From: Croceivirga sp.
GTDB taxonomy: Bacteria; Bacteroidota; Bacteroidia; Flavobacteriales; Flavobacteriaceae
Reading direction: 5' to 3'
NCBI GenBank assembly: GCA_028281025.1
Contig: JANQKR010000048.1
Location: forward strand, 62,001-126,000
Length of the DNA stretch: 64,000 nucleotides
Position 1 is the first letter of the stretch. Each line of letters opens with the position of its first letter. The translations under genes and the position numbers were made by a program. The notes beneath the pieces are model-generated. The model did not search any database and was not told where the DNA came from. It worked only from the letters and a program-made list of their open reading frames with translations. This document shows, piece after piece, positions 1 through 64,000 of the stretch.

Positions 1-1
1 A

Positions 2-175
2 GAAGTTGAAATACTAAAACTTATTTCTGAGGGCTTCAGTTCAAAGGAAATTGCTGATTATCTACATATATCTACGGGTACCGTACGTACCCACAGAAAA
101 AACATACTTAACAAAACCGAGTTTAAAAACCTAACCCAGGCTGCGATTTACTATGTGAGGGAAGGGTTGATCTAA
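2..175 (+). CDS. LuxR-type HTH regulator, C-terminal part (cut by window start)
   Basis: An open frame enters from the left edge and stops with TAA at 173-175. Its 57 visible residues are a complete LuxR/NarL-type DNA-binding helix-turn-helix: SSKEIADYLHIS, then TVRTHRKNIL as recognition helix. The family binds DNA as a transcription factor. It resembles the HTH of the two regulators at 984 and 1761 (SKHTVxTHRKNILRK), so it is probably a third paralogue or relative with its sensor domain outside the window. The hydrolase gene begins 27 bases downstream on the same strand. The family is clear; its sensor and target are unknown. Confidence 0.8.
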   Translation, partial: EVEILKLISEGFSSKEIADYLHISTGTVRTHRKNILNKTEFKNLTQAAIYYVREGLI

Positions 176-202
176 TGCGCAGACCACCTCAGGGATACTT
201 AA

Positions 203-976
203 ATGAAAACACTACATTTAGAATCGAAGAAAGGGGATAAGAACAGCACATTGGTATTTGTGCACGGCAACAGCCAAAATCTTCATTTTTGGGATAACCA
301 GTTAAATAGTCCTTTTTTTAATGGGTTCCATTGTATTGCTCTTGATTTGCCGGGACATGGTAATTCACCAAAACTGGAAAACTATCAAATTCCGAATTTG
401 ATGACTGTCCTTTCAAACACCATAAATCAATTTGGGCAAATCGTACTCATAGGGCATTCATTGGGTGGCCATATCATATTGCAATCGCTATCAAAAATTA
501 AGAATTGTATTGGGCTGGTATTGATAGGTACTCCACCGTTGAAGAAACCTTTGAATATGAACGAAGCATTTTCCCCAGATGAAAGAATGGCCTTGTTATT
601 CAAACAACAACTATCGAAAAAAGAGCGAGAAGCACTACTAGAATTCGTTGGTTGTAATCCTAACAGCTCCCTTGCCCAAGATGCATTGGAAATGACTGAC
701 GCTAAATTCAGAAGTGATATTTCCAATTCCGTTGCGGCAGGGGAACTGGTCGATGAATTGGATGTACTTAAAAGTATCGATTTTCCAGTGGCGCTTGTTG
801 TAGGTGAAAATGACCTGTTGACCAATAAAGACTATGTAAATACTATTGGATTTCCATCCCTTTGGAAAGAACAGGTGCAATACATTCCCGGAACCGGACA
901 TACCCCGCAATTGAAAAAACCTGAGGTGTTTAACAAATTGTTGTCTGATTTTATAAATGGTATCGGATTAAAATAA
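203..976 (+). CDS. alpha/beta hydrolase
   Basis: 257 residues with the alpha/beta-hydrolase fold. Visible: oxyanion-hole HG (VHGNSQN, residues 20-26), nucleophile elbow GHSLGG with Ser86, acid in VVGEND (Asp204) and catalytic His in GTGHTPQ (His233). The triad is complete, so an active esterase or related hydrolase is likely; the substrate cannot be read from sequence. There is no signal peptide, so it is probably cytoplasmic. It lies between LuxR-type regulator genes (27 bases after one, 7 before the next) and may be co-transcribed with them; a role in making or clearing a small-molecule signal is possible but only inferred from position. Confidence 0.85.
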   Translation: MKTLHLESKKGDKNSTLVFVHGNSQNLHFWDNQLNSPFFNGFHCIALDLPGHGNSPKLENYQIPNLMTVLSNTINQFGQIVLIGHSLGGHIILQSLSKIKNCIGLVLIGTPPLKKPLNMNEAFSPDERMALLFKQQLSKKEREALLEFVGCNPNSSLAQDALEMTDAKFRSDISNSVAAGELVDELDVLKSIDFPVALVVGENDLLTNKDYVNTIGFPSLWKEQVQYIPGTGHTPQLKKPEVFNKLLSDFINGIGLK

Positions 977-983
977 ACCTTAA

Positions 984-1757
984 ATGCGGAGAGCTTTGAA
1001 ACCAGATACCAAACCAAAAATAACTCAGGAGAACCTGATGAAATTCGCTGACAATATCTCGGATTACCTTAAAAACAAAAATGTTGACGAGGCAACTTGG
1101 AAAAACTTAAATGAATTCCCATTGCTATCCAAACAGGCACTATATGTAATGGATTGGAAGAAAAAAACCATTACTTACCAGAGAAATATTGACAAACTAT
1201 TAGGGTACAACAATTATGAATTTGATTTTGAAACAGCCCTGGGTATGATTCATCCAGAAGATATTGCAGTGGTGTCACGTGTGGTCAAAGGAACCGTTCA
1301 TCATTATGTACATTCCAAAACGGTGGAACCTGATTCTTATTTGACCTTAACCTATCGTTTTCTTAAAAAAGACGGATCTATTATAAAATTATTACGGCAG
1401 ACCGGAGCTTTTGAGGTATCAAATAAGGGAGAACTTATTAGTAACTGGTCTTTGATTACAGCTATCGATTTTGTTTCAAACAATAATCAAGTAGAATGGA
1501 ATCTTAACACCAATGAAGTGGATTTTTTAAAGTTTAAGGACAACGTTTATAGAGAATTTAGGGACTTTTTTTCTCCAAGGGAATTGCTGATTGTACATGG
1601 CATCAAAAAAGGGTTAAAGAGTATGGAAATAGCCCAAGAACTATCTATAAGTAAGCATACGGTTGACACGCATCGAAAAAATATTCTTCGAAAATGTGGT
1701 TGCACCAATAAGGAACAGCTTTTGCGTTTTTGCGCGGTAAATGGCATTTGTTCATAA
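984..1757 (+). CDS. PAS-like sensor with LuxR-type HTH
   Basis: 257 residues. Residues about 53-165 look like a PAS_3-type sensor fold (MDWKKKTITYQRNIDKLLGY, then IHPEDI, then a YRFLKKDGS strand). Residues about 195-250 are a LuxR-type HTH (FSPRELLIVHGIKKG, EIAQELSISKHTVDTHRKN). It is therefore a one-component transcription factor with a putative ligand- or redox-sensing PAS domain and no receiver domain. It starts 7 bases after the hydrolase stop and ends 3 bases before its paralogue, so the three are probably one operon. The two PAS-LuxR proteins are similar along their whole length, indicating tandem duplication. The ligand is unknown. Confidence 0.8.
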   Translation: MRRALKPDTKPKITQENLMKFADNISDYLKNKNVDEATWKNLNEFPLLSKQALYVMDWKKKTITYQRNIDKLLGYNNYEFDFETALGMIHPEDIAVVSRVVKGTVHHYVHSKTVEPDSYLTLTYRFLKKDGSIIKLLRQTGAFEVSNKGELISNWSLITAIDFVSNNNQVEWNLNTNEVDFLKFKDNVYREFRDFFSPRELLIVHGIKKGLKSMEIAQELSISKHTVDTHRKNILRKCGCTNKEQLLRFCAVNGICS

Positions 1758-1760
1758 AAG

Positions 1761-2549
1761 ATGAAGAAAAACACAACAAAGGCTATTTCAAATGAAAACC
1801 CCGAACCAGAGGTGTTTCCGGTTGATTTAATGCTTTTTGCCCAGGAAACCGCCACATTTCTGGCGGATAAGGTCCCACAAAGAAAAACATTTGATGATTT
1901 GCAAAATTTTCCTTTAATCCCTGGGAAACAGGCCATATATGTTATGGATTGGCAGAAAAACGAAGTAACCTTCCAAAGGAACATTGACAAACTATTGGGC
2001 TATAACGAGGAAGAATTTAATGACAGTATAATACATACCAAAATCCACCCAGATGATATTAATGTGGTTTCCAGGGTCATAAAAGGGGTCGTGGACCATT
2101 ACGTACATTTGGATACAACAAGTAGGCATACGTATCTGACCATTACCTATCGGTTGATCAAACGTGATGGTAATGCCATAAAGATTTTGAGGCAATCGGG
2201 AGCATATGAAGCCATTTCAAATGGTCAACTCATCAGCAATTGGTCGTTGATCACTGATATAGGATTTATTTCCAATAACAACCAAGTTGAATGGGATGTC
2301 AATTCCAATGAAGTGGACAGATCAAAATTCAAGGAAAAGGTTTACCGAGAGTTTAATGGCTTTTTTACTCCACGGGAATTGTTGATTATCAATGCCATTA
2401 AAAAAGGGTTTAAAAATACGGAGATTGCCGAGCAACTATCCATAAGCAAACACACCGTACTTACACATCGAAAAAACATCTTACGCAAGTGCAATTGTTC
2501 CAACAAAGAACAACTTCTCTCTTTCTGTTATCGTAACGGAATTTTCTGA
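1761..2549 (+). CDS. PAS-like sensor with LuxR-type HTH (tandem paralogue)
   Basis: 262 residues, colinear with the upstream gene: the same PAS-like block (MDWQKNEVTFQRNIDKLLGY, IHPDDI, VDHYVH, RLIKRDGN) and the same C-terminal HTH (FTPRELLIINAIKKGF, SISKHTVLTHRKNILRK). The N-terminal about 30 residues differ. The second helix-turn-helix helix is nearly unchanged between the copies, so they may bind overlapping sites while sensing different inputs. The start is 3 bases after the previous stop. After its TGA, 122 bases without a gene precede the outer-membrane protein gene; the stretch holds AT-rich sequence and no clear terminator. Confidence 0.8.
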   Translation: MKKNTTKAISNENPEPEVFPVDLMLFAQETATFLADKVPQRKTFDDLQNFPLIPGKQAIYVMDWQKNEVTFQRNIDKLLGYNEEEFNDSIIHTKIHPDDINVVSRVIKGVVDHYVHLDTTSRHTYLTITYRLIKRDGNAIKILRQSGAYEAISNGQLISNWSLITDIGFISNNNQVEWDVNSNEVDRSKFKEKVYREFNGFFTPRELLIINAIKKGFKNTEIAEQLSISKHTVLTHRKNILRKCNCSNKEQLLSFCYRNGIF

Positions 2550-2671
2550 CACATCGGCAAAACGATTGATTTTACCGATAAAAAACACTTTCTAGGCCAA
2601 AAAATACGCATTAGTGGGTATTTTTTTCTTTCCTATCAATGTGTAGTTTCATTTTTCAATCAAACCAACCC

Positions 2672-3430
2672 ATGACCAAACTTAAATTTTCCTTCGTTCT
2701 CTTTTGTCTAATAGGTTGGCAGGTATTTTCGCAAAGTGAAACTTCCCTGGGCAAAAATATGGTTAAGTTCAACTTGGCGGGCCTGGCTTCCGGGAACTAT
2801 CAAATCGGCGCGGAGCGGGTATTGTTCAGACCAATTTCTGTAGGTGTTTGGTACAGTATGGTTCCTATGGGACAAAGCCCTGCACTTTACACCACAAAAT
2901 ATGCACTTGATTTTAATGAGGAACTGATTAGTTTAATCGAGAGATCCGATGTGGAGTACAATGCATTTATTGCAGAGGTAAGGGTGTATTTTGGCAAAGG
3001 TCCTGCAAAGGGATTCTATATTGGCCCATTTTACCAAACCGCCAAATATAGCTTTGAAAATTTTCCTTTTGAATATGAATCGGATGCCGGACCTACGGAA
3101 CGGCTGTCCAGGACCAGGGGTTCTGTATACAGGGACTCCTATGGCCTTATGATCGGTGCGCAGTTTAACATTGGCAGACATTTGGTCTTGGATTGTTTTA
3201 TAGGCCCTAATTATTCAAGTGCATCGGGGAACTTTTTAGGCCTATCACCGGACCTCTCCCTAAACGAAGAGAGTTCTTTAAGGTCGAATTTAGAAACAAT
3301 ATTTTCAGAAGAACCTGATCTGTTGACCGAAATTGGGAGAATTACCACCAGCAGCACCGGAGCGCTTGTTGAAATATATCCCGATTGGTTTGATCTAAGG
3401 GCAGGTTTGAGCATAGGCTTTAGGTTTTAG
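2672..3430 (+). CDS. outer-membrane beta-barrel-like protein
   Basis: Start chosen at ATG 2672, which gives a normal signal peptide (MTKLKFSFVLFCLIGWQVFSQ, cut after FSQ); an in-frame ATG at 2639 would put 11 residues in front of it. The mature part of about 230 residues alternates polar and aromatic residues in a beta-barrel pattern and contains short strands such as KGFYIGPFYQTAKYSF and RHLVLDCFIGPNYSSASG, ending in Phe (LSIGFRF), as outer-membrane barrels usually do. It resembles DUF3575-like small outer-membrane proteins of Bacteroidota; I cannot assign a function. It precedes two lipoprotein genes on the same strand. Confidence 0.6.
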   Translation: MTKLKFSFVLFCLIGWQVFSQSETSLGKNMVKFNLAGLASGNYQIGAERVLFRPISVGVWYSMVPMGQSPALYTTKYALDFNEELISLIERSDVEYNAFIAEVRVYFGKGPAKGFYIGPFYQTAKYSFENFPFEYESDAGPTERLSRTRGSVYRDSYGLMIGAQFNIGRHLVLDCFIGPNYSSASGNFLGLSPDLSLNEESSLRSNLETIFSEEPDLLTEIGRITTSSTGALVEIYPDWFDLRAGLSIGFRF

Positions 3431-3476
3431 TGCCTAATTCCATGGACAACTTATACCTAAAGAATCAAATAATAGT

Positions 3477-3995
3477 ATGGAGAGAATTGATGGAACGGTT
3501 AAAAGAAGAGTAAAGAATTGCTTCATCACAGTGTTTGTGTTGATTCTAATTGGTTGTGCCAAAGACGATTTGTTTTTGGGAACAGCCGGTGATGATTACA
3601 GGGTCGAGATTACACTTTCCGGTGATGTGGAGAATTTTGATCAAACCCTTGAAGTTAATGGGACCGACTTTACAGGTGATTTTTCAGGGAGCGATTTTTC
3701 CAATAGCGATATTTTTGAAATACTTCCCGGGGGGGCTTCAATAACCCACTCATTTGGATATTTAAATTCCACGTTTGGGGACGGAGGTGAGAAAACCATT
3801 GTATTGGCTGGGGATGACAGACTCACATTTTTCGTTTTATACACCAACAGCCCCAAAGAACAGCTCGAAGAGCAATTTAATATGGAAGCCTCCATAACGG
3901 TATTCAAAAACGACGATCGGATAGAGAATATAAACCGGACCTTTTCCACATCAAGAATGGAAAAAACGGAACTGAAATGGTTTTATGCCTACTAA
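3477..3995 (+). CDS. small lipoprotein of unknown function
   Basis: 172 residues. A basic N-terminus is followed by a hydrophobic stretch and a lipobox ending in Cys27 (LILIGC), predicting signal peptidase II processing and lipid anchoring. The next residues are AKDD; acidic residues after the lipid-bearing Cys are common in surface-exposed Bacteroidota lipoproteins. The mature part is Ser/Thr/Asp-rich and beta-like with no motif I recognise. It lies 46 bases after the outer-membrane protein gene and 31 before the next lipoprotein gene, so the three may form one transcription unit. Confidence 0.6.
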   Translation: MERIDGTVKRRVKNCFITVFVLILIGCAKDDLFLGTAGDDYRVEITLSGDVENFDQTLEVNGTDFTGDFSGSDFSNSDIFEILPGGASITHSFGYLNSTFGDGGEKTIVLAGDDRLTFFVLYTNSPKEQLEEQFNMEASITVFKNDDRIENINRTFSTSRMEKTELKWFYAY

Positions 3996-4026
3996 CAAAA
4001 ATTAGACTTCGGTCATAAAGTAAAAA

Positions 4027-6753
4027 ATGAAAAAGATATACCACTTTTTATTTGCGGTCCTTTTACTTGGTTGCATTGATAATGATACGGACAAGCCATA
4101 TAGTGAATTTGAAGAAACCGTTACCCCTGTTGAAGAACCGGAAATACCTGAAGACCAACTGGATTTGGTAACCGTAAATGTAAAGGTAAGCCTACCCGAA
4201 GGTTCTTCGCTATCGGAAGAAGACCTATTGGTTTCTTCCCTGCTTACCGCTGATATTCCAGTTGTTGGTGGAGAAAGCGCTGTAAATGTGTTCGAAGGAG
4301 GGGGCTATGAAATGTATTTCGCGGAGGATTCCGCTGGGAATATCGTTTTGATGAATTATTTTAATCCAGCCACGAACCAAGGCAATGATCTAAATTCCAC
4401 TACAACCGCCATTGCAATGGTCATGCTCCAACCTTGGGTTACTGATTTGAGTGCTGGAGCCAAAGATGAACTCATAGCGTCCCTAGGGTCCTATCCGGAA
4501 TATACTTCTTTAATTCAAGAAATTGATAATGCCATAATTTCTGGTGGCGGAACACTTTTAAACGATGGGGTACAAGAAAAACTGGATGAATTGGTGGGTC
4601 GTTTGATTGCCCTAAACCTGTCGACTTCGAAAAGTTCAAAAGCTGGGAACCAGGTCAAAGATCCACTTGAAATCAATGTTGAGGATGGAAACGTTTCAAT
4701 CACCAATAAAAGTGCAATGGCTTACGGCATTAGAGTCAATGATCAAACACCTCAACTAATCGATGGTGCAGATAAAGATCTCTTGGGATTTTCCAATTGG
4801 TCCGGTATTCTGGATGGAAACTTTGGAACTCCAAAAACATTGTCCATTACTTTGACTTCTTCGCCCCCATATGACATTGTCTGTGATAGCGGATCTCCTT
4901 TTGCGGAAGGTTCCGCAACCATTCCTTTGGCCCAATACTACAACGTTGGTAAAATTGCTTTGGATGTCTTGAGTTTGGTTTCTCCCGTATTTAAAATCAG
5001 TGATAGCGATTGTATCAATGCAATTGGCACATCCATGATTTCTCAAAACAGTCAACTCTTAATTGTAAATAATGGTAATGATCTATATTTAAGAATATTG
5101 GAGGTGCTTTCCAAAATAGGTGGGGACATTATAGGCATCCTTGAGAGCTGCGGTACTAACCAAAGTACGCTTTTTGGAGCCATAAAGGCGGACAAGGTCC
5201 TTAAAGTTTTGGCGGCGGCGAACTTGGCGCTTAAAGCAAAAAACGTTACCGAACTCGGAATAAATCTGTATGACTGGTATCGCTATGATTCACCAATTGA
5301 TTTTTGTCTGGATGATAAACAAGGTGAATTGGGCATTTGTGAAAACTTAAGTATAGTCCAAGAGTTGGATTTTGGTAAAATACCTGTTGGTGCAGGAATA
5401 GAAATCCAAAATAGTTTTATCCTGGAAAATGCCTCGCAGGAGGATGTTACTATTGACAATATCTTTTTTCCAAACGCTAATTATATCTTGTCAGATGGTC
5501 AGGACAATTTGATTGTTCAGGTTGGCCAATCGCTGGAAATTTTTGTGGAATACCTACAACTAGATCAACAGGAACCCGGTGGGGAAATAGAAATATTTAC
5601 AAGTTTGACATCGAGCCCTGAAGACGTTTTAAAAGTTCCCATACAAGGTTCAATAATTGATCCCTTGGAAATTGGAATTTCGGGATCGTCATCGAATCAA
5701 TTGGATTTCCCCGAGGTACTCTTGGGAAATTCCTTCACACAAGAAATCATACTCAGAAATACTTCCGATTATGAAATAAGCGTACTAAATCCAGGAAGCA
5801 GTAACACTTTGGTGGATGGCTTCAATTATCCATGGGAATGGTCCTCTCTTGCTTTAGCGGGTAATTCCGAAACAATTTTGCAAATTACATTTGATCCTTT
5901 AAGTGCCAGGCAATATTCTGAGACTATTGAATTTATATCAAATAGCACTCAGGCCCCTTTATCGTTGGTACTTACTGGAGAGGGTGTAGAATCATTTGTT
6001 TCCGCAATCATTGAAGGGGACAATCCGGATTTTGGTCAGGTAGATCTGCAATCATCGGTATCAAAAAGGTTGGATATCACCAACAATTCCAATAGCGAAG
6101 AGGTTACAATAACTTTTGTGGCCAGTAATTCCAATGATTTTACTATTGATTACACCAATTATAACGCAACTTTGGCTCCCAATCAATCTACTTCGGTGAC
6201 CATTATATTCAGTCCTCAAAGTGCGGGGCCAAAAAGTGGTGAAATTGTAGTGGAAACGGATATAGCAGGGAGTTTTTCGTTACAGGTAACTGGGGAAGGT
6301 ACAGAAAATAATACCATAGATATATTCGGGGAATGGACACCTACATGGGAAGTGGCTCAATGCGATATCCTCGGCACTTACTGTTGCGGATGTTCATTTC
6401 ATCAAAACGCACGCAATTTTATATTTGAGGGACCAAATACATACATATGCGCTTCAAACCAAGTTTGTGGTGAACTGAATTGGCAAACCCAGCAAATTGG
6501 AAGTTCCGATAGACCTATCACCAACGAGTGGACGATCACCGTAGCGGATGACCTGTCACTAACGTTATCCATTACCATACGAAGTGGCCAAACAAGCGGA
6601 TTCCAATTTACCGATAGAACGTTAACGTGGGAAGGAACATATGATCCGGAAACGGATTCATATACTGGGGAGTATGAAGCTAATTTTTATGGTGGCCTAA
6701 TAATAAGTGCAGAAGCACGTGGTACATTGACGCTACAACGAGTCCAAAATTAA
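4027..6753 (+). CDS. large lipoprotein with Hydin/ASH-like (choice-of-anchor D) repeats
   Basis: 908 residues with a lipobox at Cys16 (VLLLGC). Residues about 40-430 form an unassigned region. From about 440 to 760 there are three repeats of an ASH/Hydin-type beta-sandwich, each with a xLDFGxxxxG-like start (LDFGKIPVG, LDFPEVLLG, PDFGQVDLQ) followed by an xxNxS strand, as in choice-of-anchor D proteins. The last about 140 residues form a separate domain with a Cys-rich beginning (CDILGTYCCGC) and a beta-rich end. It is probably surface-exposed and adhesive or structural; this is inferred from domain type only. Confidence 0.65.
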   Translation: MKKIYHFLFAVLLLGCIDNDTDKPYSEFEETVTPVEEPEIPEDQLDLVTVNVKVSLPEGSSLSEEDLLVSSLLTADIPVVGGESAVNVFEGGGYEMYFAEDSAGNIVLMNYFNPATNQGNDLNSTTTAIAMVMLQPWVTDLSAGAKDELIASLGSYPEYTSLIQEIDNAIISGGGTLLNDGVQEKLDELVGRLIALNLSTSKSSKAGNQVKDPLEINVEDGNVSITNKSAMAYGIRVNDQTPQLIDGADKDLLGFSNWSGILDGNFGTPKTLSITLTSSPPYDIVCDSGSPFAEGSATIPLAQYYNVGKIALDVLSLVSPVFKISDSDCINAIGTSMISQNSQLLIVNNGNDLYLRILEVLSKIGGDIIGILESCGTNQSTLFGAIKADKVLKVLAAANLALKAKNVTELGINLYDWYRYDSPIDFCLDDKQGELGICENLSIVQELDFGKIPVGAGIEIQNSFILENASQEDVTIDNIFFPNANYILSDGQDNLIVQVGQSLEIFVEYLQLDQQEPGGEIEIFTSLTSSPEDVLKVPIQGSIIDPLEIGISGSSSNQLDFPEVLLGNSFTQEIILRNTSDYEISVLNPGSSNTLVDGFNYPWEWSSLALAGNSETILQITFDPLSARQYSETIEFISNSTQAPLSLVLTGEGVESFVSAIIEGDNPDFGQVDLQSSVSKRLDITNNSNSEEVTITFVASNSNDFTIDYTNYNATLAPNQSTSVTIIFSPQSAGPKSGEIVVETDIAGSFSLQVTGEGTENNTIDIFGEWTPTWEVAQCDILGTYCCGCSFHQNARNFIFEGPNTYICASNQVCGELNWQTQQIGSSDRPITNEWTITVADDLSLTLSITIRSGQTSGFQFTDRTLTWEGTYDPETDSYTGEYEANFYGGLIISAEARGTLTLQRVQN

Positions 6754-6805
6754 ATAGTGAAGTACAAGTTCAGGGATCATATGGGCGGGTTCCGCTTTTT
6801 CTAAT

Positions 6806-6917
6806 ACAAAAACTCGAAAAAGATATTTTCCAAGATTATCGGTAGCGACACTTCCGGTAATTTCCCCAGTAAGGGCCTCCTTGATATTTTGTGCGGCTTC
6901 CAGTACGTTTTAATATC
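6806..6917 (-). pseudogene. decayed 3' fragment of mnmE
   Basis: Read on the minus strand this stretch translates as LEAAQNIKEALTGEITGSV and then ATDNLGKYLF, which matches the end of the intact MnmE at 18212-19582 (LEAIQKVKEAL, then EITGSVTTDDLLGNIF). About 20 internal residues are missing and the frame is shifted before the place of the CIGK end. At DNA level, blocks such as aagggcctcc and ggtagcgaca align with 18256-18390. No start or G domain is present, so it is a non-functional remnant of a partial duplication. The rest of the 374-base gap (6754-7127) holds a short minus-strand open frame of 38 codons that I cannot identify. Confidence 0.6.
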
Positions 6918-7127
6918 TAAAGGCAACAAACAAAATCTGGGTTGCCGAATTTACAGGACCATTTGAGTAAAAAGCCAATAGGGTGCCCGATTCTTCCGAC
7001 ACCCGCTGGCAATTAAATTGACCCATTGGAAATTTGCACTACTCTTTTTTGAGCTTTACCCATTCTAAGAGGGGACTGAGAACGTAAATAGAACGATTAC
7101 CGGTAATCTGGTCATTCCTATTTTTAA

Positions 7128-8855
7128 TCAATTCTCTTTTGCGCCTTTGGATTTTAAGTACTTGACAATGGAATCGTGTCCCTTCCTTTCGGCCATCAAC
7201 AGGGCGGTTCGGACTCTAATGTTGCCATCACGAAGTCTTTCGGTACATATTTTATTTACATCTGCTCCTTTTTCGACAAGAAACTTTACTATGGCAAGAT
7301 GCCCTTGTTCACTTGCGTTTATCAAAGGAGTTTCATCTCCTTTTACCTCTTGGTTTATAGCTGCCCCTAATCCCACTAAGTATTCAACCAATTCGAAGTG
7401 TCCACCTTTGGAAGCCATAATCAGGGGATTACCATCACCATGAACCCCCATATTGATATCTGCTTTCAATCTCACCAATGCTTTTGCCATGGCCAGGTCC
7501 CCGTTCTTGGAAGCTTGAATCAAAGCACTACCGTCTCCAGGAAATTTTTTGTTTACGTCGACCCCTTTAGCAACCAAAAGTTCGACCAGTTCAATATCCC
7601 CATTCCGGGCGGCCAACCACAGCGGATGGCCATCGCTATTGGTCCCTAGATTTGGATCGGCTCCCTTTTCCAATAAATACCGGGCTATCTGAAGTCTGTT
7701 TTGCCTGATAGCCATAACCAGGGCCGTTCCCTCTCCCTCTTGCACAAGATTTACGTCAGCACCTTTCGCGATCAATTCTTTGACCCGATCAAAATCCCCA
7801 ATTCGAACTGCATACAAAAGCGGCGCAAGATCTCGGTCAATGTCATCATCATATTCATTATCAAATCTTTCCGCAGTGTTACGTTCACCAAGGGATACCA
7901 CTTTTTCCTGAGCTTTGACCGAAAGGGGTTGATTCAGTAATAACAAGGTTACTACTAGGGTTGGAGCAATGAATGCATACTTCCAATAACTGTGTGTGTT
8001 CGATTTCCTTTTGTTCATCATGACGATTCGTTTTTTAATTAATGATTGATTGTAATTCGAGACGATGGTGAGCGGCTTTCGCTCCACTGCTATCTCAATA
8101 AGGTTCAACTGATACTTTTCCGTTTCAACCGCTGGCGATTTTAGTAGGAGCGCATCAGTTTGGTATTCAATATTTTTCTCAATGTCTTTCTTGAACAACC
8201 ACACAATTGGATTGAACCAAAGGATAATGATGGCAATTTCAGCTATAAGCAGATCAATGGAGTGCATCAGTTTTACATGGATTTTCTCATGCTCCAGTAT
8301 TTGCTCATAGGTTTCGGAATTGTACTTCCCTGGATTTAAAAGGATATAGTTGAAAAAAGAGCGGGGACCATAATCATCCTCAACATTAACTATGGTACAG
8401 TTCACATCATCAACTTTATCAACCGTTCTTTGCACTTGAAAAAAAACAGTTGCCAATTGAAAGAGTAGATGTGCAGCTAATACAATGACACCAAAAACAT
8501 AAATTGCAAACAGCCAAAATCCAATGCTTTTGCCAGTGGTAGGCGGAACATTGGTTGGGTTATTTTCTTGGGACATTACGTAATTAGTCGACCTCACATT
8601 TTCTGGGTCGGATTCTGCGGAGGAAACAAAACTTTCTTGGGGTTCTTGTAGGGGTGTTTGTTCCAGCCAATCACTAACAACCCCTTGATGGTTTACCAAT
8701 TCTGGAAGCGCAATAAAAGGAAGTAAAAAGACCATTAGTAAACCCACCAGAAGATACATGCGGTTTACGGCAAAAAAACTTTCGCGCTCCAACAAGAGTT
8801 TGTAAAAGAGCCATAAAATCAAAATCACAACAGAAGCCTTTACTAGGAATACCAT
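7128..8855 (-). CDS. BlaR1/M56-family membrane metallopeptidase with ankyrin repeats
   Basis: 575 residues. The N-terminal about 300 are an M56 (BlaR1/MecR1-type) peptidase: membrane segments near residues 3-20, 34-50, 112-140 and 203-222, with the zinc motif HEKIH at 189-193 between them (His189, Glu190, His193). A further hydrophobic segment lies at about 293-310 (WKYAFIAPTLVVTLLLL). Residues about 344-575 are six to seven ankyrin repeats (pattern GADVN, ALxxAxxxG). BlaR1 proper ends in a penicillin-binding sensor; here ankyrin repeats occupy that place. It is followed 3 bases upstream by a BlaI-type repressor gene, so the pair should be a signal-triggered derepression switch. The signal is unknown. 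Confidence 0.85.
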   Translation of the reverse strand: MVFLVKASVVILILWLFYKLLLERESFFAVNRMYLLVGLLMVFLLPFIALPELVNHQGVVSDWLEQTPLQEPQESFVSSAESDPENVRSTNYVMSQENNPTNVPPTTGKSIGFWLFAIYVFGVIVLAAHLLFQLATVFFQVQRTVDKVDDVNCTIVNVEDDYGPRSFFNYILLNPGKYNSETYEQILEHEKIHVKLMHSIDLLIAEIAIIILWFNPIVWLFKKDIEKNIEYQTDALLLKSPAVETEKYQLNLIEIAVERKPLTIVSNYNQSLIKKRIVMMNKRKSNTHSYWKYAFIAPTLVVTLLLLNQPLSVKAQEKVVSLGERNTAERFDNEYDDDIDRDLAPLLYAVRIGDFDRVKELIAKGADVNLVQEGEGTALVMAIRQNRLQIARYLLEKGADPNLGTNSDGHPLWLAARNGDIELVELLVAKGVDVNKKFPGDGSALIQASKNGDLAMAKALVRLKADINMGVHGDGNPLIMASKGGHFELVEYLVGLGAAINQEVKGDETPLINASEQGHLAIVKFLVEKGADVNKICTERLRDGNIRVRTALLMAERKGHDSIVKYLKSKGAKEN

Positions 8856-8858
8856 GGT

Positions 8859-9221
8859 CTAAGACTTTTTTGATTTTATAATGGTGATCAGTTCTTCAAT
8901 CTCACTATCGGATAGTTTTTCCTGTTTTGCAAAGTGTGCCATCATTTTGGTCAAGGAGTTTCCAAAATATTTTTTCTTGATGTCCTCCACATGCTGCTTT
9001 CTATAGTTGTCCAATGGTATTAGGGCACTATACTTGTCTATATTTCCAAGCTTTGTGGATTCCAGAAAGCCCTTTTTGACCAAAATCTTTACAATGGTTG
9101 CGACCGTATTGTAATGGGGTTTTGGCTCGGGTAATTCCGCTACGATATCTCGGATAAAGATGCCATCGGTTTGCCAAATTATTTGCATGATCTGGTCTTC
9201 ACGCTCCGTCAATTTCTTCAT
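8859..9221 (-). CDS. BlaI/MecI/CopY-family transcriptional repressor
   Basis: 120 residues, the usual size of BlaI-type repressors. The N-terminal winged helix is recognisable (LTEREDQIMQIIWQ, IRDIVAELPEP, YNTVATIVKILVKKGFL), with a C-terminal dimerisation helix rich in Lys and Glu. Family members bind palindromic operators as dimers and are cleaved or released after the partner M56 peptidase is activated. It is first in a two-gene unit with the M56-ankyrin gene (3-base gap). Two palindromes 25-61 bases upstream of its start are good candidates for its own operator, giving autorepression of the pair. Confidence 0.9.
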   Translation of the reverse strand: MKKLTEREDQIMQIIWQTDGIFIRDIVAELPEPKPHYNTVATIVKILVKKGFLESTKLGNIDKYSALIPLDNYRKQHVEDIKKKYFGNSLTKMMAHFAKQEKLSDSEIEELITIIKSKKS

Positions 9222-9245
9222 GGATAATTTGATTATGGCACAATA

Positions 9246-9282
9246 CTACTAATTATTTAGTAGAAATACTAATTTATTAGTA
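9246..9282. promoter_or_regulatory. double palindromic operator upstream of the BlaI-type gene
   Basis: Two near-identical dyads: CTACTAATTATTTAGTAG at 9246-9263 (7-base arms CTACTAA/TTAGTAG) and TACTAATTTATTAGTA at 9267-9282 (7-base arms). Their centres are 20 bases apart, about two helical turns, so two dimers would sit on the same face of the DNA. Position just upstream of a BlaI-type repressor start is the classical arrangement. No other copy of the motif was seen in the window. Confidence 0.65.
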
Positions 9283-9742
9283 AATAAAGTTTTTATTCCA
9301 ATTATTACTATTCTAATCGGTAGTTTAAAACCGGCCCTTTATTTAACTCAGTAAGCGATTGGTAGGTAAACGTTTGGAAATGCCACTCCTACGAATAAAT
9401 CATAACCATTTAGTGTCTAAAATCTTCACATAAACCGTCAAATATTTTTACACTTTTTTGATGACGAGCACATACTAATTTGGGTATATGCTTGATTTAT
9501 AGCGGTATGGGATATTGGCATAAATATGGATATTAAAAAAATGGAATTTTTTTATCGATAGTATCCCATTAACCATTAGTGCAGAAAAACTTGGTGGTAT
9601 GTGAACATAAAATGGGAACTATGGAAGGAATCACACAAAAATGGCTTGACAGGGCATTTGACAAGATGGAACCATTTTTTCATTTAGTACCATGACCAAA
9701 AGGACATTCGCAAACAAGAAATTTAAAACTAAGTAACAACCT
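9283..9742. other. gene-free stretch between divergent BlaI-type and permease genes
   Basis: 460 bases, AT-rich, separating two divergently transcribed units. It should hold the promoter of the permease gene. I see no RNA gene. A 24-codon plus-strand open frame at 9621-9695 has no support as a gene. Confidence 0.4.
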
Positions 9743-12145
9743 ATGAATACCATAAAAATGGCTTTCCGCACATTGTTTCGAAAAGGCGAGCAGACTCCCA
9801 TTCGGCTTGTTTCGCTGATTGCGGGCCTCGCTTTTAGCCTCCTACTATTGTCCGAGGTACTGTACAATTATAGTTATGACAGTTTTTATCCTGATTCCGA
9901 GCGCATTTATGTGGTACACGAAAATTTTAAAAGGGACGAATCCTCGAGTCAATTGGAAAGCTATCCACGGGTAAGTGGAGCCATTGCTCCTGGTTTAAAG
10001 GCAGAAGTACCTGGGATCGAGTCGGCCACCCGGTTAAATTCAATCGGTGAGCAAATGATATATACCCAGGAACTAAAAAGCATCAAAGCAGATGTTTCCC
10101 TGGCCGATGAACATTTGTTCGAGGTGTTGCCCCGTACCATGGTCACTGGCAATGCCCAAGAAATCCTTACCAGTCCCATGAGCTGCATGATCTCCCAGGA
10201 AATGGCCGAACGAATTGGCGGAAACGTTATGGGAAAAACCATAGAACTTAAACGATACCCCGATAAGCAGGTAACTATCAAAGGAATTTTTGAGACCCTT
10301 CCCGAGAATACCAATTATCGGTTTGACATGTTAATTTCCATGGTTTCCACCGATCAATTCTTTTCATGGGACGGTACCAACAATTGGATGGGCAATGACC
10401 GCTACTACGCTTGTGTAAAGCTCAAACCCAATATAGAACCTGAAAGCCTTGCCCCAGCGGTGAGGGCCATGCAGGTAAAACATCAGGATATTGAACGGTT
10501 GGAGGAGGAAAACAATGGCGTGGTCTTACAATATTCGTTCGAACCCATCACTAAGCTACATGCCAAAGGAGTGAAAACCAGGATAATCATACTTACCACC
10601 ATTGCATTTGCAGTTTTGTTCGTGTCATTGCTCAACTATGTGCTGTTGACAATGGGGGCGTTGATCAAACGCGCCAAAAATTCAGCCATACACAAGACCT
10701 GTGGTGCCAAGGCAAAAAATCTTCAAAAAATGATTTTTTCCGAAACATTCGTCCTTTTTGCCATTGCCATTATCGGGGCTGTATTGACCATATGGGGAAT
10801 ACAGCCGTTGGCCGAGGCGCAGATGGGGCATAGTTTGGAGGCGTTGACCTCTTTTTACATTGTTGGCCCGATTGCCCTTTTGGCGCTGGTTTTAATGGTT
10901 TTGATAGGCTATTTTCCTGGTAGGTTTTATTCCCGCATCCCCGTATCAACTGTTTTTCGCAATTACCAACAGAAAAAGAGCAAATGGAAGCTGGCCTTGT
11001 TATCACTACAGTTTATGGGGGCCACCTTTATACTTACGGTATTGGTCATTGTCACCTTTCAGTATAATGACATGAGGAATATTGACCATGGCTACAGTAC
11101 CCAAGGTGTTTTTTATGGGAGCACCACAGGAATGGATGGTCAAAAATTGAGTATGGTCATCAACGAGCTCAATGCCCTTCCCGGTGTGGAAAAAGTGGGC
11201 CTTGGTGATGGAGTGCCCATCGACGGGGCCTCTGGCAACAACATACTTTCACCTGACCAAAAACGGGAACTCTTCAATGTGGCTGATTTTTATAGCGTGG
11301 ATGAGGATTATCTTTCCATCTTGGGTATCAATATGGTCAAGGGCGAAGGTTTTTCAAAGGAGAACAGTGTGGCGGAGCATATGATCATCAGCAAAAAAGG
11401 GGCGGAGTTACTTAAGCTAAACAACAGTTGGAATGATGGCGTGGTGGGAAAACAAGTTACCATTACCGAACATGGAAGTACTACCATAAAAGGGGTGTTC
11501 AATGATTTTGTGATACACTCCATCTCGTCACCCGATCATCGTCCGGCCGTTTTTTTCTATCTGTCCAAAGAAGGATTTGAAGCGCTTAAGATCCAACGTC
11601 CATCATCGGCATTCAATATTTTGGTGCAGGTCAATGAAAATGCGAAGGCGGGAATAATGGACAAAATCACAGACGTCTTCAATTTGGGATTTCCCTACAA
11701 TGATGCCGTTGTAAAGAGCCTTGAGGACGAGCGGATCAACACATACCAAGAGGAAAAAGGATTTAAAAATGCGATGCTTATCGGCAATATCATTATCCTT
11801 ATCATTACGGTAATAGGTGTTGTAGGCTATACCACCAATGAATCGATACGTAGGCGTAAGGAGCTGGCGATACGAAGGATAAGTGGAGCTACCCTTTCGG
11901 ATATCTTAAGGACTTTTATCTCGGATTTAGAGCTAGTGGCCGTACCCGCTGTTGGGGTAGGGCTTGTAGGGGCTTGGCTCGTAGCTGATAGGTGGATGCA
12001 GAACTTTGCCCATAAGATTCCCTTGGATTGGACTATTTTTACCGTATCCAGTCTTTTTATACTGGTATTGATTGCCCTAATTTCATCGGCAAACTATATA
12101 CGAACGGCTCAGCGAAACCCTTCGGAAGCCCTGCGGTATGAATGA
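9743..12145 (+). CDS. FtsX/MacB-type ABC transporter permease
   Basis: 800 residues with the duplicated FtsX layout common in Bacteroidota: a first membrane segment (about 22-42), a large periplasmic MacB_PCD-type domain (about 43-275), three membrane segments (about 285-400), a second half beginning near 420 (WKLALLSLQFMGATFILTVL) with another extracytoplasmic domain, and a final FtsX block of three segments (about 675-790) ending in RNPSEALRYE. RRRKELAIRRISGA is the coupling helix facing an ATPase. No ATPase gene is adjacent, so it must borrow one from elsewhere. Such permeases export peptides, lipids or drugs or act in envelope stress; the substrate is unknown. Confidence 0.85.
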   Translation: MNTIKMAFRTLFRKGEQTPIRLVSLIAGLAFSLLLLSEVLYNYSYDSFYPDSERIYVVHENFKRDESSSQLESYPRVSGAIAPGLKAEVPGIESATRLNSIGEQMIYTQELKSIKADVSLADEHLFEVLPRTMVTGNAQEILTSPMSCMISQEMAERIGGNVMGKTIELKRYPDKQVTIKGIFETLPENTNYRFDMLISMVSTDQFFSWDGTNNWMGNDRYYACVKLKPNIEPESLAPAVRAMQVKHQDIERLEEENNGVVLQYSFEPITKLHAKGVKTRIIILTTIAFAVLFVSLLNYVLLTMGALIKRAKNSAIHKTCGAKAKNLQKMIFSETFVLFAIAIIGAVLTIWGIQPLAEAQMGHSLEALTSFYIVGPIALLALVLMVLIGYFPGRFYSRIPVSTVFRNYQQKKSKWKLALLSLQFMGATFILTVLVIVTFQYNDMRNIDHGYSTQGVFYGSTTGMDGQKLSMVINELNALPGVEKVGLGDGVPIDGASGNNILSPDQKRELFNVADFYSVDEDYLSILGINMVKGEGFSKENSVAEHMIISKKGAELLKLNNSWNDGVVGKQVTITEHGSTTIKGVFNDFVIHSISSPDHRPAVFFYLSKEGFEALKIQRPSSAFNILVQVNENAKAGIMDKITDVFNLGFPYNDAVVKSLEDERINTYQEEKGFKNAMLIGNIIILIITVIGVVGYTTNESIRRRKELAIRRISGATLSDILRTFISDLELVAVPAVGVGLVGAWLVADRWMQNFAHKIPLDWTIFTVSSLFILVLIALISSANYIRTAQRNPSEALRYE

Positions 12146-12358
12146 AAAATGGAAAAAAGAACGAATGCTGAATTTGGAATTGTCTTCCTAGGGCTTTTAG
12201 CAAAAGGGCTATATGATAAATCAAAAAACGTCAGTGATGTCCTATAACTAAAATAGGAATCCTATTGGTGTGGTCCTTCACTTTGCCTCTCGTATAGTTT
12301 TGAAAATCGAGGTGGTCCTTTAAAATGCTGCTCCTCGGGCATAATCCATACCACTACA

Positions 12359-12835
12359 CTATTTGTTCAATACGACCAGACCACCCTCGGATGCCGTCCA
12401 AACCGTTTCACCTTCTATTTGGACTTCGATTACAATAAGATTGTTATTGCTGCGGTCAAATATGGCCTTAACGTTATCTACATCGTTTGGTGTCCAGGCA
12501 ATTCGGGTCAGTGAGGTATTATCGCTTTCGATGTGTTCTATATTCAGTTCAACAAACACGATATATCCATTACCATTGGAAGCATCCGGGGGGATTATTG
12601 AATAACCCCGGCTGTTATCCCTGTCTGGCCAGTTCACCAATTCATAGGTCTCGCCATTAAAATTGAAAATCGCTATCCCATCCCGGTCAATTGTAGAAAG
12701 GTAATCTTCTCCATCAATATGGGCGACAAATTCAACTCCAGCTTCAATTATTGTACAACAATCATTGTCATCATCACAGGAAACCAGGATTGGAAAAACT
12801 GTCAGGAACAGGTAAAAACGTTTGAATTCGATCAT
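12359..12835 (-). CDS. small lipoprotein of unknown function
   Basis: 158 residues with a signal peptide and lipobox ending in Cys20 (PILVSC), followed by DDDND, an acidic stretch often seen in surface-exposed lipoproteins of this phylum. The mature part is beta-rich with several aromatic residues and no motif I recognise. It is isolated: convergent with the permease gene (213-base gap without a clear terminator) and followed upstream by 164 bases before the universal stress protein gene. Confidence 0.6.
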   Translation of the reverse strand: MIEFKRFYLFLTVFPILVSCDDDNDCCTIIEAGVEFVAHIDGEDYLSTIDRDGIAIFNFNGETYELVNWPDRDNSRGYSIIPPDASNGNGYIVFVELNIEHIESDNTSLTRIAWTPNDVDNVKAIFDRSNNNLIVIEVQIEGETVWTASEGGLVVLNK

Positions 12836-12999
12836 GGTAATTCCAGTTGGGTGTTAAACCTTAAAACACGTATGAATTGAACCATAAATTTAATCCAAAG
12901 AGTTATTTATAACTATTCCAAATGCTAGTTTTCCATGATTGTAATGCTAAATTCAAGTTTGGGCAATCATTGTGGATATATGCCCATTTTATCGAACGC

Positions 13000-13827
13000 T
13001 TATCCTAGATACCGGTCTTTTGAATAGGTCAAAATAGGGGTTTCGGAATGGTCCATGATTCGTTCGGCACTTAGATGTGTGTCCATGATGTCCAGTTTTC
13101 CGTAAGAGCTGTTTATTCTTATGGCAATAAGGTCTACCGGGGCACTTTTTATGTGGTTCAAAACGCCCTTTTCAAGACTATCATCATTGATGATTTCCAA
13201 ATCGGCATTGGACAATCCATGCAGCTTGCAGAATTCCTCCATCCTTTTTTTCGTTTCCAGGGTAGATTGCCAATTCTCCCTAGTGTTCACATAAAGGAGT
13301 TTAAGGGTCGCATTGTTGGCCCTTTGGATCATTTTAACGGTCGACAGGGCGTTAACGGGGGTAGGTTCAAAATCAGTGACAAAAAGGATATTCTTAAGTG
13401 TGTCAAATCCCAACTCCCTGGAAATGCCTATCACTGAATTATTGGCATAACGGATAATATCTCGGGTAGTGGATCCAATCCTGTCGGGAATGTGCTGGTC
13501 TTTCCGCCCAAGGACGGTAAATATGATTTCCCTTTCTCTGGAAGTGCGAATGATGTGTGGTGAAGCCTTGCCATCTGCAATCTCCAATTCAATGGCATTG
13601 GGGTCAATAAAAAACCCTTTCAAGACCTTTACCATTTCGGATTTGGCATTGGCCAAAACAATTTCCTTCAAACGATCGGCCTCCTCTGTTTTGTAATAGG
13701 GGTAATCAGATATGCCCAAAGAGTGAATCACTTTTAGGTCCAGTTTTAATTTGATTGACATTTCCTTGCCCAGTTTAAGGGCGTTTATGGATTCTTGTGA
13801 AAAATCAAAGGGGACTAAAATTTTCAT
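13000..13827 (-). CDS. universal stress protein (tandem UspA domains)
   Basis: 275 residues forming two UspA-type halves (about 1-140 and 147-275). The first begins MKILVPFDFSQES; the second begins with a NILFVTDFEPTPVNAL-type strand and ends RIMDHSETPILTY. This is the usual double-domain Usp of Bacteroidota. A perfect 22-base palindrome lies 71-92 bases upstream of its start, and related palindromes precede the stress-type genes at 14855 and 15830, so a shared regulator is likely. Usp proteins are induced under growth arrest and low oxygen; the exact role here is not readable. Confidence 0.88.
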   Translation of the reverse strand: MKILVPFDFSQESINALKLGKEMSIKLKLDLKVIHSLGISDYPYYKTEEADRLKEIVLANAKSEMVKVLKGFFIDPNAIELEIADGKASPHIIRTSREREIIFTVLGRKDQHIPDRIGSTTRDIIRYANNSVIGISRELGFDTLKNILFVTDFEPTPVNALSTVKMIQRANNATLKLLYVNTRENWQSTLETKKRMEEFCKLHGLSNADLEIINDDSLEKGVLNHIKSAPVDLIAIRINSSYGKLDIMDTHLSAERIMDHSETPILTYSKDRYLG

Positions 13828-14212
13828 GGCTACATATTTTTAGTGTTATCAATCGGCTGTAACTTTCGAATGCAAGTTATTTCGGATAAAAATCAAATTT
13901 TTTACCCTAGGGTAAAAAACACGGTAGCAACGATTTTTTTTTCATAAAAAACATAATGGCATTGAAGAGTTCCATGACCTGATATGACCAACCGATTTGC
14001 CCATTGAATCGAAATTCGCAAAAGACTGTTTTTTGCATAAAATAGGTTTGTGGACTTTAAGCTCCATAACACGATTTATGAGGCGCTATAAGAAGACCAT
14101 TACGTATCCTTTTGGCCTTGGTACATGGAAAGGGCGTCGCTCGAAGTGATTGAATGGTCAGTTATAAGGTCAATGATTATATTTATAACCTATCTCATAA
14201 GGAAAAGGTAAA
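13828..14212. other. divergent intergenic region between Usp and Crp/Fnr genes
   Basis: 385 bases between two divergent genes. It holds the perfect palindrome at 13898-13919 and, near the right end, AT-rich sequence (14170-14205) that may carry the promoter of the Crp/Fnr-type gene. No RNA gene is seen. Confidence 0.4.
13898..13919. promoter_or_regulatory. perfect 22-base palindrome, putative operator (copy 1)
   Basis: Six T, then ACCCTAGGGT, then six A: all 11 base pairs are symmetric. It lies 71 bases upstream of the universal stress protein start. Closely related palindromes occur at 14786-14803 and 15728-15743, each just upstream of a gene, while the Crp/Fnr-type regulator gene sits between them. 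Confidence 0.6.
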
Positions 14213-14779
14213 ATGGTACAGACCAATAAATACATTGCCCTACAAGATATCTACAAATGGTCTGATAGGTTGGGCTTAAAAATTGATGGAGTGGAAGTGA
14301 AAAAGGGCGGGGTATTTCTTAAACAAGGACAAAAATGTGATTACTTCTACTATATCATCGAGGGACTCATGCGCATATTTTACTATGACCGCGAGGGGCA
14401 TGAGGTTACCCATTGGTTCAGCTCCCAGGATACGATGATTACCTCTCCGGACAGCTTTTTCAATGGCAATGAGAACATCCTGAACTTTGAGGCACTTGAG
14501 GACTGTAAACTATTATTGGTCACCCATGAACATTTAGAGGTGGCTTCCAAAAATGTTCCCGGGTTTGATGAGCTATATAGAAAACTTATCGTGGATTACA
14601 CCATACAGTTGAGTAGGAGGATAATGAGTATCCATACCGAATCCGCGGAGTACCGTTATCTACAAATGATCAAGCATCATCCAAATATTTTTCATAGGAC
14701 CAAACTCTCCCATATTGCCTCATATTTGGGGATTACCATACAAAGCCTGAGCAGGATCAGAAGAAAATTGATTTCCTGA
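14213..14779 (+). CDS. Crp/Fnr-family transcriptional regulator
   Basis: 188 residues. Residues about 25-120 form the cyclic-nucleotide-binding-type beta-roll (VKKGGVFLKQGQKCDYFYYIIEGLMRIFYY). The C-terminal region (RTKLSHIASYLGITIQSLSRIRRKL, in two pieces around residues 163-187) is the winged-helix HTH typical of this Bacteroidota Crp group. No Fe-S cysteine set of Fnr is present, so the effector is not obvious. Its neighbours on both sides (Usp, tautomerase-like, SDR and aldehyde dehydrogenase genes) carry a shared palindrome in their upstream regions, which makes it the likely regulator of that group. Confidence 0.85.
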   Translation: MVQTNKYIALQDIYKWSDRLGLKIDGVEVKKGGVFLKQGQKCDYFYYIIEGLMRIFYYDREGHEVTHWFSSQDTMITSPDSFFNGNENILNFEALEDCKLLLVTHEHLEVASKNVPGFDELYRKLIVDYTIQLSRRIMSIHTESAEYRYLQMIKHHPNIFHRTKLSHIASYLGITIQSLSRIRRKLIS

Positions 14780-14785
14780 TCCTTT

Positions 14786-14803
14786 TTTTATCCTAGGGTA
14801 AAA
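14786..14803. promoter_or_regulatory. TTTA-CCTAGGG-TAAA type palindrome, putative operator (copy 2)
   Basis: TTTTATCCTAGGGTAAAA: the same dyad as copy 1 with one mismatched pair. It lies just after the stop of the Crp/Fnr-type gene and about 52 bases upstream of ATG 14855. Confidence 0.55.
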
Positions 14804-14854
14804 CCTACCATTCCAGCCCTGTCTAACTTGCCCCTGTTTTTACAGGAAAGCGTT

Positions 14855-15307
14855 ATGCAGGTTATATTGATTACAATCGGAAAGAACCAGTTCACTGATT
14901 CCCAGATCAGGAGTCTTGAACATATCGTTCAACAGCACTATAGGACCCATATCTCCAATGCGAGTACCCGGGTACTATGGAACCAAGTCCCCAAGGGGGA
15001 TTTCTATAAAGATTACCAACAAAAACAACCCTCCATAATAAGCGTGGGTTGTGAAGTGGGTTTTGACCATGAAAAAAGGGTACGGATGTTCGAAAATTGT
15101 TCCGAGGATTGGTTGGCCATCACCGGTCAGCATCCGGACGTTTTGGTCATCGCCATTCTGGAACAGCCCATTTTCGAAGCGTTCCTAAAATGGAACAGTC
15201 ATCAGTTGACGGGCTTGGGAAAGCTAAAATTCTACATCCATATACTCTCCAATCTTGCGTTCAACAAGACACGAAAAGAGTATTTCGCTTTTGATTCTTC
15301 ATTTTAA
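14855..15307 (+). CDS. tautomerase-like small protein
   Basis: 150 residues from ATG 14855; a TTG at 14828 would extend it by 9 residues but lies closer to the palindrome and is less likely. The beta-alpha-beta pattern and length resemble two-module tautomerase-fold proteins, and the gene is 10 bases upstream of a clearer tautomerase-family gene. It lacks the N-terminal catalytic proline (it starts Met-Gln), so it may be an inactive partner or a different activity. I do not recognise the family with certainty. Confidence 0.5.
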   Translation: MQVILITIGKNQFTDSQIRSLEHIVQQHYRTHISNASTRVLWNQVPKGDFYKDYQQKQPSIISVGCEVGFDHEKRVRMFENCSEDWLAITGQHPDVLVIAILEQPIFEAFLKWNSHQLTGLGKLKFYIHILSNLAFNKTRKEYFAFDSSF

Positions 15308-15317
15308 GTCCACCGTT

Positions 15318-15737
15318 ATGCCGGTATATATCACATTGACGAAAGACAAGCTAACAGCAGAACAAAAACAAGCTGCGACAAAAAGAATTACCGATTTCCA
15401 TTGTAAAGTGACCGGTGCCCCTTCCAGATGTGTCACGGTACTATTCCTTTCGGGTTATGCATTGAAAAATAATAAAAGGGCCATGTTGATGGGCAGTATT
15501 GGGATTGATGGCACGAATACCTCGGAAGTAATCGTATGCCTAAAAAACGAATTGGTAAGGGGACTTGAAAGCAGCCTCAAAATGAAAACCCCTGAAGTTG
15601 GTCTTGAATTCTTGGATGTCGAATCGTATTGGGTGTACGAGGGCCAGCGAATTTTATTGGAGCCTGGCAAGGGGCATGGTCAAAAAAATCGAGTGCAGGG
15701 CAAGGAAAATACCACGGACGTTCACTTTTTACCATAG
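15318..15737 (+). CDS. tautomerase-family protein
   Basis: 139 residues from ATG 15318. Start chosen because it places Pro directly after Met (MPVYITLTKDKLTAEQK), the catalytic proline of 4-oxalocrotonate tautomerase/MIF-type enzymes, exposed after Met removal. The following helix (KQAATKRITDFHCKVTGAP) and strand (CVTVLFL) fit the family. A longer frame from 15255 would overlap the upstream gene and hide the proline. It is translated from the same unit as the preceding gene; its stop overlaps the third palindrome. The substrate is unknown. Confidence 0.65.
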   Translation: MPVYITLTKDKLTAEQKQAATKRITDFHCKVTGAPSRCVTVLFLSGYALKNNKRAMLMGSIGIDGTNTSEVIVCLKNELVRGLESSLKMKTPEVGLEFLDVESYWVYEGQRILLEPGKGHGQKNRVQGKENTTDVHFLP

Positions 15738-15743
15738 GGTAAA
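15728..15743. promoter_or_regulatory. TTTACC-TA-GGGTAAA type palindrome, putative operator (copy 3)
   Basis: TTTACCATAGGGTAAA: same dyad with one mismatched pair. It overlaps the stop codon of the tautomerase-family gene and lies 87 bases upstream of the short-chain dehydrogenase start. Confidence 0.55.
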
Positions 15744-15829
15744 TATCTGTTGATAAGCAGGTTATACCTTGCACTCGAATTAAAAATTTAATTAAAGAAA
15801 AATAACCTTAATCATTAAAATCAATTATT

Positions 15830-16618
15830 ATGAATACGTCAGGTAAAACAGCACTTATCACAGGTGCAGCAGGTGGAATTGGAAGGGAGTTTTCAAGGAT
15901 TCACGCAGAAAGAGGAGGTGATATCGTCGCCGTAGATTTGAACGCCGAGGGGCTCGAAGCACTCAAGGATGAACTGGAGGTAAATTACAATATCGAAGTT
16001 TATACCATTGTAAAAAACCTCACCGAACTAACAGCTCCAAAGGAGATTTATGACGAGCTCAAAGATCAGGGCATCGAAGTCAATTATCTGATCAACAATG
16101 CCGGATTTGGTGGTGTTGGAAACTTTCATGAGCGCACTTGGGAACAAGATCTGGCCATGATTCAGGTAGATGTTGTAGCACTTACAGGACTCACTAAATT
16201 TTTCATGCCCGATTTCATCAAAAGAAACGAGGGCAAAGTGCTCAATGTTTCCTCAACGGTAAGTTTGATCCCCGGGCCGGGGCAAGCGGTATACTTTGCC
16301 AGTAAGGCGTTCGTCACCTCATTGACCCGCTCTATTTATGGTGAATTGCACGATTCAAATGTGACTATTACGGCCTTGCTTCCGGGCCCTACCCAAACAG
16401 GATTTGGTGCGCACTCGGGCATGGAGAAAACATCCATTTACAACAAAACGGCAAGTCCAGCAGATGTGGCCAAAGATGGCTATGAAGCCATGCTTGAGGG
16501 TGAACTGGAAATCATTTCAGGAGTTTCAGGTATGCAAAAACTAGAATTTAAACTTGTACCCTTCGTACCGAAGAAAAAACTGATTGAAAAAATAAGAAAG
16601 GGACAAGAAACAAATTAA
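15830..16618 (+). CDS. SDR-family NAD(P)-dependent oxidoreductase
   Basis: 262 residues of the classical short-chain dehydrogenase type: cofactor motif TGAAGGIG (residues 11-18), NNAG (89-92), catalytic Ser in NVSS (about 142), Tyr155 and Lys159 (YFASK). The C-terminal part is longer and hydrophobic (LEFKLVPFVPKKKL), as in membrane-near SDRs acting on lipophilic substrates. Thirty bases downstream is an aldehyde dehydrogenase gene, so the two probably act in sequence on an alcohol or carbonyl substrate, perhaps lipid-peroxidation aldehydes under stress; that role is inference from context. Confidence 0.9.
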   Translation: MNTSGKTALITGAAGGIGREFSRIHAERGGDIVAVDLNAEGLEALKDELEVNYNIEVYTIVKNLTELTAPKEIYDELKDQGIEVNYLINNAGFGGVGNFHERTWEQDLAMIQVDVVALTGLTKFFMPDFIKRNEGKVLNVSSTVSLIPGPGQAVYFASKAFVTSLTRSIYGELHDSNVTITALLPGPTQTGFGAHSGMEKTSIYNKTASPADVAKDGYEAMLEGELEIISGVSGMQKLEFKLVPFVPKKKLIEKIRKGQETN

Positions 16619-16648
16619 TAAACCAAATTATATAAATCTAAAAATATC

Positions 16649-18046
16649 ATGGAAACAGTTATAAATGACGAAGTCGTTTTGGATGAACAAATGAAGGAAT
16701 TGGTCGAGAACCAAAGAAAGTACTTCAACACCAACGCCACCTTATCGGCCCAGTTCAGGATTGAACAGCTTAAAAAGTTGAAGAAATTGTTGGTAGAACA
16801 CGAGGAAGACATGCATCAAGCGATTTACAACGACTTCAGTAAGTCAAAATATGAGAATCAGTTGGTGGAATACTACCCCTTATTGGATGAAATAGATGTG
16901 GCCATCAAAAACGTAAGGAAATGGATGAAGCATAAAAGTGTGAAGACCAATCTGTTCAACTTTCCTGGGAAAAGCTATATCGTTCCCGAACCTCTTGGCG
17001 TCAGTTTGGTGATCGGGGCGTGGAACCTTCCGTATAACCTATCGCTCACCCCGCTTATAGGTTCCATGGTAGCGGGAAATACCACAATCCTAAAACCAAG
17101 TGAGCTTCCTGTTGAAACCAGTGCCATAATGACAAAAATCATCAATGGGAATTTTGACCCCAATTATTTGAAAGTGGTCGAGGGGGCCATACCGGAAACC
17201 ACAGCGCTATTGAAACAACGGTTCGACAAAATATTCTTTACCGGAAGCCCCATGGTCGGCAAAATCGTGAATCGTGCCGCAGCCGAGCATTTGACCAACG
17301 TAACCTTGGAACTTGGCGGAAAGAACCCGTCCATATTTACCAAGGGCAGTAATCTTAAAATGAGCGTGAAACGTATGATATGGGCCAGGTTCGTGAATTC
17401 AGGTCAATTCTGCATCACTGCGGATTATGCCTTGGTTCATAAAGACATCAAGGAAGAATTCTTGACATTGGCGGTTGAAGAAATCGAAAAAAACGATTTC
17501 TCCATTGAAAATGACAACTTCGTACAGATCATCAATGAAAGGAACTTTGATAGGGTAGTAGGTTTGATAGACCCCGAAAAAGTGTACTATGGAGGTACTT
17601 ATGATCGTGAAAAACGTATCATAAACCCAACCATTATGCACAATGTTTCCTTGGAAGATGCTGTGATGCAAGAGGAGATATTTGGACCGGTACTTCCCGT
17701 TATCGAATATGAGACCCTTGATGAGGCCTTTGAGATCGTAAAAAGTTTTGAGAAGCCCTTGGCTGCCTATTTATTCTCCAGTGACTCATCCATTAAAGAA
17801 CGTTTTTTGAAAGAAATTCCATTTGGAAACGGTGCCATTAACGATTGTGTGATGCAAATATCTAACCCTAACATCCCTTTCGGTGGTGTCGGAAACAGTG
17901 GAATGGGACGTTATCACGGCAAATATAGTTTTGAATGCTTTTCAAACTTCAAGGGAATACTTGACAAGCCCACTTCTTTGGAGACCAATCTGAAGTATTA
18001 TGGCTATAGCGAAAAACAACTGAAAGTCATCAAAGCTTTGGGTTAA
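16649..18046 (+). CDS. aldehyde dehydrogenase (ALDH3-like)
   Basis: 465 residues, the short length typical of ALDH3-type enzymes, which oxidise aldehydes to acids with NAD(P). Catalytic residues are present: Glu221 in ELGGKNP and Cys255 in NSGQFC. The C-terminal signature GGVGNSGMGRYHGKYSF is characteristic of the ALDH3 group. It follows the SDR gene by 30 bases and is the last gene of the unit; the next gene, mnmE, is convergent. Medium- or long-chain or aromatic aldehydes are likely substrates by family. Confidence 0.92.
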   Translation: METVINDEVVLDEQMKELVENQRKYFNTNATLSAQFRIEQLKKLKKLLVEHEEDMHQAIYNDFSKSKYENQLVEYYPLLDEIDVAIKNVRKWMKHKSVKTNLFNFPGKSYIVPEPLGVSLVIGAWNLPYNLSLTPLIGSMVAGNTTILKPSELPVETSAIMTKIINGNFDPNYLKVVEGAIPETTALLKQRFDKIFFTGSPMVGKIVNRAAAEHLTNVTLELGGKNPSIFTKGSNLKMSVKRMIWARFVNSGQFCITADYALVHKDIKEEFLTLAVEEIEKNDFSIENDNFVQIINERNFDRVVGLIDPEKVYYGGTYDREKRIINPTIMHNVSLEDAVMQEEIFGPVLPVIEYETLDEAFEIVKSFEKPLAAYLFSSDSSIKERFLKEIPFGNGAINDCVMQISNPNIPFGGVGNSGMGRYHGKYSFECFSNFKGILDKPTSLETNLKYYGYSEKQLKVIKALG

Positions 18047-18093
18047 GCCGGAAAACGAAACGGTTATCGTATTTACATATAGGACGGATAATT

Positions 18094-18123
18094 TGTATTG
18101 CTCCAGGAACTTGGGGCAATACA
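18094..18123. terminator. hairpin between convergent genes, possible terminator
   Basis: TGTATTGC at 18094-18101 pairs with GCAATACA at 18116-18123, extendable by about three pairs inside. It lies 47 bases after the aldehyde dehydrogenase stop, in the gap to convergent mnmE. There is no long T-run, so it is a weak terminator candidate. Confidence 0.35.
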
Positions 18124-18211
18124 GGTTTGATGAAATGTAAGGTCATGGAAGCTAACAGGTCAAAATTAGGATCGTCTATTGGGATTTAAGTTCTTGATAA
18201 AATCAACTTAT

Positions 18212-19582
18212 TTACTTACCGATGCAGAAATTCGAAAAGATATTCCCCAACAGATCATCGGTAGTGACGCTCCCCGTAATTTCACCCAAATGGAACAGGG
18301 CTTCCCGAATATCAATCGCCATAAGATCACTGGCCAATCCCTCAGCAAGGGCCTCTTTAACTTTTTGAATCGCTTCCAGGGCTTTCAATAGCGCATCGTA
18401 GTGCCTGGAATTGGAGATGATGGTGTCGTTTTTGCCCAATTCCCCCGTATTGGTCAGTTGCAGGAGCATATCTTTTAAGTCGTCGATGCCATTACCAAAC
18501 TTGGCGGAAATCAAGGACAGATTGGTATGGTTTGCCTTGAGGAAGTTGAGTTGGGATTCCGTGGCCCCATCAATTTTATTGGCAATGACCAAGATTTTTT
18601 TATCCGGATATTTTTCTTGAAGATTCTTTATTTCTTGCTGTCTATCACTCATGACATCAATGAGATAGAACACCAAAGCGGCCTGCTCCATTTTTTCGTA
18701 GGCGCGCTCGATTCCTATTTTTTCAACATGGTCCTGGGTATCCCTAATTCCGGCGGTATCAATAAACCTAAAAGTAACTCCCCCAATGGCAATTTGATCT
18801 TCAACCGTATCCCGCGTTGTTCCGGCGATAGCGCTTACGATGGCCCTTTCCTCATTTAAGAGTGCATTCAATAAGGTGGATTTGCCCACATTGGGTTCGC
18901 CCACAATGGCCACGGGGATTCCATTTTTGATAACATTGCCCAGGGCAAAGGAATCGATCAGTCGCTCCAGGACATTGACAATACGGGTCAACAATTCATT
19001 GAACTGGCTTCTATCCGCAAATTCCACATCTTCCTGTGAAAAATCCAGTTCCAATTCAATGAGCGATGCAAAATTTAATAGTTCCTCACGTAGGTGTTGG
19101 ATTTCATTGCTAAAACCACCACGCATTTGTTGTATGGCAATTTGGTGGGAGGCTTCGCTATCACTTGCAATTAAATCGGCTACTGCTTCTGCCTGACTCA
19201 AATCCATTTTTCCGTTCAGAAAGGCACGGAGCGTGAATTCCCCGGGAGTTGCCATTCTACAACCACTTTTTAAGAACAGCTGAATCAATTTTTGTTGGAT
19301 ATAGGGCGAACCATGGCATGATATTTCCGCTACATTTTCACCAGTGTAGGAATTGGGCCCCTTAAAAAGGGATACCAACACTTGATCGATAACCGTGTCA
19401 TTTTCCACAATATGGCCCAAGTGTACGGTATGGCTTTTTTGGGCTTCCAAACTTTTTTTACCGACGGCCTGAAACTTGTTTGAAACCATTTCAATGGCGT
19501 TTGGACCGGATATGCGAATTACGGCAATTGCCCCAATACCTGAGGCTGTTGCCAATGCGATAATGTTATCTTCCTGGAACAT
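18212..19582 (-). CDS. mnmE: tRNA uridine-5-carboxymethylaminomethyl modification GTPase MnmE
   Basis: 456 residues, full length. It works with MnmG to modify the wobble uridine of several tRNAs. The N-terminal dimerisation/formyl-THF domain (ALATASGIGAIAVIRISG), the G domain with EPNVGKSTLLNALL, GTTRDT, DTAG and NKID, and the conserved CIGK end (Cys453) are all present. It stands alone on the minus strand, convergent with the aldehyde dehydrogenase gene. A decayed copy of its last codons lies 11 kb away at 6806-6917. Confidence 0.97.
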   Translation of the reverse strand: MFQEDNIIALATASGIGAIAVIRISGPNAIEMVSNKFQAVGKKSLEAQKSHTVHLGHIVENDTVIDQVLVSLFKGPNSYTGENVAEISCHGSPYIQQKLIQLFLKSGCRMATPGEFTLRAFLNGKMDLSQAEAVADLIASDSEASHQIAIQQMRGGFSNEIQHLREELLNFASLIELELDFSQEDVEFADRSQFNELLTRIVNVLERLIDSFALGNVIKNGIPVAIVGEPNVGKSTLLNALLNEERAIVSAIAGTTRDTVEDQIAIGGVTFRFIDTAGIRDTQDHVEKIGIERAYEKMEQAALVFYLIDVMSDRQQEIKNLQEKYPDKKILVIANKIDGATESQLNFLKANHTNLSLISAKFGNGIDDLKDMLLQLTNTGELGKNDTIISNSRHYDALLKALEAIQKVKEALAEGLASDLMAIDIREALFHLGEITGSVTTDDLLGNIFSNFCIGK

Positions 19583-19811
19583 GGCTGCAAAATTACAAAT
19601 TAGCCGATCCGCTATGGCATTTGCCTAAAAAATGCCTGTAGCTAGGTGCATCAATGGAATAAGAATGGAGTTGGTGATTTTGGATTTACTCTCCCCATTA
19701 CAAGTTATTTGCAATGCTTAATGCAGTGGTTTGTGAAAATGACGGGTGCAGCTACAATAAGTAATGAAATGGTTTTGATCGATCTTTATCCCTCCCTTAA
19801 TTTGATACAAT

Positions 19812-19841
19812 AAAAAAGGCCAGATTATCCTGGCCTTTTTT
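19812..19841. terminator. bidirectional rho-independent terminator
   Basis: AAAAAAGGCCAG and CTGGCCTTTTTT (allowing a short AT loop) form a strong stem flanked by A and T runs, so it can act in both directions. It lies 25 bases downstream of the minus-strand lipoprotein gene stop at 19866. The rest of the 283-base gap to mnmE shows nothing else. Confidence 0.75.
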
Positions 19842-19865
19842 CTTAAAACGATAAGTGTGAATGTT

Positions 19866-20777
19866 TTAATGATATGCTGGACAACAGTGTAATCTAAAGT
19901 TAAAATCCATAACCCAAAGATGTTCACCTGTGTGCCTATCAGTTATCCATCCCCAATCACTGAACCCATTCTCTCCAATGTTTGAATCCCAGGCTGCACC
20001 GTTGGGACCTAATTGACCTCTTAAGTTCTCACCACGTGGTTCTAGGCCAAAACAACCTTTACCAATACAGTCATCCCCCCAAGAATATAACCAGCTCTTT
20101 TTTGAATCCATTTCATAGTAGTGAAGATCTGCTGGATTCGTAACTTGAGCAGCGCAACCTGGCTCCTTTTTGAATACACCACCATTGGCAGTGAATTCTT
20201 CATAAGTCTGTTTGTCTTTGAACCAAACATTGACATAAACCTTACAATTTCCTTCATTCATGGTAGTAATACCTCGAACCAAAGCAGTACCATTGCTGAA
20301 GGTTGCAAAAATTAGCCTGTGATATTTTTTAGAAGAAAAAAAGGTGGTTGGATTATCAAAGTCATTCGCCTTTTCTGGCCACCACATGTTGGAAGTGGGT
20401 TTCCTATCTTGTGCAGGACATCTATCAGCGTCTTTAACCAGACACAACGAAGTTATTCTGGGACGATGACGATATCTTCCCTTGCTGCTGGATACATCTT
20501 CCGAAATTATAGTAGCGTTCTGAAAATCCAAAGCTTCTAAATTAAGGCTTTCAATTTCACTAATATTCAAACCTTCAACTTCTTCAAAAAATTGACTCTG
20601 GATTTGTTCAAATTCCTCGACTTGAAGCTCTTCTTGAGTCGATGCATTTCCTTGTTCAGGAATGAGTTCGGTTTCTTCGGAGGATTCAATGGTTGGATCC
20701 ACCGATGGGATTTCTTCATTTTCGCAACTGTATAGGGCAAAAATCAAAGCGGCAGTTAAAACACTAAATTTTTTCAT
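19866..20777 (-). CDS. lipoprotein of unknown function with paired cysteines
   Basis: 303 residues. Signal peptide with lipobox ending in Cys18 (IFALYSC), followed by a Glu-rich linker (about 20-90) that probably reaches out from the membrane. The C-terminal about 200 residues contain many Trp and six to eight Cys (for example DRCP, GNCK, GCAA, DDCIGKGCFG, HCCP), suggesting a disulfide-bonded extracytoplasmic domain. I do not recognise the family. It is monocistronic, with a terminator behind it. Confidence 0.6.
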   Translation of the reverse strand: MKKFSVLTAALIFALYSCENEEIPSVDPTIESSEETELIPEQGNASTQEELQVEEFEQIQSQFFEEVEGLNISEIESLNLEALDFQNATIISEDVSSSKGRYRHRPRITSLCLVKDADRCPAQDRKPTSNMWWPEKANDFDNPTTFFSSKKYHRLIFATFSNGTALVRGITTMNEGNCKVYVNVWFKDKQTYEEFTANGGVFKKEPGCAAQVTNPADLHYYEMDSKKSWLYSWGDDCIGKGCFGLEPRGENLRGQLGPNGAAWDSNIGENGFSDWGWITDRHTGEHLWVMDFNFRLHCCPAYH

Positions 20778-21048
20778 AATTCTATTGGTTTAGATTGCAC
20801 AACATTATTACAGAAAACAGACTAAAAAGAATATAATAGATGAAAAGCATTTTTATTGGACAGCTAACCTGATGGATCGAATGGTTTTTAGTAAATACCG
20901 AATAATCTTACAATAATTTGATATGCAGTCTATTACAGTGATTTAACCAAAAACGTATATCATTTTTTGTTCTGGTCTTCCGAGAATAATTTGAAGGTGT
21001 AACATTTGCTTAAAAATGACTACATATAAGTACATCAATCATAATAAA

Positions 21049-21408
21049 ATGGAATTAGTCAATACTACGGTTTTACGAAAAGACAACAGGCTGCTGGCCA
21101 TTACGCACTTGTCACAGCTTTTGCATTATGTTACGGGTTTTGGAGGTTTTTTGGTCCCACTCATTATTTGGTTGACCTCCCGGAAAAGTGTGGAAGGCAT
21201 GGATGCACATGGAAAATCCATTATTAACCTGCAATTAAGCCTTCTGCTCTATATTATCCTGAGTATTCCGGCAATCCTCCTTTTGGGATTGGGACTACTA
21301 ACGTTATTGGGAGTGGGGATACTGGGTTTTGTCTTGCCCATTGCAAATGCGGTGAAGGCCGCCAATGGGGAGCCACCATCCTATTTTTTGACCATTAAGT
21401 TTTTATAA
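21049..21408 (+). CDS. DUF4870 (Tic20-like) small membrane protein
   Basis: 119 residues from ATG 21049 (an in-frame ATG at 21016 adds 11 residues). The pattern is that of DUF4870: LLAITHLSQLLHYVTGFGGF with a first membrane segment, LIIWLTSRKSVEGMDAHGK loop, then two further hydrophobic segments (LLLYIILSIPAILLLGLGLL and a following one), ending PPSYFLTIKFL. Function is unknown. It converges on dnaN with a shared terminator between them. Confidence 0.8.
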   Translation: MELVNTTVLRKDNRLLAITHLSQLLHYVTGFGGFLVPLIIWLTSRKSVEGMDAHGKSIINLQLSLLLYIILSIPAILLLGLGLLTLLGVGILGFVLPIANAVKAANGEPPSYFLTIKFL

Positions 21409-21412
21409 GAAG

Positions 21413-21440
21413 AAAAGTCAAGGTATTCCCTTGACTTTTT
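21413..21440. terminator. bidirectional rho-independent terminator
   Basis: AAAAGTCAAGG pairs with CCTTGACTTTTT over a short loop. It sits between the convergent DUF4870 gene (stop 21408) and dnaN (stop 21465) and can serve both. Confidence 0.8.
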
Positions 21441-21464
21441 GCCATTTAATCTTTTAAACTTTAA

Positions 21465-22583
21465 TTAGTTGTTGAGCATTACGGGCATCACCAGCATGGT
21501 GACCTGTTCCCCTTCGTCCAAACCATCCGAGGGGGTTAGGATTCCCGCCCTGTTGGGGAGGCTCATTTCCAAGGCAACATCCTCAGAGGATAAGTTGTTC
21601 AGCATCTCCACCAAAAATCGGGAATTGAACCCTATCTGCATATCATCGCCCTGGTAGGAACAGCTTAGCCGCTCTTCCGCCTTATTGCTGTAATCCACAT
21701 CCTCGGCGGAAATATTGAGTTCGGCACCTGCAATCTTTAAGCGAATTTGGTGCGTTGTTTTGTTGGAAAAGATGGAAACCCTTCTTACCGAACTCAGAAA
21801 TTGATTTCTGGATATCGAAAGTTTGTTGGGATTCTCCTTGGGAATCACGGCTTCATAATTGGGATACTTTCCATCGATTAACCGACAGATCAATTCGGTT
21901 TCATCAAAAGTGAACTTGGCGTTACTTTCGTTATACTCTATTTTAACATCGGACTCGGAACCCGCCAATATCCCTTTTAAGAGGTTAAGGGGTTTCTTGG
22001 GCATAATAAATTCCGCTACTTCGGAAGCACTGATATCCGTACGTGCATATTTGACCAGTTTATGGGCATCCGTGGAAACAAAGGTTAGGCTCTCCGGTGA
22101 AAACTGGAAGAATACCCCGCTCATAACGGGTCGCAAGTCGTCATTTCCAGCGGCAAAAATGGTTTTCGATATGGCAGTGGCCAGAATATCACCTAAAACG
22201 GTCGTAGTACTGGGATTGGTCAATTCCACCGCCTTTGGAAATTCATTTCCATCGGCATAGGCAAGGGCATATTTACCGTGATTGGAACTTATTTCAACAG
22301 TATTGTTATCCGCCACCACAAAAGTCAAGGGCTGTTCCGGAAACGTCTTTAAGGTATCCAACAATAATCGGGCAGGTACGGCAATGAGCCCCTCGGATTC
22401 GGAATCTACCTCTAGAACGGAATTCATGGTGGTCTCCAGGTCGGAAGCCGATACAATGAGTTTGGTTTGCCTTAAATCGAACAAAAAGTTATCCAGGATG
22501 GGAAGGGTATTGCTCGAGTTGATTACGCCCCCCAAAACCTGTAATTGCTTGAGTAAATAGGAGCTGGATACAATAAATTTCAT
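21465..22583 (-). CDS. dnaN: DNA polymerase III sliding clamp, beta subunit
   Basis: 372 residues from ATG at 22583; the codon before it is TTG and would give an extra Met. The start MKFIVSSSYLLKQLQVLGGVI, in which IxSSNTLPILDNFLF follows, is typical of Bacteroidota clamps, and three clamp domains are covered over the whole length, ending MPVMLNN. The protein forms a ring dimer that tethers the replicative polymerase. It is downstream of gldG in the same direction; a TAnnTTTG-type -7 box (22649-22656, minus strand) may give it its own promoter. Confidence 0.97.
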   Translation of the reverse strand: MKFIVSSSYLLKQLQVLGGVINSSNTLPILDNFLFDLRQTKLIVSASDLETTMNSVLEVDSESEGLIAVPARLLLDTLKTFPEQPLTFVVADNNTVEISSNHGKYALAYADGNEFPKAVELTNPSTTTVLGDILATAISKTIFAAGNDDLRPVMSGVFFQFSPESLTFVSTDAHKLVKYARTDISASEVAEFIMPKKPLNLLKGILAGSESDVKIEYNESNAKFTFDETELICRLIDGKYPNYEAVIPKENPNKLSISRNQFLSSVRRVSIFSNKTTHQIRLKIAGAELNISAEDVDYSNKAEERLSCSYQGDDMQIGFNSRFLVEMLNNLSSEDVALEMSLPNRAGILTPSDGLDEGEQVTMLVMPVMLNN

Positions 22584-22695
22584 CAATAGTATTTTCTAGG
22601 TAAATGTATGCTTGATCCGCATGGCCAAAAACCGCTAGCGGGTAAAGACAAATATATTTTAAAACTGCTGGCTTAGGAAACTTAGTTATCAACAC

Positions 22696-24357
22696 TTAAG
22701 CCGCAAATCTTCGCTTTCTGAGGTAGTTTTGGACCAGACCTCCCAAAACCACCAAAAGTATTGGTATTCCAATAGTTAGGAGTTGCCATTTGGTTTTGGC
22801 CTCCACCACTTTTTCCGCATCCAATAACGGAATCGCCACATTTTTGTTTCTGATGTTTATAAATCCATCATCGTCCAGTAAATAATTGACACAATTGACC
22901 AGAAATTCCTTGTTTCCATAGAAGCTGTTGGTCCATTTATCATACCCCAGTTCCAAGGGTCTACCTTGCTGCAATTGGTTCTTAACGATATCCCCGTCCG
23001 CAATAACGATCATTTTATTGGAATCCCCATTTTCAATGGGATCTTTTAATGTAAGGGGTTTGACCCGATTCACATAAGCCGACCTGAATTTCCCTTCCAA
23101 AAGTACCGCCACCGGAAAACCGGGATTTGGAGGGTAGGCTTCCTTGTCCAAGGGGGAATTGAGTCGATCAAAACCAATTTGTTGCGGCACACCTTCCACT
23201 TTGGATAGGGGAGAGGATTGCAAAAGAACGGTTTTGGTATTGGCATTTACCAAAGTGTCAATGGAATTGGCAAATTGCAATCGAACCGCTTCCATGTTAT
23301 TGGTAATGGGGTGGTTGTCCTTGGAAAAAATCATGGGATGGAAAACCCAGGGTAGGGGATTGTACTGTGAGTCGTTGGCCTCACCATTGGCCAGCACAAT
23401 GGGTGTGTTGTAAAGATCGTTGACCAAAACAGGATTGATCCGTAGCCCGAGTTTAAAGAAAAAATCGTCCAGGTTCAAATCCCTGCGCACGGCTACATTA
23501 CTTCCCCTTTCATTGAACAGGCTATCCAGTTCCATGGCCACCTGGTCAACAAGCCAAAGGGACTTTCCCCCTTTCACGATGTACTGGTCCAAAACATATT
23601 TTTCATCTTCCGAAAAGGCTTCGGTCGGTTTTGCGATCAAAGCCAGATCAAACCCCAAAAGCTGCTCCAATACCCTTTCCGGACGGTTTTTGGTGGAATC
23701 CAGGGTAATGGCCCCAATATTGTAATACTCCTTAAGGCCCGTTAAAAAATCGGCTATGTATCGATCTTCAAGTTCCCCGTTCCCTTTTAATACGGCAATT
23801 TTCTTCTTTTGGGTAAGTCCTATTTTTTTAAAGGCATCGGCAAATGCATATTCCAGGTTTTGAACCGAATTGTTGATCCTGTCCTCGGAAGAAGCGCCCA
23901 ATTTGTTCTTGAGCAGCGAAACTTTTACGGTTTTGTTCTTATAGTTGACCATGGCCCAGGGAAAAACCAGTTCCTGGGTCATTTTCCCCCCTTCCTCAAT
24001 GGTCACACTTGCCGGTTTCAGTCCAAGCCGTTGAAGATCACCTATCGTCCGTTCCCTTGTTGAAGGGTCCTCCAAAGGATCTGCCAAGTTGTAAACAATG
24101 TTCTTGTTGCTTGATTGAAACTGTTCCAGGAGCAGCACGGTTTCATTCTGCAAACGGGCAAATTCCCCGGGCAGGCTTCCCTCCAGAAGGATGTCCACCA
24201 CAACGGGGGAATCAAATTGTGAAGTGGACTCCAGAGCCGCTTTTGATAAGGTAAAACGTTTGTCCTCAGTGAGGTCAAAACGTTGATAGGCATAGTTTGA
24301 AATCACATTGATCACGATAACGATCAGCAACCCACCAATAATACTTGTTCCTTTCAT
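22696..24357 (-). CDS. gldG: gliding motility ABC transporter component GldG
   Basis: 553 residues: one N-terminal membrane segment (about 5-24), a long extracytoplasmic ABC-type_uncharacterised-like domain (ALLKxx, FAKPTEAFSEDEKYVLDQYIVKGG-type core, in pieces), and a C-terminal membrane anchor (about 522-543) ending in KRRFAA. Together with GldF, directly upstream and overlapping by 4 bases, it matches the GldFG pair required for gliding in Flavobacterium johnsoniae. The ATPase GldA is not in the window, as is usual for this group. The transported substrate is not established. Confidence 0.92.
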   Translation of the reverse strand: MKGTSIIGGLLIVIVINVISNYAYQRFDLTEDKRFTLSKAALESTSQFDSPVVVDILLEGSLPGEFARLQNETVLLLEQFQSSNKNIVYNLADPLEDPSTRERTIGDLQRLGLKPASVTIEEGGKMTQELVFPWAMVNYKNKTVKVSLLKNKLGASSEDRINNSVQNLEYAFADAFKKIGLTQKKKIAVLKGNGELEDRYIADFLTGLKEYYNIGAITLDSTKNRPERVLEQLLGFDLALIAKPTEAFSEDEKYVLDQYIVKGGKSLWLVDQVAMELDSLFNERGSNVAVRRDLNLDDFFFKLGLRINPVLVNDLYNTPIVLANGEANDSQYNPLPWVFHPMIFSKDNHPITNNMEAVRLQFANSIDTLVNANTKTVLLQSSPLSKVEGVPQQIGFDRLNSPLDKEAYPPNPGFPVAVLLEGKFRSAYVNRVKPLTLKDPIENGDSNKMIVIADGDIVKNQLQQGRPLELGYDKWTNSFYGNKEFLVNCVNYLLDDDGFINIRNKNVAIPLLDAEKVVEAKTKWQLLTIGIPILLVVLGGLVQNYLRKRRFAA

Positions 24358-25094
24358 GAGTTGAGTGCGCTTGTTTTTTTTAATCGTACAATGGCCAAAA
24401 AGACAAAAAAGGCGGTTACGCTTAGGAAGTAAAAAAGATTCCGTGTATCCAAAACCCCTTTGGCGATATCCTCAAAGTGGGCCTTGGCCCCAATTTTTTT
24501 GATCAGTTCCTGGGTCGTTCCATTTGAAGTCAATGTGGAAGCAGCTTCAGGACCATAAAAGACCAAAAAACAAAGTGCGGCCCCCAATACAAAGGCGAAT
24601 ATCTGGTTCTCGGACAAGGACGAAGAGAAAACGCCCATACTGCAATACAGTGCCATTAGAAACAAAACCCCAAAATAGGAACCTATAACCACGCCCATAT
24701 CGTAATTCCCTTCGGTAATGCCCAAATCGGAGACGGCAAACACATAAATGAAGGTGGGAAGCAGGGCTATGGCACCCACGCTCAATGCCCCAAAAAATTT
24801 CCCCAATACAATTTTGGTTTTGGTGAGGGGCTTGATCAACAGTAGTTCCAATGTTCCCAGTTTCCTTTCCTCAGAGAAACTGCGCATGGTTATGGCGGGA
24901 ATCAAAAAAAGGAACACCCATGGGACGAGCAGGAAAAAATGGCCCAAATCCGCGAAACCGTAATCAAAAATGTTAAAACCTCCCCTAAAGACCCAAAGGA
25001 ACAGTCCATTAAGGGTAAGGAACAGCAGGAGGATCAAATAACCGATGGGTGAGTTGAAAAAGGAATGAAGCTCTTTTTTAAGAATGGCCAACAT
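24354..25094 (-). CDS. gldF: gliding motility ABC transporter permease GldF
   Basis: 246 residues with about six membrane segments and the ABC-2 type permease pattern (LKKELHSFFNSPIGYLI at the N-terminus, SFSEERKLGTLELLLIKPL in the coupling region). It overlaps gldG by 4 bases (ATGA), indicating translational coupling, and forms the membrane channel of the GldF-GldG transporter. It begins 6 bases after the monooxygenase-like gene, which runs in the same direction, so the three to four genes from 26228 down to 22696 are probably co-transcribed. Confidence 0.92.
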   Translation of the reverse strand: MLAILKKELHSFFNSPIGYLILLLFLTLNGLFLWVFRGGFNIFDYGFADLGHFFLLVPWVFLFLIPAITMRSFSEERKLGTLELLLIKPLTKTKIVLGKFFGALSVGAIALLPTFIYVFAVSDLGITEGNYDMGVVIGSYFGVLFLMALYCSMGVFSSSLSENQIFAFVLGAALCFLVFYGPEAASTLTSNGTTQELIKKIGAKAHFEDIAKGVLDTRNLFYFLSVTAFFVFLAIVRLKKTSALNS

Positions 25095-25100
25095 ATTTTT

Positions 25101-25397
25101 CTACGCTAAAGAAGCCAATTGGGTAACACTCCATGCTTCCGGTTTGTCCTGAAATAGTTTTTTGGTCCGGCCCCAGACCGTTTTGAAGAAATCTGACTGT
25201 CGATACGAATCCAGATAGCGTTCGTCTTCCCACTTGCTATAGGTAAAGAAAGTGGTCGGATTCTCCAAATCCCGATATAACTCCAGATGCATGCACCCCT
25301 CAAAACTTCGTATTTTTTCTTTGGTCTCCTCGAAAAGGAGCTCAAAACTAGAAATATTTTCCGCTTTAAAGGACAATTTTACGATTCTAATCAGCAT
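25101..25397 (-). CDS. antibiotic biosynthesis monooxygenase (ABM)-family protein
   Basis: 98 residues with the ferredoxin-like ABM fold pattern: a strand (IRIVKLSFKAENISSF), FLFEETKEKIRSFEGC helix with the conserved EGCxHLELYRDLENP, then TYSKWEDERYLDSYRQSDFF. Small ABM proteins include quinone monooxygenases and heme-related enzymes; this one cannot be assigned further. It lies directly before gldF and directly after the SAM hydrolase gene without a gap. Confidence 0.8.
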   Translation of the reverse strand: MLIRIVKLSFKAENISSFELLFEETKEKIRSFEGCMHLELYRDLENPTTFFTYSKWEDERYLDSYRQSDFFKTVWGRTKKLFQDKPEAWSVTQLASLA

Positions 25398-26228
25398 TCA
25401 AAAGAAATTAATGGTTATGATATCTTGCTGGTTAAGGCCAATTAGGGAAGAAGCTCCCCCTACGGTTTTGAGGTCACTTTTAAAAATGGCCAGTTCCAGG
25501 TGACCTGCAGCATTAAAGAGCGCCAAAAAATCACTGGGTCCCTTCCTTTGGTTTTTTGGAAGTTCAAAATCTATAAGCCCGTTGTAGCTATTGAATATGG
25601 CCTTGAGTTTATGTCTTCGGGCAATCAATTCAAAGGAACGGCCATTGCGATAGGCTTCAAAAAGACTTTTGGTAATATTGGTCACTACATTTCCGTAGTG
25701 GTCAATGTAAATAACATTCCCGGTAATGGTTTTTCCATTGTTTGAGGGTCTGGGTTCAACTACTTTAGTGTCCTTTAATTGCCCGAAAGGTTTACTCACC
25801 ACTTCCTCCTTACCGCCCCTGGCCAAATGACAAGCTACTTGGGTAAATACCTCCAATTCGGGAAAAGAATTTCGCTTGGTACTTGGTAGGCTGATCCTAT
25901 TTATTTTTTCCGGTTTTTTGCCAGAGGCCATAATGGAGAGGACACCATTGTTCGCACCAATGAAGTAATGACCGTCCATTAGGACCAAAATATGTTCATT
26001 TTCCGGGGATTCCTCGGATTCCAGGCCAATGATATGGATCGTTCCCTTTGGAAATTCGGGATAGGAACATTTCAATAGGTAAGCACATTCGTGAATGTCA
26101 AAAGGGGAAACCTGATGTGAAATATCAACAATTTGGGTAGTGGGCACCTGGGATAGAATTCTGCCTTTAATTGCTGCCACAAAATGGTCTTTTGTTCCAA
26201 AATCAGTGGTTAGGGTAATAATGGCCAT
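25398..26228 (-). CDS. SAM hydrolase / SAM hydroxide adenosyltransferase family (DUF62)
   Basis: 276 residues, full length for the family. Motifs: TLTTDFGTKDHFVAAIKG at the N-terminus, DISHQVSPFDIHECAYLL, and C-terminal YIDHYGNVVTNI plus a LIGLNQQDIIT end. Family members cleave S-adenosylmethionine to adenosine and methionine using water. It is first of the minus-strand unit that ends with gldG, and divergent from phoH. Physiological purpose of the family is not settled. Confidence 0.9.
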   Translation of the reverse strand: MAIITLTTDFGTKDHFVAAIKGRILSQVPTTQIVDISHQVSPFDIHECAYLLKCSYPEFPKGTIHIIGLESEESPENEHILVLMDGHYFIGANNGVLSIMASGKKPEKINRISLPSTKRNSFPELEVFTQVACHLARGGKEEVVSKPFGQLKDTKVVEPRPSNNGKTITGNVIYIDHYGNVVTNITKSLFEAYRNGRSFELIARRHKLKAIFNSYNGLIDFELPKNQRKGPSDFLALFNAAGHLELAIFKSDLKTVGGASSLIGLNQQDIITINFF

Positions 26229-26249
26229 AAAGGATTGTTGAAAGAATTC

Positions 26250-26281
26250 TTGATGCTAAAAATGATTTTTGGTTAAGTTTG
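26250..26281 (+). promoter_or_regulatory. Bacteroidota-type promoter for phoH-purC
   Basis: TTG at 26250-26252 and TAAGTTTG at 26274-26281 match the -33 and -7 consensus (TTG, TAnnTTTG) of Bacteroidota sigma-70 promoters with a 21-base spacer. It precedes the phoH start by 68 bases. Confidence 0.5.
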
Positions 26282-26349
26282 TCGGTAAATTTACGTAAAA
26301 GGAAAACAGGATTTCTTCCTAACCCCACTAACTTCTAATTATTGATTTT

Positions 26350-27309
26350 TTGAACGAACTTATAATTGAACTCACGGAGATAAGCCCAAGGGATTTTTTT
26401 GGCCTTCAGAATGAGAATATAGAATTGCTCAAAAAATATTTTCCAAAACTGAAAATTGTCGCAAGGGGCAATAAGGTCAAAGTATATGGTGATGAGGAAA
26501 TGCTCGAGGAATTCGACCGTCGATTTGATATGATCACGGAACACTTTGCCAAGTACAACAAACTGGATGAGAACGCCATAGAACGATTGCTGACCAGTAA
26601 CAGCAAAGAAGATTATGAATCTTCGGCTTCAAGCGGGGAGGTGTTGGTGCATGGGGTCAACGGTAGGTTGATCAAGGCACAAACGGTGAACCAAAGAAGA
26701 TTGGTGGATGCCTGTTCCAAAAACGATATGGTCTTTGCCATTGGTCCTGCTGGGACCGGTAAGACCTACACTGGTGTTGCGCTGGCCGTAAAAGCGCTAA
26801 AAGAAAAGCAGGTCCGTAGAATAATTTTGACGAGGCCTGCAGTAGAGGCAGGGGAGAATTTGGGCTTTTTACCGGGGGATTTAAAGGAGAAGCTGGATCC
26901 CTACATGCAACCGCTTTACGATGCCCTTCGGGATATGATCGCCCCCGAAAAGTTGGAAAAGTACATTGAGGACGGTACCATCCAAATTGCGCCAATGGCC
27001 TTCATGCGGGGACGTACGTTGGACAATGCGTTTGTGATATTGGATGAAGCCCAAAACACCACCCATGCCCAAATGAAGATGTTTTTGACACGAATGGGCA
27101 AAAATGCCAAATTTTTGTTGACCGGTGACCCAGGACAGATCGATTTGCCCAGAAGGGTGATTTCCGGCCTAAAGGAAGCCCTGTTGATTCTGAAAAACAT
27201 AAAGGGAATAAGTATCATTCACTTGGATGATAAGGATGTTATTCGACATAAGTTGGTGAAAAAGGTCATTGATGCCTATCAGAACATTGAACACCAAAAC
27301 CAATTCTAG
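26350..27309 (+). CDS. phoH: PhoH-family ATPase
   Basis: 319 residues. The start is TTG at 26350, giving [10 protein letters not shown], the usual N-terminus of flavobacterial PhoH. A KH-like N-terminal region (about 1-90) is followed by the PhoH P-loop domain with Walker A GPAGTGKT (132-139) and Walker [12 protein letters not shown]. PhoH proteins are cytoplasmic ATPases with proposed RNA helicase/ribonuclease-linked roles. It is followed after 1 base by purC, so the two are co-transcribed. Confidence 0.93.
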
Positions 27310-27310
27310 C

Positions 27311-28270
27311 ATGGCCAATACACTAATGGGTACGGACTTCCATTTTCCAGGTCAAAAATCCGTTTATCGTGGAAAGGTCAGGGAGGTCTATCATTTTGAA
27401 AATGACATTTTGGTCATGATTGCTACGGATAGGTTATCCGCTTTTGATGTGGTCATGCCAAAGGGCATCCCTTACAAGGGACAGATCTTGAACCAAATTG
27501 CCACAAAGATGATGGAGGCCACACAGGATATCGTGCCCAATTGGTTAATGGCCACGCCCGATCCCAATGTGGCCGTTGGAAAGGCCTGTACCCCTTTTAA
27601 GGTGGAAATGGTGATCCGGGGATATCTTTCAGGCCATGCGGCGCGTGAGTATACGTTGGGCAAACGCCTACTCTGTGGGGTACCCATGCCCGATGGAATG
27701 ATGGAGAACGATCCATTTCCAGAACCCATTATAACCCCAGCCACCAAAGCCGAAAAAGGAGACCATGACGAAGATATTTCCAGGGATGACATTTTGGGCA
27801 GGGGTATTGTGTCCGAAGAGGACTATGGCGTTCTGGAGAAGTATACCAAGGCGTTGTTCCAAAGGGGGACCGAAATCGCCGCTGGGCGTGATTTGATTTT
27901 GGTGGACACCAAATACGAGTTTGGAAAAACCAAGGATGGGGAAATTGTATTGATCGATGAAATCCATACCCCGGATTCTTCGCGCTATTTTTATGCCCAG
28001 GAGTATCAGGAACGACAGGATAGGGGGGAGCCGCAAAAGCAGTTGTCCAAGGAATTTGTACGGCAATGGTTACTGTCCAACGGGTTTCAAGGCCTTGAGG
28101 GGCAGACCGTACCTGAAATGGGTAATGCCTACATCCAATCGGTTTCCGAACGTTATATTGAATTGTACGAGAATATTACCGGGGAAGCCTTTGAAAAGGC
28201 CGACATCTCAAATATCCATGAGCGAATCGCCTTGAACATTGCCACCTATTTGGGCCAACTATCCCCTTAA
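27311..28270 (+). CDS. purC: phosphoribosylaminoimidazole-succinocarboxamide synthase
   Basis: 319 residues from ATG 27311; a longer frame from 27269 would overlap phoH by 41 bases and is unlikely. The enzyme joins CAIR and aspartate in purine synthesis using ATP. Visible signatures: YRGKVREVY near the N-terminus, [17 protein letters not shown], and the family end with DTKYEFGK and [11 protein letters not shown]. The length fits the long (eukaryote-like) SAICAR synthetases common in Bacteroidota. Confidence 0.95.
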
Positions 28271-28474
28271 GGTTCAAACTCTTCCATTGTATTTGGGTTA
28301 CTTCGGTTTCCGAACACCTTTTCAAACAATCTCATTGGTTGATCAAGAATTCCTTCTTTGATTTAAAATACCCTATACCTTCTAGGTCCCTCCAATTTCG
28401 ATTTTCCCTACTGTTTGTTAAATGTTAAAATAAGATGTTTGAACAATTATTTTGTTTATCGCTAATTTAATATA

Positions 28475-28486
28475 TTTATGCTAAAT
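28475..28486 (+). promoter_or_regulatory. TTTATGCTAAAT site upstream of the InsA-like regulator
   Basis: The 12-mer TTTATGCTAAAT lies 14 bases before the start of the InsA-like gene, inside an AT-rich partial palindrome. The exact inverted copy (ATTTAGCATAAA) lies just after that gene at 28922-28933, upstream of the porin gene. Confidence 0.5.
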
Positions 28487-28499
28487 AAATATATCTGTT

Positions 28500-28913
28500 A
28501 TGGAATTCTGTCCCAACTGCAATTCGGATACGTTCATTAAAGCTGGAATCATCAAAAACCGGCAGCGGTACAAATGCAAGTCCTGTGGTTACTTTTTCAC
28601 TGTGGGAAAGTTGGGGAAGAAGATAGATGACTATTACGTTAATAAGGCGCTACAGCTGTATTTGGAAGGATTGACCTATCGCGAAATTGAACGCATCCTC
28701 GGCGTTTCCCATGTGTCCGTAATGAATTGGGTGCGCAAGTACAATATTAAACGGCCTTACCATGCCCAGTACCATCCCACGTACAAAATCTTAAATCCGT
28801 CCGAGCTGCAGGAGTACTTCCAAAATCCCCAAAATATTTCAGGTGCCGGAGTCTTGATTACCGAACTGGGAGATAAGTTCATGCTAATAAAATGGGAACG
28901 TTTCCGGGATTAA
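28500..28913 (+). CDS. IS1 InsA-like zinc-ribbon/HTH protein, probably a domesticated regulator
   Basis: 137 residues. N-terminal zinc ribbon with Cys4, Cys7, Cys26 and Cys29 (FCPNC, KCKSC), then a helix-turn-helix (LYLEGLTYREIERILGVS, VSVMNWVRKYN). This is the architecture of the InsA part of IS1-type transposases, but no DDE catalytic domain, inverted repeats or target duplications surround it, and it heads the acetate module. I infer a domesticated transcription factor, with the two inverted TTTATGCTAAAT sites on its flanks as candidate operators. Confidence 0.7.
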   Translation: MEFCPNCNSDTFIKAGIIKNRQRYKCKSCGYFFTVGKLGKKIDDYYVNKALQLYLEGLTYREIERILGVSHVSVMNWVRKYNIKRPYHAQYHPTYKILNPSELQEYFQNPQNISGAGVLITELGDKFMLIKWERFRD

Positions 28914-28921
28914 GTATAATA

Positions 28922-28933
28922 ATTTAGCATAAA
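28922..28933 (-). promoter_or_regulatory. inverted ATTTAGCATAAA site between regulator and porin genes
   Basis: Exact reverse complement of the 12-mer at 28475-28486. It lies 77 bases upstream of the porin start, well placed for control of the downstream uptake genes by the InsA-like protein. Confidence 0.5.
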
Positions 28934-29009
28934 AATATATTAACTTTTTCTTTAGACCTTTTTTTTAGGATGTTCGTTGGGCAGATAACAAACCATAACA
29001 TCTATAAAA

Positions 29010-30251
29010 ATGAAGAAATTAGTTCTTTTTTTGGTGATAGCAATCGCCACTCTAATGACATCTACCGGATATGGTCAAGATGAGACTACCGAAGTGGACC
29101 ATTCTTATAAACCCCTAAAGGTTAATCTTAATGATGATGGTAGCAAATACATACGATTTATCTTATGGCATCAAATGTGGCTTGAAGGAGGATCGGGCCA
29201 ACAGGGGCCTAAGTTTTCCATTAGAAGGTCAAGGATGTTGGCCTATGCCCAGATTTCGCCGAGATTTTTAATATTGACCCATTTTGGATTGAACAGTTTG
29301 GGTGCTGGAAATCTTACGGCCAATCCCAATTCCCAAACAGATAACCAAAGAAGTTTATTGTTCTTGCACGATGCCTGGGCTGAGTTCATGGTCGTTCCGG
29401 AAAAGTTATATATCGGTTCCGGTTTGCACTATTGGAACGGAATTTCCAGACTTACAAACCAAAGTACACTTAATATGATGACCTTGGATAATCCAGGGTC
29501 GGGAAATGGGGATGCTCGATTGTTCCCTTGGAACAACATCACTACCAGTGACCAGTTTGCGCGTCATCTGGGTATTTACGCCAAAGGTACGTTGGGAAAA
29601 CTTGGGTATAGAATATCCGTCAATAACGCAAGAAACAATATCGGAACCTTGGGAACGGTACCAAGTTTTCAGGTTGACAATAACGTAGGTACGGGAACAT
29701 GGAATTACGCAGGTTATTTTAAATATGACCTGTTGGACAAAGAGTCAGATAAGCTTCCTTATTTCGTGGGCTCATATCTAGGTTCCAAAGAAGTATTCAG
29801 TGTCGGTGCAGGTTTCTTCCATCATCCCGATGCATTGGCCGTAAACACTTTGGAGGAAAGGGAGTCAATTACCCATTTTGCATTGGACGCCTTTTATGAT
29901 GCTCCAATAAATGACAAGTTGGCCATTAATGCCCTGGGAGCCTTTTACAATTACAATTTTGGTGATACCGACGGGTTCAATACCGGAGGATTGGTACCCT
30001 CTTCTGGAACCATTCTTCACGGTCAAGTGGGGCTGCTTTTCAGAAAAGCCAAATTGATGCCCTATGTGACCTATAATTACCAAGACTTGGACTTTACCCC
30101 TGAAAACAGTAGTGAAGTTGGTATAGGCCTGAATTACTTTATCAACGGGCACTTTGCCAAAATTACCGCCGAATACAGTACGGGAACAGTCGGCGTAGCA
30201 GGTGCAGAATCTACCAATATATTTAGAATCCAAACACATATATTCTTATAA
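29010..30251 (+). CDS. outer-membrane porin of the acetate module
   Basis: 413 residues with a signal peptide (MKKLVLFLVIAIATLMTSTGYGQ) and a beta-barrel pattern throughout, ending in IQTHIFL with terminal aromatic-rich strand. Short segments such as SIRRSRMLAYAQISPRFLILTHFG resemble phosphate-selective porin O/P-like proteins. Its position just before the DUF4212/symporter pair suggests it lets acetate or similar anions cross the outer membrane; this is inference from context. Confidence 0.75.
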   Translation: MKKLVLFLVIAIATLMTSTGYGQDETTEVDHSYKPLKVNLNDDGSKYIRFILWHQMWLEGGSGQQGPKFSIRRSRMLAYAQISPRFLILTHFGLNSLGAGNLTANPNSQTDNQRSLLFLHDAWAEFMVVPEKLYIGSGLHYWNGISRLTNQSTLNMMTLDNPGSGNGDARLFPWNNITTSDQFARHLGIYAKGTLGKLGYRISVNNARNNIGTLGTVPSFQVDNNVGTGTWNYAGYFKYDLLDKESDKLPYFVGSYLGSKEVFSVGAGFFHHPDALAVNTLEERESITHFALDAFYDAPINDKLAINALGAFYNYNFGDTDGFNTGGLVPSSGTILHGQVGLLFRKAKLMPYVTYNYQDLDFTPENSSEVGIGLNYFINGHFAKITAEYSTGTVGVAGAESTNIFRIQTHIFL

Positions 30252-30267
30252 AATAAACCAACACATT

Positions 30268-30531
30268 ATGACAGAAAAACAGCAAAAAGCTACGGCATAT
30301 TGGAAGGAAAACCTGAGGTACCTGGTCATTTTATTGATCATTTGGTTCGCGGTTTCCTATGGAGCGGGCATCATTTTCAAAGATGCTTTGAACAACATCA
30401 AGATCGGTGGATTTAAACTCGGGTTTTGGTTTGCCCAACAAGGTTCAATCTATGTTTTCGTGATTTTGATATTCGTGTACGTACGATTAATGAACAAACT
30501 GGACAAAAAATACGGCTACGACGTCGATTAA
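30268..30531 (+). CDS. DUF4212 small subunit of sodium:solute symporter
   Basis: 87 residues from ATG 30268 (16 bases after the porin stop); an upstream in-frame ATG at 30202 overlaps the porin and is rejected. Two membrane segments (about 22-42 and 50-73) with the family pattern YWKENLRYLVILLIIWF, then FWFAQQGSIYVFVILIFVY. DUF4212 proteins accompany ActP-type symporters as YjcH-like partners, and the symporter gene follows 22 bases later. Confidence 0.9.
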   Translation: MTEKQQKATAYWKENLRYLVILLIIWFAVSYGAGIIFKDALNNIKIGGFKLGFWFAQQGSIYVFVILIFVYVRLMNKLDKKYGYDVD

Positions 30532-30553
30532 CTAACTAAAACTTCAAAGAATT

Positions 30554-32269
30554 ATGAATGATGTACAAATTTGGACCTATGTCTTGGTGTTGCTGAGCTT
30601 TGGTCTTTACATAGGAATTGCAGTATGGTCCAGGGCCGGTTCCACAAAGGAGTTTTACGTGGCTGGTGGTGGCGTTTCCCCGCTGGCCAACGGAATGGCT
30701 ACAGCAGCTGATTGGATGTCGGCGGCCAGTTTTATTTCCATGGCCGGAATCATATCCTTTGCTGGTTATGATGGGGCTGTGTATTTGATGGGTTGGACTG
30801 GGGGTTACGTACTTCTGGCACTTCTTCTGGCTCCCTACCTACGTAAGTTTGGAAAGTTTACCGTACCTGATTTTATCGGGGAGCGATACTACTCCAAAAC
30901 AGCACGGATCGTCGCGGTGATATGTGCCCTCATCGTTTCCTTTACCTATGTAGCGGGCCAAATGCGGGGCGTTGGTATTGTGTTTTCCAGGTATTTGGAG
31001 GTGGATATCAACACCGGGGTCATTATAGGGATGGTCATTGTTTTGTTCTACGCCGTATTGGGGGGTATGAAGGGAATTACCTATACCCAGGTAGCCCAGT
31101 ATTGTGTCTTGATCTTTGCCTTTATGGTTCCGGCCATTTTTATTTCAATGCAAATGACCGGTAATCCCATTCCGCAACTAGGATTTGGAAGTACCTTGTC
31201 CGATGGTTCGGGGACCTTTCTTCTGGATAAGCTTGACGGACTTTCCACGGAACTTGGTTTTGCGGAATACACCAATGGCTCCAAAAGTCTTATCGACGTT
31301 TTTGCGATTACCCTGGCATTGATGGTAGGTACCGCGGGATTACCCCATGTTATTGTGCGTTTCTTTACGGTGAAACGGGTAAAGGATGCCCGGAAATCCG
31401 CTGGTTTGGCCCTGTTGTTCATTGCCATACTTTACACAACTGCTCCGGCTGTAGCGGTATTTGCTAGAACCAACCTTATCGAAACGGTAAGTGGAAAGGA
31501 ATATGCGGCCATGCCACAGTGGTTCAAAAATTGGGAGACCACGGGACTGATAGGTCATGACGATAAAAATGGTGATGGCGTCATTCAATACGTGGCCAAT
31601 CCGGAAGTAAATGAACTTAAAGTGGATCGCGATATTATGGTATTGGCCAATCCGGAAATTGCAAATCTGCCCGCTTGGGTAATTGGTTTGATTGCGGCTG
31701 GTGGCTTGGCAGCAGCTTTATCCACTGCAGCCGGATTGTTGTTGGTCATCTCCTCTTCCGTTTCCCACGATTTGATCAAAAATGTGTTCAATCCTGACCT
31801 GTCCGAAAAAGGGGAGCTTTGGGCCGCCCGTATTTCTGCCGCTGTTGCTGTAGTAATTGCAGGGTATTTTGGAATAAACCCGCCCGGTTTTGTGGCTGCC
31901 GTTGTGGCTTTGGCCTTTGGTCTCGCGGCAGCATCGTTCTTCCCCGCCATTATCCTCGGAATCTTCTACAAGAAAATGAACAGTAAAGGTGCCGTTACGG
32001 GTATGATCGTCGGTATTTCATTGATGCTCTTTTATATGTTGAAGTTCAAATTTGGAATATTTGATGGTGGCAAGGAAGCTGTAGGGGGCCTAAAGGATAG
32101 TTGGTGGTTCGGGATTTCTCCGGAAGGCTTCGGTACCATTGCCATGTTGGTCAACTTTATCGTGGCCGTGGTGGTCAACAAGTTTACGGAAGAGCCACCG
32201 GAGGATGTACAGGAAATCGTAGAGAACATTAGAATCCCAAGTGGTGCGGGTGAAGCCTCATCGCACTAA
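30554..32269 (+). CDS. ActP-like cation/acetate symporter (SSS family)
   Basis: 571 residues with 13 or so membrane segments. SSS-family signatures include YVAGGGVSPLANGMATAADW near the N-terminus, a GTAGLPHVIVRFFTV segment and AAGGLAAALSTAAGLLLVISS. This matches the long (VC_2705-like) group that pairs with DUF4212. It should take up acetate or another short-chain monocarboxylate with Na+. Downstream kinase, response regulator and two acyl-CoA synthetases support that substrate class. Confidence 0.92.
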   Translation: MNDVQIWTYVLVLLSFGLYIGIAVWSRAGSTKEFYVAGGGVSPLANGMATAADWMSAASFISMAGIISFAGYDGAVYLMGWTGGYVLLALLLAPYLRKFGKFTVPDFIGERYYSKTARIVAVICALIVSFTYVAGQMRGVGIVFSRYLEVDINTGVIIGMVIVLFYAVLGGMKGITYTQVAQYCVLIFAFMVPAIFISMQMTGNPIPQLGFGSTLSDGSGTFLLDKLDGLSTELGFAEYTNGSKSLIDVFAITLALMVGTAGLPHVIVRFFTVKRVKDARKSAGLALLFIAILYTTAPAVAVFARTNLIETVSGKEYAAMPQWFKNWETTGLIGHDDKNGDGVIQYVANPEVNELKVDRDIMVLANPEIANLPAWVIGLIAAGGLAAALSTAAGLLLVISSSVSHDLIKNVFNPDLSEKGELWAARISAAVAVVIAGYFGINPPGFVAAVVALAFGLAAASFFPAIILGIFYKKMNSKGAVTGMIVGISLMLFYMLKFKFGIFDGGKEAVGGLKDSWWFGISPEGFGTIAMLVNFIVAVVVNKFTEEPPEDVQEIVENIRIPSGAGEASSH

Positions 32270-32295
32270 TTGATATTTAGTTGGTTACGGGAAAG

Positions 32296-32324
32296 CGGTG
32301 TGGTATATTTTGCCGCACCGTTTT
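32296..32324 (+). terminator. rho-independent terminator after the symporter gene
   Basis: CGGTGTGG (32296-32303) pairs with CCGCACCG (32313-32320), one G-U pair, followed by TTTT. It separates the symporter gene from the next unit and may attenuate read-through. Confidence 0.6.
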
Positions 32325-32350
32325 CGTAATTTTAAAAGATTTGATCCCTA

Positions 32351-32551
32351 ATGAAAATGAAAAAAAGGCATCAACAAAAATTGGTGGTGTTGGCAGCGGT
32401 GCTGTTCCTGCTATGGAACGTACCCTTTGTTACCATCTTTGATGTAGATTTCCAAATCCTTGGTTTTCCGGCCTTTTACGTCTTCATTTTTTTAAGTTGG
32501 TTGGTTTCCAGTATCGTGGCATATAGTATTCTTAAGAAGTTCTATGAGTAA
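32351..32551 (+). CDS. small two-helix membrane protein
   Basis: 66 residues: a basic N-terminus, then two membrane segments (about 11-26 and 40-58) with WNVPFVTIFD between them. It overlaps the following symporter-kinase gene by 8 bases, and such small proteins commonly precede SSS transporters, so it is probably an accessory subunit of that sensor. I cannot name the family with certainty (DUF3311-like is possible). Confidence 0.7.
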   Translation: MKMKKRHQQKLVVLAAVLFLLWNVPFVTIFDVDFQILGFPAFYVFIFLSWLVSSIVAYSILKKFYE

Positions 32552-35231
32552 TTATGTGTTGATATTGATTATTGTGGCCTATTTGGCATTCCTTTTTTTC
32601 CTGGCCTATTGGGCGGAGAGGAAACATAGTGGCAAATTGGTGAACAATCCCTACGTGTACGTGCTTTCGTTGGCCATTTATTGTACCGCATGGACCTATT
32701 ACGGTAGCGTGGGTATTGCCTCTAGATCGGGAATCAGCTTTTTGGCCATTTATTTGGGACCGGTAATCGCTTTACCGCTGTGGATCGTTTTAATGCGAAA
32801 GATCATCCGTATTTCAAAACAGCATAAAATTTCCAGTATTGCCGATTTTATCTCACTGCGTTATGGCAATAATAGACCCTTGGGGGCTTTGGTGACCCTA
32901 ACCTGCCTTTTGGCCATAATTCCATATATCGCCCTACAATTAAAAGCGGTTTCGGAGACCTTTGCCCTGGTCTCCAGTGAAAACAGTTATGCGGCTACTG
33001 GAATACTGGACGATTCCACCTTCTACATTGCTTTGCTCATTGCGGTTTTTGTGGCCTTTTTTGGAACAAGGTCCACCGATGCCTCCCAGGGCAAAAGGGG
33101 TATCATGGCCACCGTGGCCCTGGAGTCGGTCCTAAAGCTGTTCTTCTTTTTGGTCATAGGGATTTTTGTGGTTTATTTTCTATTTGATGGAACCGCCGAT
33201 ATCCATCAAAAAGCATCGGAAATGGAAAACTTCAAGCAATTGAGTTCTTTTGGCGGCTTGGAAAATGGGTTCAATTGGATGTTCACTATTCTTCTTTCGT
33301 TTTTTGCCATCTTTCTGTTGCCAAGACAATTTCATGTAGCCGTGGTTGAAAATCACAATGTGAACCATCTTAAAAAGGCCATATGGATGTTCCCCCTTTA
33401 TTTATTGCTGTTCAACATTTTTGTCATCTTTATTGCCTGGGCCGGAAACCTTAGATTACCGGAAACGGTGAACCACGACTACTATTCGCTGCTATTGCCA
33501 TTACAAACCGGGAATACCACTTTGGCCCTTTTGGTTTTTATGGGAGGGTTCTCCGCCGTAATTTCCATGATTGTAGTGTCCACGCTGGCATTGTCCACCA
33601 TGGTGAGCAATAATGTTATCATTCCCTATGGGTTTATCAAAAAACTGGTGGAAGGCAATCCGGAGGAAAATGCCAAAAGTATCAAGGGTATCAGAAGGAT
33701 AGCCATTCTTTTATTAATTACGGTCGCCTACTTTTTTTACGTCCAGTTCTCTACCCAGTTGTCACTCTACTCCATTGGATTGATTTCCTTTGTGGTCATT
33801 GCCCAATTGGCGCCATCGTTCTTTTTGGGACTGTTTTGGAGAAGGGGCACGGCAAAGGCAGCAAAAATGGGTATTGCCATAGGCATTTTAATTGTGATCT
33901 ATACCCTTTTGCTTCCCATTATTGCCAATGTGGTATCCCCAGCTTCGGATTTCTTGGAAGAAGGGCTGTTGGGGCAATCATGGCTCAAACCTTCCCAACT
34001 TTTCGGACTGGATTACCTTACTCTGGAGAGCAATGCCTTTTTATGGAGCCTAAGCTTCAATACCTTGTCCTTCGTTGGCCTCTCCCTATGGGCCAAGGGC
34101 AATTATCGGGAACGGAATTATGCGGAAATGTTCGTCCACCATGAGAACTACGAGAATCTTCAAGAGGGTGCATTTGTCTGGAAGGGCGAAGCCTATGTGG
34201 CCGATATCAGACGGTTGTTGAATCGCTTTTTAGGGGAACAACGCACACAAAGGGCCTTATCCCTTTTCAATAAGAAGTATAATATCTCTGAAAAAGAAGA
34301 GAAAGCAGATTCCAGATTGATCAACTTTTCCGAAAAACTGCTTACGGGTTCCATAGGTAGCGCATCGGCAAAAATTCTTTTGGCATCAGTCTCCAAAGAA
34401 AAACCCATTAGTCTGGTAGAGGTCCTTCATATTTTGGAGGAAAGCAAGGAGACCAAGGCCAACAATAGGCTGTTGATGGAAAAGTCCGAAGAGTTGTCCC
34501 AAATGGCGACCAAATTACAATCCGCCAACGAAGAACTGCGACAACAGGATAGGTTAAAGGACGAGTTTTTGGACACGGTTGCCCATGAATTAAAAACGCC
34601 AATTACCTCCATTAAAGCAGCATCAGAGGTGCTGGAGGACGAAGATATGCCCATTGCATTGCGGCAACAATTTCTGGAGAACATAGGTAAGGATACGGAC
34701 CGTTTGGCCAAATTGATCCATAATATCCTGGATTTGGAAAAGCTGTCCTCCAACCGTACGGAGCTCAATATCCAAACCAGGAACATCAACGGAACCATAA
34801 AAAGGGCGGTCAATGGCATTGAGCAGATAGCTACAAAGAAAGGCATACAAGTGGAATTCAGGGAATCGGAATACCTGGGCGGACGCTATGACGAGGACCG
34901 TATCCTTCAGGTGCTTACCAATTTGTTGTCCAATTCCTTAAAATTTACGGAAGGAAAAAACGGAAAGGTAAAAATAGTACTGGAGGAGAAGAAAAAGGAA
35001 ATTGCCATTGCCGTGGAGGACAATGGTCGGGGAATACCGCAGGAGGACCACAATTATATTTTTGAAAAATTCTATCAGTCAAAAAACCAGAATACCAAGA
35101 AACCCCAGGGAAGTGGATTTGGCCTGGCCATTTGCAAGAGCATTGTGGAAAGCCACAATGGAACCATTTGGGCAGATCGGAAATTTAAAAAGGGGGCACG
35201 CTTGGTGTTTACGATACCTAAAGCAAAATGA
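32544..35231 (+). CDS. SSS symporter-STAC-histidine kinase fusion (CbrA-like)
   Basis: 895 residues. Residues about 1-530 are a sodium:solute symporter-type membrane domain; about 555-600 (FVWKGEAYVADIRRLLNRFL) is a STAC-like linker; about 630-670 is a coiled coil; then a HisKA domain with phospho-acceptor His681 (AHELKTPITS) and a HATPase_c domain (NLLSNSLKF N box, DNGRGIP, GSGFGLAI). CbrA-type proteins sense or transport substrates and phosphorylate a response regulator; here the receiver gene overlaps its end by 4 bases. The sensed compound is probably the module's carboxylate. Confidence 0.92.
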   Translation: MSNYVLILIIVAYLAFLFFLAYWAERKHSGKLVNNPYVYVLSLAIYCTAWTYYGSVGIASRSGISFLAIYLGPVIALPLWIVLMRKIIRISKQHKISSIADFISLRYGNNRPLGALVTLTCLLAIIPYIALQLKAVSETFALVSSENSYAATGILDDSTFYIALLIAVFVAFFGTRSTDASQGKRGIMATVALESVLKLFFFLVIGIFVVYFLFDGTADIHQKASEMENFKQLSSFGGLENGFNWMFTILLSFFAIFLLPRQFHVAVVENHNVNHLKKAIWMFPLYLLLFNIFVIFIAWAGNLRLPETVNHDYYSLLLPLQTGNTTLALLVFMGGFSAVISMIVVSTLALSTMVSNNVIIPYGFIKKLVEGNPEENAKSIKGIRRIAILLLITVAYFFYVQFSTQLSLYSIGLISFVVIAQLAPSFFLGLFWRRGTAKAAKMGIAIGILIVIYTLLLPIIANVVSPASDFLEEGLLGQSWLKPSQLFGLDYLTLESNAFLWSLSFNTLSFVGLSLWAKGNYRERNYAEMFVHHENYENLQEGAFVWKGEAYVADIRRLLNRFLGEQRTQRALSLFNKKYNISEKEEKADSRLINFSEKLLTGSIGSASAKILLASVSKEKPISLVEVLHILEESKETKANNRLLMEKSEELSQMATKLQSANEELRQQDRLKDEFLDTVAHELKTPITSIKAASEVLEDEDMPIALRQQFLENIGKDTDRLAKLIHNILDLEKLSSNRTELNIQTRNINGTIKRAVNGIEQIATKKGIQVEFRESEYLGGRYDEDRILQVLTNLLSNSLKFTEGKNGKVKIVLEEKKKEIAIAVEDNGRGIPQEDHNYIFEKFYQSKNQNTKKPQGSGFGLAICKSIVESHNGTIWADRKFKKGARLVFTIPKAK

Positions 35232-35593
35232 GTAAAAAGATTTTAATAGTGGATGATGAACCCAACATTGTAATGTCGTTGGAATATGCTTTTAAAAAGA
35301 AGGATTTCCAGGTATTTATTGCCAGGGATGGTACCGAAGCACTGGAAATTGCCAGGGCAGAATTGCCCCATGTTATCCTTTTGGACATTATGATGCCCAA
35401 GATGGATGGGTATGAAACGCTTAAACAGATCCGAAAAAATGAAGAATTAAAACGGACCAAGGTCATTTTTATATCAGCAAAAAGCAAACCTGCTGATGTT
35501 GAAAAGGGATTGGGACTTGGTGCCGATAGTTATGTGACCAAACCCTTTTCCATAAAAAAGGTGATTACCGATGTAGAAAAAATGATAGTCTAA
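35228..35593 (+). CDS. single-domain response regulator (receiver only)
   Basis: 121 residues: only a CheY-like receiver with DD (9-10), phospho-acceptor Asp53 (LLDIMMPKMDG), Ser83 and Lys105 (TKPF). No DNA-binding or enzymatic output domain is attached, so it must signal to a partner, perhaps another regulator. It overlaps the kinase gene by 4 bases and ends 3 bases before the acyl-CoA synthetase gene. How the phosphate signal reaches transcription is open. Confidence 0.9.
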   Translation: MSKKILIVDDEPNIVMSLEYAFKKKDFQVFIARDGTEALEIARAELPHVILLDIMMPKMDGYETLKQIRKNEELKRTKVIFISAKSKPADVEKGLGLGADSYVTKPFSIKKVITDVEKMIV

Positions 35594-35596
35594 TCC

Positions 35597-37507
35597 ATGA
35601 TGAAATACAACAGTTTTTATTCGGAGAGCATTCAAGACCCAGAAGGGTTTTGGAGGGAGCATGCCCAACAACTGGCATGGGACCGTTTTCCAACGGAGAT
35701 CGTGAAAAAAGCCCCGAACGGGGCGAACCATTGGTTTGCCGATGGGGAATTGAATATGTGTTATCTATGTGTGGATAGGCATGTGGAGGCGGGCCATGGA
35801 AACCAAGTCGCCTTATATTATGATTCTCCGGTAACCGATACCAAGGCCCATATAACCTACCGCCAATTGTATGATGAAGTTTCCAAACTTGCTGGAGGGC
35901 TCAAACAAATGGGATTGGAAAAAGGGGATACGGCCATTATTTACATGCCCATGATCCCACAGGCCATTTATGCCATGTTGGCCTGTGCGAGGCTGGGAAT
36001 AATACATTCCGTGGTTTTCGGGGGATTCGCTCCCCATGAACTTGCCATACGGATTGATGATTGCAGGCCAAAAACCATTTTAACCGCTTCCAATGGGTTG
36101 GAAGTCCAAAAAATTATACCGTATAAACCTTTTGTGGACGAAGCCATTGCATTGGCCAAACACAAACCGGAAAGTGTGGTGATCTATGACAGAAAACTGG
36201 GCGTCCACATTCCCAAGCATGATTATGATATCGATTATGATACGCTGGTAAAAGAATCGGAACCTGCGGATTGCGTTCGGGTCCCATCGACACATCCACT
36301 TTACATCCTTTACACCTCCGGAACAACAGGAAAACCCAAAGGTATTGTACGGGATACGGGGGGATATGCCACTGCCCTTAAGTTTTCCATGAAGTATGTA
36401 TATGGAGTGGATGAAGGCGATGTGTACTGGGCGGCCAGCGATGTGGGATGGGTCGTCGGTCACAGTTATATCGTTTATGCCCCCTTATTGAATAGAAACA
36501 GTACCGTTCTTTTTGAAGGAAAGCCCATACGAACCCCGGATGCATCAACCTTTTGGCGCGTGATTTCTGAATATCAGGTAAAGGTGATGTTTACGGCCCC
36601 AACGGCCATTCGAGCCATTAAAAAGGAAGATCCCGAAGGTCTTTTCCTTAAAAAATATGACCTAAGTTGTTTAAAATATCAGTTTTTGGCAGGAGAACGC
36701 TGTGATATGGCTACCTTGGAGTGGACAAGTAAAAAATTGGGTGTCCCTGTTATAGACCACTGGTGGCAGACCGAGTCCGGATGGCCAATGCTGGCGAATA
36801 TGGTTGGTGTGGAACTTCAAAAAATAAAGCCGGGATCTGCTGGATTCCCCGTTTGTGGATATGACATCCATATCATTGGTACCGATGGCCAGCCTTGTGG
36901 CATAAATGAGGAGGGCTATGTTTTGGTAAAACAGCCGTTGCCCCCGGGTTGCCTTTTGGATGTTTGGAACAATACCCCACGTTTTGTCGCAGGTTATTTG
37001 GAAAGATTTCCGGGATATTATTTCTCCGGTGACGGTGGCTATAAAGATGAGGAAGGATACATCTACATAACGGGCCGGGTAGATGATATCATCAACGTAG
37101 CCGGACATAGGCTTTCTACAGCGGAAATGGAGGAAATTGTGGCATCCCACCCAGATATTGCGGAATGCGCCGTTTTTGGGGTTCATTGTGAATTGAAGGG
37201 ACAACGGCCACTAGGTCTGGCGGTTCTAAAATCAGGAACCAGTATTTCATCCAAGGATTTGGAAAAAGAGGTGATTCACAACGTTCGTAAGGAAATAGGG
37301 GCGGTAGCTTCATTCAAGCAATTACTCGTGGTGGACCGGTTGCCAAAAACACGATCGGGAAAGATTCTAAGAAAACTGCTCAGAAATATTGCCGATAAGT
37401 CGGAATACCCCATTCCATCCACCATTGATGATGTGGCCATTATTGATGAAATAAAACAAGTATATAGATTACATAACTTAGGAAACTTTAAACAACAAAC
37501 CACATGA
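35597..37507 (+). CDS. acyl-CoA synthetase, propionyl-CoA synthetase/ACSS3-like
   Basis: 636 residues of the adenylate-forming family: ILYTSGTTGKPKGI (ATP-binding P-motif), WWQTESGWPM, and the C-terminal PKTRSGKI with catalytic/acetylatable Lys589. The SGWPM motif and KGIVRDTGGY are of the PrpE/ACSS3 type rather than classical acetyl-CoA synthetase, so propionate or a related acid is the likely substrate. It overlaps the next synthetase gene by 4 bases. Confidence 0.85.
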   Translation: MMKYNSFYSESIQDPEGFWREHAQQLAWDRFPTEIVKKAPNGANHWFADGELNMCYLCVDRHVEAGHGNQVALYYDSPVTDTKAHITYRQLYDEVSKLAGGLKQMGLEKGDTAIIYMPMIPQAIYAMLACARLGIIHSVVFGGFAPHELAIRIDDCRPKTILTASNGLEVQKIIPYKPFVDEAIALAKHKPESVVIYDRKLGVHIPKHDYDIDYDTLVKESEPADCVRVPSTHPLYILYTSGTTGKPKGIVRDTGGYATALKFSMKYVYGVDEGDVYWAASDVGWVVGHSYIVYAPLLNRNSTVLFEGKPIRTPDASTFWRVISEYQVKVMFTAPTAIRAIKKEDPEGLFLKKYDLSCLKYQFLAGERCDMATLEWTSKKLGVPVIDHWWQTESGWPMLANMVGVELQKIKPGSAGFPVCGYDIHIIGTDGQPCGINEEGYVLVKQPLPPGCLLDVWNNTPRFVAGYLERFPGYYFSGDGGYKDEEGYIYITGRVDDIINVAGHRLSTAEMEEIVASHPDIAECAVFGVHCELKGQRPLGLAVLKSGTSISSKDLEKEVIHNVRKEIGAVASFKQLLVVDRLPKTRSGKILRKLLRNIADKSEYPIPSTIDDVAIIDEIKQVYRLHNLGNFKQQTT

Positions 37508-39411
37508 GTAATTATCACATAAAACATCTAGAGGAATACTTTCAAGTATACAGAAAATCAGTTCGTAATCCAGAAAATTTTTGGGAGGAAGTTGCTGAGG
37601 AGCATTTTGTTTGGAGAAAAAAATGGGACAAGGTCCTGGAATGGGATTTTTCAAAACCGGAAATCAAATGGTTCGAAGGGGCCAAACTCAACATTACCGA
37701 AAATTGTATCGATCGCCATATCCATATCCGGGGCGACAAAACCGCTATCCTTTTTGAGCCCAATGATCCGGAAGAGGAGGCACAGCATATCACCTACAAG
37801 GAATTGCACAAAAGGGTTTGCAAAATGGCAAACGTACTAAAGGACAAAGGCATAAAAAAAGGGGATAGGGTGGTCGTCTATCTGCCGATGATTCCGGAAT
37901 TGGCCATATCCCTTTTGGCCTGTGCCCGAATAGGGGCGGTCCATTCCGTAGTATTTGCGGGATTCTCCTCTACCGCGCTATCAACCCGGATCAATGATTG
38001 TGGGGCCAAAATGGTATTGACTTCGGATGGTTCGTACAGGGGTTCCAAAACCATTGATCTAAAGGGTATTGTGGATGAGGCACTAAGGGATTGTCCAAGT
38101 GTGGAAAGCGTATTGGTCGCTAAACGGATCAATTCCGATATTACGATGAAAGAAGGTCGCGACGAATGGTTGGCACCATTAATGGAGGAGGCGTATGGGG
38201 ACTATTCAGCGGAAATTATGGATGCCGAGGATCCCCTATTTATCCTCTATACCTCCGGATCGACCGGGAAACCAAAAGGAATGGTGCATACTACGGGAGG
38301 ATATATGGTCTATACCTCCTATACGTTTAAGAACGTATTCCAATATCGAGAGGATGATATTTATTGGTGTACCGCAGACATTGGATGGATAACCGGGCAC
38401 TCCTATATCGTTTACGGCCCCTTGGCCAATGGCGCTACGACCGTTATGTTTGAAGGCGTACCCTCATATCCTGATTTCGGACGTTTTTGGGAAGTTGTGG
38501 AGAAGCATAAAATCACACAATTTTATACGGCTCCAACTGCCATTAGGGCTTTGGCAAAGGAGAACCTCGACTATGTAAATAAATACGACCTGTCCTGTCT
38601 CAAAGTTTTGGGAACGGTAGGGGAGCCTATTAATGAAGAAGCCTGGCACTGGTACAACGATCATGTAGGGGAGAAGAAATGTCCCATTGTGGATACGTGG
38701 TGGCAAACCGAAACCGGCGGCATATTAATTTCGCCCATTCCTTTTGCCACACCCACAAAACCAACCTATGCCACCCTGCCCATGCCTGGGGTACAGCCTG
38801 CGTTGATGGATGAAAATGGCAGTGAGATCAAAGGAAACCAAACAGATGGCCGACTTTGCATTAAATTTCCTTGGCCCTCAATGGCGAGATCTATATGGGG
38901 GAACCACCAACGGTATAAGGATACGTATTTTTCTGCATTCAAGGATATGTACTTCACTGGTGATGGGGCTTTAAGGGATGAAGTAGGTTACTATCGCATC
39001 ACTGGACGTGTGGATGATGTCATCATCGTTTCCGGCCATAACCTGGGAACCGCACCAATTGAAGATGCGATCAATGAGCATCCTGCAGTAGCGGAATCAG
39101 CCATTGTGGGCTATCCCCATGACATTAAGGGAAATGCCCTATATGGTTATGTGATCCTAAAGGAAACCGGGGAATCACGGGACCGTGACAATTTGAAAAA
39201 GGAAATCAATCAGGTGATTACGGAGCATATTGGACCTATAGCAAAATTGAACAAGATTCAGTTTGTTCCTGGACTTCCCAAGACTCGAAGCGGAAAGATC
39301 ATGCGTCGTATCCTTAGAAAGATAGCGTCCAAGGATACCAAGAATCTTGGGGATACTTCCACTTTATTGAATCCTGAAGTGGTGGAGAAAATTATGGAGG
39401 AAGCCCTTTAA
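37504..39411 (+). CDS. acs: acetate-CoA ligase (acetyl-CoA synthetase)
   Basis: 635 residues, normal length. Signatures: LYTSGSTGKPKGMVHTTGGY, WWQTETGGILISP, GHNLGTAPIEDAI and PKTRSGKIMRR with Lys598, the residue regulated by acetylation in Acs. It turns acetate, ATP and CoA into acetyl-CoA via acetyl-AMP. As last gene of the plus-strand module it completes uptake and activation. Its stop overlaps the convergent exonuclease gene by 4 bases, so no terminator separates them. Confidence 0.95.
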   Translation: MSNYHIKHLEEYFQVYRKSVRNPENFWEEVAEEHFVWRKKWDKVLEWDFSKPEIKWFEGAKLNITENCIDRHIHIRGDKTAILFEPNDPEEEAQHITYKELHKRVCKMANVLKDKGIKKGDRVVVYLPMIPELAISLLACARIGAVHSVVFAGFSSTALSTRINDCGAKMVLTSDGSYRGSKTIDLKGIVDEALRDCPSVESVLVAKRINSDITMKEGRDEWLAPLMEEAYGDYSAEIMDAEDPLFILYTSGSTGKPKGMVHTTGGYMVYTSYTFKNVFQYREDDIYWCTADIGWITGHSYIVYGPLANGATTVMFEGVPSYPDFGRFWEVVEKHKITQFYTAPTAIRALAKENLDYVNKYDLSCLKVLGTVGEPINEEAWHWYNDHVGEKKCPIVDTWWQTETGGILISPIPFATPTKPTYATLPMPGVQPALMDENGSEIKGNQTDGRLCIKFPWPSMARSIWGNHQRYKDTYFSAFKDMYFTGDGALRDEVGYYRITGRVDDVIIVSGHNLGTAPIEDAINEHPAVAESAIVGYPHDIKGNALYGYVILKETGESRDRDNLKKEINQVITEHIGPIAKLNKIQFVPGLPKTRSGKIMRRILRKIASKDTKNLGDTSTLLNPEVVEKIMEEAL

Positions 39412-40076
39412 AGGAACTTCCAGAATTCCCAAAACCTGTCTTTTTTGAGTAATTTTTCAAGGGAGGCAGGTTGTAAATTTTCCAGAATATGTAAAAAGGC
39501 AATGGCTGTGATATAGGCATCGCCCAAGGCCGTATGCCTATCCGTTTTGGGAATATTGAAATATTCGGACAGCTCATCCAAACTGTAATGCCCCTCTTGC
39601 TTTCTCTTCAACCTCGGAAGGCTTTTGTTGAAAAGCACCGAAGTATCCAATTCCGGGTTCATCAATTTGGGCAGTCCATGTCTTTTGAGGGCCTGATTCA
39701 GCATACCTACATCAAAACGTACGTGATGTGCTACCAAAACCGCATTTTCCAAAAGCCGTAAAAGGATTTGAAGCCCTTCAATTTCAGGAATTCGTGCTAC
39801 TTTTCCCTTTTTTAGGATGCCATGGATTTCCACCGTTTTGGCATCAAAGGCGGTTTGATCCAAAAATACCTCAAAGGCCTCCTTTGCCTTTATGGTGCCA
39901 TTTTTTATCCGAAGCGCGCCAATGCTTAAAATCCGGTCGTTTTTTAGATCAAATCCCGTGGTTTCCGTATCCAGAACCACAAAATTGGCTTCGGAGACCT
40001 TTTTGGGGAGTCCCAAACGAAAGGAAGCTTCGTAAGCTTTCCAGAATTCCGGAAGAGTAGGAGGGGTTTCGGCCAT
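39408..40076 (-). CDS. DEDDh 3'-5' exonuclease (DnaQ-like)
   Basis: 222 residues. Exo I motif VLDTETTGFD, Exo II LVAHHVRFDVGML, Exo III HTALGDAYITA complete the DEDDh set. A short N-terminal extension (PTLPEFWKAYEASF) precedes it. It lies 2 bases downstream of the cNMP/CBS/DUF294 gene in the same direction. This pair beside acs recurs in many proteobacterial and Bacteroidota genomes by my recollection, suggesting a functional link whose nature I do not know. Confidence 0.88.
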   Translation of the reverse strand: MAETPPTLPEFWKAYEASFRLGLPKKVSEANFVVLDTETTGFDLKNDRILSIGALRIKNGTIKAKEAFEVFLDQTAFDAKTVEIHGILKKGKVARIPEIEGLQILLRLLENAVLVAHHVRFDVGMLNQALKRHGLPKLMNPELDTSVLFNKSLPRLKRKQEGHYSLDELSEYFNIPKTDRHTALGDAYITAIAFLHILENLQPASLEKLLKKDRFWEFWKFL

Positions 40077-40078
40077 TT

Positions 40079-41995
40079 TTAACGCACTCTTGAAACCATA
40101 AATCGGATATTCAATAGCTCTTGGATTTCCTTAATGGTTTTAAAGGTTCTTTTGAGTTTCATTTTCTCCTCTTTGTTCAACAGCTCCAAATTAATGTACC
40201 TGCCGGAATCATTGTTTTGAAGGCCTTGCTTTGTTCTAAAGCGCAACAAGGCTTTACTGGCATAACTGCAGGCCAAAAAAGTCTCCTGATTATTGGGTTC
40301 CAATTCTGCCAGTTTCTCATAACGCTCCCAAGTATTACTGATATCCGGGACGTTATGGTGCAGGATCAGTACCCGAGCGGCGTCCACTAATGGCATTAGG
40401 GCACGTTGTTTGAGATCAAAGAAGTCTTTGTGTTCCCCATCCTGCTCTACTAGGAACTGTCTAAAAAAGCCTGAGGGAGAAGGGTTCATGAGCGAACTGC
40501 TTGCCAGATGACTTAGGAAAATGGGATATTTTTTAACAGTGTCAAAAATATGTCGCGACAATTTGGATACCAATTCCTTATCGCCATGGGCCCTATTGTA
40601 ATCAAAGAAAATGGAAGATAACAATACCTCATCGGGTCCGGGGTTCATGATCCATTTGGAGGTCATTTTTTGATAGCCGGAAAGACTATTGCACCATTTT
40701 GGATTGGAGGCCATCATATCTGCCGGACAAAACTCATAGCCAATAACGTTAAGTCCATTGGTGATGTATTTTGCCAATTCCAAAAAGTACTTTTGGGTCG
40801 CTTCAAAGTCATCATCCGACACATCTTCAAAAATTAGGGCATTGTCCTGATCGGTATGCAGCAACTGTTCACTTCTTCCCTGGCTCCCCATGGCCAACCA
40901 AGCGAATTTTACCGGGGGTTCGGAGGGCATTTTTTCCAACGCCAGTTTTATGACTTGCTTGATACAGGAATCATTAAGTTCCGAGATGATTTTGGAGGTC
41001 AAAGCCATAGGGATATTTTGGTCCAGATATCCCCGGAGTAAATTCATCACCCCACTTCTTAGGGGTTTGATGTCCTCAACGCTCCTGGAACGTTTAATGG
41101 CCTTGACCAAAACCGCAGGATTATTGCCCAAGGAGAGCATTAGGTCATGTTTGGATAAAATGCCAATGGCCTTGGTGTTCACAGTGCCGTCCTCGGTCAA
41201 TACCAAGTGGCTGATATTGCTCTTCATCATGGCCATCTGTGCCTGTGTAATGGTAAGCTTTGTGGGATAGGTGATCACTGGGGAGGACATGATACTTTTT
41301 GCCTCGGAGGAAATGGGATGGTCCCCCGTGGCGATTTTATTGCGCAAATCCTTATCCGTAATAATCCCAATGGGCATTCCTTTTTGCTCTATCAGCATTG
41401 CACCAATTCCTTTGGAAGTCATTTGTTGGGCAATGGTTTTGATGCTGGTTTCCGGGGCAACGGATATGATACCCTTTGAAAATTCAACAGGCTGTAAATC
41501 CAACAATCGCGATTCATTCTTGGGATTGAATTGATCGGCATTTCCCAGTAACTGGCCCCGATTACTTTTGTCGTAGGGATTTCGGGTATTTGAGGCAAAG
41601 CTCTCCACTAAAAAGTCGGCAACCCTTCTGTTCTCCTTGATGTACGGTCGGAACTTAGCTATGGGAATGGCGTAAAGAATGGTTTCCTCCTGTGTCTTTG
41701 CCCGTAACCTGTAGTTCTCATGGGCCATCAACGGCCTTAAGCCAAAGATGTCCCCTTCGTCACATATATCCAAGATGACCTTTTCCCCCGTATCCCAAAG
41801 GGCTACAGCACCTTTATGGACCACATAGAACTGGTCGTGGGCCGACTCATCGATTTCAAAGACCAGACTGTCCTTTTCTTTATAGCTAATGGAGACTTCT
41901 TCGGATAAGGCTTCCAATTGTACTACCGACAAATTGGAAAATGGAGGATACCTTTTAAGAAAATCCGCAATGCGAAATGAGATGGTATTCTTCAT
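40079..41995 (-). CDS. cNMP-binding, CBS-pair and DUF294 nucleotidyltransferase-like protein
   Basis: 638 residues in four parts: a cyclic-nucleotide-binding beta-roll (about 15-130), a CBS pair (about 170-290; SVAPETSIKTIAQQMTSKGIGAML, ILSKHDLMLSLG), a DUF294 nucleotidyltransferase-like domain with GSQGRSEQ and DQDNALI (about 370-400), and DUF294_C. The arrangement resembles GlnD-like signal proteins. Adenine nucleotides or cNMP could be sensed. It shares an operon with the exonuclease and converges on the acetate genes, hence a role in acetate/energy signalling is plausible. Confidence 0.9.
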   Translation of the reverse strand: MKNTISFRIADFLKRYPPFSNLSVVQLEALSEEVSISYKEKDSLVFEIDESAHDQFYVVHKGAVALWDTGEKVILDICDEGDIFGLRPLMAHENYRLRAKTQEETILYAIPIAKFRPYIKENRRVADFLVESFASNTRNPYDKSNRGQLLGNADQFNPKNESRLLDLQPVEFSKGIISVAPETSIKTIAQQMTSKGIGAMLIEQKGMPIGIITDKDLRNKIATGDHPISSEAKSIMSSPVITYPTKLTITQAQMAMMKSNISHLVLTEDGTVNTKAIGILSKHDLMLSLGNNPAVLVKAIKRSRSVEDIKPLRSGVMNLLRGYLDQNIPMALTSKIISELNDSCIKQVIKLALEKMPSEPPVKFAWLAMGSQGRSEQLLHTDQDNALIFEDVSDDDFEATQKYFLELAKYITNGLNVIGYEFCPADMMASNPKWCNSLSGYQKMTSKWIMNPGPDEVLLSSIFFDYNRAHGDKELVSKLSRHIFDTVKKYPIFLSHLASSSLMNPSPSGFFRQFLVEQDGEHKDFFDLKQRALMPLVDAARVLILHHNVPDISNTWERYEKLAELEPNNQETFLACSYASKALLRFRTKQGLQNNDSGRYINLELLNKEEKMKLKRTFKTIKEIQELLNIRFMVSRVR

Positions 41996-42082
41996 GCCAT
42001 AAGTTAACCATTAATGGCAATTATAGGAACACCGGATCAAAAAATAAATCGAAAGATATCCATGGTGATGACCAAAGGAGGC

Positions 42083-42562
42083 TTAATTCAATAATGGCAA
42101 TAGGTCATGGAAGCCCTGTTTGTATTCCAGGACTTTAAATAGGACTACGGTCTCACCAAGGTTTTCCAAGTCATTGATGTAATCCTTTCCCGAATTCTCG
42201 AAGTATTTGGTATCCCCCTTATTGACCCTGATCAAACTTACCCGGCCATTGCCCGATCTACTTTTTAAAAGGGCATCGGTTTCTGAGATCCAAGAATAGT
42301 TTTTGTTGTTTTTTACGAAGGGAATACGTTCCCCAACATCCAATTTGAGGTTCCATAGCCGTATGGTGTTGTCCTCAAACAATACTGCATTGCCAAGGGA
42401 TTCACTAAACTCCAATAGATGGAGCTCCCTTACGTATTTATCTTCCCATTGGGTAAAATCATGAGCTGGGTTAAGTTCCAAACACTCCATGCCTTCAAAT
42501 TTTGAGGCGGCGAAATTACTTACAATTATCCAAAGTATAGTACTAAAAATAGCCGTTAACAT
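42083..42562 (-). CDS. hypothetical protein with N-terminal hydrophobic segment
   Basis: 159 residues. The N-terminal about 18 residues are hydrophobic (LTAIFSTILWIIV), giving a membrane anchor or signal peptide. The rest is mixed alpha/beta without a motif I recognise. It is a single gene, 87 bases from the start of the cNMP/CBS gene and running in the same direction. Confidence 0.5.
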   Translation of the reverse strand: MLTAIFSTILWIIVSNFAASKFEGMECLELNPAHDFTQWEDKYVRELHLLEFSESLGNAVLFEDNTIRLWNLKLDVGERIPFVKNNKNYSWISETDALLKSRSGNGRVSLIRVNKGDTKYFENSGKDYINDLENLGETVVLFKVLEYKQGFHDLLPLLN

Positions 42563-43379
42563 ATTGTTTGTATTGCACTATTCGCAATAATGGTCCCAGT
42601 ATTTACTATTCTTCCAAGGGATTCTCGCTCTTATCGTTCATTAGAAAGAAAAGTCCTAAAGAAATTTTGAAATCAATAAAAATGAGCACCAGCAGAACCT
42701 CGATTGTGGGATGTCCCAGTACAATTCAAACAGAAAAGCCTTTGCCCAAAATGGGACAGGGAAATACCTTTCCCCAGTATGCGGATTAGGACGACCTATT
42801 CCGTCCCGACTCCAAAAGTTTTCCATTCCAAATATGATATGGAACAATAAAGGCGCTAAACTTTTAACATAATTTTTCTGGAATACGTAGGAAAAAACCC
42901 CGGCATATGACAATTATCATCTTCTTTTTGTAAATAGATACGCACATTTGAAATACGAAAAAAATTATGTAAGTAAGTTTTTTCGTCATTTAATTAGAAC
43001 CAAGCAATAACCGAGAACATTGATTTTCCATTGGGATTTTAAGGCAATACGATAATGCTTTTATGGGCCATTTGCAAAGGAAAGGCGAAAGGAAAAAGTA
43101 GTGGTTCGCGGTTTTGCTAAACAGTACCAAACCAATATAATGCCATACCCAATGTTTCCCTATGCCAAAGCCACTGAAAAGGCGACCAACCCCTTTTTAC
43201 GTAGCTTGATCCATATACTTTTTGAACGGACCAACACCTTTGTTTCGGGGTCAAACCGGGCGCAAATTGCTGCCCATGTCCATTATAACACCTCTCATAC
43301 CAAAGCAATGGAGGCCAGTACAGGTATGGGACCATTTCATTTACCCAAGATTTCCAAAACCATAGTAAATACATCCGCC
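42563..43379. other. long gene-free stretch before the accessory region
   Basis: 817 bases without a supported gene. The frame of the next gene stays open from 43101, giving a 93-residue upstream extension (it includes the phrase FVSGSNRAQIAAHVHYN), but a clear signal peptide begins only at 43380, so the extension is probably chance or a remnant. No RNA gene or clear repeat is seen. Confidence 0.4.
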
Positions 43380-44822
43380 ATGAAAAAGACCTTTTCGTTG
43401 TCTATTTCAGTACTTCTTTTTTTCTGTTTTTATGCGCTACGGGCTCAAGAATTACACACAGAAAGCAATGCCACAAGTATAACCAACGAGGCCAATTCCT
43501 TGGAGGGATGGACCTATGGAAATGCCATTGGAACCGTGGAGACCACAGATGCTTTTCATGGAAACTATGCCATTAAGTTTGAGGCCCAGTCCGATGGCTG
43601 GCAGAGGGGAACGTACCGATTCAATACTACTCAAGGGCAACAGTATTTAATAACCCTTGCGGCCAAGAGTTCCAGCCCCACCAATCCGGAGATCAATATT
43701 TCCGGAACTGTTGAACCATCTTATACACGGATTGTTTCAAGTAATTGGAGCAGCTACAGTTTGACCGTCACAGCATCAGGTTCGTCGATTGACGTTAGGG
43801 TTTATCTTGGACTACCGGCGCTACAGGGAAATACCGTATATATCGATAGTTTCTCCATAACCCCGGTAAATGGGGCAGATACCCAAGCCCCGACCGCCCC
43901 ATCACTATCTAGCACAGGCCAGACCGATACCACGGTGAATCTGGCCTGGAGCGGGGCGACGGATAATTTGGGGGTTATTGGCTATAAAATTTTCATGAAT
44001 GGCAGTTACTTCAGCAATACCGCCAATGTAGGTACCCATCAGATGCAAGGGCTTACGCCCGGCACCAATTACAATTTTGTGGTGAAGGCCTTGGATGCTG
44101 CAGGTAACGAAAGCGTGGACAGTAATCAGATTTCTGTCATGACCAACAGTGGTCCGGATACCCAAGCCCCAACGGCCCCATCATTGTCCAGCACGGGCCA
44201 TACCGATACCACAGTGGATCTTTCCTGGGGCGCGGCTACGGATGATACTGGGGTCACTGGGTATCAAATCTTCAAGGATGGCGTACTCGAGACGACTTTG
44301 GGCAGTGTGGGGACCTATCAGGTAATAGGTCTTACGGCAAGTACTGCCTACAGTTTTACGGTTACTGCCTTGGATGCGGCAGGTAACGAGAGCCTTGCCA
44401 GTAACGCCATTTCGGTAACCACGGATGCCGGTTCTGGCGGGGGTTCAGGGAGCCCCGTTTGGTCAGAGACCGGTTCTACGGCCAGTTACAACGGTAGTGT
44501 GGCGATTGGTACAGGTGCCGTTCCCTCTGGATATAAACTTGCCGTTGAGGGCCATATTAGGGCCCGGGAGGTCCGTGTGGACCAGGATACCTGGCCAGAC
44601 TACGTCTTTAAAGAGGGCTATGATCTTCCCAGTCTGAAAGAAATTCAAAAACATATTCAAGAAAAAGGCCATTTGCCCAACATCCCCTCAGCTGAAGAGG
44701 TCAGGACCAACGGTGTGGAACTAGGGGAAATGAATAAGCTGCTCCTGGAAAAGATTGAGGAATTGACCCTTCACATCATTCAACTAAAAAAGGAAATAAA
44801 AACCAATAATCAAAAGCCATGA
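43380..44822 (+). CDS. secreted protein: CBM-like domain, two FN3, shared C-terminal module
   Basis: 480 residues from ATG 43380, chosen because a signal peptide follows directly (MKKTFSLSISVLLFFCFYAL, then RAQ). Domains: CBM_4_9-like beta-sandwich (about 25-165), two fibronectin type III repeats (about 165-255 and 258-350, each beginning DTQAPTAPSLSSTG), a GSGGGSGSP linker, and a C-terminal module of about 115 residues (YKLAVEGHIRAREVRVDQDT, WPDYVF, HLPNIPSAEEV, LGEMNKLLLEKIEELTLH) ending in a coiled coil. The same module ends the next two genes. It overlaps the next gene by 4 bases. Confidence 0.75.
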   Translation: MKKTFSLSISVLLFFCFYALRAQELHTESNATSITNEANSLEGWTYGNAIGTVETTDAFHGNYAIKFEAQSDGWQRGTYRFNTTQGQQYLITLAAKSSSPTNPEINISGTVEPSYTRIVSSNWSSYSLTVTASGSSIDVRVYLGLPALQGNTVYIDSFSITPVNGADTQAPTAPSLSSTGQTDTTVNLAWSGATDNLGVIGYKIFMNGSYFSNTANVGTHQMQGLTPGTNYNFVVKALDAAGNESVDSNQISVMTNSGPDTQAPTAPSLSSTGHTDTTVDLSWGAATDDTGVTGYQIFKDGVLETTLGSVGTYQVIGLTASTAYSFTVTALDAAGNESLASNAISVTTDAGSGGGSGSPVWSETGSTASYNGSVAIGTGAVPSGYKLAVEGHIRAREVRVDQDTWPDYVFKEGYDLPSLKEIQKHIQEKGHLPNIPSAEEVRTNGVELGEMNKLLLEKIEELTLHIIQLKKEIKTNNQKP

Positions 44823-46156
44823 AAAATCAAATTTTATTTACAATCGCACTCTTTCTTTTTTCCTCCAATTCAGTTTTGGCCCAGGATCCCTGTGATCCAG
44901 TCTCAAACTATGGATGGACCAGTCAAGATATTGGATCAGTGGCCGCTATTGGGAGTTCATGTACCGATGGGGTTACCTTCAATGTTAATGGAAGTGGTGC
45001 GGATATATGGGATGCTACAGATGAATTTCATTTTGTATACCAACAGCTGACTGGAGATTCCGAAATCATTGCCCGTGTAATCTCCATGGACAATACCGAT
45101 GGTTGGGCAAAGGCGGGTATAATGATTAGAAAAAGCCTTCAGGCCAACTCCTCCCTGGCACTATTGTCCATGCACCCCGATCCAACAGGCAGTGGACCAC
45201 GTCTTTCAATGCAACACAGGGATTTGGATGGGGCATTAATGATAACAAGCTCCAATAATTATTTTGATACGGCAGGTTCATCCTTCCCAATATACATACG
45301 ATTGGTACGCCAAGGTAGTTTGGTTTCCGCCTATCATTCCTATACCAACGGAAACTGGAATCTGTTGATCAGTCGAAGTATTGATTTAAATCAGGATGTC
45401 TTTGTGGGTCTTGCCGTCACCTCACATAATGATGGGGTTATCAACAGCGCCTATTTCGACAATGTTCAGCTAAGTGATAGTAGTGCTGCAATACCCGTAA
45501 CCAGTGTATCACTTGACGTGTCCAGTTTGGCTCTGGATATTGGCCAAAATGCCCAACTAACGGCAACGCTCCAACCTAGTAATGCCACCAATCAAAACCT
45601 AAACTGGTCTTCTTCCAATACCTCCATTGCCACGGTAAATTCCAGTGGATTGGTTACGGCCGTAGCCGAAGGGAATACTACAATAACGGTTACCACGGTT
45701 GATGGAGGCTTTACTTCAGCTACCGTTGTAACCGTCTCCGATCCCGGTGGGTCCACCCCACCAGGAAGTTCAGTGTGGTCAGAGACGGGTTCCACAGCCA
45801 GCTATAGTGGCGATGTGGCCATTGGTACGGCTACGGTCCCAACGGGCTATAGACTTGCCGTTGAGGGCCATATCAGGGCTCGAGAGGTCCGTGTGGATCA
45901 GGACACCTGGCCCGATTATGTCTTTAAAAAGGGTTATGACCTCCCTTCTCTTGAAGCGGTTCAAAAACATATTGAAGAACATGGACATCTGCCCAATATC
46001 CCCTCCGCAAAAGAAGTAAAAGTCAATGGTGTTGAACTGGGTGAAATGGATCGGCTGCTGTTGGAAAAAATTGAGGAATTGACATTATATATCATGGCAC
46101 TTAAAAAAGAAAACCTAAAGCAACAATTGGAAATAGAATCATTAAAGCAAGAATAA
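44819..46156 (+). CDS. secreted protein: LamG/DUF1349-like domain, BIG2 domain, shared C-terminal module
   Basis: 445 residues. Signal peptide (MKNQILFTIALFLFSSNSVL, AQ). Residues about 25-220 resemble a DUF1349/concanavalin-like sandwich (FVYQQLTGDSEIIARV, WAKAGIMIR); about 225-305 is a bacterial Ig-like BIG2 domain (VTSVSLDVSSLALDIGQ, SSSNTSIATVN, VTAVAEGNTTITVT). The final about 115 residues are the shared module (YRLAVEGHIRAREVRVDQDT, WPDYVFKKGYDLPSL). Translationally coupled to the preceding gene by a 4-base overlap. Confidence 0.75.
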   Translation: MKNQILFTIALFLFSSNSVLAQDPCDPVSNYGWTSQDIGSVAAIGSSCTDGVTFNVNGSGADIWDATDEFHFVYQQLTGDSEIIARVISMDNTDGWAKAGIMIRKSLQANSSLALLSMHPDPTGSGPRLSMQHRDLDGALMITSSNNYFDTAGSSFPIYIRLVRQGSLVSAYHSYTNGNWNLLISRSIDLNQDVFVGLAVTSHNDGVINSAYFDNVQLSDSSAAIPVTSVSLDVSSLALDIGQNAQLTATLQPSNATNQNLNWSSSNTSIATVNSSGLVTAVAEGNTTITVTTVDGGFTSATVVTVSDPGGSTPPGSSVWSETGSTASYSGDVAIGTATVPTGYRLAVEGHIRAREVRVDQDTWPDYVFKKGYDLPSLEAVQKHIEEHGHLPNIPSAKEVKVNGVELGEMDRLLLEKIEELTLYIMALKKENLKQQLEIESLKQE

Positions 46157-46184
46157 AGCACACTCTAAATAAAAACACGAAAGT

Positions 46185-47498
46185 ATGAAAACGGAATTAT
46201 TGCACAAATTGATTACGAATTACCTGCTCTTGCTATTGTTTATAGTAGTTGGGTCAGCATTTGGAAATAAAGTATCTCCCATACCCATAAAAAATGCAAG
46301 GGGGACAACACATTTCGTACCTCCAACCTGTCCGGTTTCCAATACCTTTTCCAATGCCAATGGTGGGGGTACGCACAGTTTTAATTACTCCAATGTGGAG
46401 ACCCTTTCCATAGACTTTGACTTTATCGATAACTCCTTTCAGGTGGAAATCAATGGGACACTAGTACATCCCAGTACTATGGAGATGGAATTCGCATTGC
46501 TTAGTGCTGGGGAAGTTCATATGGTATTTCAGTCCAACAGCGATGAAATGGATTCCCCTTGGCTGCCCAATTCAAACGGACTGCCCAGATTACGTTTGCA
46601 AATTGACACCCTTGGGAATGTATTTCTAATAGGGACCAGAACCATTGATTCAACAGTTATGGAAGTGATGGTCCCAAGTGACGGGACACTATTCAATACC
46701 ATTTCCTTTCCTTCCGGTACTACTTCCGTGACGGTGACCAATCTGGATGATAGTAGTGACGATGGTATTTCAGGGACCATTATAGCGGAGGAGAGCTGTA
46801 ACCCATCAGATTCAGTTCCCCCAACGGCCCCAGTACTTTCCAGTACGGGCCATACCGACACCACCGCCAACCTCTCCTGGAGCGGGGCCACGGATAATAT
46901 AGGGGTAACGGGCTATAGGATTTTCAAGGATGGTGTACTCGAGGCTACTTTGGGCAATGTGACCACCCATCAAGTGATAGGTCTCTCTGCAAGTACTGCT
47001 TACAGTTTTACGGTTACTGCTTTGGATGCGGGGGGCAATGAAAGCCTGGTCAGCAATGCCATTTCGGTAACCACGGATACCAGTTCTGGCGGGGGTTCAG
47101 GGAGCTCCGTTTGGTCAGAGACCGGTTCCACGGCCAGTTACAACGGTAGTGTGGCGATTGGTACGGCTGCCGTTCCCTCTGGATACCGACTTGCCGTGGA
47201 GGGCCATATCAGGGCCCGAGAGGTCCGTGTGGACCAGGATACCTGGCCCGATTATGTCTTCCAAAAAGACTACCCATTGGCTTCCCTGGGTAAAATCGAA
47301 GAGCACATTAAGGAAAAGGGTCACTTGCCCAATATGCCTTCGGCCAAGGAAGTAAGGGCCAATGGAATGGAAATAGGGGAAATGAACCGCTTGCTCTTGG
47401 AAAAGATAGAAGAGCTCACCCTACATGCCATAGCACAACATAAGGCCATTGAAAAATTACAAGCAGAGATCAATGCTTTAAAAACGGATAAGAAATGA
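46185..47498 (+). CDS. secreted protein: novel N-domain, FN3, shared C-terminal module
   Basis: 437 residues. Hydrophobic signal segment near residues 10-25 (LLLLLFIVVGSAFG). Residues about 45-210 form a beta-rich domain I do not recognise; one FN3 repeat (about 215-300, PTAPVLSSTGHTDTTANLSW) and the GSGGGSGSS linker lead into the shared module (WPDYVFQKDYPLASL, HLPNMPSAKEV, IGEMNRLLLEKIEELTLH). It overlaps the start of the RHS gene by 4 bases, tying the three module proteins to the RHS locus in one transcription unit. Confidence 0.75.
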   Translation: MKTELLHKLITNYLLLLLFIVVGSAFGNKVSPIPIKNARGTTHFVPPTCPVSNTFSNANGGGTHSFNYSNVETLSIDFDFIDNSFQVEINGTLVHPSTMEMEFALLSAGEVHMVFQSNSDEMDSPWLPNSNGLPRLRLQIDTLGNVFLIGTRTIDSTVMEVMVPSDGTLFNTISFPSGTTSVTVTNLDDSSDDGISGTIIAEESCNPSDSVPPTAPVLSSTGHTDTTANLSWSGATDNIGVTGYRIFKDGVLEATLGNVTTHQVIGLSASTAYSFTVTALDAGGNESLVSNAISVTTDTSSGGGSGSSVWSETGSTASYNGSVAIGTAAVPSGYRLAVEGHIRAREVRVDQDTWPDYVFQKDYPLASLGKIEEHIKEKGHLPNMPSAKEVRANGMEIGEMNRLLLEKIEELTLHAIAQHKAIEKLQAEINALKTDKK

Positions 47499-50400
47499 AA
47501 AAAATACTTTTAATAATAGTCTTGTTATGTGTAAGTATAAGGCCCTATGCGCAGGATCTGCCCCAAATTGTACCCTTAAGTCCTAACGCTTCATCAATAA
47601 CCAAATATGGGGAAGTGTCCGTAAGTCATTTTACCGGGGTACCCAACATCGCCATTCCCATACATACCATAACCTCTGGCCATCTGGAATTGCCCTTATC
47701 CTTAAGTTACCACGCCGGTGGCAATAAGGTTGAAAGTATCGCTTCCTGGGTAGGTTTGGGATGGTCCTTGGGTTCCATCCCCTCAATCTCTAGAAGTGTC
47801 CGCGGAATTCCCGATGATGGCGCTGGGGGCTATTTCCTCAATTTCAATCCTAATACCACCACCCTCCAGGAAATTGCGGAACTCGATCCCGGTGATGGCC
47901 GTATAGGCATATTTAAGTCCGAACTCTTTGCAGGTCTGACAGATTCCGAACCGGATATTTTTTATTACAACCTACCCAATGGAGGAGGGAAGTTTTTTTA
48001 CAACCAAGAATCCATGCGTTTTGTTACCTATCCCAGATCCAATGTACAGATCCTAATGGAAGGGTATGATTTTAAGGTTATTACACCGGACGGGATAGAA
48101 TACGTCCTGGACGAGGTAGAGACTACAAGAGTAAACAATGATCAGCCCATAAGGAATACATGGTATGCCTCAAAAATGATATCCCCCACCAAAAGGGATA
48201 CCATTTATTTCCGTTATCGCGAGGAAAGCCAGACCACGGAAACAGAAAATGTGGTCACCAGATACCATTATTTGGGTGGTGTAAGCGGTCAAGTACCAGG
48301 TGACAGTGGCCGTTCAACGTCCCTTAATGTCACTTCTGCAAAGGTTATTGATTCGATAGGCTTTAAAAATGGCTGGGTTTTGTTCAACGCGCGAAGTTTG
48401 GAAAGGGAAGATCTTCAAGGCGGATATGGTCTTGATAATATAGAGATTTATAATACAGACAATACCTTGATCAAAAAGTATGAATTTGTGGGCAAATATG
48501 TTTCGGGCAAAGGAAGTCCAATTCTCGGAAGTCCCTGCCGCACTGCCGATTCGTATAGCCGGAAATGGCTGTTTTTGGACAAAATCCGTCAGCTTTCACC
48601 AACGACTACCGAGGTCATGGAACATCAATTTGCTTATGATGAAACCTATGTCCCTCCCTGTAGGACCAGTCCAGCCCAGGATTATTGGGGATTTTACAAT
48701 GGTAAAAACACCAATGTGGACCTTACCCCAACCTATTTCCTTCCCAATGTAAATCCCCCTGCACAGATCATTGCTGCGGACAGGGGCATAGACCCAATCA
48801 AATCCAAATTTGGCATTTTGACCCGAATAACCTATCCGACAAAAGGGTATACGGAATTTGATTTTGAAAATAACATGGCCTATGCCAATGATATCCAAGT
48901 CCAGTATGAAACGATGGATTCCATTATGGAAGCGGGCGACTTCATAGATTTCGACCTACCCCTTCCTGAAACGAATTTGTTTACAAAGACATTCACCATT
49001 GATAACCCTCCCGATCCAATCCTGAACAATGATAATCCGGATGGGGGATCCAATACAAGGTTTACGGTAGGGGACCCAGGATGTGATATAAGTCAGTATG
49101 CCAGTAACTGTGCACGGTTTACGGTAAAGGGACTGACGAATTCCGTTCCAACTACCGACATACATGATTCAAATTCGGGCGGAGGCCATGATAGGGCACT
49201 CTTTTTGCCCAATGGCACCTATGAGCTAAGGGCCAGTTTTAACCAATCGACGCCACAATACGGGGGCTTTTTCTTTATGGCGCAATGGGATATCGTTAAT
49301 ATCACCCAAACAGAGAACAAATATGTTGGGGGGTTGCGTGTAAAAGAGATACGGAGCTATCCCCATGCCTTGGCGCAGCCCATTACCAAAAAGTATCAAT
49401 ATACCACCGAATTTGATTCCATCACATCATCTGGCGATATTTTTAGTACTCCAAACTTTAGCCATTCGACTGAAATAGACTACATCAACAATGAGGGAGC
49501 TGGAGGGGCATTGATTTCCGACCTTTTACGGGTACGGTCTACCAGCAATATGCAACAAGTGAGCCATTCAAGCTCCCCTGTTGGTTATGAAAGGGTTTTT
49601 GAGGAAACCAATGCCCCCAATGAAACCGGGTATACGGAGTACATGTTCTCCAATATCAGGGACGTGTCCGGGGATTACTTTCCCTATCCGCCAAGCGACA
49701 GTAGAGAGGTCTATAGGGGCCAACTTCTGGAAGAGAAGCATTACAAAAGATCGGGGACTGGTTTTGATATGGTCCAAAAAAGGGCCATGGAGTATTCGGA
49801 TGCGCCGTTTATATTTAGCTCGAACATAAAGTATTCCCTGGGCATGAAGTGGGGAAATACCATAATAGCTGCCAATCCTTCCGGCTCAAATGCGATTGCC
49901 CAAGTTTTGGCCAACTACAGTGTCCGTGTAGGTTGGAACAATATAAGCCAAGAGACGGTTACAACCTATCACGAAAATGACTCCATCCAAAAGGTGACCG
50001 ATTATTACTACGACAACTCCAACCATTTGCTGAATACCCGAACGGAAACCAGAAACAGTCTGGGCGAACTGTTAATTTCAACTACCAAGTATCCCCAGGA
50101 CATTACAGTTCCTTCTTCCGCAGTCTCCGGCCTGATAGCACAGAATAGATTGGGGGAGGTAATCGAAACAAAGGGTTATAACGATAGAAATAACAATGGT
50201 CTGGCAGAGGCAGGTGAATTATCGGCCACTCAAGAGAATGTATATACCATATGGGCACCAAATGTGATTTTGCCTGAAAGGGTAAGCACTGCAAAGCAGG
50301 ATAATGGCCTGGAACCCCGGATCATCTACCACGGCTATGATAACAGGGGCAATCCCCTGGAGGTATCCAAGGCCAATGGGCCGCCCATTAGTTATATCTG

Positions 50401-50728
50401 GGGCTATGATGGGCAATACCCTGTGGCCAAGATAGAAAATACCTCCAGAACATTGATAGACGCACTACCGGGTTTTGGTCCTGATTTCGATACCGGTTCC
50501 GGAGGCCTGACCACAGCTCAGGAAAATACGCTCCGTACCCATTCAACCATGAGGGACGCCCTGGTAACCACCTATACCTACGATCCCCTGGTGGGAGTGA
50601 CCGGTATCACCGATCCCAAAGGATATAAGATGACCTATCACTATGACGACTTCAACCGTTTGGAATTCATTCGGGATGAGGATAACAATCTGGTGACCGA
50701 TTATGAATACCACTATAGAGGACAATAA
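47495..50728 (+). CDS. RHS-family secreted protein (first RHS protein of the locus)
   Basis: 1077 residues. Signal peptide (MKKILLIIVLLCVSIRPYAQ). The N-terminal part has the Bacteroidota RHS/SpvB-like opening (GEVSVSHFTGVPNIAIPIHTI, LSLSYHAGGNKV, VGLGWSLGS). The C-terminal part contains YD-type repeats (YDNRGNPLEV, YIWGYDGQYPVAKI, TYTYDPLVGVTGITDPKG, YHYDDFNRLEFIRDEDNN) and ends abruptly at YEYHYRGQ with no variable toxin-like tail. It is therefore an RHS shell without cargo; the second RHS gene supplies the core end and tail. Confidence 0.85.
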   Translation: MKKILLIIVLLCVSIRPYAQDLPQIVPLSPNASSITKYGEVSVSHFTGVPNIAIPIHTITSGHLELPLSLSYHAGGNKVESIASWVGLGWSLGSIPSISRSVRGIPDDGAGGYFLNFNPNTTTLQEIAELDPGDGRIGIFKSELFAGLTDSEPDIFYYNLPNGGGKFFYNQESMRFVTYPRSNVQILMEGYDFKVITPDGIEYVLDEVETTRVNNDQPIRNTWYASKMISPTKRDTIYFRYREESQTTETENVVTRYHYLGGVSGQVPGDSGRSTSLNVTSAKVIDSIGFKNGWVLFNARSLEREDLQGGYGLDNIEIYNTDNTLIKKYEFVGKYVSGKGSPILGSPCRTADSYSRKWLFLDKIRQLSPTTTEVMEHQFAYDETYVPPCRTSPAQDYWGFYNGKNTNVDLTPTYFLPNVNPPAQIIAADRGIDPIKSKFGILTRITYPTKGYTEFDFENNMAYANDIQVQYETMDSIMEAGDFIDFDLPLPETNLFTKTFTIDNPPDPILNNDNPDGGSNTRFTVGDPGCDISQYASNCARFTVKGLTNSVPTTDIHDSNSGGGHDRALFLPNGTYELRASFNQSTPQYGGFFFMAQWDIVNITQTENKYVGGLRVKEIRSYPHALAQPITKKYQYTTEFDSITSSGDIFSTPNFSHSTEIDYINNEGAGGALISDLLRVRSTSNMQQVSHSSSPVGYERVFEETNAPNETGYTEYMFSNIRDVSGDYFPYPPSDSREVYRGQLLEEKHYKRSGTGFDMVQKRAMEYSDAPFIFSSNIKYSLGMKWGNTIIAANPSGSNAIAQVLANYSVRVGWNNISQETVTTYHENDSIQKVTDYYYDNSNHLLNTRTETRNSLGELLISTTKYPQDITVPSSAVSGLIAQNRLGEVIETKGYNDRNNNGLAEAGELSATQENVYTIWAPNVILPERVSTAKQDNGLEPRIIYHGYDNRGNPLEVSKANGPPISYIWGYDGQYPVAKIENTSRTLIDALPGFGPDFDTGSGGLTTAQENTLRTHSTMRDALVTTYTYDPLVGVTGITDPKGYKMTYHYDDFNRLEFIRDEDNNLVTDYEYHYRGQ

Positions 50729-50744
50729 ACTTAAAGAATACAGA

Positions 50745-51206
50745 ATGAAAATACAGAATCCAACCTTCAAGCTACCAAATGTACTGCTGATTGCGTGTCT
50801 ACTGGTACTATCATATGCCTCGCACGGCCAACAAGGGAACCCTACGGCCATTATAGGGGGGTGGTCCTTAAACTACGACCTGACCCTGGCCGATGTATCG
50901 GGCAAGGGAATACAAGACTATCAAAAGGTGAGTGGCACGTTACAGAACCGGATGCGGCAGTTTTTGAACGGCAGGCTGTTCGACTTCCATAACAACGGCC
51001 AATTTACCATCACCAATACCGACGGCACGGTGCTTTTGGGTAGCTGGGCCCTTAATGAATTGAACCTTTTGGCCATGATCGATGGAAACGGCGTACAGGT
51101 TGACTATATGGCCAACCTGGATGGAAACCTACTCATACTTGTACCGCAGGGCGCGGCCATGAAAGACGTGCTGTTTAAAAGGCTCTTTTTTAACAGGGTC
51201 AGGTAA
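50745..51206 (+). CDS. small secreted lipocalin-like protein inside the RHS locus
   Basis: 153 residues from ATG 50745; an in-frame ATG at 50703 overlaps the RHS gene and adds 14 residues before the signal peptide. Signal segment about 13-28 (LLIACLLVLSYASHG). The mature part (IIGGWSLNYDLTL, FDFHNNGQFTITNTDG, LLGSWALNELNLL) has the strand order of small lipocalin-like proteins. It lies between two RHS genes, 16 bases after one and 55 before the other. Function unknown; it could be a chaperone or assembly factor. Confidence 0.65.
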   Translation: MKIQNPTFKLPNVLLIACLLVLSYASHGQQGNPTAIIGGWSLNYDLTLADVSGKGIQDYQKVSGTLQNRMRQFLNGRLFDFHNNGQFTITNTDGTVLLGSWALNELNLLAMIDGNGVQVDYMANLDGNLLILVPQGAAMKDVLFKRLFFNRVR

Positions 51207-51261
51207 CACAGGTTCCTTGGCCTTGAGCAGAAAAAACCACTCATAACTATAAAGAACAAAA

Positions 51262-54200
51262 ATGAAAAACAGTTCCCATACCAACACATACCACAAAATG
51301 CTCCCGATTCTTGCAGTCATGATACTGTTTGCTTACAACGACCTTTATGGCCAGTTGATTGGCGATACATCGGTAAACCTGGGTGATGTAGAAACTTATA
51401 CCCTTAACAGAGGTGATGTCACCTATGCCGAATGGGATGCGGGAGGGGTAATCACAAGTTCGAACAACACCAGCGCCACGGTACGATGGAACATTCCAGG
51501 TACTCAGCCCTTGGTAGTTGTATACGAGACTATGGGCGTCGGCGGAAATTTTTCGATAGTTGAAATTGACGTAACGGTTGCATCCGTGCCTACTCCCGTA
51601 CCTGGTGCCCCGTCCATATCCAACAATGGCTGTGGCCAGGCCTTGCTCACGCGAAACGGCTCACCACCAGAGGATGTTGACTGGTACTGGCAGGGAAAGG
51701 ACAGCAACGGCACCCATATCAATAGGGGAAAGGGTACCACCTTTGTCGCCAATGAGGGTACGGGAACCTATTATATCCGGGCCTACCATACCGGCAGTGC
51801 CCAATGGAGCACAAGCTCCGGGTCGCGTTATGTTTCCATCGTCAACCTTGGTGCAGGGTCCATTACCGGGACCCAGACCATTTGTTACAATGGCAATCCC
51901 ATTGCGCTTGGCAATAGTGCTTCGGCCAGTGGTGTCAGTGGGAGTGTTGCCTACCAATGGCAATATTCCAACACCGGCAGCAGTGGTTGGACGAACATCA
52001 GTGGAGCCACCGACACCACATATGATCCCCCTTCAGGGCTTACGGTTTCAAGATCGTACCGTAGGCGTGCCCAATGTGCATCCCAGACCAGATATACGGA
52101 TCCTGTAACGGTGACTGTTCGCCCAACGCTTACGCCGGGGAGCATCAACGGGACACATACCATCATATTTGGAGGGAACCCGAATACCTTGGGGAGTAGT
52201 GCCTTGCCCAGTGGAGGCAATGGGAGCTACAGCTACCAATGGCAGGAATCCACCACTGGAGCCGGTGGCTGGACCAACATCAACGGGGCCACGGACGCCA
52301 CTTATGACCCCCCACCAGGGCTTGCCGCCTCAAGATGGTACCGCAGGGGTGCGACATCCTGTAACGAGACCAAATACACAGATCCTGTAACGGTGACCGT
52401 GAATCCCTTGTTCAATCCCGGGAGTATTACAGGTACACAGATAATAGTATATAATGGCAACCCGGACATCTTGGAAAATAACAGTTTCCCCAGTGGGGGC
52501 GATGGCAACTACAGTTATCAATGGCAGTACTCCTACAGTGGCAGCGGTCCCTGGTCCGACATTGAAGAGGCCACTTTAGCCAGCTATGACCCTCCTGCGG
52601 GGATTACCTCTTCCCTATGGTATAGAAGGAGCGTTGTATCCTTTGGGCAGACCAAATACAGCAATTTGGTTGAGGTGACGGTAAACCCATTGTTCAATCC
52701 GGGCAGCATCTCGGGAACGGACACCATTTGCCATGGTGTGGACCCAGATATTTTGGGCAATAGCGCATCGGCCAGTGGGGGCGATGGCAACTATGCCTAC
52801 CAGTGGCAATACTCCGACGATGGCAGTAGTGGCTGGACCGACATCAATGGGGCCACTGCCAGCATCCATAATCCTCCCGTGGGATTGACGGCTTCCCGAT
52901 GGTACCGTAGGCGTGCCATGTCCTTTGGAGAGACCAAGTACAGTAATTCGGTCGCGATAACCGTCACACCGGCCTTATCCACCCCTATCTTGGCCTCTAC
53001 GGTCAACAATTGTGGAGAGACCGTCCTTACCATGGGCACTGCACCGACGGGTGAGATCTGGTATTGGCAGAACACCTTTGGGGGCAAAAGCACCTCCAAT
53101 GCTGCAAGCTCGGTAACCAGGACCAGTGGGACGGTATACTATCTTAGGGCAAGGAGCGATAGTGAAGACTGCTGGGGCACATCATTGACCATAGACTATA
53201 CGGTCAACCAAAATGTAACCTGGTATGCCGATACGGATGGTGATGGTTTTGGAGACCCCAATGTATTCGTTCAGAACTGCTCCCAACCGGCAGGTTATGT
53301 TACGGACGACACCGACTGCAATGATAATGATGGAAGCGTACATGTGGAGACCACATGGTATCTGGATGCCGATGGTGATGGCCACGCTTCGGACAGTAGA
53401 TTGAACTGTGGCAGTCCGGGAGTAGGATGGACCGACCAGCCAATGAATGTTGATGATTGTAACGATAGTGCCCATTCCCCTGCCAACGATTGTTCCGTGC
53501 CAACCGATCCTTTAGATCAGAACTATGTCTATACCCGCACGTATCAAGGGCGGACACAGCAGCCCTACGTAGGGTATTTTGTGGAGCACGACTCCCTAGT
53601 ACAGCACATCACCTATTTTGATGGTCTGGGCAGGCCTATGCAGGAAACTGCCATAAAACAGACCCCAAAAGATGGAAATGGAGTGGCCTATGATATCGTG
53701 ACCCATATTGCGTACGACGATTATGGTCGGCAGGCGATGGAATGGTTGCCCTATCCCGATTTAAATGCCGCTACGGCCATGGGCTCGTACCGCCCCAATA
53801 CCGCCCAAGCGGTGGAAATGGCCACCAAGCAATACTATAGTGACCATTATGCCAATGATTTTCAGGGGATTATGAATGTTGCGGACATTACGGCCTATTC
53901 GGAAAAGGAATTTGAACCCTCTCCCCTGAACCGGGTTCAAAAACAGGCTGCCCCTGGTCATGATTGGGCCATGGGCCAGGGCCATGAGATCGTATTGGAC
54001 TATGCTACGAACAATAGTGGCGATGAGGTAAGGCAATTTGAAGTTACGGTTGTCCCCGTAACCCAGAATACGGTTACGACCTATGTTCCCTCCTTGATTG
54101 AAAATGGGGATTATGGGGTGAGGGAACTCTTTAAAAACAGTACCTATGACGAAAACTATACTACGGACAAGAACCATTCCGTGGAAGAGTTCACCAACAA

Positions 54201-57200
54201 ACAAGGTCAGGTGGTATTGAAGCGGACCTATGCGGACATCCCTCCCATGGACAGGAACGGGGATGGGGACACGCTGGACCCTGGGGAGGAAGCCCGACCC
54301 GAGGAACGGCACGATACCTACTATGTTTACGACGACCATGGGAACCTTAGTTATGTACTACCGCCCAAGATGGAGGGTAGCTCGGCTACCCTGGCGGAAA
54401 TCAACAGTGCCATGGACGAACTGGGGTATCAGTATGTCTATGACCACCGCAACCGTTTGGTGGAGAAAAAATTACCTGGGAAAGGCTGGGAACACATTGT
54501 GTACAATAAACTGGACCAGCCCATTATGACCCAGGACAGTGTACAGCGGGTCACAGGCGAGTGGCTCTTTACCAAATACGATGCCTTTGGCCGAGTGGCC
54601 TATACGGGCAAGGCCATTGATGGTCGAGGCCGTACACAATTAAAGGAGGATGCCGATGCGGTGGCCGACGACCCAAACCAAAAGCTATGGGTAGAGGCGG
54701 CTAGCTTCACCAACGGCGGCATCGATATTGGCTATGGCAACACGGCTTACCCGACAGCAACGGTTACCGAGGTCTTGACCGTTAACTATTATGATGGTTA
54801 TAGCTTTGACCTGGCCAACGAACCAGCACCACCATCCAGGGTTTTCTTTGAACCGTTGGATGACCGTACACAGGGTCTCGCCACAGGTACCAAGGTCAGG
54901 GTACTCGATGTCTCACCCGCGAGGTGGATTACGACCGTGACGCGATATGACGCCAAGGGCAGGTCGATTTATACCTATTCGGAAAATGAATACTTGGCCA
55001 CTGTGGATTTAGTAACCACGGATATGGACTTTGTGGGCCGTCCCCAAAAGGTACGTACCGCCCATACCCGCAACGGGACCACAATTGTGACGTTGGACAA
55101 TTTCACTTACGATCATGTGGGGCGCCTACTTACCCAAACGCAGTGTATTGGGGATGGGACTATGGGAGATAGCTGTGATGGCGTTGTGGATGGTGAAGGT
55201 GTGGGGATTGACCCCATAATCAATGACCCCCTGGTGGACAAGGATAGGGTGGCCACCCTTAACATCACTTTAAGGGCACCCCAAGGACAAAGTGTTATTT
55301 TAAGGCCAGGACTTAGCGGATCGGCAACATTGCGCGTAGATCCGAATGCCACCCCAGGCGGAACGGGAAGTCCAGCGACCAGCGCGGAGGAATTGATCGT
55401 TTATAACGATTATGATGCCCTGGGCCAATTGGTACAAAAAAAGGTAGGGGGTGACCCCGGAACGGACTTTAATACTACTTCTGGACTACAGACCGTGGAT
55501 TATGCCTATAATGTAAGGAATTGGCTACGTTCCATATCCTCGAAGAACGCCGACGGCTCCGAGGGATTGTTCCAATTTGGGATAAACTATAATACCGTAT
55601 CGCACGGTGGGACACCGCTCTACAACGGCAACATTGCCGAGACGGAATGGAGGACAGCAAATGCCGATAACTCATTGAGGTGGTACAGACATGGATATGA
55701 TGCGATGAACAGGCTTGTATCGTCCATCGACAATACCGCCGATCAGCGTTATAGCCTATCGAACGTATCATACGACAAGAACGGGAACGTGCTTGGCCTG
55801 ACAAGGAAGGGGCATTTGAACAGCGGGGGAAGTTCCTTCGGCAACATGGACGTGCTGGGCTATGTCTATGACAACGGTAACAAAGTACTCCGTATCAACG
55901 ATAGCGGTAACGACACCTATGGTTTCAGGGACGGTACGAACACCAATGACGACTTTGAATATGATCCGAACGGCAATCTAAAAATTGACCGTAACAAGGG
56001 CATCAACTCGATAACGTACAACCATTTGGACATGCCCACCTTGGTGGACTTCGGGGCGACGGGCAACATAGCGATGGTCTATGCCGCCGATGGTACGAAA
56101 CTCAAGAAAACGGCCAGTAACGGTACGGTAACGGAATACGCCAACGGGTATGTGTACGAGGGAGGCCAGTTGCAGTTCTTCAACCATCCAGAGGGCTATG
56201 TCCATAAGGATGGCAACGACTTCAAGTACGTGTACCAGTTCCGGGATCATGTGGACAACATCCGCTTGAGTTATACGGATAACAACGGCACTTTGGAGAT
56301 CGTGGAGGAGAACAATTTTTATCCATTCGGTGGAAAGATGAAGGGGTACAATACCAACGTATCTCCATTGGGCAACAGTACCGCACAGCGATGGAAGTTT
56401 GGTGGTATGGAGCTTGACAATAGCCTGAACGAAGCCATGGGAACTTACGATTTCGGGGCAAGGACATACGACCCATGGGGCATACGTTGGTGGAACATCG
56501 ATCCGTTGGCGGAGGAGATGAGAAGGCACTCACCATACAACTATGCCTTCAATAACCCCGTGTTCTTCCTTGATCCCGATGGGATGATGCCTTGTGAGAA
56601 TGGGGATTGCCCTGAAGGGCCCAAAACTGAAGAAGAATCTAGAAGTACCCAAGCAACGGGTAGTGCTCAAGGTACACACTCAGTAGAAACTGATAGTAGC
56701 TTTAGATTTTATGGCTACAAAGCAGAAGGACAGGTAGAGGGGGAATATGGGAAAATAAGTGGTAGCATATCAGGTTTTAGTGCTGGATATGAAGGAGAAA
56801 CTGAACCAGGTGGTGCGCATGGAAGTGCCAGTATCTATGGAGTAGCTGCTGAAGCAGAAGCTAGATTAGGAACAGAAGATAACAATATTGCAGTTGAAGG
56901 AGAAGGAAGTGCATTCAAAGCAGAAGTTAGCGGGGATATTGGTCTTTATACAGGAGAAAATGGAAAAATTGGTGGTGAGATTGGCGCAGAGGCAGGAGCG
57001 TATGCCCTTGAAGGGGATGTCACCCCATCAATATCAATAGGCGGTCTTAAAATAGGTTTTACAATTGGAGGATCTGTTGGGAGTGCTCATGCGGGAGGCA
57101 GAATGGCGGGCACTTATAATAAGGAAACCAAAGAAGGAGAAGCGACATTTATGTTTCATGCTGGTTTGGGAGCTGGTGCAAAAATTGGTTTTTCAATTTC

Positions 57201-57237
57201 CAATACCAGTCAGGAAGTGAATAGAAAGAGGAAATAA
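51262..57237 (+). CDS. large RHS-repeat protein with Ig-like repeats and glycine-rich C-terminal tail
   Basis: 1991 residues. Signal segment about 13-30. Four Ig/PKD-like repeats of exactly 94 residues (starts 199, 293, 387, 481; each GSIxGT, YxYQWQ, SRWYRR). Residues about 650-745 have two DxDGDGxG/TDCND metal-binding units. A DUF6443-like region follows (about 752-880), then RHS repeats. The core ends near 1774 with YDFGARTYDPWGIRWWNIDP, NPVFFLDPDGM. The last about 217 residues are unlike the core: low-complexity, rich in Gly, Glu and Ala (GEIGAEAGAY, GAGAKIGFS), encoded by more AT-rich DNA, as in exchangeable polymorphic-toxin tails. No known catalytic motif is visible in it. Confidence 0.85.
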   Translation: MKNSSHTNTYHKMLPILAVMILFAYNDLYGQLIGDTSVNLGDVETYTLNRGDVTYAEWDAGGVITSSNNTSATVRWNIPGTQPLVVVYETMGVGGNFSIVEIDVTVASVPTPVPGAPSISNNGCGQALLTRNGSPPEDVDWYWQGKDSNGTHINRGKGTTFVANEGTGTYYIRAYHTGSAQWSTSSGSRYVSIVNLGAGSITGTQTICYNGNPIALGNSASASGVSGSVAYQWQYSNTGSSGWTNISGATDTTYDPPSGLTVSRSYRRRAQCASQTRYTDPVTVTVRPTLTPGSINGTHTIIFGGNPNTLGSSALPSGGNGSYSYQWQESTTGAGGWTNINGATDATYDPPPGLAASRWYRRGATSCNETKYTDPVTVTVNPLFNPGSITGTQIIVYNGNPDILENNSFPSGGDGNYSYQWQYSYSGSGPWSDIEEATLASYDPPAGITSSLWYRRSVVSFGQTKYSNLVEVTVNPLFNPGSISGTDTICHGVDPDILGNSASASGGDGNYAYQWQYSDDGSSGWTDINGATASIHNPPVGLTASRWYRRRAMSFGETKYSNSVAITVTPALSTPILASTVNNCGETVLTMGTAPTGEIWYWQNTFGGKSTSNAASSVTRTSGTVYYLRARSDSEDCWGTSLTIDYTVNQNVTWYADTDGDGFGDPNVFVQNCSQPAGYVTDDTDCNDNDGSVHVETTWYLDADGDGHASDSRLNCGSPGVGWTDQPMNVDDCNDSAHSPANDCSVPTDPLDQNYVYTRTYQGRTQQPYVGYFVEHDSLVQHITYFDGLGRPMQETAIKQTPKDGNGVAYDIVTHIAYDDYGRQAMEWLPYPDLNAATAMGSYRPNTAQAVEMATKQYYSDHYANDFQGIMNVADITAYSEKEFEPSPLNRVQKQAAPGHDWAMGQGHEIVLDYATNNSGDEVRQFEVTVVPVTQNTVTTYVPSLIENGDYGVRELFKNSTYDENYTTDKNHSVEEFTNKQGQVVLKRTYADIPPMDRNGDGDTLDPGEEARPEERHDTYYVYDDHGNLSYVLPPKMEGSSATLAEINSAMDELGYQYVYDHRNRLVEKKLPGKGWEHIVYNKLDQPIMTQDSVQRVTGEWLFTKYDAFGRVAYTGKAIDGRGRTQLKEDADAVADDPNQKLWVEAASFTNGGIDIGYGNTAYPTATVTEVLTVNYYDGYSFDLANEPAPPSRVFFEPLDDRTQGLATGTKVRVLDVSPARWITTVTRYDAKGRSIYTYSENEYLATVDLVTTDMDFVGRPQKVRTAHTRNGTTIVTLDNFTYDHVGRLLTQTQCIGDGTMGDSCDGVVDGEGVGIDPIINDPLVDKDRVATLNITLRAPQGQSVILRPGLSGSATLRVDPNATPGGTGSPATSAEELIVYNDYDALGQLVQKKVGGDPGTDFNTTSGLQTVDYAYNVRNWLRSISSKNADGSEGLFQFGINYNTVSHGGTPLYNGNIAETEWRTANADNSLRWYRHGYDAMNRLVSSIDNTADQRYSLSNVSYDKNGNVLGLTRKGHLNSGGSSFGNMDVLGYVYDNGNKVLRINDSGNDTYGFRDGTNTNDDFEYDPNGNLKIDRNKGINSITYNHLDMPTLVDFGATGNIAMVYAADGTKLKKTASNGTVTEYANGYVYEGGQLQFFNHPEGYVHKDGNDFKYVYQFRDHVDNIRLSYTDNNGTLEIVEENNFYPFGGKMKGYNTNVSPLGNSTAQRWKFGGMELDNSLNEAMGTYDFGARTYDPWGIRWWNIDPLAEEMRRHSPYNYAFNNPVFFLDPDGMMPCENGDCPEGPKTEEESRSTQATGSAQGTHSVETDSSFRFYGYKAEGQVEGEYGKISGSISGFSAGYEGETEPGGAHGSASIYGVAAEAEARLGTEDNNIAVEGEGSAFKAEVSGDIGLYTGENGKIGGEIGAEAGAYALEGDVTPSISIGGLKIGFTIGGSVGSAHAGGRMAGTYNKETKEGEATFMFHAGLGAGAKIGFSISNTSQEVNRKRK
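51856..52983 (+). repeat. four in-frame tandem repeats of 282 bp (94 residues) in the RHS gene
   Basis: Repeat starts at residues 199, 293, 387 and 481 of the RHS protein, spacing 94 residues each time. Shared features are GSIxGT, GNSxSxSGGxG, YxYQWQYS, GWTxIxGAT, DPPxGL, SRWYRR and KYxDxVxVTV. Equal spacing argues for recent tandem expansion or active recombination. Confidence 0.8.
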
Positions 57238-57244
57238 CAAAGGA

Positions 57245-57610
57245 ATGATTTTTATTTATGTTCTATTTTTTGCGATTTTGAATCTTTTGATTTTTTCGTA
57301 TTTGACAAAAAAAATACCGTTAAGCGTTGGTATGAGGATTGGCTTAATTCTTCTGCTCATAGTTATGGTAGCGCTACATTTTTTGGATTTTTGGAAAACA
57401 TCGATTTCTGACCAGAACTTTTACCAACTAGTGATTTTTAGTGCCATTCTTTTCATATTCCATTTTGGGAGTGAATTACCTATTTTGGTAATGAAAAAAA
57501 TAAATCCAAAATTTGAAAATCATTTGGCATTTTCGGGGTTCAATTTTATGAGGTTTTATCTGGTATACGTATTGGTGTATTTATCTCAATTAATTTATTT
57601 GCTCCATTAA
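57245..57610 (+). CDS. small polytopic membrane protein, candidate immunity protein
   Basis: 121 residues with about four membrane segments (about 2-20, 27-45, 56-75, 98-118). It begins 7 bases after the RHS gene that carries the exchangeable-type tail, in AT-rich DNA like that tail, and has no motif known to me. In polymorphic toxin loci the gene directly after the toxin usually encodes immunity; a membrane immunity protein would suit a membrane-acting toxin tail. That is inference from position only. Confidence 0.6.
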   Translation: MIFIYVLFFAILNLLIFSYLTKKIPLSVGMRIGLILLLIVMVALHFLDFWKTSISDQNFYQLVIFSAILFIFHFGSELPILVMKKINPKFENHLAFSGFNFMRFYLVYVLVYLSQLIYLLH

Positions 57611-57650
57611 CAATCAATTGGTTTAAAGAGGATTTTAATACAAACTGTGT

Positions 57651-58145
57651 ATGAGATTATTGATTTATATTCTAGTCATATTGAATACGGCAAGCTGTCA
57701 ACAAAGCGATAAAATAAACCTTGACAGGAAAGATTTCTCCATATCATATCCTTCTCACCTAAATCTAGACGATAGCGGAAAAGAAGGAACTGCATTTATT
57801 TTGACAGCAGAAAAAGATGATGTGAATGACATTTTTGTTGAAAACATTAATTTGGTTATAAGTGATGCGGGAAACGTCAGCTTCAATGACTTTGTTGCTA
57901 AAACGGAAAAGGAAGTTGGCAGTGTCGCCAATATCGTTGAAAAGAAGTTCCTGAAAGTAAATGGTAAAGAATGTTTTAAATTAAAACTGACAACATCGCA
58001 AAACGGTACTGATTTAACGTTTATCCAAAATTATTATGTTGAAAATCAAAAAGTTTACGCTCTAACTTTTTCAAGCGAAACAAGAAAATTCAATGACTAT
58101 TTTGAGGAAATGAATGAAGTGCTTTTAAGTTTTAAAATCAAATGA
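57651..58145 (+). CDS. DcrB/PsbP-like lipoprotein, candidate second immunity gene
   Basis: 164 residues. Lipobox ending in Cys16 (LNTASC). The mature domain starts FSISYPSHLNLDDSG and has VNGKECFKLKLT, followed by QNYYVENQKVYALTFSS, a pattern of the DcrB/PsbP (DUF1795) fold. It lies 40 bases after the membrane gene and before a terminator at 58180, so both belong to the tail end of the RHS transcription unit. Periplasmic lipoproteins act as immunity factors in some contact toxins; unproven here. Confidence 0.6.
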   Translation: MRLLIYILVILNTASCQQSDKINLDRKDFSISYPSHLNLDDSGKEGTAFILTAEKDDVNDIFVENINLVISDAGNVSFNDFVAKTEKEVGSVANIVEKKFLKVNGKECFKLKLTTSQNGTDLTFIQNYYVENQKVYALTFSSETRKFNDYFEEMNEVLLSFKIK

Positions 58146-58179
58146 AACATCAAAATAAGAACTTCTAATTAACTAGAAT

Positions 58180-58206
58180 CACGGCATTGATGTCGTGGTT
58201 TTTTGC
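58180..58206 (+). terminator. rho-independent terminator closing the RHS unit
   Basis: CACGGCAT (58180-58187) pairs with ATGTCGTG (58190-58197, one G-U pair) and is followed by a T-run. It lies 34 bases after the lipoprotein stop and marks the left limit of the mobile element. Confidence 0.75.
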
Positions 58207-58245
58207 TTACGAATAAAACTTATCAACAGCTTTTGGGCAGAGTTC

Positions 58246-58269
58246 TATCCCCCTCCGACCCCTGTCCTT
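58246..58269 (+). repeat. left arm of 24-bp inverted repeat
   Basis: Contains TATCCCCCTCCGACCCC followed by TGTCCTT. The reverse complement occurs at 59884-59907 with 23 of 24 bases matching. The arms bracket 1.6 kb holding both folded regions, the XRE gene and the SLOG gene. Confidence 0.7.
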
Positions 58270-58328
58270 GCTTTTTCCATTGACCCCGTCCCCGCTTGTT
58301 GGGGGTGCGGGACGGTTTCGGGAGGGTA

Positions 58329-58534
58329 AGGGCGGTGGCCACAGGGCATAAAATTTGGGTGGCTAGTTGGCAAATTTTGATGCCCTGTAAAGGCCGTTGC
58401 CACAATGTCGCCCTGCGCTCGGTCTTCTACTGCAATTTTCACTTTATGAACCATTTTCCCATAATGAAGACCGAACGTGCAGGGCTGCCATGGCCTTGGC
58501 CTTTTGCCCCGTTGCACGGGGCGGCCACCGCCCT
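58329..58534 (+). ncRNA. folded region with four-way junction, possible structured RNA or recombination site
   Basis: P1 AGGGCGGTGGCC (58329-58340) pairs perfectly with GGCCACCGCCCT (58523-58534). Inside it, P2 (58341-58357 with 58371-58388, one bulge), P5 AAAGGCC (58389-58395) with GGCCTTT (58498-58504), and P4 GCCCCGT-TGC-ACGGGGC (58506-58522) join P1 with zero or one linker base, making a closed four-way junction. P3 (58410-58427 with 58466-58485) is stacked under P5. The P2 loop (GGTGGC) could pair with GCCAC at 58399-58403 as a pseudoknot. There is no supported ORF in it. Strand and function are undetermined. Confidence 0.5.
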
Positions 58535-58566
58535 AACGAGGGAATTTCCATTTTTTTGATGGTCGG

Positions 58567-58709
58567 TTTTGTCCATATTTGCATTTTAAAGGACAATATT
58601 GTCCATTGTAATTTAATTACAACATTACTTCAACATTGATTTTTTGGTTTTATCCAAGAGTAGTCTTTTTTGTCTATTTTAATATTGCCATGTTTGGCTA
58701 TATTTGTCC
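58567..58709 (+). promoter_or_regulatory. operator/promoter region of the XRE gene
   Basis: Perfect 14-base palindrome GGACAATATTGTCC at 58591-58604, plus half-site-like TTTGTCC at 58568-58574 and 58703-58709. TATATTTG at 58699-58706 matches the Bacteroidota -7 box, 22 bases upstream of the XRE start; a -33 TTG at proper spacing was not seen. The arrangement fits autorepression by the XRE protein. Confidence 0.55.
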
Positions 58710-58727
58710 TATCTATCTTTAACAGGA

Positions 58728-59036
58728 ATGTCGGATTTTGGCGAACGTCTAAAAAAATTGAGGGAAGAGCGCAGTATTTCCCAATCCGAGCTTGCACGAA
58801 GGTTGGATACCAGTCCCCGAATGGTGTTGCGTTGGGAAAAATCGGAAGTCAAGCCGAGTGCCGACCATTTGGTCAATATTTCCAAGAATCTGGGCGTAAG
58901 CGTTGATGAGATCTTGGGGTTGGGCAGTCCCGACGATCCATTATTCCACGAACTGATGGCATTGGTCGCCCATCTGGACACTAAAAATCGACAGCTTATT
59001 TTGGATCTGGTGCGTGCCTTGGCAAACCCAACTTGA
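58728..59036 (+). CDS. XRE-family transcriptional regulator
   Basis: 102 residues from ATG 58728 (the upstream ATG at 58704 is less likely). A Cro/CI-type HTH covers about 4-60: FGERLKKLREERSISQSELA, RRLDTSPRMVLRWEKSEVKPS, NISKNLGVSVDEILG. The C-terminal part (LFHELMALVAHLDTKNRQLI) is probably a dimerisation helix. Palindromic sites lie upstream, so it probably represses its own promoter and perhaps the element's mobility genes. Confidence 0.85.
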   Translation: MSDFGERLKKLREERSISQSELARRLDTSPRMVLRWEKSEVKPSADHLVNISKNLGVSVDEILGLGSPDDPLFHELMALVAHLDTKNRQLILDLVRALANPT

Positions 59037-59040
59037 ATTA

Positions 59041-59096
59041 GCGTTCAGGCGTTCAGGCGTTCAGGCGTTCAGGCGTTCAGGCGTTCAGGCGTTCAA
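59041..59096 (+). repeat. seven tandem copies of the 8-mer GCGTTCAG
   Basis: Six perfect copies (59041-59088) and a seventh with one change (GCGTTCAA, 59089-59096), beginning 4 bases after the XRE stop. Short, gap-free units of this type can be iterons or slippage-prone tracts; too short and spacer-free for CRISPR. Confidence 0.85.
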
Positions 59097-59151
59097 AACT
59101 GATCTTTCCATATCGGGATTCCAAATTTTCTGTCCTAAAATATCCATTAAA

Positions 59152-59168
59152 AACAGGCAAAGCCTGTT
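59152..59168 (-). terminator. rho-independent terminator of the SLOG gene
   Basis: AACAGGC (59152-59158) pairs with GCCTGTT (59162-59168), flanked by T-runs on the minus strand. It is 15 bases after the stop of the minus-strand SLOG gene. Confidence 0.65.
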
Positions 59169-59183
59169 AAAAAAAGGTGACGG

Positions 59184-59546
59184 CTAAGAAGCCACCACCT
59201 TTGTGGGAAGACCCAGTTTTTTGGCGGTTTTGATAACGCTGATGGTGCCTTTGGACGATGCCAACGGGAACGCCAAAAGCCCGTGGCCCATGGAGAGCAT
59301 GAAATTGTTGCGGATAGGCCCCGCCGCCTTGCCGAACTGGTGCCACTTGGCGGGGACGACCAGACAGGGGACGTGGTTGTTTGCCGCCCATTGCTGTACC
59401 AAATGATCTGCGCCCTTTGCACCACCGCTGACCAAAACAAGGTTGGGCTGTTTGTTAAGGGCTTGTTGCAGGTGTTTTGCGATGGTTTTGGGGTTGTTGT
59501 AGTTGCGAGAGCCTGAAACGACTAGAAAAAAAGCTGATGTTGCCAT
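59184..59546 (-). CDS. SLOG-family (DUF2493-like) nucleotide-binding protein
   Basis: 120 residues from ATG at 59546; the open frame extends upstream to 59681 but through the folded region, and MATSAFFLVVSGSRNY is the natural beginning of the fold. Motifs: VSGSRNYNN, SGGAKGADHLVQQWA, AKWHQFGKAAGPIRNN, the Rossmann-like pattern of DprA/SLOG-type proteins that bind nucleotides or ADP-ribose-type ligands. Such genes are frequent in phages, plasmids and defence islands. Here it runs opposite to the other element genes, with the long hairpin region directly upstream. Confidence 0.75.
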   Translation of the reverse strand: MATSAFFLVVSGSRNYNNPKTIAKHLQQALNKQPNLVLVSGGAKGADHLVQQWAANNHVPCLVVPAKWHQFGKAAGPIRNNFMLSMGHGLLAFPLASSKGTISVIKTAKKLGLPTKVVAS

Positions 59547-59557
59547 GATGTTATGTT

Positions 59558-59768
59558 TTAAAATTACGGGCATCCATCTGCCACCGAAAACGGCATTGGG
59601 GCAAAACTTTGCGGATATATTTTGGCCTTTTAAAAGGCTCTTTGGCAACCGTCGGAGATATTTGTTGCCCGTTAATGCCAAAGGGACACGGTGTTCCCAA
59701 AATATATGCGCAAACTTCGTACAGTTTTGACCGTATGCCGTGGTGGCTACATTTGCCCCTGATTTTAA
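59558..59768. other. long imperfect hairpin (211 nt) upstream of the SLOG gene
   Basis: Successive matching arms in nested order: TTAAAAT/ATTTTAA (59558-59564, 59762-59768), GGGCA/TGCCC, GCCACC/GGTGGC (59580-59585, 59742-59747), ACGGCAT/ATGCCGT (59590-59596, 59735-59741), CAAAAC/GTTTTG (59602-59607, 59724-59729), an 18-bp arm pair with one mismatch (59608-59625, 59697-59714; core ATATATTTTGG) and CTTTGGCA/TGCCAAAG (59640-59647, 59676-59683). All pairs are colinear, so the whole region folds into one long bulged stem. Its lower end is 11 bases from the SLOG start codon. Confidence 0.5.
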
Positions 59769-59883
59769 GACATGACATGGTGGCGATACTCTTTTGCAGG
59801 CTTGTAAAACGGTTTTTGCAGACCACTTTCCACGATCGTCATTGAAAAAAACACGTCCACGCTTCGGTAAAAACAGCCCAAGG

Positions 59884-59907
59884 AAGGGCAGGGGTCGGAG
59901 GGGGATA
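59884..59907 (-). repeat. right arm of 24-bp inverted repeat
   Basis: Contains GGGGTCGGAGGGGGATA; reverse complement of 58246-58269 with one mismatch. It is about 100 bases upstream of the primase/helicase-like gene. The rest of the gap 59769-60005 shows no gene. Confidence 0.7.
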
Positions 59908-60005
59908 TTTGATGATAATCGTCTGTTTTACAATGCACTACTGTTGATATGTTCGTTTTTTTAAGGCGGTGTTTTTGGCGTACTTCGGCCATAAAAACAA
60001 CGATA

Positions 60006-61598
60006 ATGGATTCGGATTTTACGCCCAAAAAGCACCAAATCGACTTTTCCAAGGCGGTCGCCTCCAAGACCGATCATGTGTTCAAGCCCCTGCCCGATGG
60101 TGGGCTTCATTATTCCCATAAAGGGATCGACATCGAGGTGCTTGGCGAACCCAAGGGGTTGCCCACATCCTTACTGGTCGGGTTACGATTGTACCGAACT
60201 GGGGAACGTTCTTCGGCACGGACGTACCGCATTCCCCTGATCGACCTGTTCGACGGTGATGCCACGGGCAAACTGGTGTCGGAGGCCTCCCGGACCCTTG
60301 AACTTCCGCCCGATACACTATCGGCCATTATCCACAACTTTATAGACCTGTTGGAAGCCAAGATGGCACGGTCAACCAAAACGGATGCCGTCCCGTTGGA
60401 CAGCACATTAAGGAAAGAGGCCATGGCGGTACTGTGCAAGGGCAATATCGTCATGAACCTTGCGGGGCTTATGGATCGGGCGGGGATGCCCGACCCCAAG
60501 CTGGCGATCCAATTATATCTCCTGTCGCTGTCAAGGATGTTGGACGAACCCCTGCACGGCATTCTGCACGGCGAGGGCGATATTTGCCGTCGCATCCTCT
60601 CGGAACTCTCGGCCTGTCTGCCCAAAAAGCATTTTTCGGAGTTCACCGCCATCAGTCCCCATGCACTTTCCTATCCCCCCGAACAGGGGTTTTGGAAGCA
60701 CCGTACCTTGGTGCTCTACGGACTTGAAGGTGGCAATAAAAGCACCCTGACGGAGTACCTCCTAAAAGGACGTTCCCGTAGGCTGATCGCACATCGGGAC
60801 GAGAAGGCGGGCTACCGTAGCCGTGAACAGGCATTGGAGGGGCCGATACAATTGTTGGCGGCCACCGACAAGGATCTGCACCCTGCATTTTACGGGGCAT
60901 CGACGGTAACGCTTCCCGTGGAAACGGCATCCATCGCACAAAAGATATACGAGGCGGACATCCGTAGGTTGGCGGGTCTGGAGGATACGGGACAGCGGGA
61001 ACACGCCCAAAAATTGTTACAGTCCCTACCGTCGCTGTTGTCCCCGATGGTGGCGATAAATCCCCTTGTGGAACAAATATCGCTCGAAGGGCTGTTCGGT
61101 CAAGACCTTTCCCGCACGGGGCTTTTTTTAAGGCTCTCCCATGTGATCGCCGTGCTCGACCAGTACAATTGCGGAATGGAGAACACCGCCAAAGGTGAAG
61201 CGGTCATTGTGGAAGCCAAACACATGGCACTGGCCCTCGAACTGTTCAGCGAACTATGGATAAAAAAGGTGGACGAACTCCATTTTAGGTTGCGAAGCAC
61301 ACATAAAAGGTTGACACAGCTCATTGCCGAACGGGACGGTCAGGTGATGTCCAAAAAACCGTTCACGGCAAGGGAGGTGCGCAAAGCCTTGGGACTGTCG
61401 CCCGCCACGCTCCAAAGGCATCTTTCCTCCCTAAAAAGCTACGGAACCATCGAGATATGCGGGGGCAACCGTGCCAAGGGCTACCGTTACCGATTGGTGG
61501 AACACGCCCCGCCAAGACAACAAAAGGAGGCTTTTGACGGTCTTTTGACGGAACTCCAAGGCCACGGCGAGGATCCTGGGGAACAACGTGCCTCGTAA
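60006..61598 (+). CDS. mobile-element protein, primase/helicase-like with winged helix (P-loop lost)
   Basis: 530 residues from ATG 60006 (in-frame ATG at 59949 is less likely). The order of parts resembles helicase-like proteins associated with element primases: an N-terminal part ending IDLFDGDATGKLV and helices, LAGLMDRAGMPDPKLAIQLYLLSLSRMLDEPL, then HGEGDICRR where a P-loop would be expected, later RDEKAGYRS and LEGPIQLLAATDKDLH, and a C-terminal winged helix (TAREVRKALGLSPATLQRHLS, KGYRYRLV). The absence of GxxxxGK[ST] means ATP use is doubtful. Replication or regulation of the element is inferred; the match is from pattern memory and uncertain. Confidence 0.5.
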   Translation: MDSDFTPKKHQIDFSKAVASKTDHVFKPLPDGGLHYSHKGIDIEVLGEPKGLPTSLLVGLRLYRTGERSSARTYRIPLIDLFDGDATGKLVSEASRTLELPPDTLSAIIHNFIDLLEAKMARSTKTDAVPLDSTLRKEAMAVLCKGNIVMNLAGLMDRAGMPDPKLAIQLYLLSLSRMLDEPLHGILHGEGDICRRILSELSACLPKKHFSEFTAISPHALSYPPEQGFWKHRTLVLYGLEGGNKSTLTEYLLKGRSRRLIAHRDEKAGYRSREQALEGPIQLLAATDKDLHPAFYGASTVTLPVETASIAQKIYEADIRRLAGLEDTGQREHAQKLLQSLPSLLSPMVAINPLVEQISLEGLFGQDLSRTGLFLRLSHVIAVLDQYNCGMENTAKGEAVIVEAKHMALALELFSELWIKKVDELHFRLRSTHKRLTQLIAERDGQVMSKKPFTAREVRKALGLSPATLQRHLSSLKSYGTIEICGGNRAKGYRYRLVEHAPPRQQKEAFDGLLTELQGHGEDPGEQRAS

Positions 61599-61676
61599 GC
61601 CACCCCAAAGGTCTATCATCCGTAAAGCCCCATTTTCACTGGGACGAACAAGAAAAATGAGATACCAAGAACGTAT

Positions 61677-62579
61677 ATGAAGAAACATCCCAGACTACCT
61701 GAATTTAAAAGGTTGCTCCAACGCTACGAACAAAGAAAGATGGACGAGGGGTTATCGCCCGAACGTATAAAGCACCTGAACTATATGGCCTCGGAAGTAT
61801 TGGCGTTTTTGGAGCAACAAGAAGTTTTATCGGTGGGGGAAATCAAAGGGGAACATTTGGAGGCCTTTATGTTCAGGTTACGGCAACGACCGCACCCAAG
61901 AAGGGCGGGCGGACTATCGGCATCCTACATCAACAAGTACCGAAGCTCGATAAATTCCCTGATGGCCTTTGCGCTAAATGCACGGGCATCCCCTTTTTAT
62001 CTGCCCTCGATGAAGGACAGGAAACTGGATCCCAAAAAAGTACCGACCGTTGCACAGGTGCAACGTTTGTTCCAAAGCTGTGGGGACAACCTTTTGGGCG
62101 ATCGGGACAGGGCGTTGCTCGCCCTGCTCTACGGCTGCGGGCTTCGCCGTGGCGAGGCGCATCTATTGGATATTGGGGACGTTGACCTTGCCCGTGGCTC
62201 GGTATGGGTCAGGCGCAGCAAGACGGGCGCACAGCGGCTCGTACCGCTATCGGCGGGGACAAAAAAACATTTGGAACGCTACCGATTTAGGGCAAGGCCG
62301 TTGTTGGCCCCGCACGGCGGTACGGAAAACGCCTTTCTCGTATCAAAGTACGGCAAAAGGCTGTCCAAGGTGGGCGTTGCCCACAGGGTAAAGGAACTGT
62401 GCAGGGAAGCGGGGATCGGGGGCATCACGGCCCACGGCCTGCGCCATGCCATTGCCACCCATCTATTGGACAGCCTTCCGTTGGAGGACATTGCCCGTTT
62501 CCTTGGGCATACCTCTTTGGACAGCACACAGAAGTACACCCATGTCAATATGGTTCAGAACAAATGGAAAAAAGAGTAG
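61677..62579 (+). CDS. tyrosine recombinase/integrase (catalytically complete)
   Basis: 300 residues. N-terminal SAM-like core-binding domain (about 1-115), then a phage-integrase catalytic domain with all residues: Arg in GCGLRRGEAHLL, Lys in RRSKTGAQRLVPL, HxxR in AHGLRHAIATHLL, His in LGHTSLDSTQKYTH and the nucleophile Tyr in QKYTHV. It cuts and rejoins DNA through a 3'-phosphotyrosine intermediate. It overlaps the next recombinase gene by 16 bases, and the two are probably produced together. Confidence 0.9.
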   Translation: MKKHPRLPEFKRLLQRYEQRKMDEGLSPERIKHLNYMASEVLAFLEQQEVLSVGEIKGEHLEAFMFRLRQRPHPRRAGGLSASYINKYRSSINSLMAFALNARASPFYLPSMKDRKLDPKKVPTVAQVQRLFQSCGDNLLGDRDRALLALLYGCGLRRGEAHLLDIGDVDLARGSVWVRRSKTGAQRLVPLSAGTKKHLERYRFRARPLLAPHGGTENAFLVSKYGKRLSKVGVAHRVKELCREAGIGGITAHGLRHAIATHLLDSLPLEDIARFLGHTSLDSTQKYTHVNMVQNKWKKE

Positions 62580-63433
62580 CCGAAAACTTCAAAGACCATC
62601 TATATAAAAGAGGTCTGCACCACACAACCGTAGCAAAATACCTTCGGCACGTAAAACGCTTTAAAAGTTGGTGCAACGCTTCCAAGGTGGATTTTGACCA
62701 TCCTTCCAAGGATGATTTTTATACCTACAAAAGGGACTTTCCGAACATCGCCCCGATCACTTGGTCAGAGCGGTTCTCCGCCCTGCGCCATTGGTATCGG
62801 TTTACCAAATCCACGGTGGACGTTCCTTTTATCAAGGTCATAACAAAGGGCAAAATTGCATACGATGGATTGTTGGACGAGGAAGGATTGTTGCAGCTTT
62901 ACAATGCCGTTCCCGCATCCACCTTGGTGGGCGGGCGCAACAAAGCCGTGGTATCGCTGATGGTCTTTCAGGCACTCGACCGCAAGACCATATCATTGTT
63001 GGAGCCTTCACACTTGGACTTGGAGGGCGGTACGCTCTCCGTTCCCGCCATCGCACGTACCAACGCAAGGATCCTTCCCCTGCACCCTGCACAGGTTCCC
63101 GCCCTGATGGACTATGTACACCGATGCCATGAACCGTTATTGACAGAACAGGGAATGAAAGACAGTCCTTATCTATTTGCCATGTGCGGCGGTGCCGCCA
63201 GCTTCCAGTCGAGCGTTACCCGTTACCTTCCCGAACTGCGCAAGAACTTCCCCGACCTACGGGACTGGACACAGGTACGGCAGAGCCGTATCATGGTATG
63301 GATAAAGGCGCATCCGCTCAGGAAAGCCCAGTACATGGCGGGGATAAAGCACATATCATCAATGAGGTGCTACGCACAGGGCGACATCACCGAACTAAAG
63401 GAACTGATCGTAAAACACCATCCGTTGGGTTAG
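62564..63433 (+). CDS. second tyrosine recombinase-like protein (degenerate active site)
   Basis: 289 residues from ATG 62564, overlapping the end of the first recombinase gene by 16 bases; the frame is open further upstream but lies in the other gene. N-terminal core-binding domain is recognisable (FKDHLYKRGLHHTTVAKYLRH). In the catalytic region the HxxR position reads RQSRIMVW, and the first Arg position is displaced (ALDRKTI), whereas GIKHISSMRCY keeps a His and Tyr. It is probably inactive or altered, acting as a partner of the complete enzyme, as in heterodimeric recombinase pairs. This is inference. Confidence 0.75.
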   Translation: MEKRVAENFKDHLYKRGLHHTTVAKYLRHVKRFKSWCNASKVDFDHPSKDDFYTYKRDFPNIAPITWSERFSALRHWYRFTKSTVDVPFIKVITKGKIAYDGLLDEEGLLQLYNAVPASTLVGGRNKAVVSLMVFQALDRKTISLLEPSHLDLEGGTLSVPAIARTNARILPLHPAQVPALMDYVHRCHEPLLTEQGMKDSPYLFAMCGGAASFQSSVTRYLPELRKNFPDLRDWTQVRQSRIMVWIKAHPLRKAQYMAGIKHISSMRCYAQGDITELKELIVKHHPLG

Positions 63434-63461
63434 CAATCCTTCAAATTAAACCGTAAATTAG

Positions 63462-63513
63462 CCTTGATGGAATCCGCCTATGGCGGAGGATGTCAAGGTT
63501 CTTTGACTTTTTA
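63462..63513 (+). terminator. compound hairpin and terminator after the recombinase genes
   Basis: TCCGCC-TAT-GGCGGA (63473-63487) is enclosed by CCTTGA (63462-63467) and TCAAGG (63493-63498) with symmetric 5-base bulges; an overlapping GTCAA...TTGAC stem leads into a T-run at 63509-63513. It can end the recombinase transcript. The bulged hairpin also resembles a recombination-site shape. Confidence 0.6.
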
Positions 63514-63568
63514 AAAACTCCAAACTCGTCATTCTGAACTCTGAACTTGCAACCGCACAAGCTGTAAG

Positions 63569-64000
63569 GTACGGGGTTGGTTAACGGATATCAACAATGT
63601 GGGGAACACCAATAAATTGTTTAATTTTAGTGTGGGTTACAACCAAGGCCCCAATCCATTGTACAACGGCAATATTAGCCAGACCCAATGGAGGACGGCC
63701 AATAGTGACGACAGTTCTTTGAAATCTTATTTGTATACCTATGATGCGCTCAACCGGATTACTCAGGCCACGGACAATACGGGCTATTTTAATCTGGGAA
63801 GCTCAACAAATCCTGTCATTTATGACAAAAATGGGAATATCCTAAAGCTGAAACGTGAGGGCTGGACGGTTGCAAGTCCTTCACTAGCTACCAGTACAGG
63901 CTTTGGGACTATGGACGACCTGATGTACAGCTATGCCCCTAACAGCAACAAGTTGATGAAGGTTGCCGATGCCGCGGCTATTGACCAGTTTGGGTTCAAG
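63569..64000 (+). CDS. RHS core fragment without 5' end, running off the window
   Basis: Open to the window end (144 codons) without a start codon of its own. It begins VRGWLTDINN and includes PLYNGNISQTQWRTANSD, YTYDALNRITQATDN, NPVIYDKNGNILKLKREGW. It aligns with the 1991-residue RHS protein from about residue 1417 (VRNWLRSISS, PLYNGNIAETEWRTANAD, HGYDAMNRLVSSIDN, YDKNGNVLGLTRKGH), but the two are clearly different sequences. It directly follows the mobile element, so it is either an orphan core-tail module of the RHS exchange type or a gene cut by the element. Confidence 0.75.

Follow-up and report, generated by a model that had tools for sequence, protein, structure and literature searches.

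The 206 bases of DNA that we call Fold1 form a real and extreme structure. Minimum-energy folding yields -110.95 kcal/mol on the + strand (z -8.0) and -114.7 kcal/mol on the - strand (z -10.1), and none of 200 shuffles per strand was equally stable. Fold1 lies in a 64-kb stretch of DNA, analysed over its whole length and hereafter called the window, within a mobile element, namely an RHS toxin-tip cassette that encodes two tyrosine recombinases and the primase-related protein P549 (Table 1). A location inside a recombinase-bearing mobile element had been proposed by an earlier, sequence-only reading of this DNA, and it is confirmed by the two tyrosine recombinases encoded there. As to what Fold1 is, we tentatively favour a DNA-level palindrome belonging to a nested module, i.e. 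a hairpin or cruciform site, rather than the attachment site of the cassette. This reading is possible but far from assured, and three others are weighed against it below.

Table 1. Features of the cassette and its surroundings (positions in the window)
Feature	Position	Strand	Remark
RHS gene	51262..57237	+	Rhs_assc_core; C-terminal tip presumably part of the cassette
Small gene after the RHS gene	57651..58145	+	PsbP-like; presumed immunity or cargo
Terminator-like hairpin and T run after the small gene	58177..58205	+	seen by eye; missed by consensus scan
Left arm of 28-bp inverted repeat	58246..58273		brackets, with the right arm, Fold1, XRE, YAcAr and Fold2
Fold1, four-way-junction fold	58329..58534		both strands fold
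XRE-type repressor gene	58725..59036	+	begins 190 nt past Fold1
Hairpin overlapping the YAcAr stop codon, then T run	59174..59201	-	terminator-like; z -3.3
YAcAr, 121-aa DUF2493/SLOG (YspA-like) protein	59184..59549	-	PF10686 match, 67 bits
Fold2, second large fold	59548..59778		ends at the YAcAr start codon; common to Maribacter
Right arm of 28-bp inverted repeat	59880..59907		inverted copy of 58246..58273
P549, 549 codons	59949..61598	+	weak C-terminal HTH match, below Pfam cut-off
Y1, tyrosine recombinase	61677..62579	+	XerC/XerD profiles score highest
Y2, second, divergent tyrosine recombinase	62567..63433	+	
Displaced (orphan) RHS tip, start	63569..64000	+	homologous to RHS residues 1418 onwards

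Structure of Fold1 and the search for relatives

Every helix described in the sequence-only reading, which had proposed four helices with a further stem (P3) on P5, was recovered by minimum-energy folding. P1 has 12 pairs (58329-58340/58523-58534), P2 has 17 pairs and one bulged base (58341-58357/58371-58388), P5 has eight pairs including one G-U (58389-58396/58497-58504), and P4 has seven (58506-58512/58516-58522); inside P5, helices of 4, 11 and 9 pairs correspond to P3. The junction contains a single unpaired base (58505), exactly as had been claimed, and the P3 arm, known from one sequence only, shows two unpaired bases on one side (58475-58476). Altogether, the + strand forms 68 pairs (42 G-C, 23 A-T and 3 G-U) and the - strand 77 (44 G-C, 29 A-T and 4 G-U). 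DNA energy parameters leave the helices nearly unchanged, and identical helices are retained when 331 bases of context are folded (z -6.2). That chance is a very unlikely source of the fold, as had been argued, is upheld by the shuffles reported above and by a separate shuffle test (z -8.4 and -9.1, with 0 of 100 per strand equally stable). Moreover, when 206-nt segments were scanned across the 64 kb (step 26, n=2454), the one at 58319 came out lowest in mean energy as well as in GC-corrected score.

One proposed feature is unsupported, namely a loop-to-strand pseudoknot pairing GTGGC with GCCAC. The former (58359) does belong to the loop of P2. GCCAC, however, occurs three times (58338, 58399 and 58524); two copies are located in P1, one of these continuing into P2, and the third has four of its five bases engaged in the P5 arm.

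The fold had also been placed outside described RNA families, with which Rfam agrees: there are no matches in the window at gathering scores, and the single match at E <= 1 over 58200-59960 is sub-threshold (22 bits, cut-off 55) and falls at 58540-58625, outside Fold1. A lack of conservation outside the strain had been named as a point that would refute the fold, and we found no conservation in the sampled family genomes, plasmids, phages and fetched loci. Among 397 sampled genomes of the family, a DNA search with the 1811-base region returned no believable Fold1 homologue, only the own genome and short matches. As only two candidates per genome were scored in the family searches, we repeated this one with a query specific to Fold1. 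The 261 bases around it matched 18 of the 397 genomes (E <= 0.01), at full length only in the own genome, the matches in the other 17 spanning merely 22-51 bases. Fifteen of these 17 were inspected as one set and the other two (L078 and L089) separately, and all were attributed to chance. Of the 15, 13 lie within open stop-to-stop frames of at least 173 codons (open frames being no proof of genes), and those in L129 and L137 (frames of 40 and 85 codons) were dropped because they span only 24-25 bases. The matches in L125, L127 and L130 encode HFMNPVP, as in 3-hydroxyacyl-CoA dehydrogenase; by eye, L078 and L089 do so too.

Eight genomes congeneric with G162, the Maribacter genome discussed below, contained no Fold1 match (E <= 1e-4), and no homologue was detected among plasmids or phages. 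A covariance model of Fold1 alone, which is a weak probe as it was built from one sequence, was run on both strands of 35 sources (34 fetched loci and the window; 527,019 bases) and found only Fold1 itself; it had no match in the Maribacter locus L057, although L057 carries Fold2. Within these searches, Fold1 is without comparative support of its own, whereas the neighbouring Fold2 has some.

The nested module and its second fold

Fold1 may be part of a nested module of ~1.66 kb, in which a 28-bp inverted repeat encloses, in order, Fold1, the XRE gene and the DUF2493/SLOG gene with Fold2, and which would occupy the control region of the RHS toxin-tip cassette. The arms of the repeat are identical at 26 of 28 positions (local alignment score 46, against a shuffle maximum of 27, n=200), and its 22-base core, with up to three mismatches allowed, is present in the own genome in just these two copies. 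Eleven other units have an XRE match no more than 2 kb from P549, and in all of them the XRE gene is on the strand opposite to P549; in the window the two genes share one strand. An inversion of the segment between the 28-bp repeats would explain this arrangement. A candidate XRE remnant beside the left repeat was rejected: the frame in the window, ending in FYS (AYS, TYA or AYA in the other XRE proteins compared), is too short, and the L057 frame shows no resemblance to those proteins. Two further sequences were observed around the XRE gene. Upstream of it is a perfect palindrome, GGACAATATTGTCC (58591-58604), a possible operator, and between it and the SLOG gene are seven units of an 8-base repeat, GCGTTCAG, the last imperfect (59041-59096). 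Neither Fold2 nor the inverted repeat had been reported in the sequence-only reading.

Fold2, located ~1 kb downstream of Fold1, is equally striking. The segment 59540-59780 folds with -100.7 kcal/mol (z -8.2), and 59567 is the next distinct place after Fold1 by GC-corrected score among the 2454 scanned. The DNA search of the 397 sampled family genomes showed Fold2 to be common to Maribacter (G162:C7:5863-6112, 69% identity), where the copy folds with z -9.9. In the two-sequence alignment, 13 of the 54 predicted pairs have changed on both sides and yet still pair; no pair is disrupted, although broken pairs would tend to drop out of a consensus derived from just these two sequences. In addition, Maribacter locus L057 carries a perfect 374-bp inverted repeat around Fold2 (6479-6106 with 5437-5810), which makes a palindrome of ~1 kb. 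We read it as a fold-back duplication at the hairpin, although it may be an assembly artefact; such a rearrangement would be expected if the hairpins form in DNA. The Fold2 covariance model left Fold1 unmatched at E <= 1. The exact core pattern of Fold2 occurs in two stretches of the genome contigs, i.e. the Maribacter copy and one Saprospiraceae stretch (rejected, as it overlaps ordinary-looking reading frames), and in seven stretches of the viral contigs.

Relatives of YAcAr (E <= 1e-6) are present in four of 299 family genomes, including the own genome. One of these genomes, G067 (670 contigs, 8% contamination), belongs to a third genus, represented by this single genome, and contains three of them. 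Two are found in a 549-bp SLOG unit repeated in different surroundings with 93% identity (L109:5129-5677 and L110:5281-5829), and the third copy (L111:5313-5597) is devoid of the 5' part; all three stop at about the same base past the stop codon. In both full copies, a hairpin (z -6.7 to -8.6) ends at the start codon corresponding to that of the window, although a longer frame begins within these 5' hairpins. Since they were unmatched by the Fold2 covariance model, their likeness to Fold2 is one of place and shape, and not an established homology. Upstream of the more distant relatives in L112-L115, whose starts were placed approximately, the DNA is less structured or unstructured (z -3.4 to -0.4). 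The hairpin at the stop codon has z -3.3 in the window and -4.1 in L110, and is not clear in L109 (z -0.9). For the large hairpins of the window, L057, L109 and L110, the strand opposite the SLOG gene folds better in all four cases. DUF2493 relatives in general are common, with 933 records among phages and 346 among plasmids; no confirmed relative of YAcAr itself was found in the viral contigs.

In Fold2 and the two full G067 copies, though not in Fold1, a hairpin extends as far as the start codon of one small gene, as in IS200/IS605-like elements. Unlike in IS200/IS605, the small gene is DUF2493/SLOG instead of tnpA, and Fold1 ends 190 nt before the XRE gene; no HUH transposase TnpA family was detected among the seven element proteins scanned. 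If a SLOG gene does travel together with a covarying hairpin, the pair would make up a small mobile unit that has so far gone unrecognised, and we found no recognised description of DUF2493/SLOG units in the open-access literature. A bolder proposal, which we consider improbable, is that the nested module as a whole is a new mobile element, with Fold1 and Fold2 as working ends in single-stranded DNA, or as expressed RNAs. Both would then be handled by a DprA-like SLOG protein instead of a classical transposase, and the 549-bp SLOG-plus-hairpin copies would be the minimal form.

The RHS cassette and its junctions

The protein encoded upstream of the module matches TIGR03696 with 47.4 bits (cut-off 32.5), and the displaced tip of the window begins at 63569 (VRGWL), in correspondence with residue 1418 (VRNWL) of this protein (41% identity). 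Fold1 sits in the middle of the cassette and not at its ends. Terminator-like sequences are found in related units at a place equivalent to that of the hairpin following the small gene. Of the 397 family genomes, 22 have relatives of P549; the own genome is one of these, and is the only one to carry P549 among the 11 genomes of its genus. Of the 27 P549 proteins examined, 23 possess a P-loop motif, which is missing from L041 (first unit), L042, L043 and the copy in the window. The long relatives in L044 and L047 contain CHC2 zinc-finger and Toprim primase domains above Pfam cut-offs, and the four shorter relatives scanned matched no family above cut-off. No confirmed relative of Y1 was found in the genome contigs.

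RHS matches occur in 18 of the 25 fetched P549 loci, the others being L034, L043, L044, L045, L046, L047 and L057, the last of which has a long RHS-repeat frame by eye. Five loci (L047, L052, L053, L054 and L056) contain near-perfect tandem copies of the whole unit (6.8-8.1 kb, 99.1-100% identical). In all of them except L047, the repeated unit starts at or next to AACTACTATCC..TTTGG, which codes for NYYPFG. A junction at NYYPFG (DYYPFG in L051), preceded by an in-frame stop and with a AAAAAAACGCATA-like sequence on the element side, is present in 11 of 35 units from seven loci; in this count tandem copies are separate, and nine of the 35 units have less than 4.7 kb downstream, the shortest junction distance found being 4731. 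In these cassettes at least, a new RHS tip is thus brought in and the old one displaced. The tip displaced in the window begins at VRGWL and not at NYYPFG, so the junction of this cassette lies at another RHS motif. RHS-tip cassettes with two tyrosine recombinases and the primase-related protein were observed in L048, L051, L052, L053, L054, L056 and L059, as well as in the window (51262-63569).

Cassettes joined at RHS codons are a possible dedicated mechanism for RHS tip swapping. Such a recombinase cassette, exchanging tips at fixed codons, would offer a testable answer to the question of how polymorphic toxins change their tips, and we found no recognised description of RHS cassettes with tyrosine recombinases in the open-access literature. 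Polymorphic RHS toxins and their standalone toxin cassettes (PMC3482391) have the same RHS core, variable tip, small downstream gene and displaced tip. What differs here is that two tyrosine recombinases and a primase-related protein accompany the tip, and that several relatives insert at fixed RHS codons. Another comparison is offered by recombinase-associated acquired interbacterial defence (rAID), which PMC12247911 presents as a Bacteroidales recombinase followed by arrayed orphan immunity genes. The two systems share a tyrosine recombinase, immunity-type genes, conserved intergenic motifs and related host bacteria; unlike rAID, the present cassette has toxin tips, two recombinases and P549.

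Several other arrangements were noted in these loci. At L047:3372-20000, a P549-recombinase unit is tandemly repeated with near identity, and a long P549 relative there has primase-type N-terminal domains; this repeat does not start at RHS codons, and the P549-recombinase module may thus also move outside RHS genes. In the own genome, downstream of the displaced tip, a P549-like frame breaks off (by eye) at L040:2804-3020 and adjoins an oppositely oriented XRE gene, which may be what is left of a second cassette. A recurrent hairpin, CCCCCGCTAGCGCTCG..CGAGTGCCGTA..GAGTA with variants, often follows small genes (L040:3318 and 4014, L036:5067-6287, L038, L044, L045, L053 and L055). Its two copies in L040 flank one small gene, its strict form occurs four times in the own genome, and it is a possible cassette boundary. 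A strand-biased structured signal upstream of P549 in many units was rejected as an RNA family, as it largely consists of the terminator of the preceding gene and a recurrent small hairpin, and it does not enter the case for Fold1.

Possible roles of Fold1

As a DNA-level palindrome, Fold1 would most likely be active in single-stranded or supercoiled DNA, i.e. during replication, in an excised circle or during transfer. Its hairpin or cruciform would be recognised by a protein of the element, for which the SLOG protein, the primase-related P549 and the recombinases are candidates. That Fold1 is a functional folded-DNA site bound by an element protein is our inference. Pairing is symmetric on both strands and so does not separate RNA from folded DNA. 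RNA-maintained folds often show G-U asymmetry, and the lack of a clear strand preference in Fold1 weakly favours the DNA-level palindrome. This reading is further supported by the position of Fold1 inside an inverted repeat unique in the genome, by the 13 of 54 predicted Fold2 pairs that differ on both sides from Maribacter, by the perfect 374-bp inverted repeat in which the Maribacter Fold2 is centred, and by the hairpins preceding the SLOG gene in the two 549-bp copies of the third genus. Single-stranded intermediates would also fit an element with two recombinases and with primase domains in two long P549 relatives. Several points count against it. No Fold1 homologue was found that could show selection on its pairing; promoter-like sites exceed the shuffle expectation, and two of them face Fold1 from the - strand; the P549 of the window is devoid of the P-loop motif of most relatives; Fold1 lies mid-cassette, away from the ends, and its model finds nothing in L057; and the preference of the four Fold2-type hairpins for the strand opposite the SLOG gene hints at RNA, by analogy perhaps for Fold1 as well. 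Taken alone, Fold1 is a striking but isolated structure, and its setting would matter more. If it were a working folded-DNA site, tip swapping would be linked to single-stranded DNA.

Alternatively, Fold1 could be a non-functional palindrome, produced by inverted duplication or nested insertions in fast-changing intergenic DNA, with a shape that is not selected. We regard this as doubtful, but it is the strongest of the alternatives. No believable relative was found in the 397 family genomes (searched twice), plasmids, phages, or the 34 loci and the window, and the corresponding Maribacter region does contain a large inverted duplication. Nevertheless, a relic that still has all four nested helices, 68 pairs and just one unpaired base at its junction would need to be of recent origin, and Fold1 is the strongest of all 2454 segments scanned.

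Another alternative, which we consider unlikely, is that the element expresses Fold1 as a structured non-coding RNA, which might, for instance, regulate the XRE, SLOG or recombinase genes. Fold1 is a compact four-way junction, with z of -8 to -10 when folded as RNA, it adjoins a repressor gene, and its sister Fold2 has compensatory changes and folds better on one strand. In addition, a sigma-70-type scan of 58100-60050, in which Bacteroidota promoters are not modelled, gave seven promoter-like sites, where shuffles averaged 2.7 (sd 1.5). The - strand has two that face Fold1 (58633-58605 and 58612-58583), and the + strand two overlapping ones within its large loop; this result keeps the RNA reading open. 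However, sigma-70-type consensus scans are a poor fit to Bacteroidota promoters, the three terminator-like sites show no excess over shuffles (mean 3.6), and Fold1 itself has no clear strand preference, Rfam match or homologue.

Finally, the suggestion of the sequence-only reading that Fold1 is a recombination site, here an attC-like folded single-stranded site of both tyrosine recombinases, is the least probable of all: the element does encode such recombinases, the integron-integrase model matches Y1 (77 bits, far under its cut-off of 265) and Fold1 has a long stem with a two-base bulge (58475-58476), but relatives join RHS genes at NYYPFG codons (DYYPFG in one locus; 11 of 35 units, seven loci) far from Fold1, which is therefore probably not an attachment site, and its 206 nt exceed the 57-142 nt stated for attC sites in PMC2727003. 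Like attC sites, Fold1 is an imperfect palindrome that belongs to an element encoding tyrosine recombinases, and its one known sequence shows bulged bases. Compared with the single stem of attC, Fold1 is four-way and longer; it is also, unlike attC, about equally stable on both strands and away from the cassette boundary as located in relatives, whose junctions are at RHS codons, the displaced tip of the window starting near 63569; no excised form was observed. The P3 arm of Fold1 alone (58397-58494) is within the attC size range of PMC2727003.
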